Shown one piece after another: positions 1-64,000 of a stretch of DNA of 64,000 bases. Each line of letters opens with the position of its first letter. Within the stretch, counting starts at the first letter, position 1. Position numbers and translations under genes: made by a program. This DNA comes from Methanomicrobium antiquum. Lineage in GTDB: Archaea > Halobacteriota > Methanomicrobia > Methanomicrobiales > Methanomicrobiaceae. The stretch is from NCBI RefSeq assembly GCF_029633915.1, contig NZ_CP091092.1, forward strand, positions 1,984,001 through 2,048,000. The letters run 5' to 3'. The notes under the pieces were generated by a model. That model saw only the letters and a program-made list of their open reading frames with translations, ran no database searches and was not told the DNA's origin.

Positions 1-318
1 GAGTCAGCCCTCTGTTTATTCTTACTCAGATCCCTGGAATAATCTCTGGGTAATCAAATCAGGAATAAGTACAGGAACAACATCAGGACAGGTCATTGCT
101 GAAACATCTCTTTGAATAGTTATTTTGGTGTAACACTTTATAACCAATGGTATGCAAGTTATTCCAGTGCTGAAGGAGACAGCGGAGGACCAATATATTA
201 TAAAGATACCAATCACAAGATTCGTATTTCGGGAATTCATTGGGCAAAAGGAAGTTACTCCTGTTTTTCACCCATTACCAGTGTTATGAATGACCTGGGC
301 ATTTCAGTTAAAACATAG
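1..318 (+). pseudogene. Trypsin-like (S1) serine protease, 3' part, frameshifted
   Basis: The window opens inside a gene. Frame 2 reads from base 2 to a TGA at 113-115 and ends in a stretch like VIKSGISTGTTSGQVIAE, typical of the region before the catalytic serine in chymotrypsin-fold proteases. The homology continues in frame 1 from about 112 with the active-site motif GDSGGP and ends at the TAG at 316-318. The two halves join if one base is restored in the T-run at 111-113, so the gene looks broken by a -1 frameshift; a sequencing error or a programmed slip at CTCTTT cannot be excluded. His and Asp of the triad would lie upstream of the window. Such proteins are normally secreted. The gene runs tail-to-tail with the ATP synthase operon. 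Confidence 0.7.
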
Positions 319-334
319 AATTGAGTGATAAACT

Positions 335-373
335 AAAATTAAACCTTTTTTGATATTATTTAAACAAAAAAAA
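335..373. terminator. Poly-T stretches between convergent genes
   Basis: The 55 bases between the protease stop (318) and the atpD stop (374) hold a T6 run read from the left and an A8 run (T8 on the minus strand). Archaeal termination commonly uses such oligo-T runs, so this probably ends both transcripts. No strong hairpin is visible. Confidence 0.4.
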
Positions 374-1006
374 TTATTTGGCCTGGGTTTTGGCCCGGAT
401 CTTTTTGAGACGGACGATTTCGTCACGTTCCATCTCATCAAGTCTCATCTTAATGAAGTCACGTGCCTGCTTAAGTTCAGGAATAACCTTAAACTCAAGA
501 GCATTTACACGGCGTTTTGTTGATTCAATCTCATCCAAAAGACGTTTCATGGTTGTCTCAATCTCAGCGGCCTCAATGATTGCCTCAACAAGCTCCTCAA
601 AACTTGTTGCAGTCTCATCAATAACAGCAGATGATCCTAAAACACCATATCCTCGTTCGGTCAGAGTCTTTCGAACAGAAGAAGACTCGATATCAGGAAC
701 AACAACGCCCATGATATTCTTCTCCTTTAAGGTGATCTGCGGGTTTTCCTTAACGGCCATCGCCGCTCCCTTAACCCTGATTGAACCCTCAACCGTGTTT
801 GCAACCGCAATCATCGCAGTTGCACGGTCATAGCCCTCGACAAGAGCACCGCGGCTCTTTTTTGCGTCTTCGAGCACCTTGAAAAATTCAAGGATAAGTC
901 CGTCGCGCTTCATCTTGAGGATGTTGTACCCGCGTTCGGAGAGCTTAATCTTCTTTTTAAGATCGATTAACTCCGAACGTGTTGGTTTTACATCTTTAAG
1001 CGCCAT
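374..1006 (-). CDS. atpD: A-type ATP synthase subunit D
   Basis: This 210-residue protein is the central-shaft subunit D of the A1 motor, which turns inside the A3B3 head. It starts MALKDVKPTRSELIDLKKKI, the usual opening of the family. Its N- and C-terminal thirds are long charged helices that would form the antiparallel coiled coil of the shaft, with the variable middle at about residues 75-135. Length is normal for the family. It is the last gene of the nine-gene operon, 9 bases after atpB, and a T-rich terminator follows. Nothing unusual is seen. Confidence 0.95.
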   Translation of the reverse strand: MALKDVKPTRSELIDLKKKIKLSERGYNILKMKRDGLILEFFKVLEDAKKSRGALVEGYDRATAMIAVANTVEGSIRVKGAAMAVKENPQITLKEKNIMGVVVPDIESSSVRKTLTERGYGVLGSSAVIDETATSFEELVEAIIEAAEIETTMKRLLDEIESTKRRVNALEFKVIPELKQARDFIKMRLDEMERDEIVRLKKIRAKTQAK

Positions 1007-1015
1007 ATACCCAGA

Positions 1016-2395
1016 TCACTCCTTCTTTCTGTATTTCGGGTGATACTTCTGAATAAGTTCCCTGTCAATACGTGTAAGCTGTTCTTCAGGTAGGCTTGAC
1101 AAAAGCTCCCAGCCAAGGTTGAGTGAATCAGCAATAGAGCGATCCTCATCATGACCCTGACGGACAAACCTGTCCTCAAACATATCTGCAAATTCAAGGA
1201 AACGCTGATCACGCTCTGATAATGCATCTTTTCCAACAATTGCAACAAGACCGCGAAGATCCACACCTTCTGCATATCCTGCATACATCTGATCAGAGAC
1301 CTTCTTATGATCGTCACGCGTCTTTCCAGGTCCTATACCGAGGTTCATTAAACGTGAGAGTGAAGGCATGACGTTAATCGGCGGGTAAATACCCTTTCTG
1401 TGAAGATCACGGTTAACCACAATCTGTCCTTCTGTGATGTATCCGGACAGGTCAGGAATCGGGTGTGTAATATCATCACCAGGCATTGTCAGAATTGACA
1501 GCTGTGTAACTGAACCCTTCTTGCCCTTGATGATACCTGCACGCTCATAGATTGATGCAAGATCGGTATACATGTAACCAGGGTATCCACGTCTTCCAGG
1601 TACTTCCTCACGGGCAGCACCAATCTGACGGAGAGCCTCACAGTAGTTTGTCATATCTGTTAAGATAACAAGAACATGGTATCCAAGCTCAAATGCAAGG
1701 TACTCTGCTGTTGTAAGTGCAAGACGCGGTGTGATGATACGCTCAACAGCCGGGTCATCAGCTAAGTTTAAGAACACAACAGCGTGCTCAAGAGCACCTG
1801 TACGCTCGAAGTCAGCCATGAACTGGTTTTCTTCCTCTTTTGTGATACCCATAGCAGCGAACACAACAGCAAACTCCTCAGGTGATCCCGGAACCTTTGC
1901 CTGACGTGCAATCTGAAGAGCAATCTCATTGTGCGGCAGACCTGCACCGGAGAAGATAGGAAGCTTCTGACCACGTACAAGTGTGTTTGTCGCATCGATT
2001 GTTGAGATACCAGTCTGGATAAATTCAGAAGGTGACGCACGTGCATACGGGTTTATAGCCGCACCGTTTATGTCAAGCCTCTTTTCCGGAACAATCTCTG
2101 GACCACCGTCTTTTGGTGTACCTGCACCGGACATGATACGTCCAAGCATATCCTTTCCAACAGGCATCTTGATAGTCTCACCTGTGAAGCGGACACCTGC
2201 ATCCTTTCCGACACCGGCTGTGGTCTCAAAGACCTGAACACAGACAATATCATCTGATGTATCAAGAACCTGACCACGTTTTACCCTGCCATCAGACTGA
2301 ACAATGTTTACAAGCTCATTGTATCCGACAGGCTCTGTCTTCTCGACAAAAACGAGAGGTCCCTGAATCTTTGTAATTGTACGATATTCCTTCAC
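1016..2395 (-). CDS. atpB: A-type ATP synthase subunit B (non-catalytic)
   Basis: The 459-residue protein is the regulatory nucleotide-binding subunit that alternates with subunit A in the A1 head. It begins [19 protein letters not shown] and carries the family blocks [16 protein letters not shown] and [17 protein letters not shown]. In that last stretch, where the catalytic subunit has a P-loop, the GxxxxGKT residues are absent, as expected for [15 protein letters not shown] and [14 protein letters not shown] follow. Length fits archaeal B subunits (about 460). It lies 5 bases after atpA and 9 before atpD. Confidence 0.96.
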
Positions 2396-2400
2396 CGTAA

Positions 2401-4149
2401 TCAGGCCTCCTTAATCTTTGCAAACTCTGCATCCATCTCTTTTAAGATGTTTTCAAGTTCACCCTTGTACTCTGCAATGTATTTAAGACGTGCAAGTTCG
2501 TTTTTGGACTTGACAGCAATAATTGCGGCGATTGAAAAACCACTCTTCTGTGCATTGTATGCAAGATCTGCATATCTTCTGATTGCCTTTAGAAGATCAA
2601 ACTGCTTTTCCATTGAACAGTATGCATCAACTGCATCGTAAGCATTCTGTTGCAAAAACATTTCACGAAGCATCCTTGCAATCTCAATTGTGACCTGCTC
2701 TGCTTCCGGAAGTGCATCTGAACCTACAAGCTGAACAATTTCCTGAAGCTCAGACTCCTTTTGAAGGACTTCCATAGCCCATGCACGAAGCGGATTAAGC
2801 TCAGGTGACACCTGCTCATCGTAGTACGGAGCAAGAGAGTTTAGGTAAAGCGAGTAAGAGTTGAGCCAGTTAATAGCCGGGAAGTGACGCCTCTGTGAGA
2901 GTTTTGCATCAAGTGCCCAGAAACACTTTACAATACGAAGAGTGTTTTGTGTAACAGGCTCGGAGAAATCTCCACCAGGCGGGGAAACCGCACCGATAAC
3001 AGTAATTGAACCCATCTTACCACAGAGTGCATCCACACGTCCTGCACGCTCGTAGAACTCTGAAAGACGTGCTGAAAGGTACGCCGGATAACCCTCCTCA
3101 CCAGGCATCTCCTCAAGACGTGATGAAATCTCACGCATTGCTTCTGCCCAGCGGGATGTTGAGTCAGCCATAAGTGATACATCGTATCCCATATCACGGA
3201 AGTACTCCGCAATTGTGATACCGGTGTAAACTGATGCTTCACGGGCTGCAACAGGCATATTTGAGGTGTTTGCGATAAGAATTGTCCTCTCCATTAAAGG
3301 CTTTCCGGTCTTTGGATCCTCAAGTTCAGGGAATTCTGTCAAAACCTCTGTCATCTCGTTTCCACGCTCACCGCATCCGATGTAGACTACTATCTCTGCA
3401 TCAGACCACTTTGCAAGTGACTGCTGTGTAACTGTCTTTCCTGAACCAAACGGTCCCGGAATTGCAGCTGTTCCACCCTTTGCAATCGGGAATAAACCGT
3501 CCAGTATACGAAGACCGGTGATCAACGGTACATCCGGGTTTTTCTTTTCGATAAACGGTCTTGGAACACGTACAGGCCACTTATGCATCATGCAGACATC
3601 TTCGCCTGAATCAAGGACACAGATAACATCATCGACTGTAAAACTGCCTGATTTTATATCCTTAATCTTTCCGCCCTTGAAATTTGGCGGAACCATGATT
3701 TTTGTGACGATGTTTGTCTCCTGAACCTCTCCTATGATAGCTCCGGGACCTGCCTCATCGCCTGCTTTAACGAGTGGTTTGAATTCCCACTTCTTCTCGT
3801 GGTCGAGACCTGGTGCGTTTACACCACGCTCAATAAAACTGCCCATCTTCTCCATGAGCACTTCAAGCGGTCTCTGAATACCATCATAGATACTTGTCAG
3901 AAGACCAGGTCCCAGCTCAACTGCCAGGGAAAGTCCGGTGTTTTCTACCGGTTCGCCTGGGCGGATACCGTCGGTCGCCTCGTACACCTGAATGATGATA
4001 TTTTCGCCATCAATTTTGATGACCTCACCCATCAGCTGTTCGTTACCTACCCTGACCACATCATACATATGTGCGTCAAGATCAACTGCGGTAACGACCG
4101 GCCCGGAAATCCTCTTTAAAATTCCTTTAGATTTTCCTTTTACTTCCAC
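2401..4149 (-). CDS. atpA: A-type ATP synthase subunit A (catalytic)
   Basis: This is the catalytic subunit of the A1 head, 582 residues. The P-loop is GPFGSGKT at residues 232-239, inside the sequence [20 protein letters not shown]. The long family-specific insert (non-homologous region) between the N-terminal barrel and the P-loop spans about residues 110-200. GCGERGNEM and [11 protein letters not shown] are further catalytic blocks. The ATG overlaps the end of atpF by 10 bases, so translation is probably coupled. In hydrogenotrophic methanogens the enzyme makes ATP from the ion gradient built by the methyltransferase Mtr. Confidence 0.97.
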
Positions 4150-4451
4150 AGATCAACACCCACTGATCTCTTAATTCTCTCTCTCATGGAAAGACCGCCC
4201 GTTTCACCGCCAATTGCGATAACGGTCGGTTTTACAGATTCTGAAAGTGTGGTGCGAAGACGAAACGGCAGTTTCTGCATATCTTCGCCTTTGAGTACAA
4301 TGATTCCCACATCTCTGTCATCCATAGCCTTTGTAACCTGTGCGACAAGCGAATCTTCGCTGTCAGCGGCATAGGTCTTCTGGATGCCGGCAAGACGGAA
4401 TCCCAGTATGAACTCACTGTTTCCAACAACTGCTATTTCCATATTTTTCAC
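4140..4451 (-). CDS. atpF: A-type ATP synthase subunit F
   Basis: At 103 residues this matches the small Rossmann-like subunit F that binds the central shaft with subunit D. It starts [20 protein letters not shown], the typical first strand and helix, and has the block [16 protein letters not shown]. It overlaps atpC by 4 bases and atpA by 10. Its place between C and A is the standard archaeal order. Confidence 0.93.
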
Positions 4452-5512
4452 ACCACCATACAGGCTTCAATGCTCTCTGAAGGGAGTTTTGACTCCTTTC
4501 CGCGTGCAATTGCACGAAGGTTTGTTACTTCGTAATGCTTCATCTCAAGATACAGAAGAATCGGTGCAACCGACATCGGATAGAGCTTTGAAAGTCTGTC
4601 CATCGCGGAAAGCTTGGCTTTTATAAGACCGGTTTCTATCTCCTGAGCGGATTTACCTTCCTTTAATGCCTCAAACACTGTGTCAAATGAATCGGTGTTC
4701 ATCTTCTTTTTGACAGCGTCAATTATCTCATCAACGCTTTCTGTCCCTGCAAAGCGGACAAGTTCGTCAATTGTAAAACTTCCACCCTCAATCATCAATT
4801 CACGCAGTGATTCAGTATCAGATTCGCCTTTCACACGAAGAACTGTATCAAGGTTGTTTGTGTCAATATCAAGATAGATATATTTAAGGAACGCATGCCC
4901 TCCTTTGACACCACTCTTGGATTCTTTGATTAAAATCCTGTAATATTCCTTGTACAGCTCATTTTCCATATGTGAAAACGAACCTGACTCAATTGCGGCT
5001 GAGATCTCACGCTCAAAGATGCTGTAAAGCATATGCCCTTTTAAGCCGTCTATGATTCTGTCTGTTGAATCTTCAGTAACAAGTCTGTCAAGAATGGTTC
5101 TGTCAAGACTTCCTGCCGGAATCAGGATCTCTTTTATCCTGCCGCCGGATACTCCCTGCATCTTGCCTCTCAGGATTGTAAGCACATTCTGAATATCCCA
5201 TCTTAAAAGGTAACTTTTTGTAAAGCCTTTTAAGTGCCCGGGAACGAGAGAAATTATCTTCTGGTACTCTTTTGCAAGATTCCAGGAGAGTGCTATCTCC
5301 ATTAAGTCAATGCCTGAGAAGGATGAGGCAAGCTCATCAATCTCTGTTTTATACCTTGTTTCGCCTATGAAACGGGTTATCTCAGGAAGCTCCATATTAA
5401 GCATTCGCATATACTCCTCACGGGGAAGGAGAGCCGCCTTCCGAACACGCATACGTGTACAGGCGTATATGTAGGGAGCAGGGCCTGTAGTATTAACTGC
5501 AGCCATTTGCAT
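4448..5512 (-). CDS. atpC: A-type ATP synthase subunit C
   Basis: The 354-residue protein corresponds to subunit C, the funnel-shaped helical spacer that links the rotating shaft to the membrane c-ring. It is almost entirely helical and has the family's three-lobed repeat character, including [20 protein letters not shown], and a C-terminus with [20 protein letters not shown], common in C/V-ATPase d subunits. It begins 5 bases after atpE and overlaps atpF by 4 bases. Confidence 0.93.
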
Positions 5513-5517
5513 CCCCT

Positions 5518-6102
5518 CTACTTAAACAGAGCCTCTGATGCGTCTTTGAGTCCGTTTTCCCAGACTTCGCCAAGACATGAGCCGTAGCTGAAATCAAGCT
5601 GAAGCTGTCCGTCTTTACTCTCGGCTATGACGCCACCTGAGATTTCTTTTGTTCCAGCCAGTGTAAATCCGGATAAAGTCTTAAGCTCGGCAATTGCTGA
5701 TTCTGCTGCTGCCTTATCACGTGCATTGCAGTAGAATACGCCTTCACCAAGCTCCTTGGCCGCTATTTTGCAAAGCTCCCTGACGGCTTTTTTATGAAAG
5801 TCTTCAGGAAGTGCATCAATAGCCTCAACAGTAGAGTTACGTACCTTGTCAAGAAGGTCTTTTTGGGCGTTTAAAACCTCCCTTTTAACGGCAAGGTTTG
5901 CGGCCGCAGTCTCCCTCGTAATAATCTGGGCTGACTGACGGTTTGCCTCTTCTTCTGCTGTGGTTTTGATGGCGACAGCCTTTTCTCCTGCTTCTGCAAG
6001 AATTATGTCTGCCTCTGCCTTTGCTTCTTTAATTATAGCCGCGGCTTCGTTTTTGCCTTTATCTCTAATCTCACCGACTACAGCATCCAATGCCATTGTC
6101 AA
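5518..6102 (-). CDS. atpE: A-type ATP synthase subunit E
   Basis: The 194-residue protein is the peripheral-stalk subunit E. The first 110 residues form an Ala/Glu/Lys-rich coiled coil (EAAAIIKEAKAEADIILAEA and onward) that would pair with subunit H. The C-terminal part, from about residue 120, is the globular head that grips the top of subunit B and ends LGEVWENGLKDASEALF. Length is typical. It sits between atpK and atpC. Confidence 0.93.
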   Translation of the reverse strand: MTMALDAVVGEIRDKGKNEAAAIIKEAKAEADIILAEAGEKAVAIKTTAEEEANRQSAQIITRETAAANLAVKREVLNAQKDLLDKVRNSTVEAIDALPEDFHKKAVRELCKIAAKELGEGVFYCNARDKAAAESAIAELKTLSGFTLAGTKEISGGVIAESKDGQLQLDFSYGSCLGEVWENGLKDASEALFK

Positions 6103-6124
6103 ATCTACTCCTTAAATATCCGTT

Positions 6125-6376
6125 TTATGTAAAGAGGAGAAGAAGTGCAACTACAAGACCAAAGATAACGACTGTCTCAGGGATAACTGTAAACAGAAGT
6201 GCAAGACCAAACATTTCCTTGTTTTCAGCGGTTGCGCCTACTGCCGCTCCACCGATACCAAGCTGTGCGAGACCTGTACCCATACCGGCAAGTCCTACTG
6301 CAAGACCTGCACCAATTGCTTTAAATCCTACTGCAGATGCTTCTGCAACTTCAATTGTCATAGTTTCAACTACCAT
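6125..6376 (-). CDS. atpK: A-type ATP synthase subunit K (c-ring)
   Basis: This 83-residue proteolipid forms the membrane rotor ring. One hairpin is visible: helix 1 about residues 15-40, Gly/Ala-rich, and helix 2 about 55-83. The ion-binding carboxylate is Glu67 in the motif PET, and helix 1 carries Gln38. A Gln on helix 1 with Glu-Thr on helix 2 is the arrangement found in sodium-binding rings, so Na+ coupling is possible but not proved. The gene encodes a single hairpin, not the duplicated or triplicated forms of some methanogens. Confidence 0.95.
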   Translation of the reverse strand: MVVETMTIEVAEASAVGFKAIGAGLAVGLAGMGTGLAQLGIGGAAVGATAENKEMFGLALLFTVIPETVVIFGLVVALLLLFT

Positions 6377-6380
6377 ATTA

Positions 6381-8357
6381 TTATTCCTCCGTAAATTTTC
6401 TTATAATTCCAAATGGTTCGTACTTCTTTCCTCCACCCTGATAGAATTTGGTGAAGAACTCTACATAGTGCAAACGAATAGAATGCAGTCCACCGCCAAG
6501 AAGACCAAGAGCGGTGTTTAAAATGTGTCCAATCAGGAATACGAGTATTCCAACGACTATCATTATTATGCCAACGATGCTTAATTCAGCAAGGCCCGGC
6601 TCAATCATCATGCCGATTGCAATGAAATTTACAACAGCCGCAATAGCAACGGATGAGAGACCAACAGCCGCAAGACGTGTGTATGAAAGCACGTGACTTA
6701 TGATTGTCGGAAGCTCCATCAGTTCAAGTGCTGATTCGCGTCCGATTCCAATAACTCCGATTACAATCAACAATGCTCCAACGAATGCGAAGATATTGTA
6801 TCCTGCAACAAGTGGTGCGGATGTAAGATCAGGCATCATTGGAATTGGTGCAATTGTCCAGATAAGGAATAAAATTCCCCACATAACTATAATCCAGCCA
6901 AACTGTGCAAACATAACCTTGCTTCTGTGGCTTCCGGGATGCAGCTGAACATATGCATTTCTCATGTGAATTGCTCTTCCAAGTGTGATGTGTAATATTC
7001 CTATCCATGCCGTAACGATAAGAAGTAATATTGCATCCGGACCATGACCGCCTGCATGTGCCGCACCTATATTGAAATGGCGACTCATGATTAAAGGCTC
7101 CCACGGACACCCGAATCCTAAGAATTCACTATATAAGAAACCAAAAATTATGCTCATTATACTTGCATTTCTTAAGACATCCAAAAGCTGGTTTCCAGCC
7201 ATGCTGTCTTTTACAAGTTTTCTAAGACCAATGCTTAGAATAAGCAGTACAAGACCATATGCGATATCTCCAAGGATAAAACCAAAGAATACCGGGAAAA
7301 CAATTGCCATAAGCAATGTAGGGTCAAATTCTGTGTACTGCGGCCTTGAATAGATATCCATTAAAGCCTCTGCCGGCTTTGAAAAGTCAGGGTTATCATA
7401 TTCGATAGGCACGATATCTTTTTCATAGTCAATCTCTTCTTCGACAACACAGATTTTTCCGTCTGTGGCCTTTTCAAGATCGGCTATCAGACTTTGAACC
7501 TTATCGGACGGAATCCATCCTTCAGCGACAAATGTCTGTTCTGTTGTTGCAAATCTAAGCGGCGCTTCTGCACGCTCCACATCTGCCGTGAGCAGTTCAT
7601 CGCATGCCACCAGAAACGATGCGTGCTTAGATTTTTGAGCAGTTATCTGCTCGGATATCTCACCAATCTCTTTTTCGAGACGGGCTTTCTCATGAGTGTA
7701 TGACTCTATTCTGCTTTGTGCAATGCCCTCTTCTTTTGGAATGGGCAATGATTGCAGACCATTGTCTGCAAGGAAATTTTCAGCTTCGCTATAAGCAGAT
7801 TTAGGTACAACAGCAACAAGAAGGTTTCCTGAAACTTCGCCTGTGAAGAATTTTTCACTCGGAACCGGCAGGTCAACATCTTCGGAGATGTGTCCTGCAA
7901 TTGCTATAAAGTCTTCATAACCTGATAGCAATGACAAATCCTCCGGAAATGCGGCAAAAGGTGTCAGTTCTGTAATCTTCTGTTCGATTTCACGAATCTG
8001 AGATTCAAGATCATTCCTTCTGCCTGTAAGTGCAGTTATCTCTTTTTCAATAGCAGGGAGTTCTTCTCCAATGCTTTTTCTAAGACTTGCTGACTTTTGC
8101 AGTGCTCCTCTTTCAACTGAATCGGGTGAAATCCCGGTTGCATTTGAAAGTGAACGAATTCTAATAAGCTCCGTTGAGATAGCTGAAGCTTTAGGCATCG
8201 GTTTTCCGATCTTAAAGCCTTCGTATCCTTCGGCCTCCTGTTCGACAAAGTCCTCTATGTGGAAGACATTGTATCTGTACAACTCACGTACAATCGGGTC
8301 AAGCTGATCTTTGGACGCGGCGATGAGCAGTTTGCTCATCCTCTGGACTTTAAACAT
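6381..8357 (-). CDS. atpI: A-type ATP synthase subunit I (a)
   Basis: The 658-residue protein combines a cytoplasmic N-terminal half (about 1-340), with long coiled-coil stretches that anchor the peripheral stalks, and a membrane half with seven or eight helices. The membrane half has the family block PVFFGFILGDIAYGL and, near the C-terminus, SHVLSYTRLAAVGLSSVAIA. The Arg of YTRL is the conserved residue that faces the c-ring glutamate. The start overlaps the end of atpH by 8 bases and it precedes atpK by 4 bases. Confidence 0.95.
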   Translation of the reverse strand: MFKVQRMSKLLIAASKDQLDPIVRELYRYNVFHIEDFVEQEAEGYEGFKIGKPMPKASAISTELIRIRSLSNATGISPDSVERGALQKSASLRKSIGEELPAIEKEITALTGRRNDLESQIREIEQKITELTPFAAFPEDLSLLSGYEDFIAIAGHISEDVDLPVPSEKFFTGEVSGNLLVAVVPKSAYSEAENFLADNGLQSLPIPKEEGIAQSRIESYTHEKARLEKEIGEISEQITAQKSKHASFLVACDELLTADVERAEAPLRFATTEQTFVAEGWIPSDKVQSLIADLEKATDGKICVVEEEIDYEKDIVPIEYDNPDFSKPAEALMDIYSRPQYTEFDPTLLMAIVFPVFFGFILGDIAYGLVLLILSIGLRKLVKDSMAGNQLLDVLRNASIMSIIFGFLYSEFLGFGCPWEPLIMSRHFNIGAAHAGGHGPDAILLLIVTAWIGILHITLGRAIHMRNAYVQLHPGSHRSKVMFAQFGWIIVMWGILFLIWTIAPIPMMPDLTSAPLVAGYNIFAFVGALLIVIGVIGIGRESALELMELPTIISHVLSYTRLAAVGLSSVAIAAVVNFIAIGMMIEPGLAELSIVGIIMIVVGILVFLIGHILNTALGLLGGGLHSIRLHYVEFFTKFYQGGGKKYEPFGIIRKFTEE

Positions 8358-8673
8358 TTAACTTCACCTTGAACTGTTCTACAAGCATGTTTACTGCTTT
8401 GTCAAGGTTTCCTGCTGCGCTCTTTTTAAGAGTCTCAGCACGCTGTTCGCCGTCCTTTACAATCCCTGCATACTTAATTTCTGCTTCAGATCGTGCGTCT
8501 GCGATACGCTTGTTCTTGTACTCTTCAGCATCTTTTTGTGCTTTCGCAATAAGATTGCCAGCCTCAGCTTCGGCGTCAGCTATAATGCGCTTTTTTTCTT
8601 CCAAAGCTGTACTGATCGTTTTTTTGTACTCTTCTTCTGAATCTTTGATGCTCTTGAGAACCTCAGTCTTCAT
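8350..8673 (-). CDS. atpH: A-type ATP synthase subunit H
   Basis: The 107-residue protein is the peripheral-stalk partner of subunit E. It is one long heptad coiled coil (KIKDSEEEYKKT-like start, then Ala/Glu/Lys-rich to the end) and has the length expected of AhaH. It is the first gene of the operon. A strong ribosome binding site, GAGGAGGG, lies a few bases before the ATG on the minus strand. Confidence 0.9.
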   Translation of the reverse strand: MKTEVLKSIKDSEEEYKKTISTALEEKKRIIADAEAEAGNLIAKAQKDAEEYKNKRIADARSEAEIKYAGIVKDGEQRAETLKKSAAGNLDKAVNMLVEQFKVKLNV

Positions 8674-8892
8674 CCAACCCTCCTCTCACGGCAATACCTA
8701 AAGATATGTGAAAAGATGTCTATTAATGGTTGTCATTTTATGCGCAGATGAAAGAGAGGAGAGGCGATTCATAAGAAATAATATTTTTTTTTAGCCCCAA
8801 TTGGATAAATATAAAAAAATTAGGATTGGTTTTTGATTTTTCCTGATATGAGAGGCTTATTTTTTTCAAACACAGAGATTTTAATTTTAAAC
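8674..8892 (-). promoter_or_regulatory. Probable promoter region of the ATP synthase operon
   Basis: This 219-base gap precedes atpH. Read on the minus strand, an A/T-rich TATA-like element (TTTTATATTTATC) lies at 8816-8804, which would start transcription near 8780 and leave a leader of about 110 bases. The assignment is by eye only; other A/T-rich stretches in the gap could serve. Confidence 0.35.
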
Positions 8893-9450
8893 TCATATGA
8901 TTGTTTCAGATGTAAAAACATCCTCAGGACTTATTATTTTACAGTCAATTATTTTGCAGTCTGATTTTTTCCCGTGGTCTGATTGTACTTTTCTTTCTAT
9001 GGATTCTGTTGGTTCTGATGCTTCCCCGGATGCTGTGCTCTTAATAATTACTTCATCACCTAAGGATTCAATGTATATATCTGACAGCTCATCTGATGAG
9101 CAGATTACGTCCTGTTCAGGATGTGTTCCCCTTAAGATATCACATTTCATGACCACTTTTGATCCTGCAGATACAACCATTTTAAGCCTCTTTGAGCAGG
9201 GATGGCCTTTTTTTAAAACAACAAGCGGCTGATGATATGTTCTTACAAGCTCAAGAAGCATTGCGGCATGCCTCAAATCCCCCCCTTCAGGTGCCGAGAC
9301 TGCCACAATCTCGCCTTTTCTTACAGTCTGGCAGAGCTCTTTTTTTTCTGTTTCAATAAAAAGTGTAAAAAGTTCATCTGCAATTCCAAGGAGCAAAAAA
9401 GAGTTTTTCCCTTTTATCAGGATATAATCCCCACCGGGAGAAATTTTCAT
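8893..9450 (-). CDS. Conserved-looking protein of unknown function
   Basis: I do not recognise this 185-residue protein. The first 145 residues look like a compact soluble alpha/beta domain. One motif, KRLKMVVSAGSKVVMKCDIL followed by RGTHPEQD, stands out and may be the functional core. The last 40 residues are acidic and Ser/Lys-rich. No signal peptide or membrane segment is seen. Its ATG overlaps the stop of the zinc-ribbon gene by ATGA, so the two are co-translated. Confidence is high that it is coding, low for any role. Confidence 0.75.
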   Translation of the reverse strand: MKISPGGDYILIKGKNSFLLLGIADELFTLFIETEKKELCQTVRKGEIVAVSAPEGGDLRHAAMLLELVRTYHQPLVVLKKGHPCSKRLKMVVSAGSKVVMKCDILRGTHPEQDVICSSDELSDIYIESLGDEVIIKSTASGEASEPTESIERKVQSDHGKKSDCKIIDCKIISPEDVFTSETII

Positions 9451-9599
9451 ATAGCCGTCACATTCTCAGACTGACATGACGGACATACGGGATGCTTCCC
9501 CACTGCCTCAAATGTCGTGCCGCAATCATTGCATCTGTATTTTTTGCCCTTTAAACGCTCTTCAAGTTCAACATCCATTGGGCCGCCAACCGAACACAT
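9447..9599 (-). CDS. Small zinc-ribbon protein
   Basis: This 50-residue gene starts at ATG 9599-9597 with an AAGGTG ribosome binding site about 9 bases upstream and ends in a TGA overlapping the next ATG. It reads MCSVGGPMDVELEERLKGKK, then YRCNDCGTTFEAVGKHPVCP and SCQSENVTAI. The two CxxC pairs (Cys23/Cys26 and Cys39/Cys42) make a rubredoxin-like zinc ribbon. It is too short for a DNA-binding domain on its own and may bring a zinc ribbon to the partner encoded downstream. Confidence 0.8.
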   Translation of the reverse strand: MCSVGGPMDVELEERLKGKKYRCNDCGTTFEAVGKHPVCPSCQSENVTAI

Positions 9600-9764
9600 A
9601 AACTTTACACCTTAATATTCCATTAGGTAGATTATGGCATATTATTGTTTTGCAGAATGAAAATTTTACGTTTCATTTTTAAGATCTTATTTTGAATTTC
9701 AAGGGTATATTTTGTGGCCATCTGTTAAAAAAAATAAAAAAGAAGAGAAATGCCAGATAAAATC

Positions 9765-10340
9765 TTATAGAATATTTACAGTATCAAACTGATATGGTGC
9801 TGACCTTGTTATCATAAATGAACCTGTTGACTGGGATACCATTTCAATTGTAAATTTCTGACCTTCTTTTAGCTCATGTCCCGGTGCAAGGTGTATAAGA
9901 ATAGTAAATACCTCTCCGCTGTCGAGGAAATTATCTTCATAATCCGGCTGGGATTTTCGCTTGATAATCCCCCAGCATCCGGCAGTAATTCCCGCTTCAT
10001 CATAAAGCGGAACATTTTGATCGATTATTAAAACCTCATCAGGAGTGCTCCATGTAACAACCATTCCGGAAAAATCAATCATCTGCCCGCCGGAAGACTG
10101 TGAAAGAGAAAACTGTATCTTATTTATTCCGTCTCCACCGCTATGTCCATATACATTTCCCAAAAGCTCAGGCATTGCACCTGCTTCAGACACGGCATTA
10201 TGAAGTACTCCTTCAGTCTGTGATGTAGCATAAAATCCTGCACCAAGGATTGCAAAAGAAAAGACCGAAGCTACAACTACAAATGCAATTAGAACTATTG
10301 CGGCCTCAAGACCTGTGAAAGCTTCGGAGTCTGAAATCAA
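9765..10340 (-). CDS. arlB: Archaellin (archaeal flagellin)
   Basis: The 191-residue protein has the class III signal of archaeal filament subunits: a short charged leader ending FTG, then LEAAIVLIAFVVVASVFSFA. The prepilin peptidase would cut after Gly10 and the hydrophobic helix would form the filament core. The same N-terminus is typical of Methanomicrobiales archaellins. The rest is a Gly/Ser-rich beta domain exposed on the filament. The start is TTG at 10340, chosen because GGTGAG lies 6 bases upstream and no ATG is in frame. Only one archaellin gene is present here; ArlI- and ArlJ-like genes follow about 340 bases to the right on the same strand. Confidence 0.88.
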   Translation of the reverse strand: MISDSEAFTGLEAAIVLIAFVVVASVFSFAILGAGFYATSQTEGVLHNAVSEAGAMPELLGNVYGHSGGDGINKIQFSLSQSSGGQMIDFSGMVVTWSTPDEVLIIDQNVPLYDEAGITAGCWGIIKRKSQPDYEDNFLDSGEVFTILIHLAPGHELKEGQKFTIEMVSQSTGSFMITRSAPYQFDTVNIL

Positions 10341-10369
10341 ATTTATCTCACCATAAATACAACCTTTCA

Positions 10370-10425
10370 GGCATAAAATATTCGTATTTTACTATAGAAG
10401 TTGCAGTGTATATAGATATTTTTGT
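10370..10425 (-). promoter_or_regulatory. Probable archaellin promoter
   Basis: On the minus strand a TATA-like stretch (AAATATCTATATACAC) lies at about 10420-10405. Start of transcription would be near 10380 and the leader about 40 bases, ending in GGTGAG before the TTG start. Separate transcription from the arlI-arlJ genes is therefore likely. Confidence 0.4.
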
Positions 10426-10617
10426 ATAGTTCTGACAATACAGAAATTTTGTTTCAGACATTACGTGAAACTGGAAATATTATTCAAATTTTTCTTAATT
10501 TTTGGTGTTTTTTGTATTTTTAGGGAGGAGTGGTCTTTCTTCTTCTTTAATTTTTTTCGACATTTTTTTGGCTTATCTGATATTTTTTACCTGAAAAATA
10601 CCCCGAAGTGGCCACAC

Positions 10618-10681
10618 TTCCTATATCCCCACATTCCTATAACATAACAATTCTATAACATCGAATTCCTATATCCCCACA
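10618..10681. repeat. 16-bp direct repeat downstream of arlJ
   Basis: TTCCTATATCCCCACA occurs at 10618-10633 and again, identical, at 10666-10681, 48 bases apart. Between them are looser copies of TTCTATAACAT. The rest of the 344-base gap (10341-10684) holds the archaellin promoter and T-rich sequence that may terminate the arlJ transcript. Confidence 0.6.
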
Positions 10682-10684
10682 GTT

Positions 10685-12625
10685 CTATATCATTATATTA
10701 AAGATCAAAAGACCAATCACAAGCATAATTGCGGCATGCTTAATACCTGCCTTTATTGAGCCTTCACCCATCTGACCGGCAATAAGACCTGAGAAAAACG
10801 CCTGAATCATACATGTGTGAAACAAAAGACGCCGAAATGTATCAACAGGCATCTGGGTGCTCTGAGAAAAGGAAGCACCTGATGTTGCCTGAACAGTTGC
10901 TGATGCAGAAGATGTATTCATTGAATCAAGAATTGTAAGAAAATTGACATCCAGTACTGCAACCACAAACACAAAAACAAAAAATGCCAGATAAATAATC
11001 ATCGTATAGATGAACATCTCACCTGTTCTTTCACGCTTTAAGACCTGGTTCATCCTTGCATCGCTTGATGCAATTGATAAAACCTCTCCTATCTCGCCGC
11101 TCATCTCACTTGCCTTTGTGATAAGAGTGACAGTTCTTGCAATCGCTGAAGTATTGACCCTTTTCTCAAACCTCACCAATGCATCGCCGACACTTGCACC
11201 CCAGTCAATGTCGCGTTTAATCCTTCTTATCTCATATGAAATTACTCCAAGGTTTGTTCTTACAAGAACATTGATTGCTCCTGCAAGAGACATTCCAACG
11301 CGGTTTACTCCTCCGAGCCTGTCGAGAAAATCAGGCGTGCTCTCTTCAATATCATGCACCTTTTTTCTCCATAACTCAATAAAAAATCCATAAGGAATTA
11401 AAAGAAAAAGAACTGCCATTATTATATGGTCGTCTATTATCGCATACGTTATCTCTGCATCGGAATATGAAGGCACATTTAGAAAAAGAAGAGCCAGATA
11501 CAGGATTGCCAGAGGAACTGATATGTAAAATGACCGCTTTGAATCAGAAACAAACCAGTCAAGAGGGTTCTTCAAAAATTCCTTAAATGCTCTTTTTCTG
11601 TCATAACTGTCAAGAATTGCGAAATAATCCTCCTCTCCTTCTTTATCTTTAATTTTTACGTCTTTGAATTCATTTAACTCTTTTATTGAGAGGTATCTTT
11701 CAACCTCCTGATCCTTTAAGGAGATTAGATCTACAAAAAGCATAAAAATTGCAGCACCAACCGGAAGAAGGATGTAGGTTACAAGGGTGAGTTCAAAAAC
11801 AGCGGTTGTTCCCACCATTCCCATTACAACCATAATTATTATCAGAAACAAAGGCCCTGCAACAAATAATGTAACATAGGATTCAGCAACAATCTGCAGT
11901 ATGGACAAAAACTGCTTTTGCTCAAATCTGGCCTCATTCTGATAAAGGCTGACACGGGATTCAAGATATGAGGATAAATCCCCGCCGCTGTTGATGACTG
12001 AAAGCATATCCTCCAAAAATTCCTTGAATTTTTCAGACGGAGTTGTATATATAAGATTTTGAAGAGCTGAAATCATATCAAATCCAAAATATTCAGCATC
12101 TCTTATAACCTGCCGAAACTCAAGTGCGACCTCTCCGTAAATATCAGCATTTTCAGATATCGATCTGAAGATGTCTAAGAGTTCTGCACCGCCCCTTCTC
12201 ATAGCAAACATGTATGAGACTGCGTTGTGAAGAGTCAGATTTATCTTGGTTTTCCTTGTTGATTTCTGCATAGAGGGATAATTAAGGGCCAGAATATAGA
12301 CAAAGAGATAACCAAGGGAAAAAAATACTGCAGATGAAATTAATCCGACAGCCATTCTTGTCAAAACCGGAACTTCATAAACAGGGAGATTTAAGTTGAA
12401 GACATTGTAAATTCCTGTTGAAAATTCCGGGATGAATATGAATGATGAGAGGAAAAATCCGAGAATTCCAAAGATTAATCCTGCTATCAGGGAAAATAAT
12501 ATTGAATAATAAAGATATCTTGAAACGGTAAGCCCCATCCTTGAAGATATCAGAGATGCCTTAAGATCTGTAAAGGATTCCGGATGCTTAGAAAGCCTCC
12601 ATTGAATGTACCTTTCAACAAGCAT
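10685..12625 (-). CDS. arlJ: ArlJ-like filament assembly membrane protein (two T2SSF domains)
   Basis: The 646-residue membrane protein has two copies of the GspF/TadC domain, about residues 95-290 and 390-560, separated and framed by hydrophobic helices. SGGDLSSYLESRV in the first copy and MSGEIGEVLSIASSDARMN in the second are typical of this fold. It would be the platform on which ArlI works to push subunits into the filament. It starts 10 bases after the ATPase gene, so the pair forms one operon. FlaJ proteins are usually about 550 residues; the excess is in the linker between the two copies. A role in a second pilus system is possible. Confidence 0.85.
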   Translation of the reverse strand: MLVERYIQWRLSKHPESFTDLKASLISSRMGLTVSRYLYYSILFSLIAGLIFGILGFFLSSFIFIPEFSTGIYNVFNLNLPVYEVPVLTRMAVGLISSAVFFSLGYLFVYILALNYPSMQKSTRKTKINLTLHNAVSYMFAMRRGGAELLDIFRSISENADIYGEVALEFRQVIRDAEYFGFDMISALQNLIYTTPSEKFKEFLEDMLSVINSGGDLSSYLESRVSLYQNEARFEQKQFLSILQIVAESYVTLFVAGPLFLIIIMVVMGMVGTTAVFELTLVTYILLPVGAAIFMLFVDLISLKDQEVERYLSIKELNEFKDVKIKDKEGEEDYFAILDSYDRKRAFKEFLKNPLDWFVSDSKRSFYISVPLAILYLALLFLNVPSYSDAEITYAIIDDHIIMAVLFLLIPYGFFIELWRKKVHDIEESTPDFLDRLGGVNRVGMSLAGAINVLVRTNLGVISYEIRRIKRDIDWGASVGDALVRFEKRVNTSAIARTVTLITKASEMSGEIGEVLSIASSDARMNQVLKRERTGEMFIYTMIIYLAFFVFVFVVAVLDVNFLTILDSMNTSSASATVQATSGASFSQSTQMPVDTFRRLLFHTCMIQAFFSGLIAGQMGEGSIKAGIKHAAIMLVIGLLIFNIMI

Positions 12626-12635
12626 ATTACGACCT

Positions 12636-14837
12636 TTAAGATAAAAGCTCTTTTAAATTATTTATCTCAGACATTACCATCTCAGGATTTATGGAATATG
12701 TCTGAACTATTCTTGTAACACTTATGTAATCTCTTATCTCCTGCTCATGTAGTGCATTTAGAATTTTCAAACGTCTTTGCACCTCATCATTCATCTCCTG
12801 ACTGGTCCAGCCACGGACTTCCATGATTTTTTGGTATACAGAAGATCTGCCATTATATGAATGAGCATCTGTTACAGGATCATAGGTGAATACGTTGTTT
12901 ACCCTGAGGTTTCCTGTGCCCGGATCTATTCCGGCAATTTCCACAATCTCCAGTGAGCGCCTTACTCTCTCCTGCCCGCGATATATAAGTGCCTGAACGC
13001 TTACGATATCCAGCGCCTGCACCATATTTCTTGGAACATTTAAAGGAGCGTTTTCAAGACGGTGTATTGCCGCATCAACATCGTTTGCATGGAGCGTTGA
13101 AAATGTTGTATGGCCTGTGTTCATCGCCTGAAAGAGAGTCTGGGCTTCAGCACCCCTCACTTCTCCGACAAGGATATATTCAGGTCTCTGCCTCATTGCG
13201 GCTTTTAAAAGATCAAACATGTCAATTCTGGAGCCTGTGGATTCGGCAACATTTTCTCTTGTGACACTTGCAATCCAGTTGTCATGATATAGAGTAATTT
13301 CCCTTGTATCCTCAATGCTTACTACCTTAGACAGTGTCGGGATGAAGAGTGATACGGCATTTAAAGACGATGTCTTTCCGCTTGCAGTTCCTCCGACAAA
13401 TAAAAGACTTTTGTTGTTCTCGATTGCAAGCCAGAAAAAAACAAGCTCTTCAGGACTGAACGTTCCATACTCCATAAGCTCAACCGGAGTGAAAGGACTT
13501 TCACGGAACTTTCGTATTGTAAACGAAGTTCCCCTGCTTGTCACCTCTTTTCCAAGCGTGAGCTGAAGCCTTGAACCGTCAGGAAGGGTTGCATCAAGCA
13601 TTGGCTGTGACACTGAGATGTGTTTACCTGATCTCTGTGCAAGGGTTATTGCAAGAGAGTAGAGGTTTTCCTCTTTAAAAGTGACATTTGTTTTTATGTT
13701 TCTGAATTGTCGGTGATATAAAAATACAGGGATATCAGAACCGTCACATGATATATCCTCAATAAATGGATCTTTTAATAGAGGATCAAGTTTTGACCAG
13801 CCAAGGAAGTTTCTTTTAAGATAATACTCAAGCTTGAACTTTGATTCCTTTTTTGGTTTTATTTTGTATTCCTTTAGGAGGAGATACATTTTTTCAAGAA
13901 GGATTACAGATTTATCCTCAATTATCTCCTCGTCTGTGAGGATTAAAACGTCACGCATATCCTCAAAAAGCCTCTCTAAAAGCTCATATTCAAAAGGAGA
14001 CAATACAGGTTCAAAGAGCATGTATTCATTCATTCGGGTATCGTTTTTGTTTACAATCAAAACCTTTGATCTGCCTTCCAGTATCCAGTATTCTGATACA
14101 AGGCTATAGCCCTCAGGGACTTGTGATTCTACAAGAGATCCATTTGTTATGAAATCATACTCTTCAGGCGGTTCTTTTTTTACCTTAAGACGCTTTAAGA
14201 ATGAAAACCGGGGTTTTTTATCAGCTTTATGCTTTTTTTTATCTTCGTTTTTCTCATCGGCGGGCAGTTCTTCTGAAAGGCTCTCATCCAAAGTAACATT
14301 CAATGCTTTATCAACAGTTGTGATTTTGGATTCAGAAATACCGGCCTGTTCATCTTTACTTTTCACATCATCCAAGCTATCGGAGGTGTTTGAATCATCT
14401 GAGTTATCCGGAATCTTTTCATCATCGGGATTATCGGAGATATTTGAATCATTAAAGCTATCCAAAACTGCTGATGTATCGGGAGTATTTTGTGAGTTTT
14501 TATCAGCAGTCTCATCAGAAATATTTTCAGACGGGTTTTCAGTGACATTAATATTACTATTTTCAGCGGGGAATTCGGGGGGGATTTTAACTATATCTGT
14601 CTCATCAGAACCTGTTTTTTTATCAGCTGTGTCAGACTCGTCATTCTTATTTTTTAATTCGTCTGTTTCCTTATTTTCGGCATCTTCACTTTCAGTTTCA
14701 TCTCCATTAAAAGACGGGGAGATTTCTTTTTCGCCGGATTTTTTCAAGAGCTCCTCTAAGCTTATCTCATCCTGCCTTTTCTTATCATCCGGACTCTTTT
14801 TGTCATCCAAATTATCCTCTTTACTGAAAAATACCAT
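12636..14837 (-). CDS. arlI: ArlI-like secretion/motor ATPase with long acidic N-terminus
   Basis: The C-terminal 500 residues are a type II/IV secretion ATPase: Walker A GGTASGKTSS near residue 485, the Asp box SIEDTREI, Walker B YILVGEVRGAEAQ and the His box FSTLHANDVDAAIHRLEN. It would drive filament assembly and, if this is the archaellum, rotation. The first 220 residues are unusual: a disordered tract very rich in Asp, Glu, Ser, Asn and Lys with repeated D-D-x-x-I-x-D-N-like units, ending in a Lys-rich patch. Normal FlaI is about 550 residues. The gene is divergent from the KaiC-like pair. Confidence 0.88.
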   Translation of the reverse strand: MVFFSKEDNLDDKKSPDDKKRQDEISLEELLKKSGEKEISPSFNGDETESEDAENKETDELKNKNDESDTADKKTGSDETDIVKIPPEFPAENSNINVTENPSENISDETADKNSQNTPDTSAVLDSFNDSNISDNPDDEKIPDNSDDSNTSDSLDDVKSKDEQAGISESKITTVDKALNVTLDESLSEELPADEKNEDKKKHKADKKPRFSFLKRLKVKKEPPEEYDFITNGSLVESQVPEGYSLVSEYWILEGRSKVLIVNKNDTRMNEYMLFEPVLSPFEYELLERLFEDMRDVLILTDEEIIEDKSVILLEKMYLLLKEYKIKPKKESKFKLEYYLKRNFLGWSKLDPLLKDPFIEDISCDGSDIPVFLYHRQFRNIKTNVTFKEENLYSLAITLAQRSGKHISVSQPMLDATLPDGSRLQLTLGKEVTSRGTSFTIRKFRESPFTPVELMEYGTFSPEELVFFWLAIENNKSLLFVGGTASGKTSSLNAVSLFIPTLSKVVSIEDTREITLYHDNWIASVTRENVAESTGSRIDMFDLLKAAMRQRPEYILVGEVRGAEAQTLFQAMNTGHTTFSTLHANDVDAAIHRLENAPLNVPRNMVQALDIVSVQALIYRGQERVRRSLEIVEIAGIDPGTGNLRVNNVFTYDPVTDAHSYNGRSSVYQKIMEVRGWTSQEMNDEVQRRLKILNALHEQEIRDYISVTRIVQTYSINPEMVMSEINNLKELLS

Positions 14838-15098
14838 TATTTACCCCGCCATTATAGCCTGCCTTCATATGTCCTGCCCTGATATAATAGGCTAACGGCT
14901 CATCCCTCAAATGAAAAAGAGGGAACATAACTAATATAAATAAACCACAGGCATATTATTGTTTTCATCACAAAGCTGATTTTTATTAGATTAAACCCCA
15001 TCTGATATTTCAGTCAGACAGTGAAAAGTCTAAACGGGGTAAAAATATTTTCCAATCAAAACATTTACATATAGAAAATGCAAAGGAGCATTGATAAT

Positions 15099-15929
15099 AT
15101 GCAGGATGAAAGGGCTAAAAGAATACCAACCGGAATTGAGTCTTTGGATCCGGTGCTTGCAGGCGGTGTTCCAAAAGGCTCGGTAATTCTTCTTGTGGGA
15201 GAGCCGGGAGCAGGAAACAGGGAATTTGTCTATTCGTCAATCCTTTTTTCATCAAAATTAAAAGAAAAAGGGGTTGAAAATCAGAAAGTCTCTCTTCCTG
15301 AAGAGATTGCATATACTACATTCACACGCCTTTCATCATCGATTGCAGAAGAGTTGGAGCTCTCGTTTAAAGGCGATATTACTAAAGATATAGAAAATAA
15401 AGTGAATTTCATAGATTTATCTGAAATTTATTTTGAATTAAGCGCTGTTCCGACAGGCTGGTACAGCAGTACATCTGTAATTGAAAGATTTCAGAAAAAA
15501 TCAGATTCGGTTGGAATTGTCTCCAAACTTGCAGAGAGTCTTCAGAACCATCCAAAAAACAGTATGATTGTTATTGACTCAATTACTGATATTGCAACCG
15601 AAAATACCACTGCATCTGAATGGAAGGATTTAATCGGGCTTTTAAGAGGCCTTCAGAGAGTTTCCAAAAAATGGGAATCTGTTATATACATACTTCTTTC
15701 AGACGGAATTTTATCTGATTCACGACTTATTGAAATTGCAGACTGTTGTGACGCAATGATTACATTCAGATGGGAGGAGAGTTCTGCAAGAAAACGCCAG
15801 AGAGTGATGTACTTTGAGAAGTTCAGAGGTGTAATGCCTCATCTTGAGGAGAAAGATCTTGTCAAGTTTGCAGTCAGAATCACTCCCGAATCCGGTTTTG
15901 AAGTAAGCAACATAAGAGTTGTAATATGA
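15099..15929 (+). CDS. KaiC/RAD55-like ATPase with degenerate P-loop
   Basis: The 276-residue protein has the RecA-like fold of the KaiC/RAD55 group (RIPTGIESLDPVLAGGVPKG at the start). The nucleotide loop, residues 34-43, is GEPGAGNREF: the GKT/S residues are replaced by Asn-Arg, so ATP hydrolysis is doubtful. The Walker B strand SMIVIDSITDIA is kept. I chose ATG 15099 rather than 15078 because AAGGAG at 15083-15088 is correctly spaced for it. Its stop overlaps the ATG of the next KaiC-like gene by 4 bases, which suggests a working heteromer of inactive and active subunits. The cluster context hints at signalling to the filament or chemotaxis system. Confidence 0.8.
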   Translation: MQDERAKRIPTGIESLDPVLAGGVPKGSVILLVGEPGAGNREFVYSSILFSSKLKEKGVENQKVSLPEEIAYTTFTRLSSSIAEELELSFKGDITKDIENKVNFIDLSEIYFELSAVPTGWYSSTSVIERFQKKSDSVGIVSKLAESLQNHPKNSMIVIDSITDIATENTTASEWKDLIGLLRGLQRVSKKWESVIYILLSDGILSDSRLIEIADCCDAMITFRWEESSARKRQRVMYFEKFRGVMPHLEEKDLVKFAVRITPESGFEVSNIRVVI

Positions 15930-16624
15930 TAAAAGAAAGAATTCTGATAGGAATCCCGGGTCTTGATGAGATGATAGGCGGGGGACTCATTAAGGGTAGC
16001 ACAACGGCAATTATTGGAACGTATGGTACCGGAAAGACTACATTTGCGCTTCAGTTCCTCTTTGAGGGGTTAATAAATGGTGAAAACTGCATTTATATAA
16101 GTCTTGAAGAGAGTGAGGAGAATATTTACGAAAAAATAACTGACAGGGGCTGGGATCTTGAAAAATACAAAGACAAATCCCTTTTTGTCATAAAGCTTGA
16201 TCCAACCGATTTTAACCTCTCAATTAACAGTATCAAAAACGATCTTCCCGATCTTATAAAAAGTGTTGATGCGAAAAGGGTTGTAATCGACCCCATATCC
16301 TTATTTGAGGGTCTTTTTGATGATCAGTCTACAAGAAGGCGGGAGATGTTTCGTTTTATTGAAATGATGTCAAATCTGGACTGCACACTGCTTCTTACAA
16401 GTGAAACTGAACAGAACAACAATTATTCAAGCAGATACGGGCTTGTTGAATATTTATCTGATACTGTTATAGTTTTGATGTACATCAGACCCTCTGACTT
16501 ATCTGAAGTCCACACTGCTTTGGAGGTTGTAAAAATGCGGCGCTCAAACCACTCAAGAGAAATAAAGCCTTATGAAATCCAGGAAGATAAGGTCAACGTA
16601 TATTCAGAGGCAAGTGTGTTTTGA
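15926..16624 (+). CDS. KaiC-like ATPase (intact P-loop)
   Basis: The 232-residue protein has a normal Walker A, GTYGTGKT at residues 31-38, the family sequence NCIYISLEESEENIYEKI, and a Walker B strand RVVIDPISLF. It has one RecA-like domain. It overlaps the preceding degenerate paralogue by 4 bases. Related single-domain proteins include ArlH, which gates archaellum assembly, but this sequence is closer to general KaiC/RAD55-type signalling ATPases than to ArlH. Neighbouring genes on both sides encode filament assembly and taxis proteins. Confidence 0.82.
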   Translation: MIKERILIGIPGLDEMIGGGLIKGSTTAIIGTYGTGKTTFALQFLFEGLINGENCIYISLEESEENIYEKITDRGWDLEKYKDKSLFVIKLDPTDFNLSINSIKNDLPDLIKSVDAKRVVIDPISLFEGLFDDQSTRRREMFRFIEMMSNLDCTLLLTSETEQNNNYSSRYGLVEYLSDTVIVLMYIRPSDLSEVHTALEVVKMRRSNHSREIKPYEIQEDKVNVYSEASVF

Positions 16625-16725
16625 AGATTGAACAAGAAAAAAAGAAGACTTTATTTTGTTTTTTAGATTTTTTTTTCTTTTTTAAATATCTTTTTTAAAT
16701 ATCTTTTTTTATCTTTTTTTTCTTT
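16625..16725. terminator. T-rich stretch between convergent kaiC-like and cheW genes
   Basis: The 100 bases between the stops are almost pure T on the plus strand, including two tandem TTTAAATATCTTTTT units. Runs of five to nine T would end the plus-strand transcript. The A-rich complement offers no obvious signal for the minus-strand transcript. Confidence 0.5.
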
Positions 16726-17196
16726 TTAGCAGACACACTGTTCTACCGTGCCAAGTGTCTCTTCAAGAATTTTTTCAATATCAATCCAGATCACAAGGTT
16801 TTGTTTTGTCGTTCCTCCTCCGGATTTTATTATTCCTTTTACAAACGCTTCTTTCGAGAGAGATGCATCCATCTGATCAACGTTTTCATCATCGATCTGA
16901 AGAACGCTTTGTACATCATCAACTATCAGACCTATATTAGAACTGCCCGCGGCATCAGGAACAAGAACGATGATTTTCTTGCTTTCATGATTCTGACCGA
17001 AATCGAGACCCAGGAGGCAGTTTAAATTCATCACATTTGTGATAACTCCACGAAGATTAATAATTCCGGCAATATGCTGCGGAGACCTTGGAACAGGTGT
17101 TATAGGCATCATCTCCACTATTTCCTGGACAGTATTGATATCTATTGCATAATTTGTGCCTGATATTTCAAACTGAACAACATCAATTGTAGCCAT
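16726..17196 (-). CDS. cheW: CheW chemotaxis adaptor
   Basis: The 156-residue protein is CheW, the adaptor linking receptor tips to the kinase CheA. It has the usual core: QFEISGTNYAIDINTVQEIV near the start, RSPQHIAGIINLRGVITNVM at about residues 37-56, and IGLIVDDVQSVLQI near residue 95. It follows the chemoreceptor gene by 35 bases on the same strand, so receptor and adaptor are co-transcribed. A close paralogue is at 27580. No cheA, cheY or cheB gene is in the window. Confidence 0.93.
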   Translation of the reverse strand: MATIDVVQFEISGTNYAIDINTVQEIVEMMPITPVPRSPQHIAGIINLRGVITNVMNLNCLLGLDFGQNHESKKIIVLVPDAAGSSNIGLIVDDVQSVLQIDDENVDQMDASLSKEAFVKGIIKSGGGTTKQNLVIWIDIEKILEETLGTVEQCVC

Positions 17197-17231
17197 TTTT
17201 ATTTTGCACCTCCTTTAAATCAGTTGATAAT

Positions 17232-18857
17232 CTAATATTTAAAGCGCGAATTGGCTTTTTCAAGACGCTTTATAAGTTCATTGACCTCGTTTACCGCACT
17301 TCCAATCTCTTCTACAGAAGCGCTTGACTCTTCTGCGAGTGCAGCTAAACTTTCGGCTTCATTCTGAACATCTTTTGTCATAACATTGCCTTTTTCAGCC
17401 GAATTAACTACATTGTTTGCAATCTGGGCCTGATCTTCTATTGCCTTTGTTATCTCACCGATATCGTGTGTGACCTGTCCTGCATTTTTGATAATGACAT
17501 TTAGTGCTTCAAGTGTCTTGTTTACACTCTCAACACCGTCAACAATTTCATTATTGGCAAGCATGATTGCCTTTGCAGTATTTTCACTTCCGCTCTGGAC
17601 AGCAGATACAACTTTTTCAATAGAGTCTGTCGCGGCCCGTGCCTCTGCGGCGAGATTTTTAACTTCTCCGGCAACAACAGCAAAACCACGTCCGTGTTCG
17701 CCGGCACGTGCGGCTTCAATTGCGGCATTGAGGGCAAGAAGGTTTATCTGACCGGCAATGTCGTTGATTAGCTTTACAATCTTCCCAACTTCTTTTACCT
17801 GGACAGTAAGGCCCTGAATTTCTTCTACACTCTTACTTGCAATCTTTTCAACATCGCCCATCTTCCTGTTGGTTACATTTGCAAGTTCCTGCGTCTCTTT
17901 TCCAACATCGACAACGTGGCTTGCGGCATTGTAAACTTCCTGGGATGTACTTGCAATCTCTTCATTTGATGCGGAAAGATCAGAGATCTGCCTCGTGATA
18001 TCATCTATGCTTACAAGAAGGCTTTTTGTGAGATCAGCAGTCTTCTGACTTGCATTTGCGACACCCTCTGTTGCCTTGGCAACCTCATCTGTTCCTTTTG
18101 CAACTTCATTTGAATTTGAAACTACCTGTTCTGTAACCTTTCCGGTTTCTGAAAGATTTGCTGATACAGACTCGCCAATATTGTTTACTGCATTCTTAAA
18201 AGTTACAAAGTCTCCTTTAACAATGATTTTTTCGGAGAATCTGGCAGTAAAATCAGCATCTGCATATTTCTGGCAGACATTTATCGATTCTTTCATTGGA
18301 ATTACAAAAGCATCGATTGCTGTGTTTACCGCTTCTACAATATCCTTGTATTCACCACTGTGAAGAGATGGATCGCTTCTATAACTTATGTTTCCATCAG
18401 CTGCATTATGACCAAGAATTTCAATCTCTGCAGAAACATTGCTAATTGCCTCCATCATTTTTATAAAAGCAGGAACTATTTTGTCATTTTCTGATCTTCT
18501 TCCGGCACCGTCTCCGATAGCTCGGAATTTTTCAAGATTTTTGAAATCTCCCTCAGACATATCCTCTGCAACATGCTGGAGTGTGATAAGCCTGTCCTGG
18601 ACTGTGTTTATTGTTTCAGCCAAAACTTTAGGAGCTCCTGAATAATCCCCTGTAACTTTTCTGGTGTAGTCATTGAAAGTCATTGCAGACAGAATTTCAG
18701 TACATTCAACAATGCCGCCAAATCCTTCAGAGAGAGTATTTATTTCCCTGACAATTCGCTGAAAATCAGGCCCGAATTCTGAAGGGTTCATTTCCGGAAT
18801 TTTATCTCCGGAATTCATCGCTAAAAGAATCTTTTCAATCCTCTCAATATCAGACAT
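17232..18857 (-). CDS. Soluble methyl-accepting chemotaxis protein
   Basis: This 541-residue chemoreceptor has no membrane helix or signal peptide, so it senses an internal cue. The N-terminal 260 residues hold repeated HAMP-like helical units (LITLQHVAEDMSEGDF and NVCQKYADADFTARF are examples). The C-terminal half is the long coiled-coil signalling hairpin, whose tip INLLALNAAIEAARAGEHGR and GFAVVAGEVKNLA contacts CheA and CheW. The gene leads the operon with cheW. Upstream is a GTGAGGGAT-type ribosome binding site. Confidence 0.93.
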   Translation of the reverse strand: MSDIERIEKILLAMNSGDKIPEMNPSEFGPDFQRIVREINTLSEGFGGIVECTEILSAMTFNDYTRKVTGDYSGAPKVLAETINTVQDRLITLQHVAEDMSEGDFKNLEKFRAIGDGAGRRSENDKIVPAFIKMMEAISNVSAEIEILGHNAADGNISYRSDPSLHSGEYKDIVEAVNTAIDAFVIPMKESINVCQKYADADFTARFSEKIIVKGDFVTFKNAVNNIGESVSANLSETGKVTEQVVSNSNEVAKGTDEVAKATEGVANASQKTADLTKSLLVSIDDITRQISDLSASNEEIASTSQEVYNAASHVVDVGKETQELANVTNRKMGDVEKIASKSVEEIQGLTVQVKEVGKIVKLINDIAGQINLLALNAAIEAARAGEHGRGFAVVAGEVKNLAAEARAATDSIEKVVSAVQSGSENTAKAIMLANNEIVDGVESVNKTLEALNVIIKNAGQVTHDIGEITKAIEDQAQIANNVVNSAEKGNVMTKDVQNEAESLAALAEESSASVEEIGSAVNEVNELIKRLEKANSRFKY

Positions 18858-18904
18858 TTCATATCCCTCACAAATTTCTAATTTTTCCTCTAATAGAGAG
18901 TTAT

Positions 18905-18945
18905 ACTATATGAATGTTACTTCCATATATAACTCAGAGGATAAA
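18905..18945 (-). promoter_or_regulatory. Probable promoter of the chemoreceptor-cheW operon
   Basis: On the minus strand GTTATATATGG at 18933-18923 is a good TATA element. Transcription would start near 18903 with a leader of about 45 bases. The remainder of the 333-base gap (18858-19190) is A-rich and contains a copy of the dispersed hairpin repeat. Confidence 0.45.
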
Positions 18946-19096
18946 TTTGGAAAAACCTACGTCAAATTCAAATTTCAACAGAATTAAGATATGTTTGAAA
19001 AAATGTTGAGGCTAAATTAAAAAAAATTCAGTGAAGAAAATTTAATCCAAATTCAACTTAATTTCAAAAAATAAAATACAAAATAATCTTTGGAAA

Positions 19097-19180
19097 AAAA
19101 CGTTCATGAAATATAATTTCATGGACTTTTTTCACAAAACAGTTTATGTTAAATCAGTCTATGTGAAATTTAATCTCATG
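19097..19180 (+). repeat. Dispersed hairpin repeat, copy A
   Basis: The core is AAACG followed by an 11-bp hairpin: GTTCATGAAAT at 19102-19112, loop ATA, ATTTCATGGAC at 19116-19126, with one G-T pair. A weaker second half with TTTATG and CATGAA motifs follows up to about 19180. It lies directly downstream of the bofA-like gene. The same family recurs at 19.66, 27.37, 27.48, 29.90, 30.29 and 56.70 kb. Confidence 0.7.
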
Positions 19181-19190
19181 AATCTTTTTA

Positions 19191-19445
19191 TTAAATACTA
19201 ATTCCTGCGAAATTAAGCACAATCAGAAGTATTGCGCCTGGAAGTCCTCCAAGAGCACATACCAAAACCGCACCCCATGTAACCTTAAAAGATTCCATAC
19301 CCAAAAGATTGAACTGTGATACAAGAACAAGCACAATTAAGCCTATAACTGAGTTTACAATAAGAGTTGTCAGGTTTTTTAAAAGATACCACAGGGCAAA
19401 TATTATTCCGCAGGCAATTATTACCGTAATTACTGTATCCAACAT
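19191..19445 (-). CDS. BofA-like small membrane protein
   Basis: The 84-residue protein is almost wholly hydrophobic, with two or three membrane helices, and contains NSVIGLIVLVLVSQFNLLG and ALGGLPGAILLIVLNFAGI. The LGGLPGA-type end is characteristic of the BofA family (named for a sporulation sigma-K processing inhibitor). Methanogens do not sporulate, so the role here is unknown; some relation to membrane protein turnover is a guess. Confidence 0.75.
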   Translation of the reverse strand: MLDTVITVIIACGIIFALWYLLKNLTTLIVNSVIGLIVLVLVSQFNLLGMESFKVTWGAVLVCALGGLPGAILLIVLNFAGISI

Positions 19446-19476
19446 TCCTGTTTATTAATAAAACACACAATTTACA

Positions 19477-19686
19477 TTAATCTTTCTTCAATAGATTTTG
19501 AAAAAATATCTCAGAATTTTGATTTCTCATTTCAAAAATATTTGAAAAAAAAGTTCGAAGAAGCATAATAGCGGTTAATAAACCTAAAACAGACAAAAAA
19601 ATTACCCGGAAATTTTTAAAAAAATGCTTTTTAAAAATTTTTGTTTTTAAATTCTGTTTAAAGGCATCCATGAATGCATATTTCAT
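19477..19686 (-). CDS. Possible small membrane protein (doubtful)
   Basis: A 69-residue reading frame from ATG 19686 starts MKYAFMDAFKQNLKTKIFKK and has one hydrophobic helix (VIFLSVLGLLTAIMLL) followed by a polar tail. The region is very A+T rich, so an open frame may arise by chance, and its 5' end overlaps a copy of the dispersed repeat. No family is recognised and no good ribosome binding site is seen. Confidence 0.3.
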   Translation of the reverse strand: MKYAFMDAFKQNLKTKIFKKHFFKNFRVIFLSVLGLLTAIMLLRTFFSNIFEMRNQNSEIFFQNLLKKD

Positions 19687-19725
19687 GCTAACTGTTTCAT
19701 GTAAGTTACAAAGTAACTTCAATAG
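19660..19725 (+). repeat. Dispersed hairpin repeat, copy B (right half)
   Basis: Contains TTTCATGCTAACTGTTTCATG at 19681 onward followed by a perfect 7-bp stem: AAGTTAC at 19703-19709, loop AAA, GTAACTT at 19713-19719. The equivalent stem in copy E has ATCAC/GTGAT instead, so pairing is kept by changes on both sides. The left hairpin is not recognisable. Confidence 0.65.
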
Positions 19726-19737
19726 CAAATTAACTGG

Positions 19738-20022
19738 TTAAAATTTGTCCATATCTTCATCAGACGGCCTGATCTCTTTTCTGACACCGTCTTTATAATA
19801 AACATATGAAAAACCTACCCATTTACCTTCTGTTGAATTTTTAATATCAATCAGTGCATTCATTGCTTCAAGGCCGTCTTCATCATGTATTTCAATTCTT
19901 ACAGATTCTTCAACCTCATCCTCATCGGAGTTATACCGAACCCATGTGATGACATCTTCATCGTCATCAAAATCCTCTTCAACCTTTGCCTTTTCTTCCT
20001 TCTTTTTTCCAAATCCAAACAT
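19738..20022 (-). CDS. Small acidic protein of unknown function
   Basis: The 94-residue protein begins MFGFGKKKEEKAKVEED and is strongly acidic (stretches of DDDED, SDEDEVEE). The remainder, KWVGFSYVYYKDGVRKEIRP and its surroundings, looks like a small beta-rich domain. No membrane segment or known motif is seen. It stands alone, with about 275 bases of A/T-rich sequence upstream that shows nothing else recognisable. Confidence 0.65.
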   Translation of the reverse strand: MFGFGKKKEEKAKVEEDFDDDEDVITWVRYNSDEDEVEESVRIEIHDEDGLEAMNALIDIKNSTEGKWVGFSYVYYKDGVRKEIRPSDEDMDKF

Positions 20023-20297
20023 GATTTTAAACTCCTTTTTAATTAAATATTAATTAAATATCAATCAAATAAACATAAACAGGCAATACACACCCGAATA
20101 TAATCAAAAATCAGGATGATTGCTGTCTAATAAATCAATTATTCTTTTCTGAAATATTTATACTCATCGCAACAGAATTAAATCATCGCAACAGATTTTA
20201 AAAACTGCTGAGAAAAATTAAAAAATCTGAAGCTTTGAGGATATTTTAAAGAGAAAAACATAATTTAAAGACAAAATAAGGGTTGAAAGGAAAAAAA

Positions 20298-21602
20298 TTA
20301 TTCTCCAACAACAAAAAGTTCCTGGAAACGAAGTGACGGAACAGTCATAGAGCCAAGTGTTCTTGACTCTTCTGACATTCCTGCAATATTTCCAAGCATT
20401 TCAAATACATTTCCGGAAAGCATTGCAGACTTAATCGGCTTTGTCTTCTCCCCTCCCTCAATCCATGCGGCGTTAGAGAGTTCAACTGAAAAGTCGCCTG
20501 TCACCGCATTTGCAGTATGTGCCCCGACAACAGTGTGGGCATAGACTGCTTTTTCATCAAAAACATCACAACGTTTTCCGTCAAGGAAAATATTGTGTGT
20601 CCCGATTGCAGGGCTTCCGCCTGCACCTGCACGAACCGCACTTCCGGTTGATTTTTGGTTATAGCGGTATGCAGTCTTCAAATCATATGAAAACTCATTT
20701 ACAACACCGGATTTGATTAAATCAATTCTTCGTGTCAAAACCCCTTCTGAATCCAAAAGCCTCGAGCCGGTGCCATGATGAGGATCGTCATATAGATTTA
20801 AGTTCTCATCAAAACAATCATCGCCCAGTTTGTCTGCAAGATATGAACGCCCGGAATTTACGTTCCTTCCGGAAAATGACGGGATAACAACCGAACCTAT
20901 CAGCTGGCATACGGCAATGGGAGACAAAATAACATCATAATTACCGGTTTTTATACTTCCTGCATCTTTTGAAAATACAGCCAGCGATGCCGCATCTCTT
21001 CCGGTTTTTTCAGGGTCAATTCTGTCTGCATGTGATGATGAATCAAATTCATAGCCGGTCGATGTAGCGGCAATTGTTTCCATTGAAACACCACAGCCTG
21101 TCTTTTCAAGAGAATAGAAAACTCCGTTTGAATTGGCAATAACAGATTGTCCCTTTGAAAACGAAACACTGCCTCCTACGACATCACAATCTGCATCTGA
21201 TGCACCAAAAAGCAACCTTTCAATAAAATTCTCAGCAGTTTCAATATCGCATGACATCTTTTCATCAAAGACATCCAACCTCAAATCAGGAAGAGAGCAG
21301 GGAGTGGAAAGACCCTCCCAGTTTTGTGGTGTTGACAGCTTTGAACTTGAAACCGCAGATAAAAGGCATTTTTCAAAGCATTTTGGATCGTTTGTCGATG
21401 AACATCCTATTTTTCCGTCTTTTACAACCCTGATTCCAATTCCCCAGGATTCTGAGCCTTCAGCCTCACCAATAAGCCTTCCTTTAAGTTCAAGACCAAC
21501 TCCGAAGCCTTCGGAAAAAAACACTTCAATATCATCGGCAAGCTTTGAACCCTTTCTTAAAATATCATCAATTATTGAAAAGTTCTCATTATCTTCTGCC
21601 AT
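20298..21602 (-). CDS. tldE: TldE/PmbA-family metalloprotease subunit
   Basis: The 434-residue protein is the partner of TldD. The TldD/TldE heterodimer degrades or trims peptides and unfolded proteins in the cytoplasm. The usual blocks are present: GVGLELKGRLIGEAEGSESWG-like beta strands near the start, TGNYDVILSPIAVCQLIGSV at about residue 220, and SGNVFEMLGNIAGMSEESR near the C-terminus. It lacks the HExxxH zinc site, as expected for TldE. It starts 5 bases after tldD on the same strand. Confidence 0.92.
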   Translation of the reverse strand: MAEDNENFSIIDDILRKGSKLADDIEVFFSEGFGVGLELKGRLIGEAEGSESWGIGIRVVKDGKIGCSSTNDPKCFEKCLLSAVSSSKLSTPQNWEGLSTPCSLPDLRLDVFDEKMSCDIETAENFIERLLFGASDADCDVVGGSVSFSKGQSVIANSNGVFYSLEKTGCGVSMETIAATSTGYEFDSSSHADRIDPEKTGRDAASLAVFSKDAGSIKTGNYDVILSPIAVCQLIGSVVIPSFSGRNVNSGRSYLADKLGDDCFDENLNLYDDPHHGTGSRLLDSEGVLTRRIDLIKSGVVNEFSYDLKTAYRYNQKSTGSAVRAGAGGSPAIGTHNIFLDGKRCDVFDEKAVYAHTVVGAHTANAVTGDFSVELSNAAWIEGGEKTKPIKSAMLSGNVFEMLGNIAGMSEESRTLGSMTVPSLRFQELFVVGE

Positions 21603-21607
21603 TTAAA

Positions 21608-22933
21608 TCACCCCTGCCCTCCGATAACGGCACTATTTAAAAGAAGATGCGGTGATCCGTCAGTTACAGGAACACTCTGCCCGCTTTTCCCGCAGTAACC
21701 CGGATTCATCTTTTTATCCTGAGCACAGAGAACAATATTATAGAGAGTCTTTAGGATATCTCCTGAGAGGGATACATCACGCACCATTCCGGAAAGCTCC
21801 CCGTTTTCTATGATATAGCCATATTCGGCATTGAACTGAAAAACACCTCTTCCCGGATCAACCTGTCCGCCTCTTGAGCCTTTGAGAAGTATACCGTTTC
21901 TGCACTCTGATATTATCTCATCATATGAAGAATCACCGTTTTCGATGAATGTGTTGCTCATTCTTACAACCGGAACTGCTCCTGCCTCACCTCTTGCATG
22001 CCCGGCGTCACCGAATCCAACAGCCGCAAGGGTCTGACGGTTGTGCAGAAATGATTTTAGCACTCCGTTTTTTATTATCTCTGTTCTGACTGGAAGTACA
22101 CCTTCGGCATCAACAGGCATAAAGCCAAATTCATGGATTGTTGGATCATCAACGACACTTATGATATCGCTTCCAATCTTCTGATCTGTCTTTCCGCGAA
22201 GGACAGATATACCCTCTTTTACAAGGTCACCTTCAGAAGCATGGCCGACCGCCTCATGTGCAAAAACGCCTGCAAGCTCCTGATCTAAAACAGCATCCAT
22301 TATTCCGCCCTTTGCAGGTTTTGCATCAAGAAGGCTTACTGCCCTTTCAGCCGCTAAAAGACCCTTTTCTTCCTTGTGCCTGAGATTAAAACCGGTGATT
22401 GTGCGTTCGCTCTCACGTCCGGCCTGCATCACACCGTCTTTTTTTGCAACCGCCGATACAGAATATCCTGAACGGCATATCTCATATGAAAAGGTGTTTT
22501 CAGATGAATCTTCAAAATAGACTGTTGCGTTTCCTTCAGTGTAGTTTGCACGTGTGTTTATGATGTTTTTTATATGTGCGGCTCTTTCAATCTCCATTAA
22601 AAGACCACACTTCTCCTCTAAAGAGACCTCTTTTGGGTCTTCATTTAGCTTTGGCATCGGAAGAATGCCGGATTTACAATCTGCAAGAGTTACTGTCTCC
22701 TGCGTTGCAGAAGCATACCGTAATGCAACGGAGATGTATTCGTCAATCTCTTTTTTGGATTTTGATCCAAAATTTTCTATAGAGGCAATTCCCCACCCCT
22801 TATCTCCTAAAACACGCAAAATTGCAGTATCTGAAAAACTGTCTGTTGCAGATTCAACTACTCCGTTGTCAATCTCAATATTTGTTATAACTCCCTTGAC
22901 ATGCCTTATATCGTAATATCCGGGCTCTTCCAT
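21608..22933 (-). CDS. tldD: TldD zinc metalloprotease subunit
   Basis: At 441 residues this is the catalytic half of the TldD/TldE pair. The zinc motif HEAVGH is at about residue 225, in AGVFAHEAVGHASEGDLV. GSRGGQVDPGRGVFQFNAEY and PGYCGKSGQSVPVTDGSPH are conserved substrate-channel blocks near the C-terminus. The ATG at 22933 is followed directly by the family start. With tldE 5 bases downstream the two subunits are made together. Confidence 0.94.
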   Translation of the reverse strand: MEEPGYYDIRHVKGVITNIEIDNGVVESATDSFSDTAILRVLGDKGWGIASIENFGSKSKKEIDEYISVALRYASATQETVTLADCKSGILPMPKLNEDPKEVSLEEKCGLLMEIERAAHIKNIINTRANYTEGNATVYFEDSSENTFSYEICRSGYSVSAVAKKDGVMQAGRESERTITGFNLRHKEEKGLLAAERAVSLLDAKPAKGGIMDAVLDQELAGVFAHEAVGHASEGDLVKEGISVLRGKTDQKIGSDIISVVDDPTIHEFGFMPVDAEGVLPVRTEIIKNGVLKSFLHNRQTLAAVGFGDAGHARGEAGAVPVVRMSNTFIENGDSSYDEIISECRNGILLKGSRGGQVDPGRGVFQFNAEYGYIIENGELSGMVRDVSLSGDILKTLYNIVLCAQDKKMNPGYCGKSGQSVPVTDGSPHLLLNSAVIGGQG

Positions 22934-23093
22934 AAAAAAACTCCTTTAAAAAATAAAATCAGAAAGGATATTTTGGGTTTTTTTTAAATATCCTGAAATT
23001 TAAGACAGAAATATTTCCTGTTTATGTTTCTGCCGCTTTTTGCTAATCTTTTTATGATTATCTCATAATGACAATCTGTCTCACGGGCAGTTT

Positions 23094-25217
23094 TTACAGA
23101 CCAGGGGTCTGTTTTGCCTGTGAAATCTTTTCAATCAGCTCTCCGGGATTGAGCTTTGCAAGATTTTTTAGTTTTTCAACAAAGTCATCTCTTTTTTCCG
23201 GAACAAGAGCAATCTCTAAAACTTCCTCAATTTTTGTTACCGGTATAATCTCAACCAAATCCTTGTAACGGTCTTCTATTAATACATCATCAAGGTTTGA
23301 CTGTGGAATTATAATTGTCTTTATTCCTGCCTTTGCCGCCGCTTCAATCTTATATGTAACACCGCCTATTGGAAGGACATTTCCCCTGACTGAGAGTGAG
23401 CCTGTCATGGCAACATCCTGGCGAACCGGAATTCCTTCAATTGCACTGATTACCGCTGTTGTAACACTGATTGATGCAGAATCGCCTTCAACTCCGCTGT
23501 AAGTGCCTATAAACTGGATATGAATATCCATATTTTTGATATCCTTTCCTGTAAACTTTTTAACAATCGCACTTACATTGATGATTGACTCTTTGGCAAT
23601 CTCCTTTAAAAGACCGGTTGCAACAATGTTTCCTGTTGCACCCTGTGTCGGAGTAACCTCAGCCATAATCGGAAGAACCTGTCCGGAATCAGCCCCGACA
23701 ACCGCAAGACCGTTTACACGTCCTATCTGAGCACCGGAAACGACTGTAAGCTCATATTCACGGCTTCTTTTTGTGTATTCGTCAGAGATCTGATCCTCAA
23801 CCGATCTTGCAATACTCTTTGCTTTTAGCACATGATCGGTTGTTGTCACCTCTGAGCCGTCCTGGCGTGCCATATCTCCTGCAACACGGATAAGACCTCC
23901 CATATCACGAAGCTTTAGTGTGAGGTGTCCCTTTCTGTTAGAACGTCTTCTGGCCTCACGCATTATCTCTTCGATTGCTCCTCTGTCAAACGGCGGAATC
24001 TTATTGTCGTTTTTAATCTCCTGGGCGACAAACATGATGAACTTCTTCTGATTCTCTTCAGTATCAGGCATTGTGTCCTGCATGTAAACTTCGTATCCAT
24101 ATCCTCTGATACGTGAACGAAGCGCCGGATGCATCCCTTCCATGGCATCAAGGTTTCCTGCGGCGATCATTACAAATCTGCACGGGACAGGCTCGGTTTT
24201 GACCATTGCACCGCTTGAGCGTTCACTCTGACCGGTGATTGAGAATTCTCCTTCCTGAAGTGCAGTCAAAAGATTCTGCTGGGAATGGGGAGTTAAGGTG
24301 TTAATTTCGTCTATGAAGAGAACACCTTTGTTTGCCTTGTGAATCGCTCCTGCTTCCACACGGTCATGTGCAGGTGTTTCAAGACCGCCTGACTGGAAGG
24401 GGTCATGCCTTACATCGCCTAAAAGCGCTCCTGCGTGAGAGCCGGTTCCGTCAAGGTATGGTGCATGAGAGTCTTTTTCGTTTGAAACCAGAAGCTTTGG
24501 AACCATTGCCTCTTCTTTTGGCCTTGAATACTGAAGAGCCATAAATATAAACGCCGCACCGATGATACCCATCAAAAGCTGTCCGGTGATGATTGCATAT
24601 CCCATAATGCCAAAGATAAGTATCATAATCAGTGTGTTTCTTGTCTGTGCACGCTTTCTGGCCTCTATTTTATGTGCTGAGACGATCTCTTTTCCGCGTC
24701 CTGCCTTTACTGTCCTGATAATCGGTGTGTTTGAATCATCGGAGTTTGGATATACCAAAATGTCCTGCATATCCTCCTTTGGCAAAAGCTCGGCCATTGC
24801 CTTTGCAAGCATTGATTTGCCTGTTCCGGGAGTTCCTATCATCATTACATGACGGCGCTGGGTTGCCGCTTTTTTGATGACCTCAACAGCATGCTCCTGG
24901 CCTATAACCTGGTCAATAAGCCTTTTTGGAACTTCTATATCAGAAGAGGTCTCTATTTTGTCAAGCTCCAGCTCATCAAGTTTTAAAAGCGGTTTTTTAT
25001 TCTCTTCATTATCTGCCGCTTCATTATTGTCTGCCTCTTCGTGTATTGTGACAACAGGAGTGTCTTCTGCGCGTGATTCAGCAGAAGGACTGTCAATTGG
25101 CTCAGAGGAGGCTGTATCGCTTCCGCTCATACTGCCCTTTTCAGGCCCACTGACCAAAAAATCTTTTGAATCAGGTTCTTTTTGATTTATATCTGGATTT
25201 TTATCGTTATTTACCAT
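23094..25217 (-). CDS. lonB: Archaeal membrane-bound Lon protease (LonB)
   Basis: The 707-residue ATP-dependent protease has an acidic N-terminal tail (1-75), an AAA+ domain with Walker A GTPGTGKS at 128-135, two membrane helices inserted at about 195-230, and the C-terminal peptidase. The catalytic dyad is Ser580 (in GVEGDSASIS) and Lys623 (in GGVTYKIEAA), 43 residues apart as in other Lon enzymes. The inserted helices anchor it to the membrane, where it removes damaged proteins. The N-terminal tail is longer and more acidic than usual. It is divergent from prs. Confidence 0.95.
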   Translation of the reverse strand: MVNNDKNPDINQKEPDSKDFLVSGPEKGSMSGSDTASSEPIDSPSAESRAEDTPVVTIHEEADNNEAADNEENKKPLLKLDELELDKIETSSDIEVPKRLIDQVIGQEHAVEVIKKAATQRRHVMMIGTPGTGKSMLAKAMAELLPKEDMQDILVYPNSDDSNTPIIRTVKAGRGKEIVSAHKIEARKRAQTRNTLIMILIFGIMGYAIITGQLLMGIIGAAFIFMALQYSRPKEEAMVPKLLVSNEKDSHAPYLDGTGSHAGALLGDVRHDPFQSGGLETPAHDRVEAGAIHKANKGVLFIDEINTLTPHSQQNLLTALQEGEFSITGQSERSSGAMVKTEPVPCRFVMIAAGNLDAMEGMHPALRSRIRGYGYEVYMQDTMPDTEENQKKFIMFVAQEIKNDNKIPPFDRGAIEEIMREARRRSNRKGHLTLKLRDMGGLIRVAGDMARQDGSEVTTTDHVLKAKSIARSVEDQISDEYTKRSREYELTVVSGAQIGRVNGLAVVGADSGQVLPIMAEVTPTQGATGNIVATGLLKEIAKESIINVSAIVKKFTGKDIKNMDIHIQFIGTYSGVEGDSASISVTTAVISAIEGIPVRQDVAMTGSLSVRGNVLPIGGVTYKIEAAAKAGIKTIIIPQSNLDDVLIEDRYKDLVEIIPVTKIEEVLEIALVPEKRDDFVEKLKNLAKLNPGELIEKISQAKQTPGL

Positions 25218-25300
25218 TAACAGATTTACCTCTTACAAACGATAGTGCTTAAATGATTCTTTCCTGATAGTTTAAGTACTTTCCAGAACAGGTAATAATC

Positions 25301-26146
25301 ATGAAAATAGTCAGCAACGAGAGATCACAGGTTTTAGCCGCAAAAACAGCCGCCATTTGCGGGCTTGACCTAGTACCTGTCGAATTTAAAAAGTTCCCTG
25401 ACGGAGAGCTTTATTTAAAGACAGGTAAGAGGGATGAAAAGACTGTAATCATTGCAAGCATCACTGACAGCGATTCTTTTATCCAGACACTTCTTCTTGC
25501 AGACGCATGTGAGGAGTCAGAAATAACACTTGTTATTCCTTACATGGGATATGCACGACAGGATAAGAAGTTCAATGACGGAGAAGCTGTCAGTGCAAGA
25601 GCGGTTGCAAGGGCGCTTTCACAGAATGTTTCAAAGATATACACGATTAATACACATGAAAAGGAGAATCTGTCATTTTTCAAAGTCCCTGCAGAGGACT
25701 TAACACTTGCTCCATATATGTGCAGATACATAGAGACCTTAAATCTTAAAGAGCCGTTAATTATTGCACCTGATGCAGGAGCGGCCGCATTTGCAAAGTC
25801 TGTAGCCGCTGAGATGGACTTTGACTGCGACCACCTACAAAAAACAAGGCTTTCCGGAACAGAGGTTACAATGCAGCCAAAAGATCTTGATGTGAATGAA
25901 AGAAGTGTGGTAATTGTTGACGACATCATCTCAACCGGCGCTACACTTGCAAATGCCGCCGCGATGCTTAAAAATCAGGGAGCCGCGGAGGTTCATACAG
26001 CATGTGTTCACGGGGTTTTTGCCGCCGGCGGATTTGCAAAGCTCTTTTCAGCAGGTCTTGCATCTCTTGCATCAAGTGATACAATCGAATCTGCTTCAAG
26101 CAAAATTTCGGCTGACGAATGCATAAAAAAAGCAATACTTGGATAA
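25301..26146 (+). CDS. prs: Ribose-phosphate pyrophosphokinase (PRPP synthase)
   Basis: The 281-residue enzyme makes PRPP from ribose 5-phosphate and ATP for purine, pyrimidine, His and Trp synthesis. It has the block FPDGELYLK, the catalytic flexible-loop region MGYARQDKKFNDGEAVSARA, and the PRPP site VVIVDDIISTGATLANAA near residue 205. It is shorter than bacterial enzymes (about 315), which fits the archaeal form. An AGGTAAT ribosome binding site lies before the ATG. Confidence 0.95.
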   Translation: MKIVSNERSQVLAAKTAAICGLDLVPVEFKKFPDGELYLKTGKRDEKTVIIASITDSDSFIQTLLLADACEESEITLVIPYMGYARQDKKFNDGEAVSARAVARALSQNVSKIYTINTHEKENLSFFKVPAEDLTLAPYMCRYIETLNLKEPLIIAPDAGAAAFAKSVAAEMDFDCDHLQKTRLSGTEVTMQPKDLDVNERSVVIVDDIISTGATLANAAAMLKNQGAAEVHTACVHGVFAAGGFAKLFSAGLASLASSDTIESASSKISADECIKKAILG

Positions 26147-26268
26147 AATACAAATTTCAAACAAACAAATTAAAAAACAATAAAAAATGTCGATAAATTA
26201 TTTCAGAAAAGGTGTCAGAAAATCATCAGATAATAATCAGATAATCATAAAATAATCCTCAAACAATC

Positions 26269-26739
26269 ATGCCTGAAAAAACGCCTGTTAAGATACTTGA
26301 TTCATCCTTTTTTTTCCTCGATATACCGATGGATGGTGAATTTGCAATTCCTCATGCGGTTGAAGAGGAGCTAAAAGATATAAGAGCAAAGTCAAAGCTT
26401 GAAGCATTAAAGGCACAGGGTCTTATTGTCTGTGAGCCCTCAGAAGAGTCCAGAAAAAAAGCAGTTGAGGCTTCTGAAAAATCAGGAGATATTCAGGTTA
26501 TATCCTCAACTGACACAGATGTGATTGCACTTGCACTTGAGCTTGGCGGAAGCGTTGTTACAGACGACTTTGCTCTTTCTAATACTGCACAGACACTGGG
26601 ACTTAAAGTATATCCGCTTCAGATGCGTGCGGCTAAAAAAAGGAGATGGAAATACCGGTGCACAGGGTGCAGGAAACTTCACGATTCATTAGGTGAATGT
26701 GATGTCTGCGGAGCTTTGATCAAAAGAATGTATAAGTGA
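26269..26739 (+). CDS. nob1: Nob1-like rRNA maturation endonuclease (PIN + zinc ribbon)
   Basis: The 156-residue protein has a PIN domain (ILDSSFFF at the start, STDTDVIALALELGGSVVTD with acidic metal ligands around residues 85-105) and a C-terminal zinc ribbon YRCTGCRKLH and CDVCG. This layout is that of archaeal Nob1, which cuts the 3' end of 16S rRNA in 30S maturation. It lies upstream of gfcR with a gap of 20 bases. Confidence 0.88.
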   Translation: MPEKTPVKILDSSFFFLDIPMDGEFAIPHAVEEELKDIRAKSKLEALKAQGLIVCEPSEESRKKAVEASEKSGDIQVISSTDTDVIALALELGGSVVTDDFALSNTAQTLGLKVYPLQMRAAKKRRWKYRCTGCRKLHDSLGECDVCGALIKRMYK

Positions 26740-26759
26740 TAAAATCAATATCGTAGATT

Positions 26760-27374
26760 ATGTCATCTCTTAGTGAACTCATTGAAAAAGCCAAAAATCT
26801 TCACTCGGAAGGAAGGAGCTCAAGCCAGATTGCCGATGAGATGAGTCTTTCAACTGAAACCATAACGTGGCTTTTAACACAGCAGAAAGGCGAAAAGGCA
26901 GCGCCAAAAGATATTGTAATAGACTGGTCATCTATAAGCGGCCATGCTGATATGCTTCATGACGCATCTGTAATGCTTCTTAAAAGATATATCCATGCAA
27001 CTGAAGATGCAGACGCAGACGAAGAGATATTTCCGGATTTAATTGTCGGAGTTGCACATTCAGGAATACCGATTGCAACAATGATTGCAGGCGAGGCTGA
27101 TTCACTTTTTACAATGTTTCACCCAAAAAAGCATGCCACCGGTGAAAACCCGACAGGCTCTCTTAACAGCAGTTTTGCAGATGTATCAGGCAAGAAATGC
27201 TTAATAGTCGATGATGTTATCACAAGCGGAAGAACAATTGCAGAAACGATTGATTCAGTTAGAAAACATAACGGAACGGCAATTGGAGTCTGTGTTTTAT
27301 TTGACAAACTCGGCCTTGATGAGATTGACACAGTTCCTGTATATTCACTTGTCAGAGTCAGCAGAATTGACTAA
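26760..27374 (+). CDS. gfcR: GfcR-type HTH/phosphoribosyltransferase regulator
   Basis: The 204-residue protein has an N-terminal helix-turn-helix (SELIEKAKNLHSEGRSSSQI and MSLSTETITWLL, residues 1-40) joined to a type I phosphoribosyltransferase domain with the PRPP loop CLIVDDVITSGRTIAE near residue 148. In haloarchaea GfcR relatives act as regulators of sugar and pentose metabolism; in methanogens they are often named orotate phosphoribosyltransferase-like. The regulator role is inferred from the HTH. A copy of the dispersed repeat begins right at its stop codon. Confidence 0.87.
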   Translation: MSSLSELIEKAKNLHSEGRSSSQIADEMSLSTETITWLLTQQKGEKAAPKDIVIDWSSISGHADMLHDASVMLLKRYIHATEDADADEEIFPDLIVGVAHSGIPIATMIAGEADSLFTMFHPKKHATGENPTGSLNSSFADVSGKKCLIVDDVITSGRTIAETIDSVRKHNGTAIGVCVLFDKLGLDEIDTVPVYSLVRVSRID

Positions 27375-27440
27375 AAACGTCCGGAAAAAATATATTTCAT
27401 GCTAACTGTTTCATGGAATTTACGAAGTAACTCTCATTAA
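27372..27440 (+). repeat. Dispersed hairpin repeat, copy C
   Basis: Starts with AAAAACGTCC right at the gfcR stop and continues with TTTCATGCTAACTGTTTCATG, shared exactly with copy B. The left stem is lost and the right stem is reduced to TTAC, loop GAA, GTAA at 27420-27430. It looks like a decayed copy. Confidence 0.6.
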
Positions 27441-27483
27441 AAAAACTATATTGCTTATAAAAGAGGACTATATTGATTTATAA

Positions 27484-27550
27484 AAAAACGTTCATGAAAC
27501 AAATTTTTCATGGACTGTTACATGAAAATCATGAGTTGGTTTTCATGGTA
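27484..27550 (+). repeat. Dispersed hairpin repeat, copy D
   Basis: Left hairpin: GTTCATGAAA at 27490-27499 with TTTCATGGAC at 27506-27515 (one G-T pair). Right hairpin: CATGAAAA at 27521-27528 with TTTTCATG at 27540-27547, perfect. It lies in the leader region of the second cheW gene. Confidence 0.7.
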
Positions 27551-27579
27551 AATGATACAAATATCAGAGGATTTAGGAT

Positions 27580-28047
27580 ATGGCTGTAATTGATTTGGTA
27601 GTATTTGAACTGAATAAGACACTTTATGCACTTGACATCACACTTGCACGCGAAATTGTTGAGATGATGACTCCGACCCCTATTCCACGCTCTCCCCCTC
27701 ATGTGGCAGGAATAATTAATCTTCGCGGCGAGATTACAAAAATAATTCATTTGTGCACTCTTCTTGATATTCAGGAAAATCCTGACGCTGAAACAAGAAA
27801 AATTATTATTCTGACATCTGCTGATTCAGAAAAATCTAAGATTGGAATAATTGTGGATGATGTTAAAAGCGTTATTGCAATAGAAGAAGATACAATTGAC
27901 ACAATGGATAATGCAGTCTCAAAAGAGGCTTATGTTAAGGGGATAATAAAAAGAAAATCCGAAACTGACAATAAAGAAACACAGCTTGTAATCTGGATTG
28001 ATCTCTCAAAAGTTCTTGAAGAGCTTAATTTTGGGTTGAATCAATAA
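27580..28047 (+). CDS. cheW: Second CheW chemotaxis adaptor
   Basis: The 155-residue protein is a paralogue of the CheW at 16726: both share VVQFE/LVVFEL-type starts, EIVEMM, RSPPHVAGIINLRGEITKI and IGIIVDDVKSV. An AGAGGAT ribosome binding site lies at 27565-27571. It stands alone, with no receptor gene nearby, so it probably serves a different receptor set or fine-tunes arrays. The 220 bases downstream hold the thermosome promoter and nothing else that I recognise. Confidence 0.92.
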   Translation: MAVIDLVVFELNKTLYALDITLAREIVEMMTPTPIPRSPPHVAGIINLRGEITKIIHLCTLLDIQENPDAETRKIIILTSADSEKSKIGIIVDDVKSVIAIEEDTIDTMDNAVSKEAYVKGIIKRKSETDNKETQLVIWIDLSKVLEELNFGLNQ

Positions 28048-28239
28048 TAAAACAATCAGCCTTTATCTTTATTCATAGTCCGGATTTAAAAATTGTTCAT
28101 GAATTAAGAATAAATTTTCAAATCTCCGCTCAATTATCAGATATAATATAATCATCATTTAATTTTGGTTTTAAGGCTAAATATTAGCTGTAATAAAACA
28201 TTTATTTAATTTTTCAGGTGTCAGAATACCAATGATAAG

Positions 28240-28249
28240 TTATATATAG
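28240..28249 (+). promoter_or_regulatory. TATA box of the thermosome gene
   Basis: TTATATATAG at 28240-28249 is a near-ideal archaeal TATA box. Transcription would start near 28268-28272. This makes the upstream ATG at 28268 an unlikely start and supports ATG 28298 with its GAGAGGT site. Confidence 0.6.
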
Positions 28250-28297
28250 AATCGCAATTCCACATTTATGGAGAATCTTATTGAGAGGTATCTGCAT

Positions 28298-29890
28298 ATG
28301 TTATCAGGACAACCAATAGTAATTTTACGCGATAATGTCGATGTAACAAGCGGAATGGAGGCTCAGCGCTCAAATATCATGGCATGCAAAGCCATTGCGG
28401 GCGCTGTCAGAACAACTCTTGGTCCGCGTGGCATGGACAAAATGCTAGTATCCCCGTCAGGTGACGTAGTGCTCACAAACGACGGTGCAACAATTCTTCA
28501 TGAGCTTTCTGTCGAACATCCGGCGGCAAAGATGGTAATCGCTGTTGCAGAAGCACAGGATGATGAGGTCGGAGACGGCACAACAACTGCGACAATTTTC
28601 ATCGGTGCACTCATGGAAGAGGCTGAAAACCTCTTAAAGAAGGGAATTCATCCGACAATCATTGCAAAAGGTTACAACCTTGCAATGGTAAAAGCTCTTG
28701 AAGTCCTAAATGAGAATTCAATCACAGCAGGACCTGACAACAAGGATATGCTGATGAAGGTCGCAGAGACAGCAATCACCGGCAAGTCAATTGAATCAAT
28801 GAAAGATTCAGTTACAGAGATAATTGTTGACGCTGTTTTATCAGTTGCACAGACTGAGGATGGCAAAACAACAGTCGATGAGGATGACGTCAGGATTAAG
28901 ACAATCGTCGGTGACAGCCTTGATGAGGCAGAGCTCATCTCCGGATTTTTGATTGACAAGACACGCTGTGACACAGGAATGCCAAAGAAGGTTGAAAACG
29001 CAGTAGTTGCTCTTCTTTCACAGCCTCTTGAGATTAAAAAGACAGAGACCAAATCAAAGATTAAAATCACATCCGCTGAGCAGGTAGAGGCTTTCTCGGA
29101 GAGAGAAAAAGAAAATCTAAAGGCAATTGCTGAAAAGATTAAAGCTTCAGGCGCAAATGTTGTTTTATGCCAGAAAGGTATCGCCGATGCAGTTCAGTAC
29201 TATCTTTCACACGACAAAATCCTTGCAATCCAGGATGTTCCTGAAAAGGACATGAAGGCATTTGCACGTGCACTTGGCGCAACAATTGTCAACACACCAG
29301 GGGATCTCGAAGAGGGTGTTTTAGGAAACGCGGCTTTGGTTGAAGAGTTAAAGGATATTAAGGCAACAAAGTTCACAGGATGTAAAAACGGAAAGACTGT
29401 AAGCATCCTTATCAAAGGCTCAAACCAGATCTTCGTTGACGAACTTGAGCGTGCTGTATATGACGCTGTACGTGTTGTAATGGATGCAGTTGAAGATGGT
29501 AAGTTCGTTGTTGGTGCAGGTGCAATCGACACAGAGATTTGTATCAGACTTTCTGAGTACGCCCCTACAGTTGGCGGAAGAATTCAGCTTGCAATCGAGG
29601 CATTTTCCAAAATCTTTGAGACAATTCCAAACACACTTGCAGAAAACTCAGGACATGACTCAATCGATGTTCTTGTGGACTTAAAGGCCGCACATTCTGC
29701 CGGTGAGAAATATGCCGGATTAAATGTCTTTACAGGCAAAGTGCAGGACATGTACAAAGAAGGCGTAATTGAGCCGATGCGTGTTAAAAGACAGGCAATC
29801 CAGAGTGCCGCTGAGACTGCATCACTGTTAATCCGTGTGGATGATATGATGGTTTCAAAATCAGCTGCTCAGATGGCAAGAGAGCACTAA
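28298..29890 (+). CDS. ths: Thermosome subunit (group II chaperonin)
   Basis: The 530-residue protein folds cytosolic proteins in an ATP-driven double ring with a built-in lid. It has the nucleotide-site blocks [15 protein letters not shown] near residue 40, [10 protein letters not shown] near residue 87 and [11 protein letters not shown] near residue 395. The start at 28298 ([10 protein letters not shown]) is chosen because GAGAGGT lies 8 bases before it and other thermosomes begin with GQP-I-x-L. The C-terminus ends AAQMAREH without the Gly/Met-rich tail common in other thermosomes. Only one subunit gene is in the window. Confidence 0.96.
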
Positions 29891-29894
29891 ATTT

Positions 29895-29966
29895 AAAAAA
29901 AACGTTCATGAAACTTTGTGTTTCATGCAAACAGTTTCATGTAAATCACAAAGTGATTTTCATGGT
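29895..29966 (+). repeat. Dispersed hairpin repeat, copy E (most complete)
   Basis: Begins five bases after the thermosome stop. Left hairpin: CATGAAAC at 29907-29914 with GTTTCATG at 29920-29927. Right hairpin: CATGTAAATCAC at 29938-29949, loop AAA, GTGATTTTCATG at 29953-29964, twelve positions with a single T-T mismatch. This is the best copy to use as a query. Confidence 0.75.
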
Positions 29967-29974
29967 AAAATATT

Positions 29975-30160
29975 TTTATAACTTCTTTTTGTGAGTTCTT
30001 TTTGATACTACTTTTTTTTTAGATACTACTTTGTGACTTCTTTTTAGTGAGTACTTTTCAGGAGTTGTTTTTTTGCGAGTTCTTTTGGGAACTTCTTTTT
30101 AGTTATTACTTTTAGATGACTTCGTTTTAGGGAATTTTTATTGTTTTCAGGAGTTGTTCA
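29975..30160. repeat. Degenerate T-rich tandem repeat
   Basis: The plus strand carries about ten loose units of the form ACTTCTTTTTAGTGAGTAC, each 15-18 bases and separated by T runs. No reading frame is credible. It may arise by slippage or act as an extended terminator. The rest of the 464-base gap holds two dispersed hairpin repeats and A/T-rich sequence. Confidence 0.5.
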
Positions 30161-30289
30161 TCTGCCAAAACAGTAAGATGATTCTCCTTATAGTATAGTC
30201 TGCAAAACTCTTTGGTTATAAGATCTGACCTTTGATATTTTACTCTGATTTATAGAAGTCATTTAAATTAATTATACAGAGGAACTGTA

Positions 30290-30342
30290 TTTTAAAAAAA
30301 TAGTTCATGAAAGAAATTATCATTGACGTTTTTTAAAAAAAG
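30290..30342 (+). repeat. Dispersed hairpin repeat, copy F (degenerate)
   Basis: TTTTAAAAAAATAGTTCATG at its left end and ACGTTTTTTAAAAAAA at its right end frame an imperfect hairpin (GTTCATGA with TCATTGAC). It sits directly before the ribosome binding site of the secreted Ig-like protein. Confidence 0.45.
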
Positions 30343-30354
30343 GTGATATATCAG

Positions 30355-30882
30355 ATGAATTTTAAATTAAAAAGATTTTTTACAGCCGTATTTATATGTC
30401 TTGTAATTTCGCTATGCATTCCTGCATCAGCACAATCCGCACAGGCCGGACAGCAGGAAGTTATTTCGGGCGGGAATAGTTTAGAAGATTCCAATGAAAA
30501 TTCTAATGATGAAATTTTTCTTGAGATTTATGCTAAAAGTAAGAACATAAAAAGCGGCGATAAAGCATGGATTTCTGCGATAGCAAAGGATAATTTGGGC
30601 AATCCAATCGCAAACCAGACTGTTTATTTCTTTTCGAGTCTTGAATTGTCAGGAGTAAATGTTGACAGGTATATTGGCGAGGCACAAACAAATGAAAAAG
30701 GAATTGCAATTTTTCGACCGGCACTTTCTGTAAACGGCGATTATGGAACAATATTGATAGGATGTGCGGCAGAAAACGAAAATACAGGTGATGCATACTA
30801 TTCAGCACACACGATGATTACTGTTACAAACCCCTATCCATGTATTAGCGAAGAGTCCGAAGAAGATGATAATCAAAACTGA
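30355..30882 (+). CDS. Secreted protein with one Ig-like (Big_1 type) domain
   Basis: The 175-residue protein starts with a Sec signal peptide: a basic N-region (MNFKLKRFF), a hydrophobic core (TAVFICLVISLCIPA) and a cut probably after SAQA. The mature part holds one bacterial-Ig-like domain with NIKSGDKAWISAIAKDNLGN, PIANQTVYFFSS, and NEKGIAIFRPALSVNGDYG, as in invasin/adhesin repeats. ATG 30355 is used because AGGTGA is about 9 bases upstream. It is probably a small exported or surface protein. Confidence 0.75.
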   Translation: MNFKLKRFFTAVFICLVISLCIPASAQSAQAGQQEVISGGNSLEDSNENSNDEIFLEIYAKSKNIKSGDKAWISAIAKDNLGNPIANQTVYFFSSLELSGVNVDRYIGEAQTNEKGIAIFRPALSVNGDYGTILIGCAAENENTGDAYYSAHTMITVTNPYPCISEESEEDDNQN

Positions 30883-30954
30883 GTCTTTTTATCCCGGAAA
30901 GATTCATAATTTTTATTTTCTTTTATCCTGTGTTTTTTAATATTCTGTGTTCTT

Positions 30955-31217
30955 ATTCTGTTTCATTAATATGTTTTTACCCTGTTTTATTACCCTGTTT
31001 TATTACCCTGTTTATTATTCTGTTTCATTAATTTGTTTTTTTACCCTGTTTTATTACCCTGTTTATTATTTCTGTTTCATTAATATGTTTTTTTACCCTG
31101 TTTTATTACCCTGTTTATTATTTCTGTTTCATTACCATGTTTTTTTGCTGTGCTCCATCCCCATTTTCTTATCCTCTCCTTTATCCCCTTTGTTTCATCC
31201 CCATTTTCTTATCCTGT
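30955..31217. repeat. 52-bp minisatellite plus a 40-bp repeat
   Basis: Units containing CTGTTTCATTAATATG followed by ACCCTGTTTTATT recur with CTG positions at 30958, 31020, 31072 and 31124; the last two steps are exactly 52 bases. A second repeat, CATCCCCATTTTCTTATCC, occurs at 31156 and 31196, 40 bases apart. The sequence is pyrimidine-rich on the plus strand. It fills the gap between the secreted protein and the ThiS-like gene. Confidence 0.8.
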
Positions 31218-31220
31218 CCT

Positions 31221-31424
31221 TTATCCTCTTGAGGATGTGGTAAGCACAACATAATCTGCCTCTTCAGCCTCCATATCTTCAGGAACACTGATATTATCCT
31301 TTAAAATTATGACAGTGTCAGGTATTACGTCTTTTAAAAGCAGTATCTCAGATAAAATAGTGCCTTTTAAAAACTCAAATTCGCACAACTCATTTTCATG
31401 CTTAAAAAAAAATCTGCATTTCAT
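31221..31424 (-). CDS. ThiS/MoaD-like ubiquitin-fold protein
   Basis: The 67-residue protein has the beta-grasp pattern of sulfur-carrier proteins: CRFFFKHENELCEFEF, a helix, VIILKDNISVPEDMEAEEAD and VVLTTSSRG at the end. ThiS and MoaD end in Gly-Gly, which receives the sulfur. Here the tail is Ser-Arg-Gly, so thiocarboxylation may be absent or need trimming. ATG 31424 is preferred to the TTG 12 bases upstream. It stands alone. Confidence 0.65.
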   Translation of the reverse strand: MKCRFFFKHENELCEFEFLKGTILSEILLLKDVIPDTVIILKDNISVPEDMEAEEADYVVLTTSSRG

Positions 31425-31564
31425 GTAAATTTCCAAAATTTTTAAAAAAAGTATTTATTTTTTTCTTAAATGAGGTTTTCCAAATCTTCATGACTTTTTG
31501 TGCCGGAATTAACACATTATTTCCGGGATTTTTCAGTCAGTCTTTAGTTCTTTTAGTTATTTCT

Positions 31565-32557
31565 TTAGTCCTTTCTGAACTGAGGCATCATCGAGCGAAT
31601 CTCTGCTCCGACTTCTTCTATTAAATGCTCCTCATCCGAGCGTGTCAGTGCATTAAATACAGGTCTGTTTACCATATTCTCAAGAATCCATTCCTTTGCA
31701 AACTCTCCTGTCTGGATTTCGCAGAGGATTTCGTCCATTGCCTCGTAGGATTCTTTTCCAACAACCCGCGGGCCGCGTGTAATATCACCATACTGGGCAG
31801 TATTTGAGATGGAATCACGCATATTTGTAAATCCGCCTTCATATATGAGGTCAACAATAAGCTTCATCTCATGAAGAACTTCCAGGTATGCCATCTCAGG
31901 TGCATATCCTGCGCCGACAAGAGTCTCAAATCCTGCTTTGATAAGCGATGTTACGCCTCCACAGAGAACTGCCTGTTCGCCAAAGAGATCTGTCTCAGTC
32001 TCTTCGCGGAAGGATGTTTCAAGAACAACAGCACGTGTGCCGCCGATTCCTTTGGCATATGCAAGTGCAATCTTTTTTGCATTACCTGTATAATCCTGCT
32101 CGATTGCAATGAGTGCAGGAACACCTTTTCCCTCTTCAAATGTCCTTCTGACCATGTGTCCGGGACCTTTTGGTGCAACCATTACAACATCAACATCTTT
32201 TGGCGGAATAATCTGGCCGTAATGGATGTTGAATCCGTGCGAGAACATAAGACACTTATTTTCAGAGAGGTAAGGCATAATCTCGTTTTTGTAAACCTGT
32301 GCCTGATTTTCATCCGGAAGCAGAATCTGAATGACATCTGCACGTCTGGCCGCTTCAGAGACATCAAAAACACTAAGTCCGTCTTTTTCTGCCTGTTCTC
32401 TGCTTTTCCCAGGCCTTATTCCAATGATTACATCAAGACCACTGTCTTTTAAGTTTAAAGCCTGCCCTCTGCCCTGTGAACCATATCCGATTACTGCTAT
32501 GGTTTTTCCTGCGAGATCTCCAAGATCCGCATCTGACTCATAATATTTTTCCATCAT
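31565..32557 (-). CDS. ilvC: Ketol-acid reductoisomerase
   Basis: The 330-residue class I enzyme turns acetolactate or acetohydroxybutyrate into the dihydroxy acids of valine and isoleucine synthesis. The NAD(P)H loop GYGSQG is at residues 24-29. The blocks [21 protein letters not shown] and [11 protein letters not shown] and the metal ligands in [13 protein letters not shown] are present. It lies 107 bases downstream of leuA on the same strand. Confidence 0.97.
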
Positions 32558-32664
32558 TTTAAAATCCCTTTTTTAATCTTCTGTTTTCAAATTATTACAT
32601 TCTTCATAGGGATATTAGTTTTTCCCGTTTAATCTGTAATGTTTTTTTCATTTAAATTATTCAT

Positions 32665-34218
32665 TTAAAGACTGCCGGTTCTGTAAACAACATTTAAAGC
32701 GTTTACCATCGCCTCTGCCGATGCAATGACAATATCAGAGTTTGAAGCGGAGGCATCAAAAATTCTTCCCCTGTCATCCTCAACTTCTATTGTAACACAG
32801 CCTAATGCATCACTTCCGCCGGATATAGCCTCGACCTGATAGCTCTTTAGTAAGACATTTCCCGGCGCAATCCCTAAAAGCGCCTTCATTGCGGCATCAA
32901 CCGGACCGTCACCGGTTTTAGAGCAGATTAAATTTCTGCCGTTTACAATTGCCCTGACACTTGCTGTCGGAATTGCATGGTTTCCTGTAAATATTGAGAT
33001 GTCGTCTAAGACAACTGCCTTTTCCTGACTTCCTGTGCCTGTAATGCTGTCTGCAATCTCATAAAGATCTGATTCTGTAACCTTTTTGCCCCGTCCTGAA
33101 ACCTCTTTTACCTTTGCGACAATAATATCCAGCTCAGAATCTTTGGGATTTATATTTGCATCCATTAACATCTGCTTAACAGCGTGCTTTCCGACATGCT
33201 TCCCAAGCTTTAAACGCCTTCTGTGCCCGACCATCTCCGGCGTCATTATTCCCGGCTCAAAAGTGCCCGGATTTGCCATAACTCCATGTGAGTGGATTCC
33301 GCTCTCATGCGAAAATGCATTTTCGCCGACAACCGGCTGAATCGGAAGAACCGGTATCTGGGCAAATCTTGAAACCAGTCTGGATGTTTCAACAAGCCTT
33401 TCGGTTATGATATTAGTTTTAATTTTGTAAATGGACTCCATTATCATAACAGTCTGTGCAATATCGGCATTTCCTGCTCTTTCGCCAATACCGTTGATTG
33501 TGACCTGAACCTGATCTGCACCGCCCTCAACTGCCGCGATTGTGTTTGCAACCGCAAGTCCGAAATCGTTGTGGCAGTGAACATCAATTCTGCACTTTAC
33601 GTTTTTGCGAACCATCTCTACAAGCGGTTTCATCATCGAGGGTGTGCATATACCAACAGTATCAGGAAGATTGATAATTGTTGCACCTGCCTCATCTGCA
33701 ACCCTGCAGACCTCAATTAACTCTTTTGGGTCTGTTCTGGTCGCATCCATCGGTGAAAACATCACAAGACTGCATTTTGACCGGGTATAAGAGATAATCT
33801 CTCTTGTAATTTCCAGAACTTCTGCATGAGACTTTTTGATTGTGTGGGTTCTCTGAATCTCTGATGTAGGAATGAAAACATGAACCATATCAACGCCGGC
33901 TTCTATACACCTGTCCACATCTGACTTAACAGAGCGTGCAAGTCCACAGATTTTCGGGCGGATACCCTCTTCACAAATTTTTTTTACGGTCTCAAATTCG
34001 ACATCCGATGATGCCGGAAAACCTGCTTCAATCACATCAACGCCAATATCAGAGAGCTGATGCGCAATTTTAATCTTTTGCTCAAGTGTGAAGGACACAC
34101 CGGGCGTCTGTTCACCATCACGGAGTGTGGTGTCAAAAATTGTAACTGCTTTTTCGCTGTCAACTATACTTTTATCGCCAAAGAAAGCGATCTGCCACTT
34201 TCGCAGTGACTTCTCCAA
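32665..34218 (-). CDS. leuA: 2-isopropylmalate synthase
   Basis: The 517-residue enzyme makes the first committed step to leucine from acetyl-CoA and 2-oxoisovalerate. It has FDTTLRDGEQTPG near the start, the metal-binding HCHNDFGLA, GIGERAGNADIA, and the C-terminal regulatory domain with ISGGSDALGCVTIEVEDDRG. The frame opens at TTG 34218. An ATG at 34237, exactly where transcription should begin, is in another frame, so the 5' end deserves a check. The gene is divergent from cimA and probably co-transcribed with ilvC. Confidence 0.93.
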   Translation of the reverse strand: MEKSLRKWQIAFFGDKSIVDSEKAVTIFDTTLRDGEQTPGVSFTLEQKIKIAHQLSDIGVDVIEAGFPASSDVEFETVKKICEEGIRPKICGLARSVKSDVDRCIEAGVDMVHVFIPTSEIQRTHTIKKSHAEVLEITREIISYTRSKCSLVMFSPMDATRTDPKELIEVCRVADEAGATIINLPDTVGICTPSMMKPLVEMVRKNVKCRIDVHCHNDFGLAVANTIAAVEGGADQVQVTINGIGERAGNADIAQTVMIMESIYKIKTNIITERLVETSRLVSRFAQIPVLPIQPVVGENAFSHESGIHSHGVMANPGTFEPGIMTPEMVGHRRRLKLGKHVGKHAVKQMLMDANINPKDSELDIIVAKVKEVSGRGKKVTESDLYEIADSITGTGSQEKAVVLDDISIFTGNHAIPTASVRAIVNGRNLICSKTGDGPVDAAMKALLGIAPGNVLLKSYQVEAISGGSDALGCVTIEVEDDRGRIFDASASNSDIVIASAEAMVNALNVVYRTGSL

Positions 34219-34260
34219 TCCCGTCTTTTTGAGACATACTCAAATACATTGTATTATGCA

Positions 34261-34382
34261 GATATAAAGGTTTCTTATGTGGTGCATACTCAGCAGATGT
34301 TATTCTTTAGTGGTGCGATCTGATGCTGTAGTGTTGGCCACATGGTGCATGAAAATGGAGATTCTGCACAATGTTTATATAG
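34261..34382. promoter_or_regulatory. Divergent leuA/cimA promoters with three TGGTGC motifs
   Basis: Minus-strand TATA CCTTTATATC at 34270-34261 serves leuA. Plus-strand TATA TTTATATAG at 34374-34382 serves the cimA operon. Between them TGGTGC occurs at 34280, 34311 and 34343, spaced 31 and 32 bases, about three helical turns. This looks like a set of regulator half-sites on one face of the DNA. Confidence 0.5.
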
Positions 34383-34421
34383 TTACTGCAGGATAAATAT
34401 GAATGGAGTTTATTCCCATGA

Positions 34422-35924
34422 GTGAGTGTTTTATTTGGCAATAATAAAATCCGTTTCCTTGACACGACCCTTCGTGACGGGGAACAGACGCCCGGCGTTT
34501 CTTTAACGCCAGAACAGAAACTTAAGATAGCTGAAGAATTATCCCTTATTGGTGTTGATGTAATTGAGGCAGGCTCTGCCATCGCATCTGACGGTGAAAG
34601 GGAGGCTTTACGGCTCATATCTGATGCCGGATTTAAAGCTGAAATCTGTACATATTCACGTGCAAAAAAAGAAGACATTGATCTTGCAGTCAAATGTGGT
34701 GCAGACTCGGTTCATCTTGTGGTTCCTGTTTCAGATTTGCATATAACAAAAAAGCTTGGCAAAAACCGTGACGAGGTCTATAAAATGGCGATGGACGCTG
34801 TCTCATACGCCAAAGAAAGAGGCCTAATCGTTGAGCTTTCAGGCGAGGACGCATCACGTGCCGACCAGACGTTTCTTTCAGAACTTTTCAGAGACGGAGT
34901 CTCGGCAGGCGCAGACAGACTTTGCTTTTGCGATACGGTCGGTCTTTTAACGCCGGAGAGGGTTTCAGAGATGATTCCGCCCCTTGTGCTTGCACCTTTA
35001 AGCATCCACTGCCACAATGACCTCGGCCTTGCACTTTCAAACACAATTTCCGCATTAAAGGCAGGTGCATCCTGCGCCCATACAACAATAAACGGAATGG
35101 GAGAGCGAGCCGGAAACACACCTTTTGAAGAGGTGGTCATGGTGCTTGAAAAGCTATATAACTACGATACCGGAATTGACAAGAAGAGAATCTATTCTCT
35201 CTCGACACTTGTATCACAGCTTACAAAGGTTCCGCTTGCAACAAACAAGCCGATTGTCGGTTCAATGGCATTTACGCACGAGAGCGGAATCCATGCACAC
35301 GGCCTATTGCGTGACGCATCCACATATGAGCCGATGAGTCCTGAGACTGTAGGGAGAAAAAGAAGGATTGTTCTTGGGAAACATTCAGGAACTGCTTCTG
35401 TTCAGTCAGCCTTAAACGAGCTTGGATACTCACCAAATGACAAACAACTTGCAGAGATTGTCGCAAGGGTCAAGCAGGTCGGCGATAAGGGAAGAAAAGT
35501 GACAGATGCGGATGTAATGGCAATTGCGGATTCTGTAATGCTTTTAGAATGTAAACCGGTAATAAGCCTCAGGCAGTTTACGGTTGTTTCAGGAAGCAAT
35601 GCGATACCGACAGCATCTGCAACAATGGTTGTAAACGGACAGAAGGTAACAGGCGCCGCAACAGGAACAGGGCCTGTGGATGCAACAATAAATGTGCTTT
35701 CACAGTCTGTTGCCATGCTTGGCGATATAAAACTTGAAGAGTATCATGTCGATGCCATAACAGGCGGTGCTGATGCTATGGTGGATGTTACTGTAAAGCT
35801 TAGGAAAGACGGAAGAGTAATTACCTCCAGAGGTGCAAGAACAGATATAGTAGAGGCCAGTGTTGAGGCTGTATTAGCCGGAATGAACAGGCTTTTGAGG
35901 AATGAAAATGAAAACCGGGGCTAA
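34422..35924 (+). CDS. cimA: (R)-citramalate synthase
   Basis: The 500-residue protein condenses pyruvate and acetyl-CoA to citramalate, the threonine-independent route to isoleucine. It is a DRE-TIM enzyme like LeuA (FLDTTLRDGEQTPG, HCHNDLGLA) but has the signatures I know from methanogen CimA, such as GVDVIEAGSAIASDGERE and HLVVPVSDLH. Start is GTG 34422, the only start codon in frame there. It is the first gene of the six-gene operon and overlaps ilvB by 17 bases. An isopropylmalate or homocitrate synthase role is less likely. Confidence 0.88.
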   Translation: MSVLFGNNKIRFLDTTLRDGEQTPGVSLTPEQKLKIAEELSLIGVDVIEAGSAIASDGEREALRLISDAGFKAEICTYSRAKKEDIDLAVKCGADSVHLVVPVSDLHITKKLGKNRDEVYKMAMDAVSYAKERGLIVELSGEDASRADQTFLSELFRDGVSAGADRLCFCDTVGLLTPERVSEMIPPLVLAPLSIHCHNDLGLALSNTISALKAGASCAHTTINGMGERAGNTPFEEVVMVLEKLYNYDTGIDKKRIYSLSTLVSQLTKVPLATNKPIVGSMAFTHESGIHAHGLLRDASTYEPMSPETVGRKRRIVLGKHSGTASVQSALNELGYSPNDKQLAEIVARVKQVGDKGRKVTDADVMAIADSVMLLECKPVISLRQFTVVSGSNAIPTASATMVVNGQKVTGAATGTGPVDATINVLSQSVAMLGDIKLEEYHVDAITGGADAMVDVTVKLRKDGRVITSRGARTDIVEASVEAVLAGMNRLLRNENENRG

Positions 35925-37602
35925 AATACTAATTGAAAGCTTAAAGGAAGAGGGAGCAGAGATAATTTTCGGATATCCGGGAGGATCAGTCCTTCCGATT
36001 TATGACGAACTTTATGACGCAGACTTAAAGCACATTCTTGTAAGGCACGAACAGGCCGCAGTTCACGCGGCTGACGGATATGCAAGAGCGAGCGGAAAAG
36101 TGGGCGTGTGCCTCTCAACCTCAGGTCCGGGTGCATGTAACCTTATTTCAGGTATTGCAACCGCAAACATGGACTCAGTTCCGGTTGTTGCATTAACAGG
36201 CCAGGTTCCGACTCAGATGCTTGGAAACGATGCTTTCCAGGAGTCTGATATAACAGGAATAACAATGCCTGTCACAAAGCACAATTATCTCGTAAAATCT
36301 GCAAAAGAGATAAAATTAACAGTCAAATCCGCTTTTTTAATTGCGGGAACAGGAAGAAAAGGGCCTGTTTTAATAGATCTTCCAAAGGACGTGCTGACTG
36401 ACAAGGTAAATGAGGCTGATGTCATCACAAAAGAGCCTGAACTCAGAGGATACAGGCCAAAGATAAAGGGGCACTCAAAACAGATAAAAAAGGCAGTTGA
36501 TCTAATCTGTGAGGCGAAAAAACCTGTAATCTACGCCGGCGGCGGCGTTATCTCTTCAGGAGCGTCAGATGAGCTTTTGAGTTTTTCTGATATGTTTTGC
36601 ATTCCTGTAACGACTACCATGATGGGACTTGGAGCACTTCCGGCAGACCATCCGTTAAATCTCGGTATGCTTGGCATGCACGGAACAGAATATGCAAACT
36701 ATGCAATTACAGAGTGCGATCTCTTAATTGCCATCGGAGCACGCTTTGACGACAGGGTTACAGGAAAATTAAGTGAGTTTGCCCCCAATGCAAAGATAAT
36801 ACACATAGATATAGATCCAGCAGAAATCGGCAAGAACAAAAATCCTGATGTTCCGATTGTAGGCGATGCAAAATCAGTTCTTTCAGATCTTATTCTGATT
36901 GCCAAAGACAAAAGGTGTTCATGCGATCCGTGGCTTAAAAAAGTCAGATTATGGCAGGAAAACCACCCCTTACGACTGGATATGGACGGAAAGCTTCACC
37001 CGCAGTACATTATAAAAAAGCTCTCTGAAATTTTAAACGGAGAAGGCATAATCGTAAGCGAGGTCGGGCAGAATCAGATGTGGGCTGCACAGTATTACGG
37101 GTTTAAAAGACCACGCCAGTGGATAAGCTCAGGTGGTCTTGGAACGATGGGATTTGGGTTTCCGGCGGCGATTGGTGCACATTATGCGAAGCCTTCCGAG
37201 ACAGTCTGTGTTATTGCAGGTGACGGCAGTTTTCAGATGAATATCCAGGAGCTTGGAACTGTTGCACAATATAACATTCCGGTAAAGATTGTAATTTTAA
37301 ACAATATGTACTTAGGAATGGTAAGGCAGTGGCAGGAGCTTTTCTATGACAAAAGATACTCATACACAGAGCTTCCGCCTGTTGACTTTGTCGGAATTGC
37401 CGCGGCATACGGAATTTGTGGCCGGAGAATAGATAATGCAGAGGATGTCGAAGACGCCTTAAGAACTGCTATTAATTATGACGGGCCTTATCTGCTTGAT
37501 TTCAGAATCGAGCGTGAAGAAAATGTATTTCCAATGGTTCCGGCAGGAGCGGCGATTAGCGAGATGATTGGAAAGCACAATCCAAACGGAGAGGAGAGAT
37601 GA
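35908..37602 (+). CDS. ilvB: Acetolactate synthase large subunit
   Basis: The 564-residue thiamine diphosphate enzyme makes acetolactate and acetohydroxybutyrate. It has the catalytic Glu in VRHEQAAVHAADGYARASGK, the loop GNDAFQESDITGITMPVTKH, and the ThDP motif GDGSFQMNIQELGTVAQYNI. I chose ATG 35908 over 35902 because GAGGA is then 7 bases upstream. Its stop overlaps the ilvN start by 4 bases. Confidence 0.96.
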   Translation: MKTGAKILIESLKEEGAEIIFGYPGGSVLPIYDELYDADLKHILVRHEQAAVHAADGYARASGKVGVCLSTSGPGACNLISGIATANMDSVPVVALTGQVPTQMLGNDAFQESDITGITMPVTKHNYLVKSAKEIKLTVKSAFLIAGTGRKGPVLIDLPKDVLTDKVNEADVITKEPELRGYRPKIKGHSKQIKKAVDLICEAKKPVIYAGGGVISSGASDELLSFSDMFCIPVTTTMMGLGALPADHPLNLGMLGMHGTEYANYAITECDLLIAIGARFDDRVTGKLSEFAPNAKIIHIDIDPAEIGKNKNPDVPIVGDAKSVLSDLILIAKDKRCSCDPWLKKVRLWQENHPLRLDMDGKLHPQYIIKKLSEILNGEGIIVSEVGQNQMWAAQYYGFKRPRQWISSGGLGTMGFGFPAAIGAHYAKPSETVCVIAGDGSFQMNIQELGTVAQYNIPVKIVILNNMYLGMVRQWQELFYDKRYSYTELPPVDFVGIAAAYGICGRRIDNAEDVEDALRTAINYDGPYLLDFRIEREENVFPMVPAGAAISEMIGKHNPNGEER

Positions 37603-38093
37603 AACAGCATATAATAAGCGTTCTTGTTGAGAACAAGTCAGGAGTTCTTGCAAGAGTTTCAGGGCTTTTTTCCAGACGGGGATTTAATATCGAAAGTCTG
37701 GCTGTCGGCACCTGCGAAGAGCCGGGTATGAGCAGGATTACAATTGTAGTCTACGGAGACGATACTCACATTGAGCAGGTGAAAAAACAGCTCAACAAAC
37801 TGATTGATGTAATAAAAATCACTGATATTACAGAAAAAGATCATGTTGAGCGTGAACTTGCACTGATAAAGGTCCATGCCGAGCCTAACATTTCCAGATC
37901 AGAGGTTATGCAGATAGCAGGCATATTCAGGGCTAAAATAATTGATGTCGGCCAAAAGACAATTGTTCTGGAGATAACCGGAGATACGGAAAAGATTTTG
38001 GCGATAGAAAATCTTCTAAAGCCCTACGGTATTTTGGAGCTTGTCCGGACAGGAAGGGTTGCTCTTCAAAGAGGAAGTCTTCAGGATAAATAA
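37599..38093 (+). CDS. ilvN: Acetolactate synthase small (regulatory) subunit
   Basis: The 164-residue protein carries the N-terminal ACT domain (ISVLVENKSGVLARVSGLF, RRGFNIESLAVG) that binds valine, and the C-terminal IlvH domain (EIMQIAGIFRAKIID-like region). It activates IlvB and gives feedback control. It overlaps ilvB by ATGA and is followed by 78 bases before leuC. Confidence 0.95.
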   Translation: MKQHIISVLVENKSGVLARVSGLFSRRGFNIESLAVGTCEEPGMSRITIVVYGDDTHIEQVKKQLNKLIDVIKITDITEKDHVERELALIKVHAEPNISRSEVMQIAGIFRAKIIDVGQKTIVLEITGDTEKILAIENLLKPYGILELVRTGRVALQRGSLQDK

Positions 38094-38171
38094 CTCTAAA
38101 ATTCAAATTTTTTCCGGCAGAAGAAATTTTAAAAGAGCAAAATTTACAATTAGAAAAAAAGACTGATTGAT

Positions 38172-39422
38172 ATGGGATTTACTATAACAGAGAAGATATT
38201 TTCAAAGCACTGTAAAAGAGACTGCAGTGCAGGCGAGGTTGTGATGGCGCCGGTTGACGGCTGTATGATACATGATATCACAGGGCCTCTTGCTATAAAC
38301 GTCTTTCATGAGATGGAAGGAGAAAAAGTGTTTGACCCTGATAAAGTCATAATGCTTTTTGACCACCAGATTCCGGCAGACTCCATAAGTGCAGCGGAAA
38401 ATCATGTTATGATGAGAAAGTTTGCAAAAGAGCAGGGAATACACAACTACGATATAAAAGAGGGCGTCTGCCACCAGGTTGTGCCTGAGAAGGGAAGGGT
38501 GAAACCTGGCGATATTGTTGTCGGGTCTGATTCACATACATGTGCATACGGAGCACTTGGTGCTTTTTCAACCGGAATCGGCTCAACAGACATGGCATAT
38601 GCCCTTAAATTCGGCGAACTCTATTTCAGGATTCCTGATACGATAAAAATCGAGGCCTTTGGTAAATTTCAGAGCAGAGTCGGCCCAAAAGATCTCATCT
38701 TAAACCTTGCAGGCGATATTGGAGCAGATGGTGCAACCTACAGGGCGCTTGAATTTACCGGGAGTGCATTTTCTGATATGGATATTCCGGGAAGGATGAC
38801 ATGTTCGAATATGGCAATTGAGATGGGAGCAAAGGCAGGAATTGTGCCGCCGGACAAAAAAACATGGGATTATCTTAAAGGAAGATGTGAGTGCACTCCG
38901 TTTAGTCTTTCAAGTGATTCAGATGCTGAATTTTTTGAGGTTAAAAGCTACGATATCGGAGAAATCAATCCAAAAGTCGCTGTTCCTCATAATGTTGACA
39001 ATGTTGTCGATGTTTCAGAGGTTGCCGGACGCCATATCGATCAGGTCTTTATAGGGTCGTGCACAAACGGAAGATATGAGGACTTTTTAGAGGCGGCTGA
39101 GGTTTTAGGCGATGATAAATTTGCAGATGATGTCAGGGTGATAATAGTTCCTGCATCAAAGGATGAATACTTAAAAGTCTTAAAGGCTGGTCTTATTGAG
39201 AAGTTTGTGGACGCTGGAGCGCTTGTTGAGGCTCCATGCTGTGGGCCGTGTATGGGAGGCGCTTTTGGTCTTTTGGCACCGGGCGAGGTCTCTTTATCAA
39301 CGTCAAACAGAAATTTCAGGGGCAGGCAGGGAAGCACTGAAAGTTTTGTTTATTTATCTTCGCCTGCGACAGCGGCGGCAAGTGCAGTTAAGGGAAAAAT
39401 TACTGATCCAAGGGAGGTGTGA
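38172..39422 (+). CDS. leuC: 3-isopropylmalate dehydratase large subunit
   Basis: The 416-residue aconitase-family protein binds a [4Fe-4S] cluster. The three cluster cysteines are in [11 protein letters not shown] and [11 protein letters not shown], and [13 protein letters not shown] is a substrate block. In this operon it most likely isomerises 2- to 3-isopropylmalate and citramalate to 3-methylmalate. Methanogens have a paralogue for coenzyme B synthesis (homoaconitase), which sequence alone does not exclude. Confidence 0.92.
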
Positions 39423-39425
39423 GAT

Positions 39426-39893
39426 ATGCCAAGAGCATGGAAGTTTGGCGATGATGTTGATACAGATGCAATAATTCCGGGCAGATTTCTGACAATTTAT
39501 GATCCAAAAGAGCTTGCAGAACATGCATTTGAGGGAACACGCGATGATTTTTCCAAAAAAGCAAAGCCAGGCGATATAATTGTTGCAGGGCGGAATTTTG
39601 GCTGTGGTTCTTCGCGTGAGCATGCACCTCTTGCACTAAAAGGATGTGGGATTGAGTTTGTTGTTGCAAAGTCGTTTGCGAGAATATTTTACAGAAATGC
39701 AATTAATACAGGTGTTTTACCTGTTGTCTGTGCAGATACAGATGAAATTTCTGACGGTGCCAAAGTCTTTGTTAATTTAGAGGAGTCATATATTGAGGCT
39801 GACTCGAAGAGATATACACTTGAGCCAATCCCTGATTTTATGATGAGGATTGTTCATGCCGGCGGTCTTGTTGAATATGCAAAAAATAAGTGA
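39426..39893 (+). CDS. leuD: 3-isopropylmalate dehydratase small subunit
   Basis: The 155-residue swivel domain pairs with LeuC. It has FGDDVDTDAIIPGRFL near the start and the substrate loop GRNFGCGSSREHAPLALKGC near residue 57. Variation in the loop after the second strand decides substrate specificity in this family; here the sequence does not clearly identify one. It starts 3 bases after leuC. Confidence 0.92.
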   Translation: MPRAWKFGDDVDTDAIIPGRFLTIYDPKELAEHAFEGTRDDFSKKAKPGDIIVAGRNFGCGSSREHAPLALKGCGIEFVVAKSFARIFYRNAINTGVLPVVCADTDEISDGAKVFVNLEESYIEADSKRYTLEPIPDFMMRIVHAGGLVEYAKNK

Positions 39894-39905
39894 TTGGGAA
39901 TTTTT

Positions 39906-41030
39906 ATGACGACATATAAAGCGGCCTGCATGCCGGGAGACGGAATAGGGCCTGAAATTATTGCAGAGGGCAGAAAAGTTCTTGATTCTGCAGGAGAGAA
40001 GTTCGGCTTTGATATAGACTGGACTGATTATGATACCGGTGCTGAGAGATATTTAAAGACCGGTGAGCTTATTTCAGAGGATGAGTTAAAGGAGCTTTCA
40101 AAGTTTTCAACCATCTACTTTGGCTCAATCGGTGATGACAGGGTAAAGCCCGGAATTTTGGAGAAGGGAATTTTGCTTGCTCTTCGGTTTTACTTTGATC
40201 AGTACGTGAATCTCCGGCCGATTAAGCTTTTGAAAGGTGTTTCTACTCCGCTTGCAAACAAAAAACCATCAGATATTGACTTTGTTGTAGTCCGTGAGAA
40301 CACCGAGGATTTCTATGTCGGAATCGGTTCAAGGGTAAAATCCGGAAAACAAAGGGATGAGCTGTCTGTATTACGCGATTTGTATAATGTCAAATTCGGC
40401 ATTGATGTTGAGACAGATGCCGATGAGCTTGCATACCAGATTGGAGTTGTAAGCCGGCAGGGCTCAAAGCGTGTGATGGAGTATGCATTTGATCTTTCTA
40501 TGACACGTGATAAGAAGCTGACATCGGTTGACAAGGCTAATGTTTTAACTGATGTTTACGGTCTGTGGCGTGAGGTCTTTGAGGAGACTAAGATTAATTA
40601 TCCGGCGGTTTCTACCGATTATAACTTCGTTGACGCAATTACGATGTGGTTTGTCAAAAACCCGGAGTGGTTCGATGTTGTTGTAACGCCAAATATGTTT
40701 GGCGATATCATAACAGATCTTGGTGCGATGATCCAGGGAGGATTAGGGCTTGCTCCGGGCGGAAACATTAATCCTGATGGAACGTCCATGTTTGAGCCGA
40801 TTCACGGCTCCGCTCCCAAATATAAAGGACAAAATGTTGCAAATCCTCTTGCTACAATCTGGGCAGGAAGCCTTTTACTCGATACTCTCGGAGAAAAAGA
40901 GGCGGCGGCGGCGGTTGTTTCATCAATTGAGCACTCGATTGAGAAAGGCGCTGTAACCCGCGATATGGGCGGTTCGATGGGAACGAATGAGATTGGCGAG
41001 TGGATTGCAAAAGATATTTTGAATAAATAA
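39906..41030 (+). CDS. leuB: 3-isopropylmalate dehydrogenase
   Basis: The 374-residue enzyme of the isocitrate/isopropylmalate dehydrogenase family has [13 protein letters not shown] at the start, [16 protein letters not shown], the metal ligands in [19 protein letters not shown] and the NAD block [19 protein letters not shown]. It is about 40 residues longer than most archaeal LeuB and closer in length to bacterial forms and tartrate dehydrogenase relatives. ATG 39906 is preferred to the TTG at 39894, which lies next to the leuD stop. It ends the operon. Confidence 0.9.
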
Positions 41031-41052
41031 AAACCCGGTTTTTTTATTTTTT
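41028..41052 (+). terminator. Terminator after leuB
   Basis: A short inverted repeat AAAACC, C, GGTTTT overlaps the leuB stop and runs directly into a T7 and a T6 tract. It would end the cimA-leuB transcript. Confidence 0.55.
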
Positions 41053-41594
41053 AAAATACTGCTTAATAATAAGCTATTTATGTTTTTTAAAATCCTGTTA
41101 AGGATCATTAATTCAGGTTTTTATATGTTATATCTAATGACAGAGCCCCTTTTTACAGGAGGAGGACAGCCCCAAAAATCCCTGATTTAAGCTTGTTTTG
41201 CCGTTTTACCGGATGCTTCAGATACCCCTGATAAATACACTCTATACGACGGTTTAAGAGATAACCAAGCCCTAATTGCGTAGATATAGTGGCATTCTAT
41301 TGCCCCTTATTTTCAGAGGATGTTTACATTGAAGAGTGTTGAGAAAGTATGATACAGGGCTTGTATGAAGGTCTCAAAACAGGCGTTTTGACCTGTTTTA
41401 CGGACCTATTTAAGGTTTACTTAATAGATTATGAGTTTTCATAATTGGAAAAAACAAGTAACAAATCAAAAAGGAACGCTACCCGATAATGATTGAATAA
41501 AGACTGTCCTTTGCTGAAAGAAAAACCATTCAGGTGTTGCAAGAGATGAGATTTTGCATACTCACAAAAATTTTAAGAATGTCAGGCCATAATA
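41053..41594. other. Non-coding gap with a hairpin and a possible transposase relic
   Basis: No complete gene is seen in these 540 bases. AAAACAGG at 41376-41383 and CCTGTTTT at 41392-41399 form a perfect 8-bp stem with an 8-base loop. On the minus strand, about 41298-41187, an open stretch ending KPSYRVYLSGVSEASGKTA resembles the C-terminal end of some transposases, but it has no start and the resemblance is weak. The rest shows nothing I recognise. Confidence 0.35.
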
Positions 41595-41786
41595 ATGATC
41601 ATGCCAACCATCACTGTGGACGATGAACTTAAACAGGAGCTTAAGAAAATTGGTCGTAAAGGTGAATCATACAACGATATTGTTGATCGGCTCCTAACTT
41701 ATTATTGCACCAAAAAATTAGATGCTGAATTAAATGATATTTTAGAAAATGAAGAATTCACACCTTTAGATTTGGAAGCTATATAA
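41595..41786 (+). CDS. RelB/VapB-type antitoxin
   Basis: The 63-residue protein begins MIMPTITVDDELKQELKKIG, a ribbon-helix-helix or related DNA-binding start common in archaeal antitoxins, and ends with an acidic toxin-binding tail. Its stop is followed by one base and then the toxin ATG. A second possible start is ATG 41601. Antitoxins of this type usually repress their own operon. Confidence 0.8.
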   Translation: MIMPTITVDDELKQELKKIGRKGESYNDIVDRLLTYYCTKKLDAELNDILENEEFTPLDLEAI

Positions 41787-41787
41787 T

Positions 41788-42057
41788 ATGACTTACTCCC
41801 TTCTTGCTACAAAGAGATTCAGAAAAGAGTTAAGCCTCCTGGATGATGCAACCAAAAAGAGAGTTAAGGAAGCTCTTGCAGGTCTAATAGAGGATCCTTT
41901 TACATCCCGGCCAAATGTAGATATTAAGCAGTTAAAAAATATGACTCCTAAAAAATACAGACTGAGAGTAGGAGATTATAGAATCTTTTTTTACATTGGT
42001 AATAATGAAATTAAATTGTTAAAGATTGCAGACAGAAAAACAGCATATAAAAGATAA
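41788..42057 (+). CDS. RelE/ParE-family toxin
   Basis: The 89-residue basic protein has the RelE fold: FRKELSLLDDATKKRVKEAL, then VDIKQLKNMTPKKYRLRVGD and YRIFFYIGNNEIKLLKIADR. The Arg and Lys residues in YRLRVGDYRIFF are typical of the mRNA-cleaving group. It makes a classic toxin-antitoxin pair with the gene before it, placed beside the CRISPR-Cas locus. It converges on the CARF regulator. Confidence 0.88.
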   Translation: MTYSLLATKRFRKELSLLDDATKKRVKEALAGLIEDPFTSRPNVDIKQLKNMTPKKYRLRVGDYRIFFYIGNNEIKLLKIADRKTAYKR

Positions 42058-42101
42058 AAAAAATTGAATATAATTACTATATGTAAAGAGCCAGTCAGTC
42101 T

Positions 42102-42911
42102 CTATGAGTTGTATAAAAAGTGAAGGGCGTCTTTTCCTTCCTGAGTGATATGAATCAATGATTTTCTGTTCCTTTTTTCAATTTCGATGTATTTCCATTT
42201 CAAAAGGGGATCTATATAACGTCTTTCCAGTGCCCTGTATTTTGCAGGAACCTCGTTTTTTACCTTTTCTTCAACAAGAGTTATTTTTTCCCGCTCTAAT
42301 ATCTCAATCACTATTTTTTTATTAAGACCCTTTGAGCCGCCTTCTGAATCATATATCATATTTTTACTGATTATTGCAAGCACTTTTATTAAGCTGTCAG
42401 ATGGTTTTTCTATTCTGTATTCCGGAAGAATTTGTATATTTTTAAAACCGCTTGTCAATTGTTCTCCCATTTCAGGTTCAAGTTCATATTTTTCCGGTTG
42501 GACATAATAAGGTAAAACTGAGATGTGTTCTTCTTTGAAGATCATCGAGATCATCATTCCCGCAATTGAATGAATTTTTGATCCTGTTGATACATTGATA
42601 AAAATATGATTCTCTTTCTCTTCCTGTAATATTTCTCTATAGGCTTTTAATGTATCATACAATTTCAGATTTTTAAAATCAGTTTTTATATCAATAACAT
42701 CCAGTCCTGTTGATTTTTCTTTCAGTTGTCTTTTAATCTCATTTACACAATAAGCTCCTTTGTCATTTTCATCTTTATCAATTAACAGATATAGCCTGTC
42801 TGCATTCATCCGAATTACCGGAATAACGACACGATCAATTTCAAACCCAACAGGGGCAATGTGAACTCTTTTTGGGTTTAACAATTTTGTTGTAAATTCC
42901 ATTATTAACAT
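42102..42911 (-). CDS. CARF/HTH regulator (DUF6293 type)
   Basis: The 269-residue protein has an N-terminal Rossmann-like CARF domain (HIAPVGFEIDRVVIPVIRMN, NHIFINVSTGSKIHSIAGMM) and a C-terminal winged helix (about residues 170-269, ending in SLIHITQEGKDALHFL). CARF domains sense cyclic oligoadenylates or other nucleotides. It is divergent from cas3 across 134 bases, so a role as cas regulator is likely. ATG 42902 may be the real start: a TATA at 42924-42934 would place transcription there, giving a leaderless mRNA. The type I-G locus itself has no Cas10 to make cyclic oligoadenylate, so the ligand is unknown. Confidence 0.8.
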   Translation of the reverse strand: MLIMEFTTKLLNPKRVHIAPVGFEIDRVVIPVIRMNADRLYLLIDKDENDKGAYCVNEIKRQLKEKSTGLDVIDIKTDFKNLKLYDTLKAYREILQEEKENHIFINVSTGSKIHSIAGMMISMIFKEEHISVLPYYVQPEKYELEPEMGEQLTSGFKNIQILPEYRIEKPSDSLIKVLAIISKNMIYDSEGGSKGLNKKIVIEILEREKITLVEEKVKNEVPAKYRALERRYIDPLLKWKYIEIEKRNRKSLIHITQEGKDALHFLYNS

Positions 42912-42960
42912 AATTTCCGTTAATAAATATAAATTCTTGGACGTCTTTAGTTAAGTTTAT

Positions 42961-43045
42961 AGAGTCTGTTATAGACAAAAAAATATACATTTATTTTGGA
43001 TTTTAAAGATCCAATAATATAAATTGTATTTTAGGGGATTTTTCA
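42961..43045. promoter_or_regulatory. Promoter and inverted repeats upstream of cas3
   Basis: The stretch holds GTCTGTTATAGAC at 42963-42975 (partial palindrome) and TTGGAT at 42996-43001 facing ATCCAA at 43009-43014. A/T-rich TATA candidates lie at 42978-42990 and 43016-43025. GGGGAT at 43034-43039 may be the ribosome binding site of cas3. The inverted repeats are candidates for operators of the divergent regulator. Confidence 0.45.
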
Positions 43046-45463
43046 ATGAGTTCTAGTTCAAATGAATATCAACAATTTTTTCGAGATGCAACAGGGCATC
43101 TGCCATACCCATATCAGGAGAAATTAGCAACATCAGATAATTTTCCTGAAGTTATTGAAGTTCCAACCGGGCTTGGAAAAACCGATGCAATTATTCTCGC
43201 ATGGATTTGGAGACGGCGCTTTGATCCAAGAAATGATGTTCGGAACTCTACTCCAAGAAGACTTTTTTTCTGCCTCCCAATGAGAGTTCTTGTCGAACAA
43301 ACCAGGGATAAAGTAGAGAAATGGCTTGATAAACTAAATCTTCTTGGAAAAAATTCTACAAATGATGGCGAGAAGATTTCTGTTACGGTTTTGATGGGAG
43401 GGGAAGACAAGCACAACTGGGATCTCTATCCGGAGAGAGATGCGATTATTATCGGAACACAGGATATGTTGATTTCCCGTGCCCTGAATCGTGGATATGG
43501 TATGAGCAGGTATAGATGGCCAACCCATTTTGGACTCATGAACAATGATTGTCTCTGGGTAATGGACGAGATCCAGCTTATGGGAAAAGGTCTTTCTACA
43601 ACACTGCAACTCCAGGCATTCCGCAATAAAATTGGAACGATTGACTCACTTCCCGCAAAATCGGTCTGGATGAGTGCAACTCTGAATAAGGAGTGGTTAA
43701 AGACTGTGGACTATAATCCTGAAAAAGAGATTAATAAAGTTCAAAAACTTGATGAGGATGATTTAAAAGAACCTCTTGTTAATAAACGCAATAATGCGAT
43801 TAAAATATTAAGGAAAGCAAAACACGATTCCACCAAACCAAAAGAACTTGCTGAAGAGATTATTTCAAAACACAAAGCAGGCTATAGAACTCTTGTAGTA
43901 GTTAATACCGTAAAAAGGGCTACTGAGCTATATGAAGCATTGGAGAAGAAAAAACCGGATGCTTCACTTGTTTTAATCCATTCGAGGTTCAGACCTTCAG
44001 ATAGAAAAAAGGTTGTGCAGTCTCTTCTTGATGAGCCAAATGAATTTGGGACTATAATTGTTTCTACACAGGTTATTGAAGCAGGAGTTGATGTTTCGGC
44101 AAAGGTGCTTTTCACAGAACTTTGCCCATGGTCATCTCTCGTTCAGAGATTGGGAAGATGCAACCGTTCAGGTGAATATGATGATGCGGAGATTTACTGG
44201 ATAGATGTTTTATTAGACAAGAAAAATTCAGCACTCCCATATACGGAAGAAGAACTTTCAAAGTCATATGATATTCTAACAGAATTTGAAGGGTGCAGTG
44301 TTGGACCAGCAAATCTTCCAGCTGTTGATCTAAATTTTACTCATAAGCAAATTATTCGAAAGAAGGAGATCTTTGAACTCTTTGACACAACTCCTGATTT
44401 AACCGGCAGTGATATTGATATCTCAAGGTACATTCGCGATGATGAGGAGATGGATTTTTCAGTATTCTGGCGTGATTTTAATTATTCCGGAATATTTGAT
44501 GATAGCCTGCCCCACAGAGATGAATTATGTTCTGTTCCTGTAAGTGATATAAAAAACCTGGTGGATAAGCATACAGTCCGAATCTGGGACCACCTTGATG
44601 GTGAATGGAAGGTTGTCAGAAAGGGAAATTACAGTGATATCTATCCAGGAGTAACAGTGTTGCTTGACTCTAAAGAGGGCGGCTATAGTAGTGAAAAAGG
44701 ATGGGATCTTAAATCAAAGAAGGCTGTCGATGAGATTTCACATGCAGACAAGGGTATTGAAAAACCCTATTCTGATTATATTTCAGAAGGTAAGTGGGAG
44801 TCTGTTGCTGAACATACAGATGAAGTTTGCAGAGAAATTGAATCAATAATGAACAAAATTGGGTTGGATGGAAATTTTTCTGGATCACTTATTGATGGTG
44901 CACGCTGGCATGATGCAGGAAAGGCTCATAGATCATTTCAGGCTCTAATAAAAGATGAGGAATTGGAAAGTTATTCAAATCCTCCTGCGGCTAAAGCACC
45001 TAAAGGAGCCTGGAAGGGTAACCCCGGACTTAATAAATGTAATGAGGATGGAAGGAGGAAATTTTTCCGCCACGAACTTGCTTCCGGTATTTTGGCTTTA
45101 ATGAACGGTAAGAGTGATTTGGCAGCATATCTTGCAGCCGCTCATCATGGAAAGGTTCGTGGCTCTATCAGGTCAATGCCGGATGAATGTGTTCCTTTGG
45201 ATAAGGAGAGGAGGTATGCCCGCGGGGTCTGGGATGGCGATATTGTTCCTGAGACAGATCTTGGTGGAGGTGTTAAGTTGCCGGAGACTGAAATTGACCT
45301 TTCATTTATGGATCTTGGAGAAGGCAGGAAAGGACCAAGCTGGTCTGCAAGAGTTCTAAACCTCAGGGATTCTCCAGATATCGGACCTTTCAGGCTGGCA
45401 TATATGGAGGCGTTAATGAAAGCATCTGATGAAAGAGCAAGTGGAGGTGGAAAGAATGACTGA
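43046..45463 (+). CDS. cas3: Cas3 helicase-nuclease, HD domain at C-terminus
   Basis: The 805-residue protein unwinds and shreds target DNA in type I interference. The helicase comes first: Walker A PTGLGKT at 40-46, DEIQ at 174-177, SAT at 210-212, and a second RecA domain with IVSTQVIEAGVDVS and QRLGRCNR. The HD nuclease follows, with His622-Asp623 (ARWHDAGKAH), RHELASG and AAHHGK. This helicase-HD order is typical of type I-G/I-U, the reverse of type I-E and I-C. It overlaps csx17 by 8 bases. Confidence 0.95.
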   Translation: MSSSSNEYQQFFRDATGHLPYPYQEKLATSDNFPEVIEVPTGLGKTDAIILAWIWRRRFDPRNDVRNSTPRRLFFCLPMRVLVEQTRDKVEKWLDKLNLLGKNSTNDGEKISVTVLMGGEDKHNWDLYPERDAIIIGTQDMLISRALNRGYGMSRYRWPTHFGLMNNDCLWVMDEIQLMGKGLSTTLQLQAFRNKIGTIDSLPAKSVWMSATLNKEWLKTVDYNPEKEINKVQKLDEDDLKEPLVNKRNNAIKILRKAKHDSTKPKELAEEIISKHKAGYRTLVVVNTVKRATELYEALEKKKPDASLVLIHSRFRPSDRKKVVQSLLDEPNEFGTIIVSTQVIEAGVDVSAKVLFTELCPWSSLVQRLGRCNRSGEYDDAEIYWIDVLLDKKNSALPYTEEELSKSYDILTEFEGCSVGPANLPAVDLNFTHKQIIRKKEIFELFDTTPDLTGSDIDISRYIRDDEEMDFSVFWRDFNYSGIFDDSLPHRDELCSVPVSDIKNLVDKHTVRIWDHLDGEWKVVRKGNYSDIYPGVTVLLDSKEGGYSSEKGWDLKSKKAVDEISHADKGIEKPYSDYISEGKWESVAEHTDEVCREIESIMNKIGLDGNFSGSLIDGARWHDAGKAHRSFQALIKDEELESYSNPPAAKAPKGAWKGNPGLNKCNEDGRRKFFRHELASGILALMNGKSDLAAYLAAAHHGKVRGSIRSMPDECVPLDKERRYARGVWDGDIVPETDLGGGVKLPETEIDLSFMDLGEGRKGPSWSARVLNLRDSPDIGPFRLAYMEALMKASDERASGGGKND

Positions 45464-47873
45464 TTTGGCACTGAAGGGCTGTACTTATGAGCCGATGTCG
45501 GCTTATTTGTCTGCTCTTGCTGTACTAAGGCTCGTTAGCGAACAAAAAGATCCCGATGCAAAAGGCTGGTGGGACGATCTTGGTGTTTTTCATCTTGATT
45601 CCTGTCTTGATGAAGAAGGTTTAGTAAATTTCTTCCTTGAGGAATACCGGCCGACTCCTATTGTTTCGCCGTGGAATGGTGGATCAGGATTTAATGACGG
45701 GGACAATGTAGATAGTTTAAATGCGATAATTAAGGACGATTCCGAGCGTTTATCTTCATATCGTGAAACCATCAAAACAATTCGTTCATTCCCTGAGATA
45801 CCCAATACCGATGTTCCACTGAGAGAATTAATTACTATTTTCCGTAATGAAACTAACGAGAAGAAGGGGAAAACCAAAGATGATTTTCTGGAACTTTTGG
45901 AGAGAACAGAAAGATCGATTTCTGAAATTCCTTATCTTACTTCTGATGATGAAATTTTAAAACACACTATCCCGGAGCTTGAAGAGAGGGCAAAAACATC
46001 AAAAAAGTCTTCAGATAAAGAGAAAAAGCAATCGGATGCCATAAAAATTCTTTTAAGGGAAGTCAAGAAGATCAGAACTAACGTAAAAACTCTCTTGAAA
46101 AAGAAAAGTTCAGGGAAGGAGGATATTATTTCTGCCAGCAGGGATCGTTTGAATGATCAGGTGGCTGAATGGATAGATGCATCAACTTTAATTGCTCCAG
46201 ATGGTACTGCAGTATATCCTCCTATTCTTGGAACAGGTGGAAATGATGGAAGATTTGAATTTTCGAATAATTTTATGAGCTGTATTGTAAACCTGCTTAT
46301 TGAACAGCCCGAGTATTCTAAAACCCTTTTGATGAATGCAATCTTTGATGAAAAGACAGATTGTCTTCAAAATATATCTATTGGACAGTATGATCCAAGC
46401 CGGACCGGCGGATTTAATCAGGGAAATGGAATAGAGAATAAAGATGAATTTAAAGCCAATCCCTGGGCTTTTATTCTCACTTTTGAGGGGACAATTCCCT
46501 GGGCAAGTTCTGTAGTTAAGAGTAAGAATTTGAAAACCAGAGGAGATTCTCTTCTCAGAAGTCCTTTCACTGTCCGGTCTGTTCAGGTAGGTTACAATTC
46601 ATCTGCTGAAAATGAGAAATCACGTGCTGAAATCTGGGCACCAGTATGGAAAAATCCTACTAAATACAGGGAGTTAAAGTCTTTTTTGAGTGAAGGGCGG
46701 GCAAATATCGGTAGAAACATGGCAGCGAACAGTATTGAATTTGCAGAGGCTGTCCGTTCTTTAAGTGTTGACAGGGGAATTTCGGATTTCGTAAGGTACA
46801 ATCTCCTTGAAAGAAGAGGTAATAACTACCTTGCTCTTCCTACGGGTGTCTTCAATGTTCATTATAAAGAAGAAAGTTCTCTGATTCGGGAATTAAATCC
46901 GTTATTGTCTTCGGTGGATTTTGTACTCCGGGGAGATAATATTCCTGCAAGCTTAAAATCCGCAAGGAGGAAAATTGATGAAAAGATCTATGATAGTTTA
47001 CTTTATGGGGGTAAAACGAATGTAAAAGCTCTTATCTCAGCAATCGGACAATTTGAAAAACTTTTATCCCGGTCAGGGAGTACGTCAGAACCCATAATCA
47101 GAAGACCAATATCAGGCCTTTCTCCCCGGTGGATTGAGTTTGCCGATGACGGCAGTCTTGAGGTTAGAATTGCAGCGGCAATTGCCTCAATAAGATCTAC
47201 CGGGGGTGTAGGTCCAATCAGGGCTAATCTTTCCCCGGTAGACCCTAAAAGACCTTACCTGTGGAGTACAGGAAAAGGACAGTTTGCATGGGAAGGAAAC
47301 TCCATTTATGCAAGACTAAGTTCCGTCCTCTCCAGAAGGATGATGGATGCAGAAAGGCTGGGAGTAAACCATAACCCTCTTTGGGGTGCAATCCATCTTT
47401 CAGCTAAAGACATAAATGCGTTCATTGAAGGGCATGTCGATGAATCACTTGTCGAAAATCTTCTTTTTGGATTCAGCTGGATTAACTGGAATAAAAAGGA
47501 TGATCTAGCCGAATTGAATAAAACTCTTTTTGAAAAGGAGAAGAATAGAAATGATAAAGAAAATTCAGGTGTGATTTCAAGACCTTATGCTTTGCTTAAG
47601 CTGTTATTCATGCCTGATGGCATAAAAAAAGCCGATGTTCGGGTTATCATTAAACCTGAATCATCGATAATTCCACTCCTTCGTGCAGGACGGATAAAGG
47701 ATGCCTGCACAATTGCCGATCGAAGACTTCGAACAAAGGATTTCATACCTGTTACCTCATCTTTTCCTGATGGAGGCAATGGTTTGCAAATTTCTGCCGC
47801 CCTTCTGATCCCTGTAAGAGATGAATGGCGGCTTAAGAAGTTAGTACTGAGAGAAGAACAAGACAAAAATTAA
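45456..47873 (+). CDS. csx17: Csx17 (Cas8u2), type I-G large subunit
   Basis: The 805-residue protein has the Csx17 opening LALKGCTYEPMSAYLSALAV, followed by LRLVSEQKDPDAKGWWDDL, which is diagnostic for type I-G (I-U3) Cascade. It would act as the large subunit that finds the PAM and recruits Cas3. ATG 45456 is chosen: GGAGGTGG lies 7 bases upstream and the family starts here. Residues about 143-228 are a strongly charged Lys/Glu coiled coil that looks like an insertion. The C-terminal half is less conserved. It is 14 bases before csb1. Confidence 0.92.
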   Translation: MTDLALKGCTYEPMSAYLSALAVLRLVSEQKDPDAKGWWDDLGVFHLDSCLDEEGLVNFFLEEYRPTPIVSPWNGGSGFNDGDNVDSLNAIIKDDSERLSSYRETIKTIRSFPEIPNTDVPLRELITIFRNETNEKKGKTKDDFLELLERTERSISEIPYLTSDDEILKHTIPELEERAKTSKKSSDKEKKQSDAIKILLREVKKIRTNVKTLLKKKSSGKEDIISASRDRLNDQVAEWIDASTLIAPDGTAVYPPILGTGGNDGRFEFSNNFMSCIVNLLIEQPEYSKTLLMNAIFDEKTDCLQNISIGQYDPSRTGGFNQGNGIENKDEFKANPWAFILTFEGTIPWASSVVKSKNLKTRGDSLLRSPFTVRSVQVGYNSSAENEKSRAEIWAPVWKNPTKYRELKSFLSEGRANIGRNMAANSIEFAEAVRSLSVDRGISDFVRYNLLERRGNNYLALPTGVFNVHYKEESSLIRELNPLLSSVDFVLRGDNIPASLKSARRKIDEKIYDSLLYGGKTNVKALISAIGQFEKLLSRSGSTSEPIIRRPISGLSPRWIEFADDGSLEVRIAAAIASIRSTGGVGPIRANLSPVDPKRPYLWSTGKGQFAWEGNSIYARLSSVLSRRMMDAERLGVNHNPLWGAIHLSAKDINAFIEGHVDESLVENLLFGFSWINWNKKDDLAELNKTLFEKEKNRNDKENSGVISRPYALLKLLFMPDGIKKADVRVIIKPESSIIPLLRAGRIKDACTIADRRLRTKDFIPVTSSFPDGGNGLQISAALLIPVRDEWRLKKLVLREEQDKN

Positions 47874-47887
47874 TTTGAGGTGAAAAA

Positions 47888-48922
47888 ATGACAGAAATAA
47901 ATATTGATTTTGAAAAGCTTGCAAAGACTCCAAGATTATTAATCGAAGCGGAATTGAAACCTATTCAGGGCGAGAGATTTCAGCCCACCGGATTTCCGGA
48001 TCTGGGAGCGGCAGTTTACGAAAGACCTGACGGGAAGCGTATGATTCTTGTCGAATCGGCTCAGTCGGTTGCAAACCGTCTTGAAGCGACAATTCTTGAT
48101 GAATCCGGAATTGGTATTGCAAATGAATTCACAGGTATTCCATATATTTGTGTGAATCTTGAAGGACAGATAGATGGCGGCGATTATTCTACCAGGACTA
48201 CTTCACTGATTGAAGCTCACAGAATCAACTCGCCGTTCATTATCAGTAATGAAGATTTTAAAAATGGCTTTAAGAACAGAGCCAATTATGAAAAAGGAAA
48301 ACCTCTTGACTGGAAAAAGATTGCAGCGGCATTTTTGTATTATGATCCAAATTCCCTTATTCATGGTGCATTTATGGCAAACCTTGAGGATGGAAGGGTC
48401 AAAGTTCAAAGGGCCCTGACTGGCTTTATTGAAGCTGAAGGAATAAATGAAGTCGCTTCCGGAGGTGTAAAGAATAATCCTCTTGATCCAACCGGCAAGA
48501 TTAGGGCAGAGAATTATGACAAAGATGTCTATGGGAATGTCCCATATCACCGGATGGAATATACAGCAGACCGTATTGTTGCCTACTTCAATTTTGACAT
48601 TTCATTGCTTGAAGGGTATGGTCTTCCAAATGAAGCAAAAGAACTTCTTATTGCCCTTGGACTTTACAAAGTCCGAAAACTGTTAAACCAAGGACTAAGG
48701 CTGAGAACTGCATGTGATTTTGTTGTCATGGATGATATCAGAGTAACAAATCCTGACGGTTTTGTGATTCCTGTTGAAGATTCACTTTTAAAGATCGTTC
48801 AGGAAAAAATTCAGGCATGTGCCTCTAAAGGTTTGTTTGCACAACCGGCAGTGACTGAATTAAAAGCAGAAGTCAAGAAGAAAGATAAAAAATCAAAAGA
48901 TGAAGAAGATGAAACTAACTGA
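47888..48922 (+). CDS. csb1: Csb1 (Cas7 group), type I-G backbone
   Basis: The 344-residue RAMP protein would polymerise along the crRNA as the Cascade backbone. It has the GSU0053-family start (RLLIEAELKPIQGERFQPTG, FPDLGAAVYERP) and MILVESAQSVANRLEATI. The last 20 residues are a Lys/Asp/Glu-rich tail. A GAGGTGAAAAA site precedes the ATG. It lies between csx17 and csb2, each within 20 bases. Confidence 0.93.
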   Translation: MTEINIDFEKLAKTPRLLIEAELKPIQGERFQPTGFPDLGAAVYERPDGKRMILVESAQSVANRLEATILDESGIGIANEFTGIPYICVNLEGQIDGGDYSTRTTSLIEAHRINSPFIISNEDFKNGFKNRANYEKGKPLDWKKIAAAFLYYDPNSLIHGAFMANLEDGRVKVQRALTGFIEAEGINEVASGGVKNNPLDPTGKIRAENYDKDVYGNVPYHRMEYTADRIVAYFNFDISLLEGYGLPNEAKELLIALGLYKVRKLLNQGLRLRTACDFVVMDDIRVTNPDGFVIPVEDSLLKIVQEKIQACASKGLFAQPAVTELKAEVKKKDKKSKDEEDETN

Positions 48923-48937
48923 AATGGGAGCTTAATT

Positions 48938-50419
48938 ATGCTTGCTATTGAAGTAAAGTTTCTTACCGGACGTTTCCATGCAACTCCCTGGGGGAGGAAT
49001 GTAAACGAAGGAGTTCTCGAGTGGCCCCCTTCACCTTACAGGCTCATTCGTGCTCTCTATGATGTCTGGAAACGCAAATTCCCATATTGGCCTGAGGGTC
49101 GCGTTGAGTCAATCCTTTGTGAACTTGCCCGTGAACCTCCATTATTTGAGCTTCCTGAAGCTAATGCCTCTCATACACGCTCTTATCTTAGCCAAAATAA
49201 AGAGGACATCACAAAGAAGCAAATGGTTTTTGATGCATTTGTAGTAATGCAGGAGGATTCGGCTGTAAAGATGATGTGGCCGAACTCACATCTTTCAGAT
49301 GACAAATTAAAAGATCTCGATTGTTTGCTTTCTCATCTTAATTACTTTGGGAGATCCGAGTCATGGGTTGAGGCGAGAATAATTCCTGAAACAAATGGGA
49401 CAAAATGGAATTGTGCCCCTGATTATTGTGAAAATCCTGTAAAAAATCTTGAGCCTGTAAAGGTTGCGTGTCCCGTTACTTTGGATGATTACATGGAAAA
49501 TCCATATATTGCCAAAGCAGTGATAAAAAAGGATAAAGACCGGGAATACAGCTGGATGGATTCATTTACAGTTACAACCTCAGATATGCTCGATTCAGGT
49601 CTGAATGTTCCTCCGGGACTTAAGTTTATTACATATCTGCGAAGAAATGACTGTTTTAAGATCTCAAAACCAGCCACTTCAAATTACGCCCGGACTGGCT
49701 ATACCGCAGTTATCTATGCCCTTGATTCAAAGGTTCATCCATCTGTAAAAGAGACTATTGAGCTGTCAGAACGTGTTCATCGAAAAATCATGGGTGTTTA
49801 TAAAAGAGTTGTCAATGACCCTGATAAGAAATCCACGATTTTTAGCGGAAGAGATGGAGATGGAAGACCTCTTAGGAATCATCAACATACCTACATTTGT
49901 CCAATTGACAAAGATAATGATGGCTGGCTTGATCATCTTGTTATAATCTCAAAGACTCCATTTAATCCTGAAGAGCAAATCACCCTCGATCGTCTGAATA
50001 AAACATGGCAGCCTGACGGAAAACCGGATATCTTTTTTGTTCCTCTGAAATGGGGTGATTACAAAGACATTCTTGATGAAAACTCCGGAACAAGATTTAG
50101 AAGTTCAACACCTTTTGTTCCGCCAAGGCATTACAGGAAGGGAAGGGGGGATTTCATGGAATGGATTGCAGGTGAGGTTAAGAAGGAGGCAGAATATCAT
50201 GGTCTTCCTGTACCTGTAGAGGTAAAGCCGGTTGAGAATTTGTCCTTGAAGAATGGCAGATCTCTTCGGTGGCTTGAGTTCCGCAGGAGCAGAAAAGGGG
50301 AGAGCAGAAAGATGGGATATGGATTTGAGATAGTCTTTCCTGAACCTGTATCACAACCGATTGCTCTTGGATATGGTGCACATTTTGGACTCGGACAGTT
50401 TGTTTCGGTAAAATATTAG
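48938..50419 (+). CDS. csb2: Csb2 (Cas5/Cas6-like fusion), crRNA processing
   Basis: The 493-residue protein is the GSU0054-family member in which Cas5- and Cas6-like RAMP domains are joined. It begins MLAIEVKFLTGRFHATPWGR with NEGVLEWPPSPYRLIRALYD, and ends with the glycine-rich RNA-binding loop ALGYGAHFGLGQFV. It should cut the array transcript at the base of the repeat stem and stay as the 5' or 3' cap. HQHTYICPIDKDNDGWLDHL holds candidate catalytic histidines. No separate cas5 or cas6 is present, as usual for type I-G. Confidence 0.9.
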   Translation: MLAIEVKFLTGRFHATPWGRNVNEGVLEWPPSPYRLIRALYDVWKRKFPYWPEGRVESILCELAREPPLFELPEANASHTRSYLSQNKEDITKKQMVFDAFVVMQEDSAVKMMWPNSHLSDDKLKDLDCLLSHLNYFGRSESWVEARIIPETNGTKWNCAPDYCENPVKNLEPVKVACPVTLDDYMENPYIAKAVIKKDKDREYSWMDSFTVTTSDMLDSGLNVPPGLKFITYLRRNDCFKISKPATSNYARTGYTAVIYALDSKVHPSVKETIELSERVHRKIMGVYKRVVNDPDKKSTIFSGRDGDGRPLRNHQHTYICPIDKDNDGWLDHLVIISKTPFNPEEQITLDRLNKTWQPDGKPDIFFVPLKWGDYKDILDENSGTRFRSSTPFVPPRHYRKGRGDFMEWIAGEVKKEAEYHGLPVPVEVKPVENLSLKNGRSLRWLEFRRSRKGESRKMGYGFEIVFPEPVSQPIALGYGAHFGLGQFVSVKY

Positions 50420-50436
50420 AGAGAAAAAGGGCAGGA

Positions 50437-52110
50437 GTGAGAAAAATTAGTGAATTTGAAATGCCGGATCTTATTCCTGCCCGTATGCTCAACGAATTTA
50501 CTTATTGTCCAAGATTGTGCTATATCGAATGGGTTGAGGGGGAATTTGAGGATAATGCTGATACCGTTGATGGCAGATTCCAGCACAGGAGAGTTGATCA
50601 AAGCCAGGGCGTAGTTCCCAATCCTGAAGAAGTTGCAGATTTTACAGCAAGATCTGTTGATATTTCTGCACATGAAATCGGCATTGTATGCCGACTTGAC
50701 CTTATTGAGGGCAAAGACGGACATGTAATTCCTGTTGAATATAAACGCGGTTACGTTCCAAAAATTGAAGGGGGGGCATATGAATCAGATAAAGTTCAGC
50801 TTTGTGCCCAAGGCCTTGCACTTAAAGAGAATGGGTACGAGTGTAATGAAGGACTAATTTATTTTGTCAAATCAAAACAGAAAGTTCAGATAACTTTCAA
50901 TGAATTATTAGTCAACCGGACAAAACAACTCATCAATAATTTGAGATTGATGATTGCTTCAGAAAAAATCCCTTCGCCACTTGTAGAGAGTTCCAGATGT
51001 GTCCGGTGCTCTCTTGCAGGAATATGCCTTCCGGATGAGATCAATTTCCTGAAAAATCCTGAGAATAGGAATGAGGAAATACCACAGGTAAGAAAATTTC
51101 TTCCTCCGAGAGATGACCAAATTCCTCTTTATGTAACAGGCTATGGTCAGACAGTGAGGAAAAAAGGTGAGAGATTAGAGGTATGGTCAAATCGAGACAA
51201 AACAGGTGAGGTGAAAATCAGGGAATTGTCACAAATCTCCCTTTATGGAAGTGCAGATATAACATCACCCGCATTTACAGAGATTTTGCAAAGAAACATT
51301 CCGATAAACTATTTTTCTTATGGAGGATGGTTTTATGGATTTTCTCAGGGAAATTCTCATAAAAATGTAGAACTAAGAATTAAACAGTTCGCTTTTGCAG
51401 AAGATAAAAAAAGATCTTTAAAACTGGCTCAGATGTTTGTTTATGGGAAAATTCTTAATTCCAGAACAATTTTACGCAGAAATGATGGAGAAGTTTCTGA
51501 TGAAATTTTAAAATCGCTGAAAAAACTTGCCAGTGATGCCAAATCATCCAATTCCTTGCAGACACTGTTGGGAATTGAAGGAGGAGCCGCTCAGATTTAT
51601 TTTTCAAGATTTAATAATCTTCTAAAATCAGATGATAGCTGGTATTCTTTTGAAAACCGAAATCGCAGACCTCCAAAAGATCCGGTAAATACTGTTCTTT
51701 CCTATCTTTATGGGGTGATGGTCAAGGAATTTTTTGTAACTCTTAACACAACAGGTTTTGATCCATATCTGGGCTTTTACCATCAGCCACGTTATGGCAG
51801 ACCTGCACTTGCATTAGATATGATGGAAGAGTTCAGGTCAATAATTGCGGATTCGGTTACTTTTACATTGTTTAATAATGGAGAATTATCTGAAAGGGAT
51901 TTCATCTCAAGAGGTCTTGGAGTAACATTAACTCCCACAGGCAAGAAAGCCGTTTTGAGAGGTTATGAAAGAAGAATAAGCACCGAAGTAAAGCATCCTT
52001 TGTTTGGATATAAAGTTAGTTACAGGCGGATTTTTGAAGTTCAGGCAAGGCTATTATCCCGTGTATTACATGGAGAAATTGATGTATATCCTCCTTTTTT
52101 AACAAGGTGA
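50437..52110 (+). CDS. cas4-cas1: Cas4-Cas1 fusion (adaptation integrase)
   Basis: The 557-residue fusion selects and integrates new spacers. The Cas4 part (about 1-205) has the iron-sulfur cysteines Cys24, Cys28 and the Cys188/Cys191/Cys197 cluster (RCVRCSLAGIC) and the RecB-nuclease motif VIPVEYKRGYV. The Cas1 part (about 220-557) has Glu381 in LGIEGGAAQ, His449 in GFYHQPRYG and Asp461 with Glu464-465 in LDMMEEFR. The frame opens at GTG 50437, next to AGGAG; ATG 50461 lacks a well-placed site. This fusion is a hallmark of type I-G. Confidence 0.95.
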   Translation: MRKISEFEMPDLIPARMLNEFTYCPRLCYIEWVEGEFEDNADTVDGRFQHRRVDQSQGVVPNPEEVADFTARSVDISAHEIGIVCRLDLIEGKDGHVIPVEYKRGYVPKIEGGAYESDKVQLCAQGLALKENGYECNEGLIYFVKSKQKVQITFNELLVNRTKQLINNLRLMIASEKIPSPLVESSRCVRCSLAGICLPDEINFLKNPENRNEEIPQVRKFLPPRDDQIPLYVTGYGQTVRKKGERLEVWSNRDKTGEVKIRELSQISLYGSADITSPAFTEILQRNIPINYFSYGGWFYGFSQGNSHKNVELRIKQFAFAEDKKRSLKLAQMFVYGKILNSRTILRRNDGEVSDEILKSLKKLASDAKSSNSLQTLLGIEGGAAQIYFSRFNNLLKSDDSWYSFENRNRRPPKDPVNTVLSYLYGVMVKEFFVTLNTTGFDPYLGFYHQPRYGRPALALDMMEEFRSIIADSVTFTLFNNGELSERDFISRGLGVTLTPTGKKAVLRGYERRISTEVKHPLFGYKVSYRRIFEVQARLLSRVLHGEIDVYPPFLTR

Positions 52111-52415
52111 GCATTTTGGGAAAACTTAGAGTGTATATTGTCAGTTATGATATATCAGATAGTAAGAGGCTTTACAGGGTTCACAAAACAATGAAAGGAT
52201 TTGGAGAACCGGTTCACTATTCTGTTTTCAGATGTAATCTCTCAGATAAAGATAAAATTGAATTAATTGCAATATTATCAGAAATTATAAAGCATGATGA
52301 AGACAGGATTATGATTATTGATCTAGGTTTCCTTGACGGTTATGTTGACAGAAGAATCAGTCTAATCGGGGTTCACCCAGAGGAGGATAATAATGAATCG
52401 GCAATCATTGTATGA
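52107..52415 (+). CDS. cas2: Cas2
   Basis: The 102-residue protein dimerises and bridges Cas1 dimers in the integration complex. It has RVYIVSYDISDSKRLYRVHK, with the Asp of YDIS, then GFGEPVHYSVFRCNLSD. The frame overlaps cas4-cas1 by 4 bases at GTG 52107; TTG 52116 is an alternative start with AAGGTGA 6 bases upstream. It is the last cas gene and leads into the array. Confidence 0.95.
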   Translation: MSILGKLRVYIVSYDISDSKRLYRVHKTMKGFGEPVHYSVFRCNLSDKDKIELIAILSEIIKHDEDRIMIIDLGFLDGYVDRRISLIGVHPEEDNNESAIIV

Positions 52416-52689
52416 TCTTTTCGAGACCTCAGGTGGTTTGCTGTTCTTTATATGGCCCCTCGAAAAAAACTTAAACAAAACAAAATTTTCAATAAATTTA
52501 AAAAAAAGGGTGTGCTATTGACAAAATTCCAAAAAAATTGTTACCCTTTTCGATTTAATAAATAAAAGAGGGGAGTTGAATTGCTGGAAAAAAGTAAAAT
52601 CTACACTACAGATAATATAATTCCAAACAGCATAATGCTAAAAACAAAAATCTTTTATCATCTGCATTTTATCATATATAATAGGGACT
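52416..52689 (+). promoter_or_regulatory. CRISPR leader
   Basis: The 274 A/T-rich bases between cas2 and the first repeat are the leader, since the far end of the array carries the degenerate repeats. TTTTCGAG at 52418-52425 faces CTCGAAAA at 52459-52466, and AAAAGGGT at 52504-52511 faces ACCCTTTT at 52543-52550. TATATAAT at about 52675-52682 may be the array promoter, placing the start within the first repeat. The inverted repeats are candidates for Cas1-Cas2 docking or cas termination. Confidence 0.6.
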
Positions 52690-55059
52690 CTTACCACATC
52701 TGAAAAGATGTGGCTCCATTGAAGTGCTACAATCCCAAATAAAAACAAGATAATAAACGGCAACTTACCACATCTGAAAAGATGTGGCTCCATTGAAGTT
52801 CGTTTATCTCTAAATAAAAAGAATCATCAGATTTTCTTACCACATCTGAAAAGATGTGGCTCCATTGAAGTATTATCCCCTCTCCCCCTCCTACGGTTGT
52901 ATTTAATGCTTACCACATCTGAAAAGATGTGGCTCCATTGAAGTCCCCGACGGATCGTATTGGTTGCATGACTATATTGAGCTTACCACATCTGAAAAGA
53001 TGTGGCTCCATTGAAGTCTGGTTGTTTTTCGGGTTCTGTCATTGTTTTCCTCAACTTACCACATCTGAAAAGATGTGGCTCCATTGAAGTTGCAAAAATT
53101 TCCGGCCAGTTAATCTCCTGGGTGAAACTTACCACATCTGAAAAGATGTGGCTCCATTGAAGTACAAAGGTTTAGAACGAGTTAAGAAAGCACAATCTCC
53201 TTACCACATCTGAAAAGATGTGGCTCCATTGAAGTGATACTGAAATGGGTGTGACTTCTGATGAGTCTATACCGCTTACCACATCTGAAAAGATGTGGCT
53301 CCATTGAAGTCTAAGCGCCCATTTAACAATATCGCGCTGAAATTCAACTTACCACATCTGAAAAGATGTGGCTCCATTGAAGTATTATTCCCTCTCCGCC
53401 TCCTACTGTTGTATTTAGTGAGCTTACCACATCTGAAAAGATGTGGCTCCATTGAAGTCTCTGCAACGTTTGTTGTTCCGTTCCAGATTGGCATTCTTAC
53501 CACATCTGAAAAGATGTGGCTCCATTGAAGTATTTTGTAGAAGATTTAAAACCTTATGAGATATATTACTTACCACATCTGAAAAGATGTGGCTCCATTG
53601 AAGTCTTCTGCGTTCATAATCCTCCCCCATCTTATAATCCACCTTACCACATCTGAAAAGATGTGGCTCCATTGAAGTAAGGCTGATTTGGCATTGTATG
53701 AGATTATAGATGATCTTACCACATCTGAAAAGATGTGGCTCCATTGAAGTGATACTGATATGTTCTTTTGGATCAATATCATAACCCCTTACCACATCTG
53801 AAAAGATGTGGCTCCATTGAAGTGATATTCTGAACCCGTCAGGGACTGCCAAAGGTTTTCTTACCACATCTGAAAAGATGTGGCTCCATTGAAGTGTCAA
53901 TTACTACAAAGATGATAACAGGAGGTTATTACCTTACCACATCTGAAAAGATGTGGCTCCATTGAAGTAAGAGATCTCCAACTATAATTATTATCAATTA
54001 TAATCTTTCTTACCACATCTGAAAAGATGTGGCTCCATTGAAGTCTCTGTGGTTAATGCTTATGGCTCTGATGTGATTGATCTTACCACATCTGAAAAGA
54101 TGTGGCTCCATTGAAGTTCAGGTCACTCATTCAGAACACTCCTTTTCTTTCTGACTTACCACATCTGAAAAGATGTGGCTCCATTGAAGTGCATCAGTCT
54201 TTTTTCCAAAACATCATTCTGTCCAGGCTTACCACATCTGAAAAGATGTGGCTCCATTGAAGTTTTGATGCCTATTATACATTGTGCATTAACAGACAAT
54301 CTTACCACATCTGAAAAGATGTGGCTCCATTGAAGTCTAACTGATTTTTTGATAAATCAAACTTAAATTCCTCTTACCACATCTGAAAAGATGTGGCTCC
54401 ATTGAAGTTATACAGGTCACATTGAGATCGTCGAATCTAGACCCCTTACCACATCTGAAAAGATGTGGCTCCATTGAAGTCCAGTTTCGCCGCCGCGATA
54501 ACCGCCCTGGTGCGCACTTACCACATCTGAAAAGATGTGGCTCCATTGAAGTGAGGATATATCAGAAATATCTTTGTTTGATTATATCCTTACCACATCT
54601 GAAAAGATGTGGCTCCATTGAAGTCCACCTGAGAAACTCAGATAAATCTTTGGAAAATTCTTACCACATCTGAAAAGATGTGGCTCCATTGAAGTCCCAT
54701 TGTTTTTTTGATGCGGTCTTAAACTCTAAGACTTACCACATCTGAAAAGATGTGGCTCCATTGAAGTCAGACGACTCAGGGAAGAGAAGCCCGGAATGAG
54801 AGAATCTTACCACATCTGAAAAGATGTGGCTCCATTGAAGCTTGTGTGTGTCAAAATTGTTTTGATAATGATTATGTCCCTTACCACATCTGAAAAGATG
54901 TGGCTCCATTGAAGCGCTTTATAATATTCTGGTGAAACATACGCATCTATACTTACCACATCTGAAAAGATGTGGCTCCATTGAAGCCCTATACATCTGT
55001 GCGTAGGCTGAAGGGAGCATTTCCTTACCACATCTGAAAAGATGTAACTCCACTGAATT
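52690..55059 (+). CRISPR. CRISPR array, 33 repeats of 36 bp, type I-G
   Basis: I count 33 repeats and 32 spacers of 35-40 bases. The repeat reads CTTA, stem CCACATCT, loop GAAA, stem AGATGTGG, then CTCCATTGAAGT, so the crRNA 5' handle would come from that last part. Repeats 1-29 appear uniform, repeats 30-32 end in C instead of T, and repeat 33 (55024-55059) is degenerate (AACTCCACTGAATT at its end). This places the leader at the left, beside cas2. Spacer 3 (52872-52908) and spacer 10 (53384-53422) are 89 percent alike. Reading frames inside the array are not genes. Confidence 0.99.
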
Positions 55060-55177
55060 TTGAATTAGTCATACCAACAGAAATAGAGCCAACAATTTGT
55101 TTAAACTCATAAATCCACAAAAAAAATTGAAACAAGAATTGTTTCATCATTCCTAAACTCTCTTCCTTCTCAAATCT

Positions 55178-56641
55178 CTAAACTCTTTTCCCACTAAACC
55201 CTCTCTCTTTCAAAAACCTCTCGCTCTCCTCTCTTAAATCCTCCAAATCAAAGACAGAATAACCCTCACCCCTAAGCTTCTTTTTTCCAGAAATCTCCTT
55301 TGCAATAAGGCCGTAAACCTCAGTCCTCTTATCGTTTCTCCATTTGACATGAGATGACTTTTCCTTAAGAGCTTTTAAGATACCCCTTGCCTGTCTTTCA
55401 GAAAGACTCATCCATTTGCACTCGCAGAGAAGAAGAGTATCTGATTTTTCATCAAGGCCGGCAATATCTATTTCATTCTCCTTAAACCACCATCTGCCAA
55501 GGCGTGAAAATGAGAAATCATCAAAGAAAAATCCGCATCTTACAAGATCCATGCAGAGATTCTCAAACATCTTTCCAAAATATGAAGACATCTGATTTTT
55601 TACTGACATTAGCACCTCAGACCCTTTTTTTGTCTCAATTTCCATCCTGTGCGGATATATAACTGCAAACCAGAAATTAAGGTACGGATCTAAAATTCTG
55701 TAATGCCTCTTTCTAAATCCGGCATGAGCAGTTACCGGTGCCTCATCTAAAATTATGTGCAGATTTGTAAGAACTGACAAGTATTTTGAGACCATGCTTT
55801 TATCAAGCCCTGTTGCCTGACAAATAGAAGAGAGAGTTGTGTATCCGGATGATAAAGCACGAAGAATAGAGATGTAGTTACCTGCCTCACGAAACTCATA
55901 ACGAAGCAGTATCTCAGCCTCAAGGTAAAGATATGAACCTTTGTTTATCATCTGCTGAAGAACATTATCGAAGAATTCCGCTTTTGAATTGAATAATTGA
56001 AGATAAGCAGGAACACCGCCGACAACCGACCATACCATAACAAGCTCCTCTTCACTGTATGGCAGAAATTCCCTGATATATGGATAAAAAAGAGGTTCAA
56101 CCTGCCACTGTCCGGTTCTTCTGCCATATAGCGGACTCTTATATCCAAGCACTTCGGTCTCCATCGTGCTTACAGAAGAGCCTGATACAATCAGCATTAC
56201 ATTCTCATTTTTAAGTAAAAGATCCCATATTTTCTGAAATGTAGAAGGAACACCGGAGTCTTTTGAAATAAGATATGAAAACTCATCAATAATTATTACA
56301 ACCTTTCTACCTGATGAGTTGTAGAAATTTCTGTGGTTTAGAAGAGATTTAAAAAGACTCTCCCAACCGGGATAATTTATACGCTTAAAATCAGGATCAT
56401 TAAGATAATCTCCTGCAACACTGGCAAAATCCCTGATGTTAGACTCTCTTCCCTCTTCCGAGGCCATAAAATAAAAACCGGGATTATCCTGCAAAAATCT
56501 GAAGATAAGAGTTGTTTTACCAACCCGTCTTCTGCCGTATATGATAACAAATTCCGGATTTTCTGAATTATAATGTCTGTTTAAAAATTCCAGTTCATCA
56601 TTTCGGTCAACAAAATTCTCTCCGGCATTTAGTTGAGACAT
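55178..56641 (-). CDS. Archaeal P-loop ATPase with DUF234 C-terminus
   Basis: The 487-residue protein has the archaeal ATPase fold: FVDRNDELEFLN, the P-loop IYGRRRVGKTTL near residue 40, Walker B VVIIDEFSYLI, a winged-helix stretch (LSSICQATGLDKSMVSKYLS) and a C-terminal nuclease-like DUF234 domain (WWFKENEIDIAGLDEKSDTL with Asp and Glu residues). Such genes are common as accessory, often mobile or defence-linked, genes; the role is unknown. ATG 56641 is preferred to TTG 56656: a TATA at 56682-56671 would start transcription close to it. It faces the trailing end of the CRISPR array. Confidence 0.85.
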   Translation of the reverse strand: MSQLNAGENFVDRNDELEFLNRHYNSENPEFVIIYGRRRVGKTTLIFRFLQDNPGFYFMASEEGRESNIRDFASVAGDYLNDPDFKRINYPGWESLFKSLLNHRNFYNSSGRKVVIIIDEFSYLISKDSGVPSTFQKIWDLLLKNENVMLIVSGSSVSTMETEVLGYKSPLYGRRTGQWQVEPLFYPYIREFLPYSEEELVMVWSVVGGVPAYLQLFNSKAEFFDNVLQQMINKGSYLYLEAEILLRYEFREAGNYISILRALSSGYTTLSSICQATGLDKSMVSKYLSVLTNLHIILDEAPVTAHAGFRKRHYRILDPYLNFWFAVIYPHRMEIETKKGSEVLMSVKNQMSSYFGKMFENLCMDLVRCGFFFDDFSFSRLGRWWFKENEIDIAGLDEKSDTLLLCECKWMSLSERQARGILKALKEKSSHVKWRNDKRTEVYGLIAKEISGKKKLRGEGYSVFDLEDLREESERFLKERGFSGKRV

Positions 56642-56699
56642 AAGTATACTACTCAATACTCAACGAAATTATATATACATTTCCTGCCCTCTCTCACAT

Positions 56700-56767
56700 A
56701 AAAACGTTCATGAAACAAATTTTTCATGCACTGTTTCATGAACCGACTTTCCGCAGGTATTTCATGA
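56700..56767 (+). repeat. Dispersed hairpin repeat, copy G
   Basis: Left hairpin: GTTCATGAAA at 56706-56715 with TTTCATGCAC at 56722-56731, one mismatch. Right part: CATGAA at 56737-56742 with TTCATG at 56761-56766 around an 18-base loop. It is 26.7 kb from the nearest other copy in the window and lies upstream of the DUF234 ATPase. Confidence 0.65.
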
Positions 56768-56896
56768 CTTTAAAGTGCTAAAATAGCCAACTGTCAAATT
56801 CTATTTCCTGATAAAAAATTGAAAAAATCGAATAGGTATAGTGGACAGTATCTTTAGGAGGATTGAATTCCAACTGGTAAAGTCAGGTTAAAAAAC

Positions 56897-56942
56897 GAGC
56901 TATCCGGAATTTCCGGATAACTCAAATTCTAAAAATTTAGAA
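56897..56942. other. Two adjacent hairpins
   Basis: GAGCTATCCGGA, loop ATT, TCCGGATAACTC at 56897-56923 form a 12-position stem with one mismatch. Three bases on, TTCTAAA and TTTAGAA at 56927-56942 form a second stem. They lie in the 367-base gap upstream of the MazE-like gene, with no gene in between. A terminator, a regulatory RNA or the end of a lost insertion are all possible. Confidence 0.5.
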
Positions 56943-57023
56943 CCACGTTTTTTATAGCAATTTCATGCCTCTTTGGAAACATTCAAATTGTTTATCTTAC
57001 TAATAAGATTTATAAGATACAGC

Positions 57024-57266
57024 ATGTCATTAATAGAAATAAAGACAGGAACCATCACAGAAAAAGGCCAGATTGTCATTCCAAAATCATTAAGAGAGAG
57101 ATTTTCTCCAGGTGAAAAAGTTGCAATAATTTCTTATGAGGACAGAATTGAATTAAGGCCTATCAGTTCTGTAAACGAAGCGCTTTCATGTGCATATGCA
57201 ACGGAGAAGACTCTTAAAAAAGACTGGGATTCAAAAGAAGAAGATGAGGCATGGAAGAATTTGTAA
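57024..57266 (+). CDS. AbrB/MazE-type antitoxin
   Basis: The 80-residue protein has the swapped-hairpin DNA-binding domain of AbrB/MazE: MSLIEIKTGTITEKGQIVIP followed by KSLRERFSPGEKVAI. The remainder is an acidic helical tail that in pairs of this type binds the toxin. ATG 57024 is where the domain begins; the frame is open further upstream but that part is unlike the family. It overlaps a truncated toxin start by 16 bases, so it is now an orphan. Confidence 0.82.
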   Translation: MSLIEIKTGTITEKGQIVIPKSLRERFSPGEKVAIISYEDRIELRPISSVNEALSCAYATEKTLKKDWDSKEEDEAWKNL

Positions 57267-57343
57267 AAGGTGACGTCTTAGTCGTCCCTTTCCCTTTTTT
57301 CCTCCCAACCTTCATCGCCACATCTCCCCGAAATTCTTCTTAA
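57251..57343 (+). pseudogene. Truncated MazF-type toxin start
   Basis: A 30-codon frame starting inside the antitoxin's last codons reads MEEFVKGDVLVVPFPFF, which matches the first strand and loop of MazF/PemK toxins (V-K-G-D-V-x-V-V-x-F-P-F). After residue 17 the resemblance ends abruptly and a stop follows. The rest of the toxin, about 90 residues, is absent, so the toxin is dead while the antitoxin remains. Confidence 0.7.
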
Positions 57344-57382
57344 TCTTCCCGGCAGACCGGACAGAACCATGAAAAATGCTCA

Positions 57383-58224
57383 TCATTCACAGTCCTCCAG
57401 GAGTTTGGCTATCTCCTCCGGGGATGGAAGCTGACTCTGAAGCTCCCCCGGAAGCTCGGATACGATCCTGCATGTGGCAACACCAATAGGGGATTGCGAT
57501 GACTGGAGAGCGTACTCGACAACTGTGCGGTTCTTCTCTTTGCAGAGAATTATCCCGATTGAAGGGTTCTCATCCTCCTCCCGCACCTGCCGGTCAAGGA
57601 CAGTCAGGTAGAACTGCATCTTCCCGACAAACTCCGGCAGAAACTCCCCGATCTTGAGCTCAACTGCAACCAGACATCTGAGTCTTCTGTGATACAGCAG
57701 AAGATCGATAAAATATTCTTTTTCATCAACCTCAAGCCTGAACTGGCTACCAACAAAAGTGAAGACACCCCCCATTGCACGAAGAAAATCCTCTATCCTT
57801 CCGATAAGGGCACGTTCAAGCTCCCTCTCTGAATGCCTATCCCAAAGCTCCAGAAAATCGAATACATACTCGTCACGGACTGCCAGTCTCGCCTGACCAC
57901 GGACTTTTTCATCAACAGCCCTATCAAAATTTGTCTGCCCCAAAAGCGTCTTCTCATAGCTTTGGTTCTCTATCTGGTGAATAAGGACATTTCTTGACCA
58001 CCCGAATTTCCGGACCATTTTGATAAAAATTCACGTTTTGGACTCTCCTTACAGCGTGACATTATAACAAGATTATGACTCCAGCTGATTTCTCCAACCA
58101 GAGGTTGGAGATTTTCATCATCACAATATTCCCTGTAAAACTGCCGCATGTACCAGAGATTCTGGGCAGAAAAGCCTTTAATGCCGGGAAATTCCATCTG
58201 AAGATCCTCAGAGAGCCGCTGCAC
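57383..58224 (-). pseudogene. DUF1016/YhcG-type PDDEXK nuclease, frameshifted and 5'-truncated
   Basis: Two frames together cover most of a YhcG-family nuclease. The right part (from 58224) reads QRLSEDLQMEFPGIKGFSAQ, then NLWYMRQFYREYCDDENLQP and EISWSHNLVIMSRCKESPKR, then goes out of frame near 58025. The left part resumes as MVRKFGWSRNVLIHQIENQS and carries the nuclease core YFIDLLLYHRRLRCLVAVEL with Asp, Glu and Lys of the PD-ExK site. The N-terminal domain before QRLSED is missing and does not continue credibly upstream. YhcG relatives occur in restriction and phage-defence settings. Confidence 0.8.
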
Positions 58225-58586
58225 ACATAACGCCCGGAAGTGGCGTGAGAAAGAAGATTTGAATATCAGTTATAATTTGAATATCCGTAACACCTGCTTT
58301 TTTTAAGTATATTGAAAAATTAGAGGAACTTCGGCCTGTTGATCTTGTGAGAAGAGACGGAGTTCATGAGGAGGATGAGTTTTTTTGAGGTTAGGGGGGT
58401 TTGTGAAATATTATTACGAGTTACGTTCGTGACTTCTCTTGCAATTGGTTCGCAAACGGTTCGTAAGTGGTTCGTAAATTGTTCGTAAAAAGAGCGTAAA
58501 AATGGTTTTAATCTGATTATATGAAGTTTCTTTAATGTGTGTATGAGATGTAAATGAATCGCAAATGGTTCGCAAACCGATCATGA
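58225..58586. other. Non-coding gap with a gene remnant and 11-bp tandem repeats
   Basis: A short open stretch at 58305-58388 reads YIEKLEELRPVDLVRRDGVH and ends with a stop; it has no start and is probably the tail of a lost gene. At 58447-58501 five 11-base units in a row follow the pattern GGTTCGTAAGT (GGTTCGCAAAC, GGTTCGTAAGT, GGTTCGTAAAT, TGTTCGTAAAA, AGAGCGTAAAA). A further GGTTCGCAAAC is at 58567-58577. Confidence 0.55.
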
Positions 58587-59921
58587 TTATTGTTTATAAA
58601 TGATCGATTTACCTACACCAGTCCGTTTGAGAACTCCTGATGATACAAGCTCATTTAGATCTCTATTTGCTGTAGTCTTTGAAACAGAATTCAATTCCTG
58701 GTAGACTTTATTTGAAATTTCACCATTCTCAATAACGTATTCTACGGCTCTTTTCTGTCGATCGTTTAAGGCCTTGCTTTTTAAGAGTTGTTCTGGGTCA
58801 AAACTCTTTTTGAAATAAACAGAAAATCCTCCAATTTCTTCTTTAAATTCAGGTAGCTGTAATCCAGCCTTCAAAAGTGCAGAACGCATCCTCTCTATCC
58901 CTGTTCCCCATGCTTCAATAAAATCCGATTTGTACATTACATTTGCGACTAGTGGGTTGCGAGGAATTGATGAATGGAGTTTTACTATGTCGTCGATCGT
59001 AACTCCCTGGGGGAGACCACCGGGATTATGAAACCAGATATAATCATCAAATATTTTAATCTGTGTCTGCCTATTGGACATAAAATAATCCCTGTGAACA
59101 ACCGAATTGAGCAAAGCCTCCCTTATCGCTTTAAGGGGGTAATCCCAGATCTCTTTTCTCTTAAAGGAGTCTCCTGAAATCTCGTATCTGACGTTGATGA
59201 ATCCTTTTATAGCTTCTTCTGCTACCTCTAACTGACGGAACAGATTCCCACCGGCTATTTTGTCCCCGATAATAATATCTTCTTCTTTGAAACGTCCAAT
59301 TCGGACAAAAGCATTTGTGAAATATTTTTGGGGATTTTTGCCGAACAGAATAATTGCACCGTTTGTCAGCTTTCCGTCATGCAGAAGATTCAAATGCTCC
59401 AAAATTTCAGTAACAGATTCGCTTGCTGCAGAGATGGGCATTCGTCCGCTGTCTAAACCAAGCTTTACAAAATATTTTACTGTCTGTTCATCGATCTCAT
59501 CAGGATTAAAATCTCCTGGAATATTGTCCCACATAGTTGTTCTTAGGAAATAAGTTCTCAACTCTTCTGCCTGCATTTCACGGGTGGTATTTCCAACTCT
59601 TGAATAGTATTTTCCATCATAGGAAACAGGGTTTGGGCTTTTGGAAACCTCGATCTTAAGAATTTTTTTCCCATCGATTGTATGAGACGTAATTACAGGA
59701 TGGATCAAAAGTTTATTTGCAATGGTATCTGTTACTTGTTTTATTTTGTTATTGGAGCAGTTAAAACCGACAATAGTCTTGTCGTCTGCTACACCGACCA
59801 GCAAGACTCCTCCATTTGTATTGGAAAACGCAGATAAAGTTTTGTACATCGCCGGGTTTTCCGATTCTTTAAATTCAACCTGCCGGTTTTCAGTATCTGA
59901 TAATATTACATCCAAGTCCAT
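58587..59921 (-). CDS. AlbA_2/Schlafen-type ATP-binding regulator
   Basis: The 444-residue protein starts with the AlbA_2 (AAA_4) domain: RQVEFKESENPAMYKTLSAF, NTNGGVLLVGVADDKTIVG and YYSRVGNTTREM. A middle region related to HATPase-like RecG paralogues follows, with IREALLNSVVHRDYF and GTGIERMRSALLKAG, and the C-terminus is a winged helix (NKVYQELNSVSKTTANRDLN). It is commonly annotated as a putative transcriptional regulator or helicase-like protein. Its function is not established. It lies in the island of broken genes but looks intact. Confidence 0.85.
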   Translation of the reverse strand: MDLDVILSDTENRQVEFKESENPAMYKTLSAFSNTNGGVLLVGVADDKTIVGFNCSNNKIKQVTDTIANKLLIHPVITSHTIDGKKILKIEVSKSPNPVSYDGKYYSRVGNTTREMQAEELRTYFLRTTMWDNIPGDFNPDEIDEQTVKYFVKLGLDSGRMPISAASESVTEILEHLNLLHDGKLTNGAIILFGKNPQKYFTNAFVRIGRFKEEDIIIGDKIAGGNLFRQLEVAEEAIKGFINVRYEISGDSFKRKEIWDYPLKAIREALLNSVVHRDYFMSNRQTQIKIFDDYIWFHNPGGLPQGVTIDDIVKLHSSIPRNPLVANVMYKSDFIEAWGTGIERMRSALLKAGLQLPEFKEEIGGFSVYFKKSFDPEQLLKSKALNDRQKRAVEYVIENGEISNKVYQELNSVSKTTANRDLNELVSSGVLKRTGVGKSIIYKQ

Positions 59922-60027
59922 TGTTCTATCCAGGGTTTTAATTCATTTCAATAATTTATTGAATTGATTATCTTTTTTTCAGGTATATGGTTTCCGATTG
60001 TGAGAACTTTTATAATTGAGTTTGTAA

Positions 60028-60249
60028 ATTCGATTCGATGAGGATTGTCAATTTGTTGATCTTTCGATAAAGTCAGGCGATCTTCGTGTCGGCCTTGACT
60101 TTATCAGGCGGTCGGTGATGACTGCCGAGTATGACGCAAGGACCTCTGTTACCGAAGAGGATGTAACCGCTACATTTTCGCTTTCAAAGGATTTGCATGT
60201 GAATGAAACATTAAAGACCCTTAAGACCGGTAACAACCCCGGTAATTAA
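60028..60249 (+). pseudogene. Orc1/Cdc6 C-terminal remnant
   Basis: A frame open from 60028 to the TAA at 60247-60249 has no start codon but reads SGDLRVGLDFIRRSVMTAEY followed by DARTSVTEEDVTATFS. This is the sensor-2 helix region and start of the winged helix of archaeal Orc1/Cdc6 initiators (S-G-D-x-R-x-x-L-D-x-x-R-R). About 75 residues remain of some 400. The rest of the AAA+ domain is not upstream. The remnant suggests that an extra initiator gene, such as those on plasmids and integrated elements, once lay here. Confidence 0.72.
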
Positions 60250-60304
60250 AAACGAATCAGATAAAAAATTGAGATATTATCAAATTTTTAAGTCTTATAT
60301 AAAT

Positions 60305-61267
60305 CTAATAATTAGTAACAACAATCTCGTTAATCTCTCCTCTGCCACTGCCTTTTGAATTGATTCGTCTTTTTGCAGGCACTCTTTTTATATTAAAGTC
60401 CTCATAGAGTGAGTCGAAGAAATCATCATCCGGATTTGTGTTTTTCGGATCAGAATTGGAGAGCATAACTTTCGCTGATTTTGAATCGCAAAATCTAAAA
60501 AATTCAGCAAGACGTCTTTGATCATCATCTGAAAAACCGTCCTTTGCATAATTGTTGAATTGTGATGTCTTGTTTATCGGCCGGTAAGGAGGATCAAAAT
60601 AAAAAAATGTCTCATCATCTGCCAGCCTTCCCGCCTCTTCAAAATCACGGCATTGAATCTCTGTATTCTCCAAAATCTCCGATGCCGAATAAATACTATC
60701 CTCAATTGCAATATGAGGATTTTTGTATCTGCCAAAGGGAACATTAAACCCGCCACTTCCATTTACACGGTAAAGACCGTTAAAACACGTCCTGTTTAAA
60801 AAAATAAGACTGGCGGCTCTTTCTACAGCACTGCTGTTTACAGATGAATAAGAAAAGCCCTCCTTTTTTTGATTATAGGAGGAGCGGATATTATAGTAAA
60901 ACTCCTGTCTTTTCTCCTCATCAAGCTTTAGATATTCACCCTCATATTCTCTTAAAATATCTGCCAGTGAATCAGGAGATTCTTTTACAACGCGATAACA
61001 AAGAACCAGCTCTTCGTTTACGTCAGAGATATAACATTCATCAGGCCTGTATTTTGAATTTACAAGGAAATAAAGAGCACCTCCGCCGATAAAAGGCTCA
61101 ACATACTTAGAAATTCTCCTGCCGGCAGAACCAAAATAATCATCAATGCTCCTGCTTCCTGCAAGCTCTTTTGGAAACCTCGATTCAAGTTCACCAAGAA
61201 TTTGTGATTTCCCCCCCGCCCATTTCAAAAACGGATTTACAGGTGAATTTTTTTTGCTAAATGCCAT
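60305..61267 (-). CDS. dam: Dam-like DNA adenine methyltransferase (D12 class)
   Basis: The 320-residue enzyme transfers a methyl group from SAM to adenine N6. Motif I is FLKWAGGK at residues 13-20, the SAM site continues in YVEPFIGGGALYF, and the catalytic DPPY is at about residues 224-227. KNGLYRVN-like target-domain features appear as FLNRTCFNGLYRVNGSGGFN, typical of the GATC-type D12 group. No cognate nuclease gene is adjacent, so it is probably a solitary methylase. Confidence 0.92.
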   Translation of the reverse strand: MAFSKKNSPVNPFLKWAGGKSQILGELESRFPKELAGSRSIDDYFGSAGRRISKYVEPFIGGGALYFLVNSKYRPDECYISDVNEELVLCYRVVKESPDSLADILREYEGEYLKLDEEKRQEFYYNIRSSYNQKKEGFSYSSVNSSAVERAASLIFLNRTCFNGLYRVNGSGGFNVPFGRYKNPHIAIEDSIYSASEILENTEIQCRDFEEAGRLADDETFFYFDPPYRPINKTSQFNNYAKDGFSDDDQRRLAEFFRFCDSKSAKVMLSNSDPKNTNPDDDFFDSLYEDFNIKRVPAKRRINSKGSGRGEINEIVVTNY

Positions 61268-61284
61268 AATACCCCCATAAATTT

Positions 61285-61749
61285 TTAGTTCAGCTGCTCC
61301 TCATCAAGCCTGTATAGATACCAGTCCTGCCTTTCGCCTCCGAGCTTCTCATAAAACCTAATCGAAGGCTCATTCCAGGTAAGAACAGTCCAGTCCATAC
61401 GCCCGCAGCCGCGGTTTTTGGCCTCTTTTTTGCAGAACTCAAATAAAGCCTTTCCAAGCCCTCTTTTTCTAAACTCCTCAAGAACAAAAATATCCTCAAG
61501 ATAAAGAGTCTGTTTTGCAAGAAATGTCGAATATGTAAAATAAAAAGTAATGTATCCGGCAGGTTTTTCATCAATATATGCAACATATGCCTCATACTTT
61601 GGATTTTTGGAGAATGCATCATTTTTAAGGCGTAATTTTGCATCCTCATCAGGAGGAAGCAGTTTTTCATATTCGGCAAGTTTTTCTATTAAATATATAA
61701 ATTCTGAAAAATTCTCTTCATTTATTTTTTCTATTAAAAAATCAGTCAT
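61285..61749 (-). CDS. GNAT N-acetyltransferase
   Basis: The 154-residue protein has the GNAT fold with the acetyl-CoA loop EEFRKRGLGKALFEFCKKEA near residue 90 and the closing strand NEPSIRFYEKLGGERQDWYL. Similarity in the second half suggests the diamine/spermidine acetyltransferase-like group, but the substrate cannot be read from sequence. It starts 17 bases before dam on the same strand. Confidence 0.88.
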   Translation of the reverse strand: MTDFLIEKINEENFSEFIYLIEKLAEYEKLLPPDEDAKLRLKNDAFSKNPKYEAYVAYIDEKPAGYITFYFTYSTFLAKQTLYLEDIFVLEEFRKRGLGKALFEFCKKEAKNRGCGRMDWTVLTWNEPSIRFYEKLGGERQDWYLYRLDEEQLN

Positions 61750-61855
61750 TCTGCTCCTTATAGAATCTGCACAAAGTCAAAAATAATCTTTGCCATATCC
61801 TGCAAAATCTTTTTAGTTTTTAAAAACTATTTTAACAAAAAAGAGGCCGGTATTT

Positions 61856-62131
61856 TTGAAAGAAGATATTGAAGAGTGCATCTGCCAGTCCTGTGGAATG
61901 CCAATAAAAAACCAAAACGATTTTGGAACGGAAAAAGACGGACAAAAATCTCCATACTACTGCACATACTGCTACATGAAAGGCCTGTTTTTAGAGCCTG
62001 AGCTGACACCGTCTGAAATGGTCGATATCTGTGCAAAAAAATACGAAGAGAGAAAGATAATGCCATTTGATGAGGCATATGAATTAAACCTTAAGATAAT
62101 TCCCGAACTGAGGCGCTGGAAGTTCAAATAA
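61856..62131 (+). CDS. Zinc-ribbon protein (zf-ribbon_2 type)
   Basis: The 91-residue protein has two CxxC pairs, Cys10/Cys13 in CQSCGMPIKN and Cys36/Cys39 in YYCTYCYMKG, followed by a helical tail with LTPSEMVDICAKKY and LKIIPELRRWKFK. This matches the putative zinc-ribbon family found in bacteria and archaea beside methyltransferases and regulators. Start is TTG 61856, with only a weak GAGG site. Function is unknown. Confidence 0.8.
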   Translation: MKEDIEECICQSCGMPIKNQNDFGTEKDGQKSPYYCTYCYMKGLFLEPELTPSEMVDICAKKYEERKIMPFDEAYELNLKIIPELRRWKFK

Positions 62132-62170
62132 AAAACCTCTCCAGAAAATTAACGCATTAAAAACAGGGAT

Positions 62171-62845
62171 TTAATTTTTCTTCCGTCCTGTTATACAAAT
62201 CCCGAAAGGATTTTCAGATACAGAAAAATCCTCCAAGAGCTTTGTCTCTCCAAGAATTTCAGTAATTTCTTCTTTTGTATAGGCAGCATTAACAGAGGAT
62301 TCAAATCCATATGCAAGGCTTTTTGGATTAACAGTTAATTTCATAGCAAAAAATAAAACTGATGAGATGTTTCGCTTCAAATCGGATATAAAAAACCGCC
62401 CCCCATCTTTTAATACGCGGTGAATTTCCAAAAAAACCCTCACAGGTTCCTCCCATTCATGAAGAGAACCGTTTGAAAAGACAAAATCAAATGACCGGGA
62501 AGAAAACGGCATAAAAAGAGCATTTCCTTCATAATAAGAAACTCTCCCGGAAAGATTATAATCAAGGGAATTTTTAAGAGCCGTATTTATCATAGCCGGA
62601 CTTATCTCAAGTCCGTAAAGATGGGTCTTTTTTGTTTTGACTAGCCACTCAAGACCAAGGTATCCGGGACCAGGCCCTATCTCAAGCCCCAGTCCATAAT
62701 TCATGCCTGATTTGATAATTTTTTCTGTTGGAAGACGATTTTTATCCCTCATTTCTCTTTGCATAATGTCAATCTCTGAAACAGTGACAGGCGACTGAAT
62801 GCCGTCATAAGTCTCAGGAATACGGATTTTTCTCTTCATAAACAT
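62171..62845 (-). CDS. SAM-dependent methyltransferase
   Basis: The 224-residue class I enzyme has motif I GLGLEIGPGPGYLGLEWL at about residues 50-67, LYGLEISPAMINTAL as motif II and DFVFSNGSLHEWEEP as the post-I/II block. The first 40 residues are Lys-rich and variable. A GGGAGGT site lies directly before the ATG. It is 18 bases after marR on the same strand, so its substrate is probably the compound the regulator senses, which is unknown. Confidence 0.85.
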   Translation of the reverse strand: MFMKRKIRIPETYDGIQSPVTVSEIDIMQREMRDKNRLPTEKIIKSGMNYGLGLEIGPGPGYLGLEWLVKTKKTHLYGLEISPAMINTALKNSLDYNLSGRVSYYEGNALFMPFSSRSFDFVFSNGSLHEWEEPVRVFLEIHRVLKDGGRFFISDLKRNISSVLFFAMKLTVNPKSLAYGFESSVNAAYTKEEITEILGETKLLEDFSVSENPFGICITGRKKN

Positions 62846-62863
62846 TTTTACCTCCCGGAATTT

Positions 62864-63433
62864 TCAAAATTCTCTTTTTTTTTCATAAACTCTTCTTACC
62901 ATATCACAAACCCTCTCAGATTCTATTCTGTTTTCTGTTTGAACTTCAGATTTCATCAGAAATACAGTCTTTAGTGTCTCCATTAAAACACATTCATGGT
63001 CTTTTCCATCGCCATATCCGGTAAACTTAGAAAGGAGAGAGAGAAATGTCTCCTGTTCATCCTGTGATAAAACCGAAAGCCTGCTGTTTAAAAATGAAAA
63101 AATTGCAGTTTCGGTCTCCAAAATCCATTTTTCACCTTTTTTATCAGGAATAATGTAAATATCGCGTTTGTCGCTTTCATCCTTAACACGCCTGACATAG
63201 CCCCGCTTTTCAAGATTGTTAACATAATCGGTTGCAGTGCTTCTTGATATATTGAATTTACCGGGGATATCTCCCATCTTTATCTTATGAAAATATGACA
63301 TATACAAAATCCCAAGTGCAACAGGAGAAAATGAGCTTTTTTTCCCCCTGTCAGTTCCTAAAAGAGCACTCATCCATGAATGAACAAATACCATACATTC
63401 ACGAAGAACAACAATCCCCGGTGTGTCAGACAT
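62864..63433 (-). CDS. MarR-family transcriptional regulator
   Basis: The 189-residue protein has the winged helix-turn-helix of MarR: IKMGDIPGKFNISRSTATDY, then VNNLEKRGYVRRVKDESDKR and DIYIIPDKKG. I chose ATG 63433, 16 codons into the open frame, because the TATA at 63466-63456 would start the mRNA there (leaderless). An inverted repeat covers the space between, so the protein likely represses its own operon, which includes the methyltransferase. Confidence 0.86.
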   Translation of the reverse strand: MSDTPGIVVLRECMVFVHSWMSALLGTDRGKKSSFSPVALGILYMSYFHKIKMGDIPGKFNISRSTATDYVNNLEKRGYVRRVKDESDKRDIYIIPDKKGEKWILETETAIFSFLNSRLSVLSQDEQETFLSLLSKFTGYGDGKDHECVLMETLKTVFLMKSEVQTENRIESERVCDMVRRVYEKKREF

Positions 63434-63466
63434 ATAATTACGGTTATCCGTAATAATATATAAACT
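63433..63466 (-). promoter_or_regulatory. marR promoter with overlapping operator
   Basis: TATA box GTTTATATAT (minus strand, 63466-63456) and inverted repeat TTACGG at 63438-63443 facing CCGTAA at 63448-63453, 4-base spacer. The repeat sits between the TATA box and the expected start at about 63436, where a bound repressor would block polymerase. Confidence 0.65.
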
Positions 63467-63504
63467 AAAAGACTCCGCCAATAAAAGCTAAAAAAATATT
63501 CATT

Positions 63505-64000
63505 TTATTTAGCTACTGCGCCTTTGTCAGCCTGGCCGACATATCTTGCATATCTTGCAAGAACGCCTTTTAAATCCCTTTCAAACGGCTTCCACAATTT
63601 TCTTCTGTTTGCAAGCTCTGATTCGTCAACCAAAAGGTCAAGCCTTCTTTCATAGAGATCTATTGAAATTGTATCTCCGTCATGTACAAGTCCAATCGGG
63701 CCTCCAACACTCGCTTCTGGTGCAACATGCCCGATGCACGGGCCCCGTGTGCCGCCGGAGAACCTTCCGTCTGTTACAAGCGCAACGCGGCTGTATCCAA
63801 GACCCATAAGGGCAGATGTCGGAGAGAGCATCTCAGGCATTCCCGGACCTCCGACAGGCCCTTCATAGCGGATTACTATGACATCACCCTCATTTATTTT
63901 TCCGGCAAGTATTGCATCCATTGCGGCGTTTTCACCATCATATACACGTGCAGGCCCCTCATGCCTCCACATTTCATCAGAAACAGCCGCTGATTTAATT
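63505..64000 (-). CDS. ilvD: Dihydroxy-acid dehydratase (partial, 3' part)
   Basis: The last 165 codons are in the window and the gene runs past its right edge. In frame from 64000 it reads [20 protein letters not shown], then [20 protein letters not shown] and [20 protein letters not shown], all signatures of IlvD C-termini. The serine in FSGGTRG is the proposed catalytic base. The enzyme makes the 2-oxo acids of valine and isoleucine synthesis and completes the pathway coded at 31.5-41 kb. The stop is 24 bases beyond the open upstream frame of marR, on the same strand. Confidence 0.97.

Follow-up and report, generated by a model that had tools for sequence, protein, structure and literature searches.

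The window, the whole 64,000-nucleotide stretch of DNA that was analysed, carries a complete type I-G CRISPR-Cas operon (43046-52415) beside a CRISPR array. The host is a methanogen, because its 2.44-Mb genome carries mcrA. The genes were assigned with PADLOC and Pfam, and the locus reads, from left to right:

42102-42911, minus strand: CARF and winged-helix protein (HFX_2341/DUF6293), divergent from cas3
43046-45463, plus strand: cas3 of type I-G (Cas3g; PADLOC Cas3g, E 2.4e-273)
45429-47873, plus strand: cas8g, also csx17 (PADLOC Cas8g, E 1.1e-183)
47888-48922, plus strand: cas7g, also csb1 (PADLOC Cas7g, E 7.6e-45; Pfam Cas_GSU0053)
48938-50419, plus strand: cas5-cas6 fusion, csb2 (PADLOC Cas56g, E 6.1e-128)
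50437-52110, plus strand: cas4-cas1 fusion, a PAM-selecting integrase of 557 amino acids (PADLOC Cas1g, E 1.3e-179; Pfam Cas1 and Cas4)
52107-52415, plus strand: cas2 (PADLOC Cas2g, E 2.8e-25)
52690-55059, plus strand: CRISPR array of 33 repeats of 36 nt and 32 spacers of 35-40 nt

The locus thus combines Cas8g (Csx17), Csb1 (Cas7g), Csb2 (Cas5-Cas6), Cas3g, a Cas4-Cas1 fusion and Cas2, the genes by which type I-G (formerly I-U) is recognised. It resembles this type in its entire gene set, in its 36-nt hairpin repeat and in its spacers of 35-40 nt, and we found no defining difference from it. The CARF-winged-helix gene lies divergently beside cas3, and its product is a candidate regulator of the locus; type I-G systems are not known to produce a cyclic-nucleotide signal. 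At another place in the genome, a stand-alone gene (L088, 14327-15262, minus strand) encodes a Cas1-like protein of 311 amino acids that is 24% identical to the Cas1 part of the fusion; the 34 kb examined there contain no array.

The repeat of the array, CTTACCACATCTGAAAAGATGTGGCTCCATTGAAGT, is 36 nt long and folds into a hairpin of -12.3 kcal/mol. Its first 35 bases are identical across the 32 intact repeats, and the final repeat (55024-55059) is a degenerate copy. This degenerate terminal repeat, together with the position of the cas genes to the left of the array, led us to take the left as the leader side. Base 36 of the repeat (52725-54987) varies in blocks, with T throughout repeats 1-29 and C throughout 30-32. 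In the array of genome G011 (L011), the same base is T in 16 repeats, G in the next four and predominantly C thereafter, apart from isolated G and T, and in the array of G092 (L090-L091) it is C in 145 of 145 repeats; the first 35 bases hardly vary in any of the three arrays. The blocks are consistent with base 36 being inherited from the repeat nearest the leader and having shifted from C to T in two lineages. The isolated G's of the G011 array, confined to base 36, are odd, and it is possible that the end of the incoming prespacer contributes to this base.

Two spacers of the array resemble each other, and the reading frames found in them bear on what they target:

52872-52908, plus strand: spacer 3, 37 nt, the more recent of the two on the assumption of leader-end insertion
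52874-52906, minus strand: putative target frame in spacer 3, translated as LNTTVGGGEGI
53384-53422, plus strand: spacer 10, 39 nt, the older of the two on the same assumption
53386-53418, minus strand: putative target frame in spacer 10, translated as LNTTVGGGEGI, a peptide that the four differences from spacer 3 leave unchanged

The resemblance between spacers 3 and 10 is far above chance. We scored each pair of spacers as matches minus mismatches, without gaps, and took as the null the best pair of each shuffled array in 100 shuffles. Spacers 3 and 10 score 29, compared with a maximum of 17 in the shuffled arrays, and the resemblance is therefore real. All remaining pairs of the array score below 16; the agreement of spacers 8 and 15 over 11 of their first 13 bases was discounted, being attained in a few percent of shuffles. 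The initial annotation had reported this match, and both its coordinates and its count of 33 identical positions out of 37 proved exact, with mismatches at spacer positions 6, 15, 24 and 35. Spacers 3 and 10 align flush at their 5' ends, beside the preceding repeat, and at the 3' end spacer 10 extends 2 nt further. The spacers flanking spacer 3 are unrelated to those flanking spacer 10.

On the reverse strand, both spacers read LNTTVGGGEGI with no amino-acid change, and the four differences (TTA/CTA, ACC/ACA, GGG/GGC and GGG/GGA) are all silent. Forward frame 1 is also open, reading IIPSPPPTVVFN versus IIPSPPPTVVFS; here three of the four differences are silent and the remaining one is a conservative change from N to S. 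Translation thus bears out the peptide and both counts of silent differences given in the initial annotation. The other frames of the two spacers contain stops or have three to four residues altered.

Spacers 3 and 10 very probably reflect separate uptake events at one site in two diverged relatives, a reading that includes the favoured-site and priming cases discussed below. In type I systems, the end of the spacer that adjoins the preceding repeat is the PAM side. The flush PAM-side end, the ragged far end, the unrelated neighbours and the silent differences all point to two uptakes of one PAM-anchored site, and they support the earlier proposal that the array acquired the same site twice from two diverged invaders. 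In the mechanism that we propose, the type I-G Cas4-Cas1 and Cas2 proteins would have captured the same PAM-anchored site at two times, from two related invaders (virus or plasmid lineages) about 11% diverged. Cas4 would have cut both prespacers at the PAM, leaving coincident 5' ends next to the repeat, and trimming of the far end, not specific to sequence, would have left spacers of 37 and 39 nt. The site most likely lay in a conserved protein gene on the strand opposite to the spacer, encoding LNTTVGGGEGI, which would account for the silent differences. The likeness of the spacers, their flush and ragged ends, the pattern of silent differences and the complete I-G locus are direct observations; who the invader was, which PAM was used, which spacer came first and whether the target is a gene are points that we infer.

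For the Cas4/1 protein of the M. barkeri I-G system, cutting at the PAM has been assigned to the Cas4 domain and trimming of the opposite end, regardless of sequence, to the Cas1 domain (PMC10274657), and the I-G PAM is TTN (PMC9638904). In a Legionella type I-C experiment, one protospacer was acquired independently twice (PMC5071653). As in the array described here, a type I system captured the identical site twice, although the Legionella case involved a single plasmid in the laboratory, whereas the methanogen array is a natural one that holds two diverged versions. The pair is a real, well-observed but ordinary feature, of an already known sort, and on its own shows no new mechanism.

One special case of two separate uptakes is that the site is a hot spot of uptake or a functionally constrained target, favoured by integration or by selection. 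We consider this fairly unlikely. The same site does occur twice among 32 spacers, but uniform sampling of TTN sites gives such a repeat with a probability of 0.09-0.18 for an invader of 20-40 kb provided that its lineage supplied all 32 spacers, falling to 0.02-0.05 if it supplied half of them. The preference of integration or selection for this site that the initial annotation suggested is therefore unsupported, since there is a single pair and coincidence under uniform sampling may be as probable as about 0.1-0.2 if all spacers derive from one lineage. We also compared five arrays located beside related Cas1 genes in the host's order, with 293 spacers in total: those of the window (32 spacers), G011 (53), G092 (144), G006 (39) and G183 (25), the last two with a different repeat. 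A same-register repeat was absent from all four of the other arrays, which argues against a favoured site. Besides the pair in the window, there is one overlapping pair among the 293 spacers of the five arrays: in the type I-G-like array of G092 (L090-L091), spacers 105 and 108, which lie on opposite strands, overlap by 25 bases that differ at one position. The window is thus not alone in having sampled a drifting target more than once, although such cases are uncommon.

Another special case is primed re-acquisition, in which the crRNA of spacer 10 would have imperfectly recognised a drifted target, leading to the uptake of spacer 3 from the same site. Spacer 3 is indeed closer to the leader than spacer 10. 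The four mismatches between spacers 3 and 10 spare the usual seed of type I systems (positions 1-5, 7 and 8), and two of them (6 and 24) fall on sixth positions. However, an intact seed is expected in 41% of random cases. It is also generally known that priming usually gives spacers from other sites of the same invader and seldom from the identical site, and we met no report of priming in type I-G in that part of the literature naming both that we went through. We therefore judge priming unlikely here. There is a slim chance that the type I-G array refreshes decayed memory, with an old spacer whose seed still fits driving the uptake of an updated copy from a drifted virus. With a single pair, a hot spot, priming and coincidence are not distinguishable.

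The target of spacers 3 and 10 is likely, but not certain, to be coding in the LNTTVGGGEGI frame, as judged from four substitutions. Four random changes, drawn with a transition bias of 3, would all be silent with a probability of 0.003 in the LNTTVGGGEGI frame. At an omega of 0.1-0.2, the likelihood ratio is approximately 27-55 for the reverse coding frame versus neutral change and 7-15 for the reverse versus the forward frame, and the true support for coding is several-fold below these ratios because there were several open frames to pick from. Codon usage does not discriminate between the reverse and forward frames. The initial annotation had described the target as protein-coding and under purifying selection; the coding assignment stands as likely, but it is less firm than was claimed, given only four substitutions and a probability of 0.017 that all four would be silent in any open frame.

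It is quite improbable that the target is instead non-coding, for example a Shine-Dalgarno region, with the silent pattern arising by chance. The reverse strand of the target does contain AGGAGG, and spacer 10 has a weak gapped match to Vibrio phages VH2_2019 and PG28 (90% over 31 bases, E 0.04) that is intergenic and lies just upstream of a start codon. However, the differences between the spacers are frame-periodic, with the likelihood ratio given above favouring the reverse coding frame, and the phage match, being gapped, marginal in E-value and from phages with Vibrio hosts, is probably due to chance. A pattern of silent drift is known from cyanophage TC-CHP58, in which protospacer polymorphisms are mostly synonymous (13 versus 7 non-synonymous; PMC6129581). 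There, spacers mismatch drifted protospacers through mostly silent changes, as is proposed for spacers 3 and 10, but the drift in TC-CHP58 was seen in viral population data, whereas that of the target of spacers 3 and 10 is deduced from the two spacers alone.

On indirect evidence, it is highly improbable that spacer 3 or spacer 10 arose from the other through duplication or recombination in the array and later mutated. The two do share one array, orientation and register, and CRISPR arrays do rearrange, but the spacers adjoining them have nothing in common and the first 35 bases do not vary among the 32 intact repeats. A copy would also have needed both a 2-nt change exactly at the junction of spacer and repeat and four mutations silent in one frame by chance (0.017).

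The initial annotation had offered the spacers and the peptide as a means of finding the invader of these two uptakes. We ran this search, and no credible target of spacer or peptide was found in IMG/VR, in 84,980 GTDB genomes, in about 230 genomes of the order or in phage and plasmid collections. DNA searches of the phage and plasmid collections and of the order gave no protospacer for any of the 32 spacers. In the genomes of the order, the sole match to the spacer DNA and the peptide was the array itself. The peptide searches used degenerate patterns in both frames on IMG/VR, the GTDB genomes and the order. IMG/VR gave no match to LNTTVGGGEGI, NTTVGGGEG, the forward-frame peptide or LNTxVGGxEGI, and two scans of the GTDB genomes for peptide patterns were likewise without matches.

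Shorter or looser patterns gave matches in IMG/VR in numbers near the chance expectation. TTVGGGEGI matched once, in a short open frame reading TGTTTVGGGEGINNLSIGGGG on a contig of 55% GC (L038). LNTTVGGG matched 18 times, and none of these continued as EGI. LNxTVGGGxGI matched three times, two of which are one tape-measure-like protein (L079 and L080); the sequence near its end, LNPTVGGGYGI, is the closest by residues, and we do not claim it as a relative. In the phage and plasmid collections, the matches were marginal only: the intergenic one in the Vibrio phages, a 19-mer in Bacteroides phage BT16 that reads GGGEGM in frame, and a starch-synthase-like frame.

A tailed-virus-like contig from a genome of the same genus (L060-L062), two other terminase loci and ten IMG/VR relatives of the contig's terminase held no match to the spacers or the peptide. 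The tailed-virus-like contig (63.6 kb; L061 in G004) carries a terminase with neighbouring portal-, capsid- and primase-like open frames, and is apparently a tailed virus or provirus of the genus. A terminase 81% identical to that of L061 is present on IMG/VR contig 3300030616_001124.

Taken as two separate uptakes of one site, spacers 3 and 10 provide a clean, small example of a methanogen that encountered two diverged members of one invader lineage. Their PAM-side end, together with the probable peptide LNTTVGGGEGI, gives a means to recognise this invader lineage once it is sequenced.
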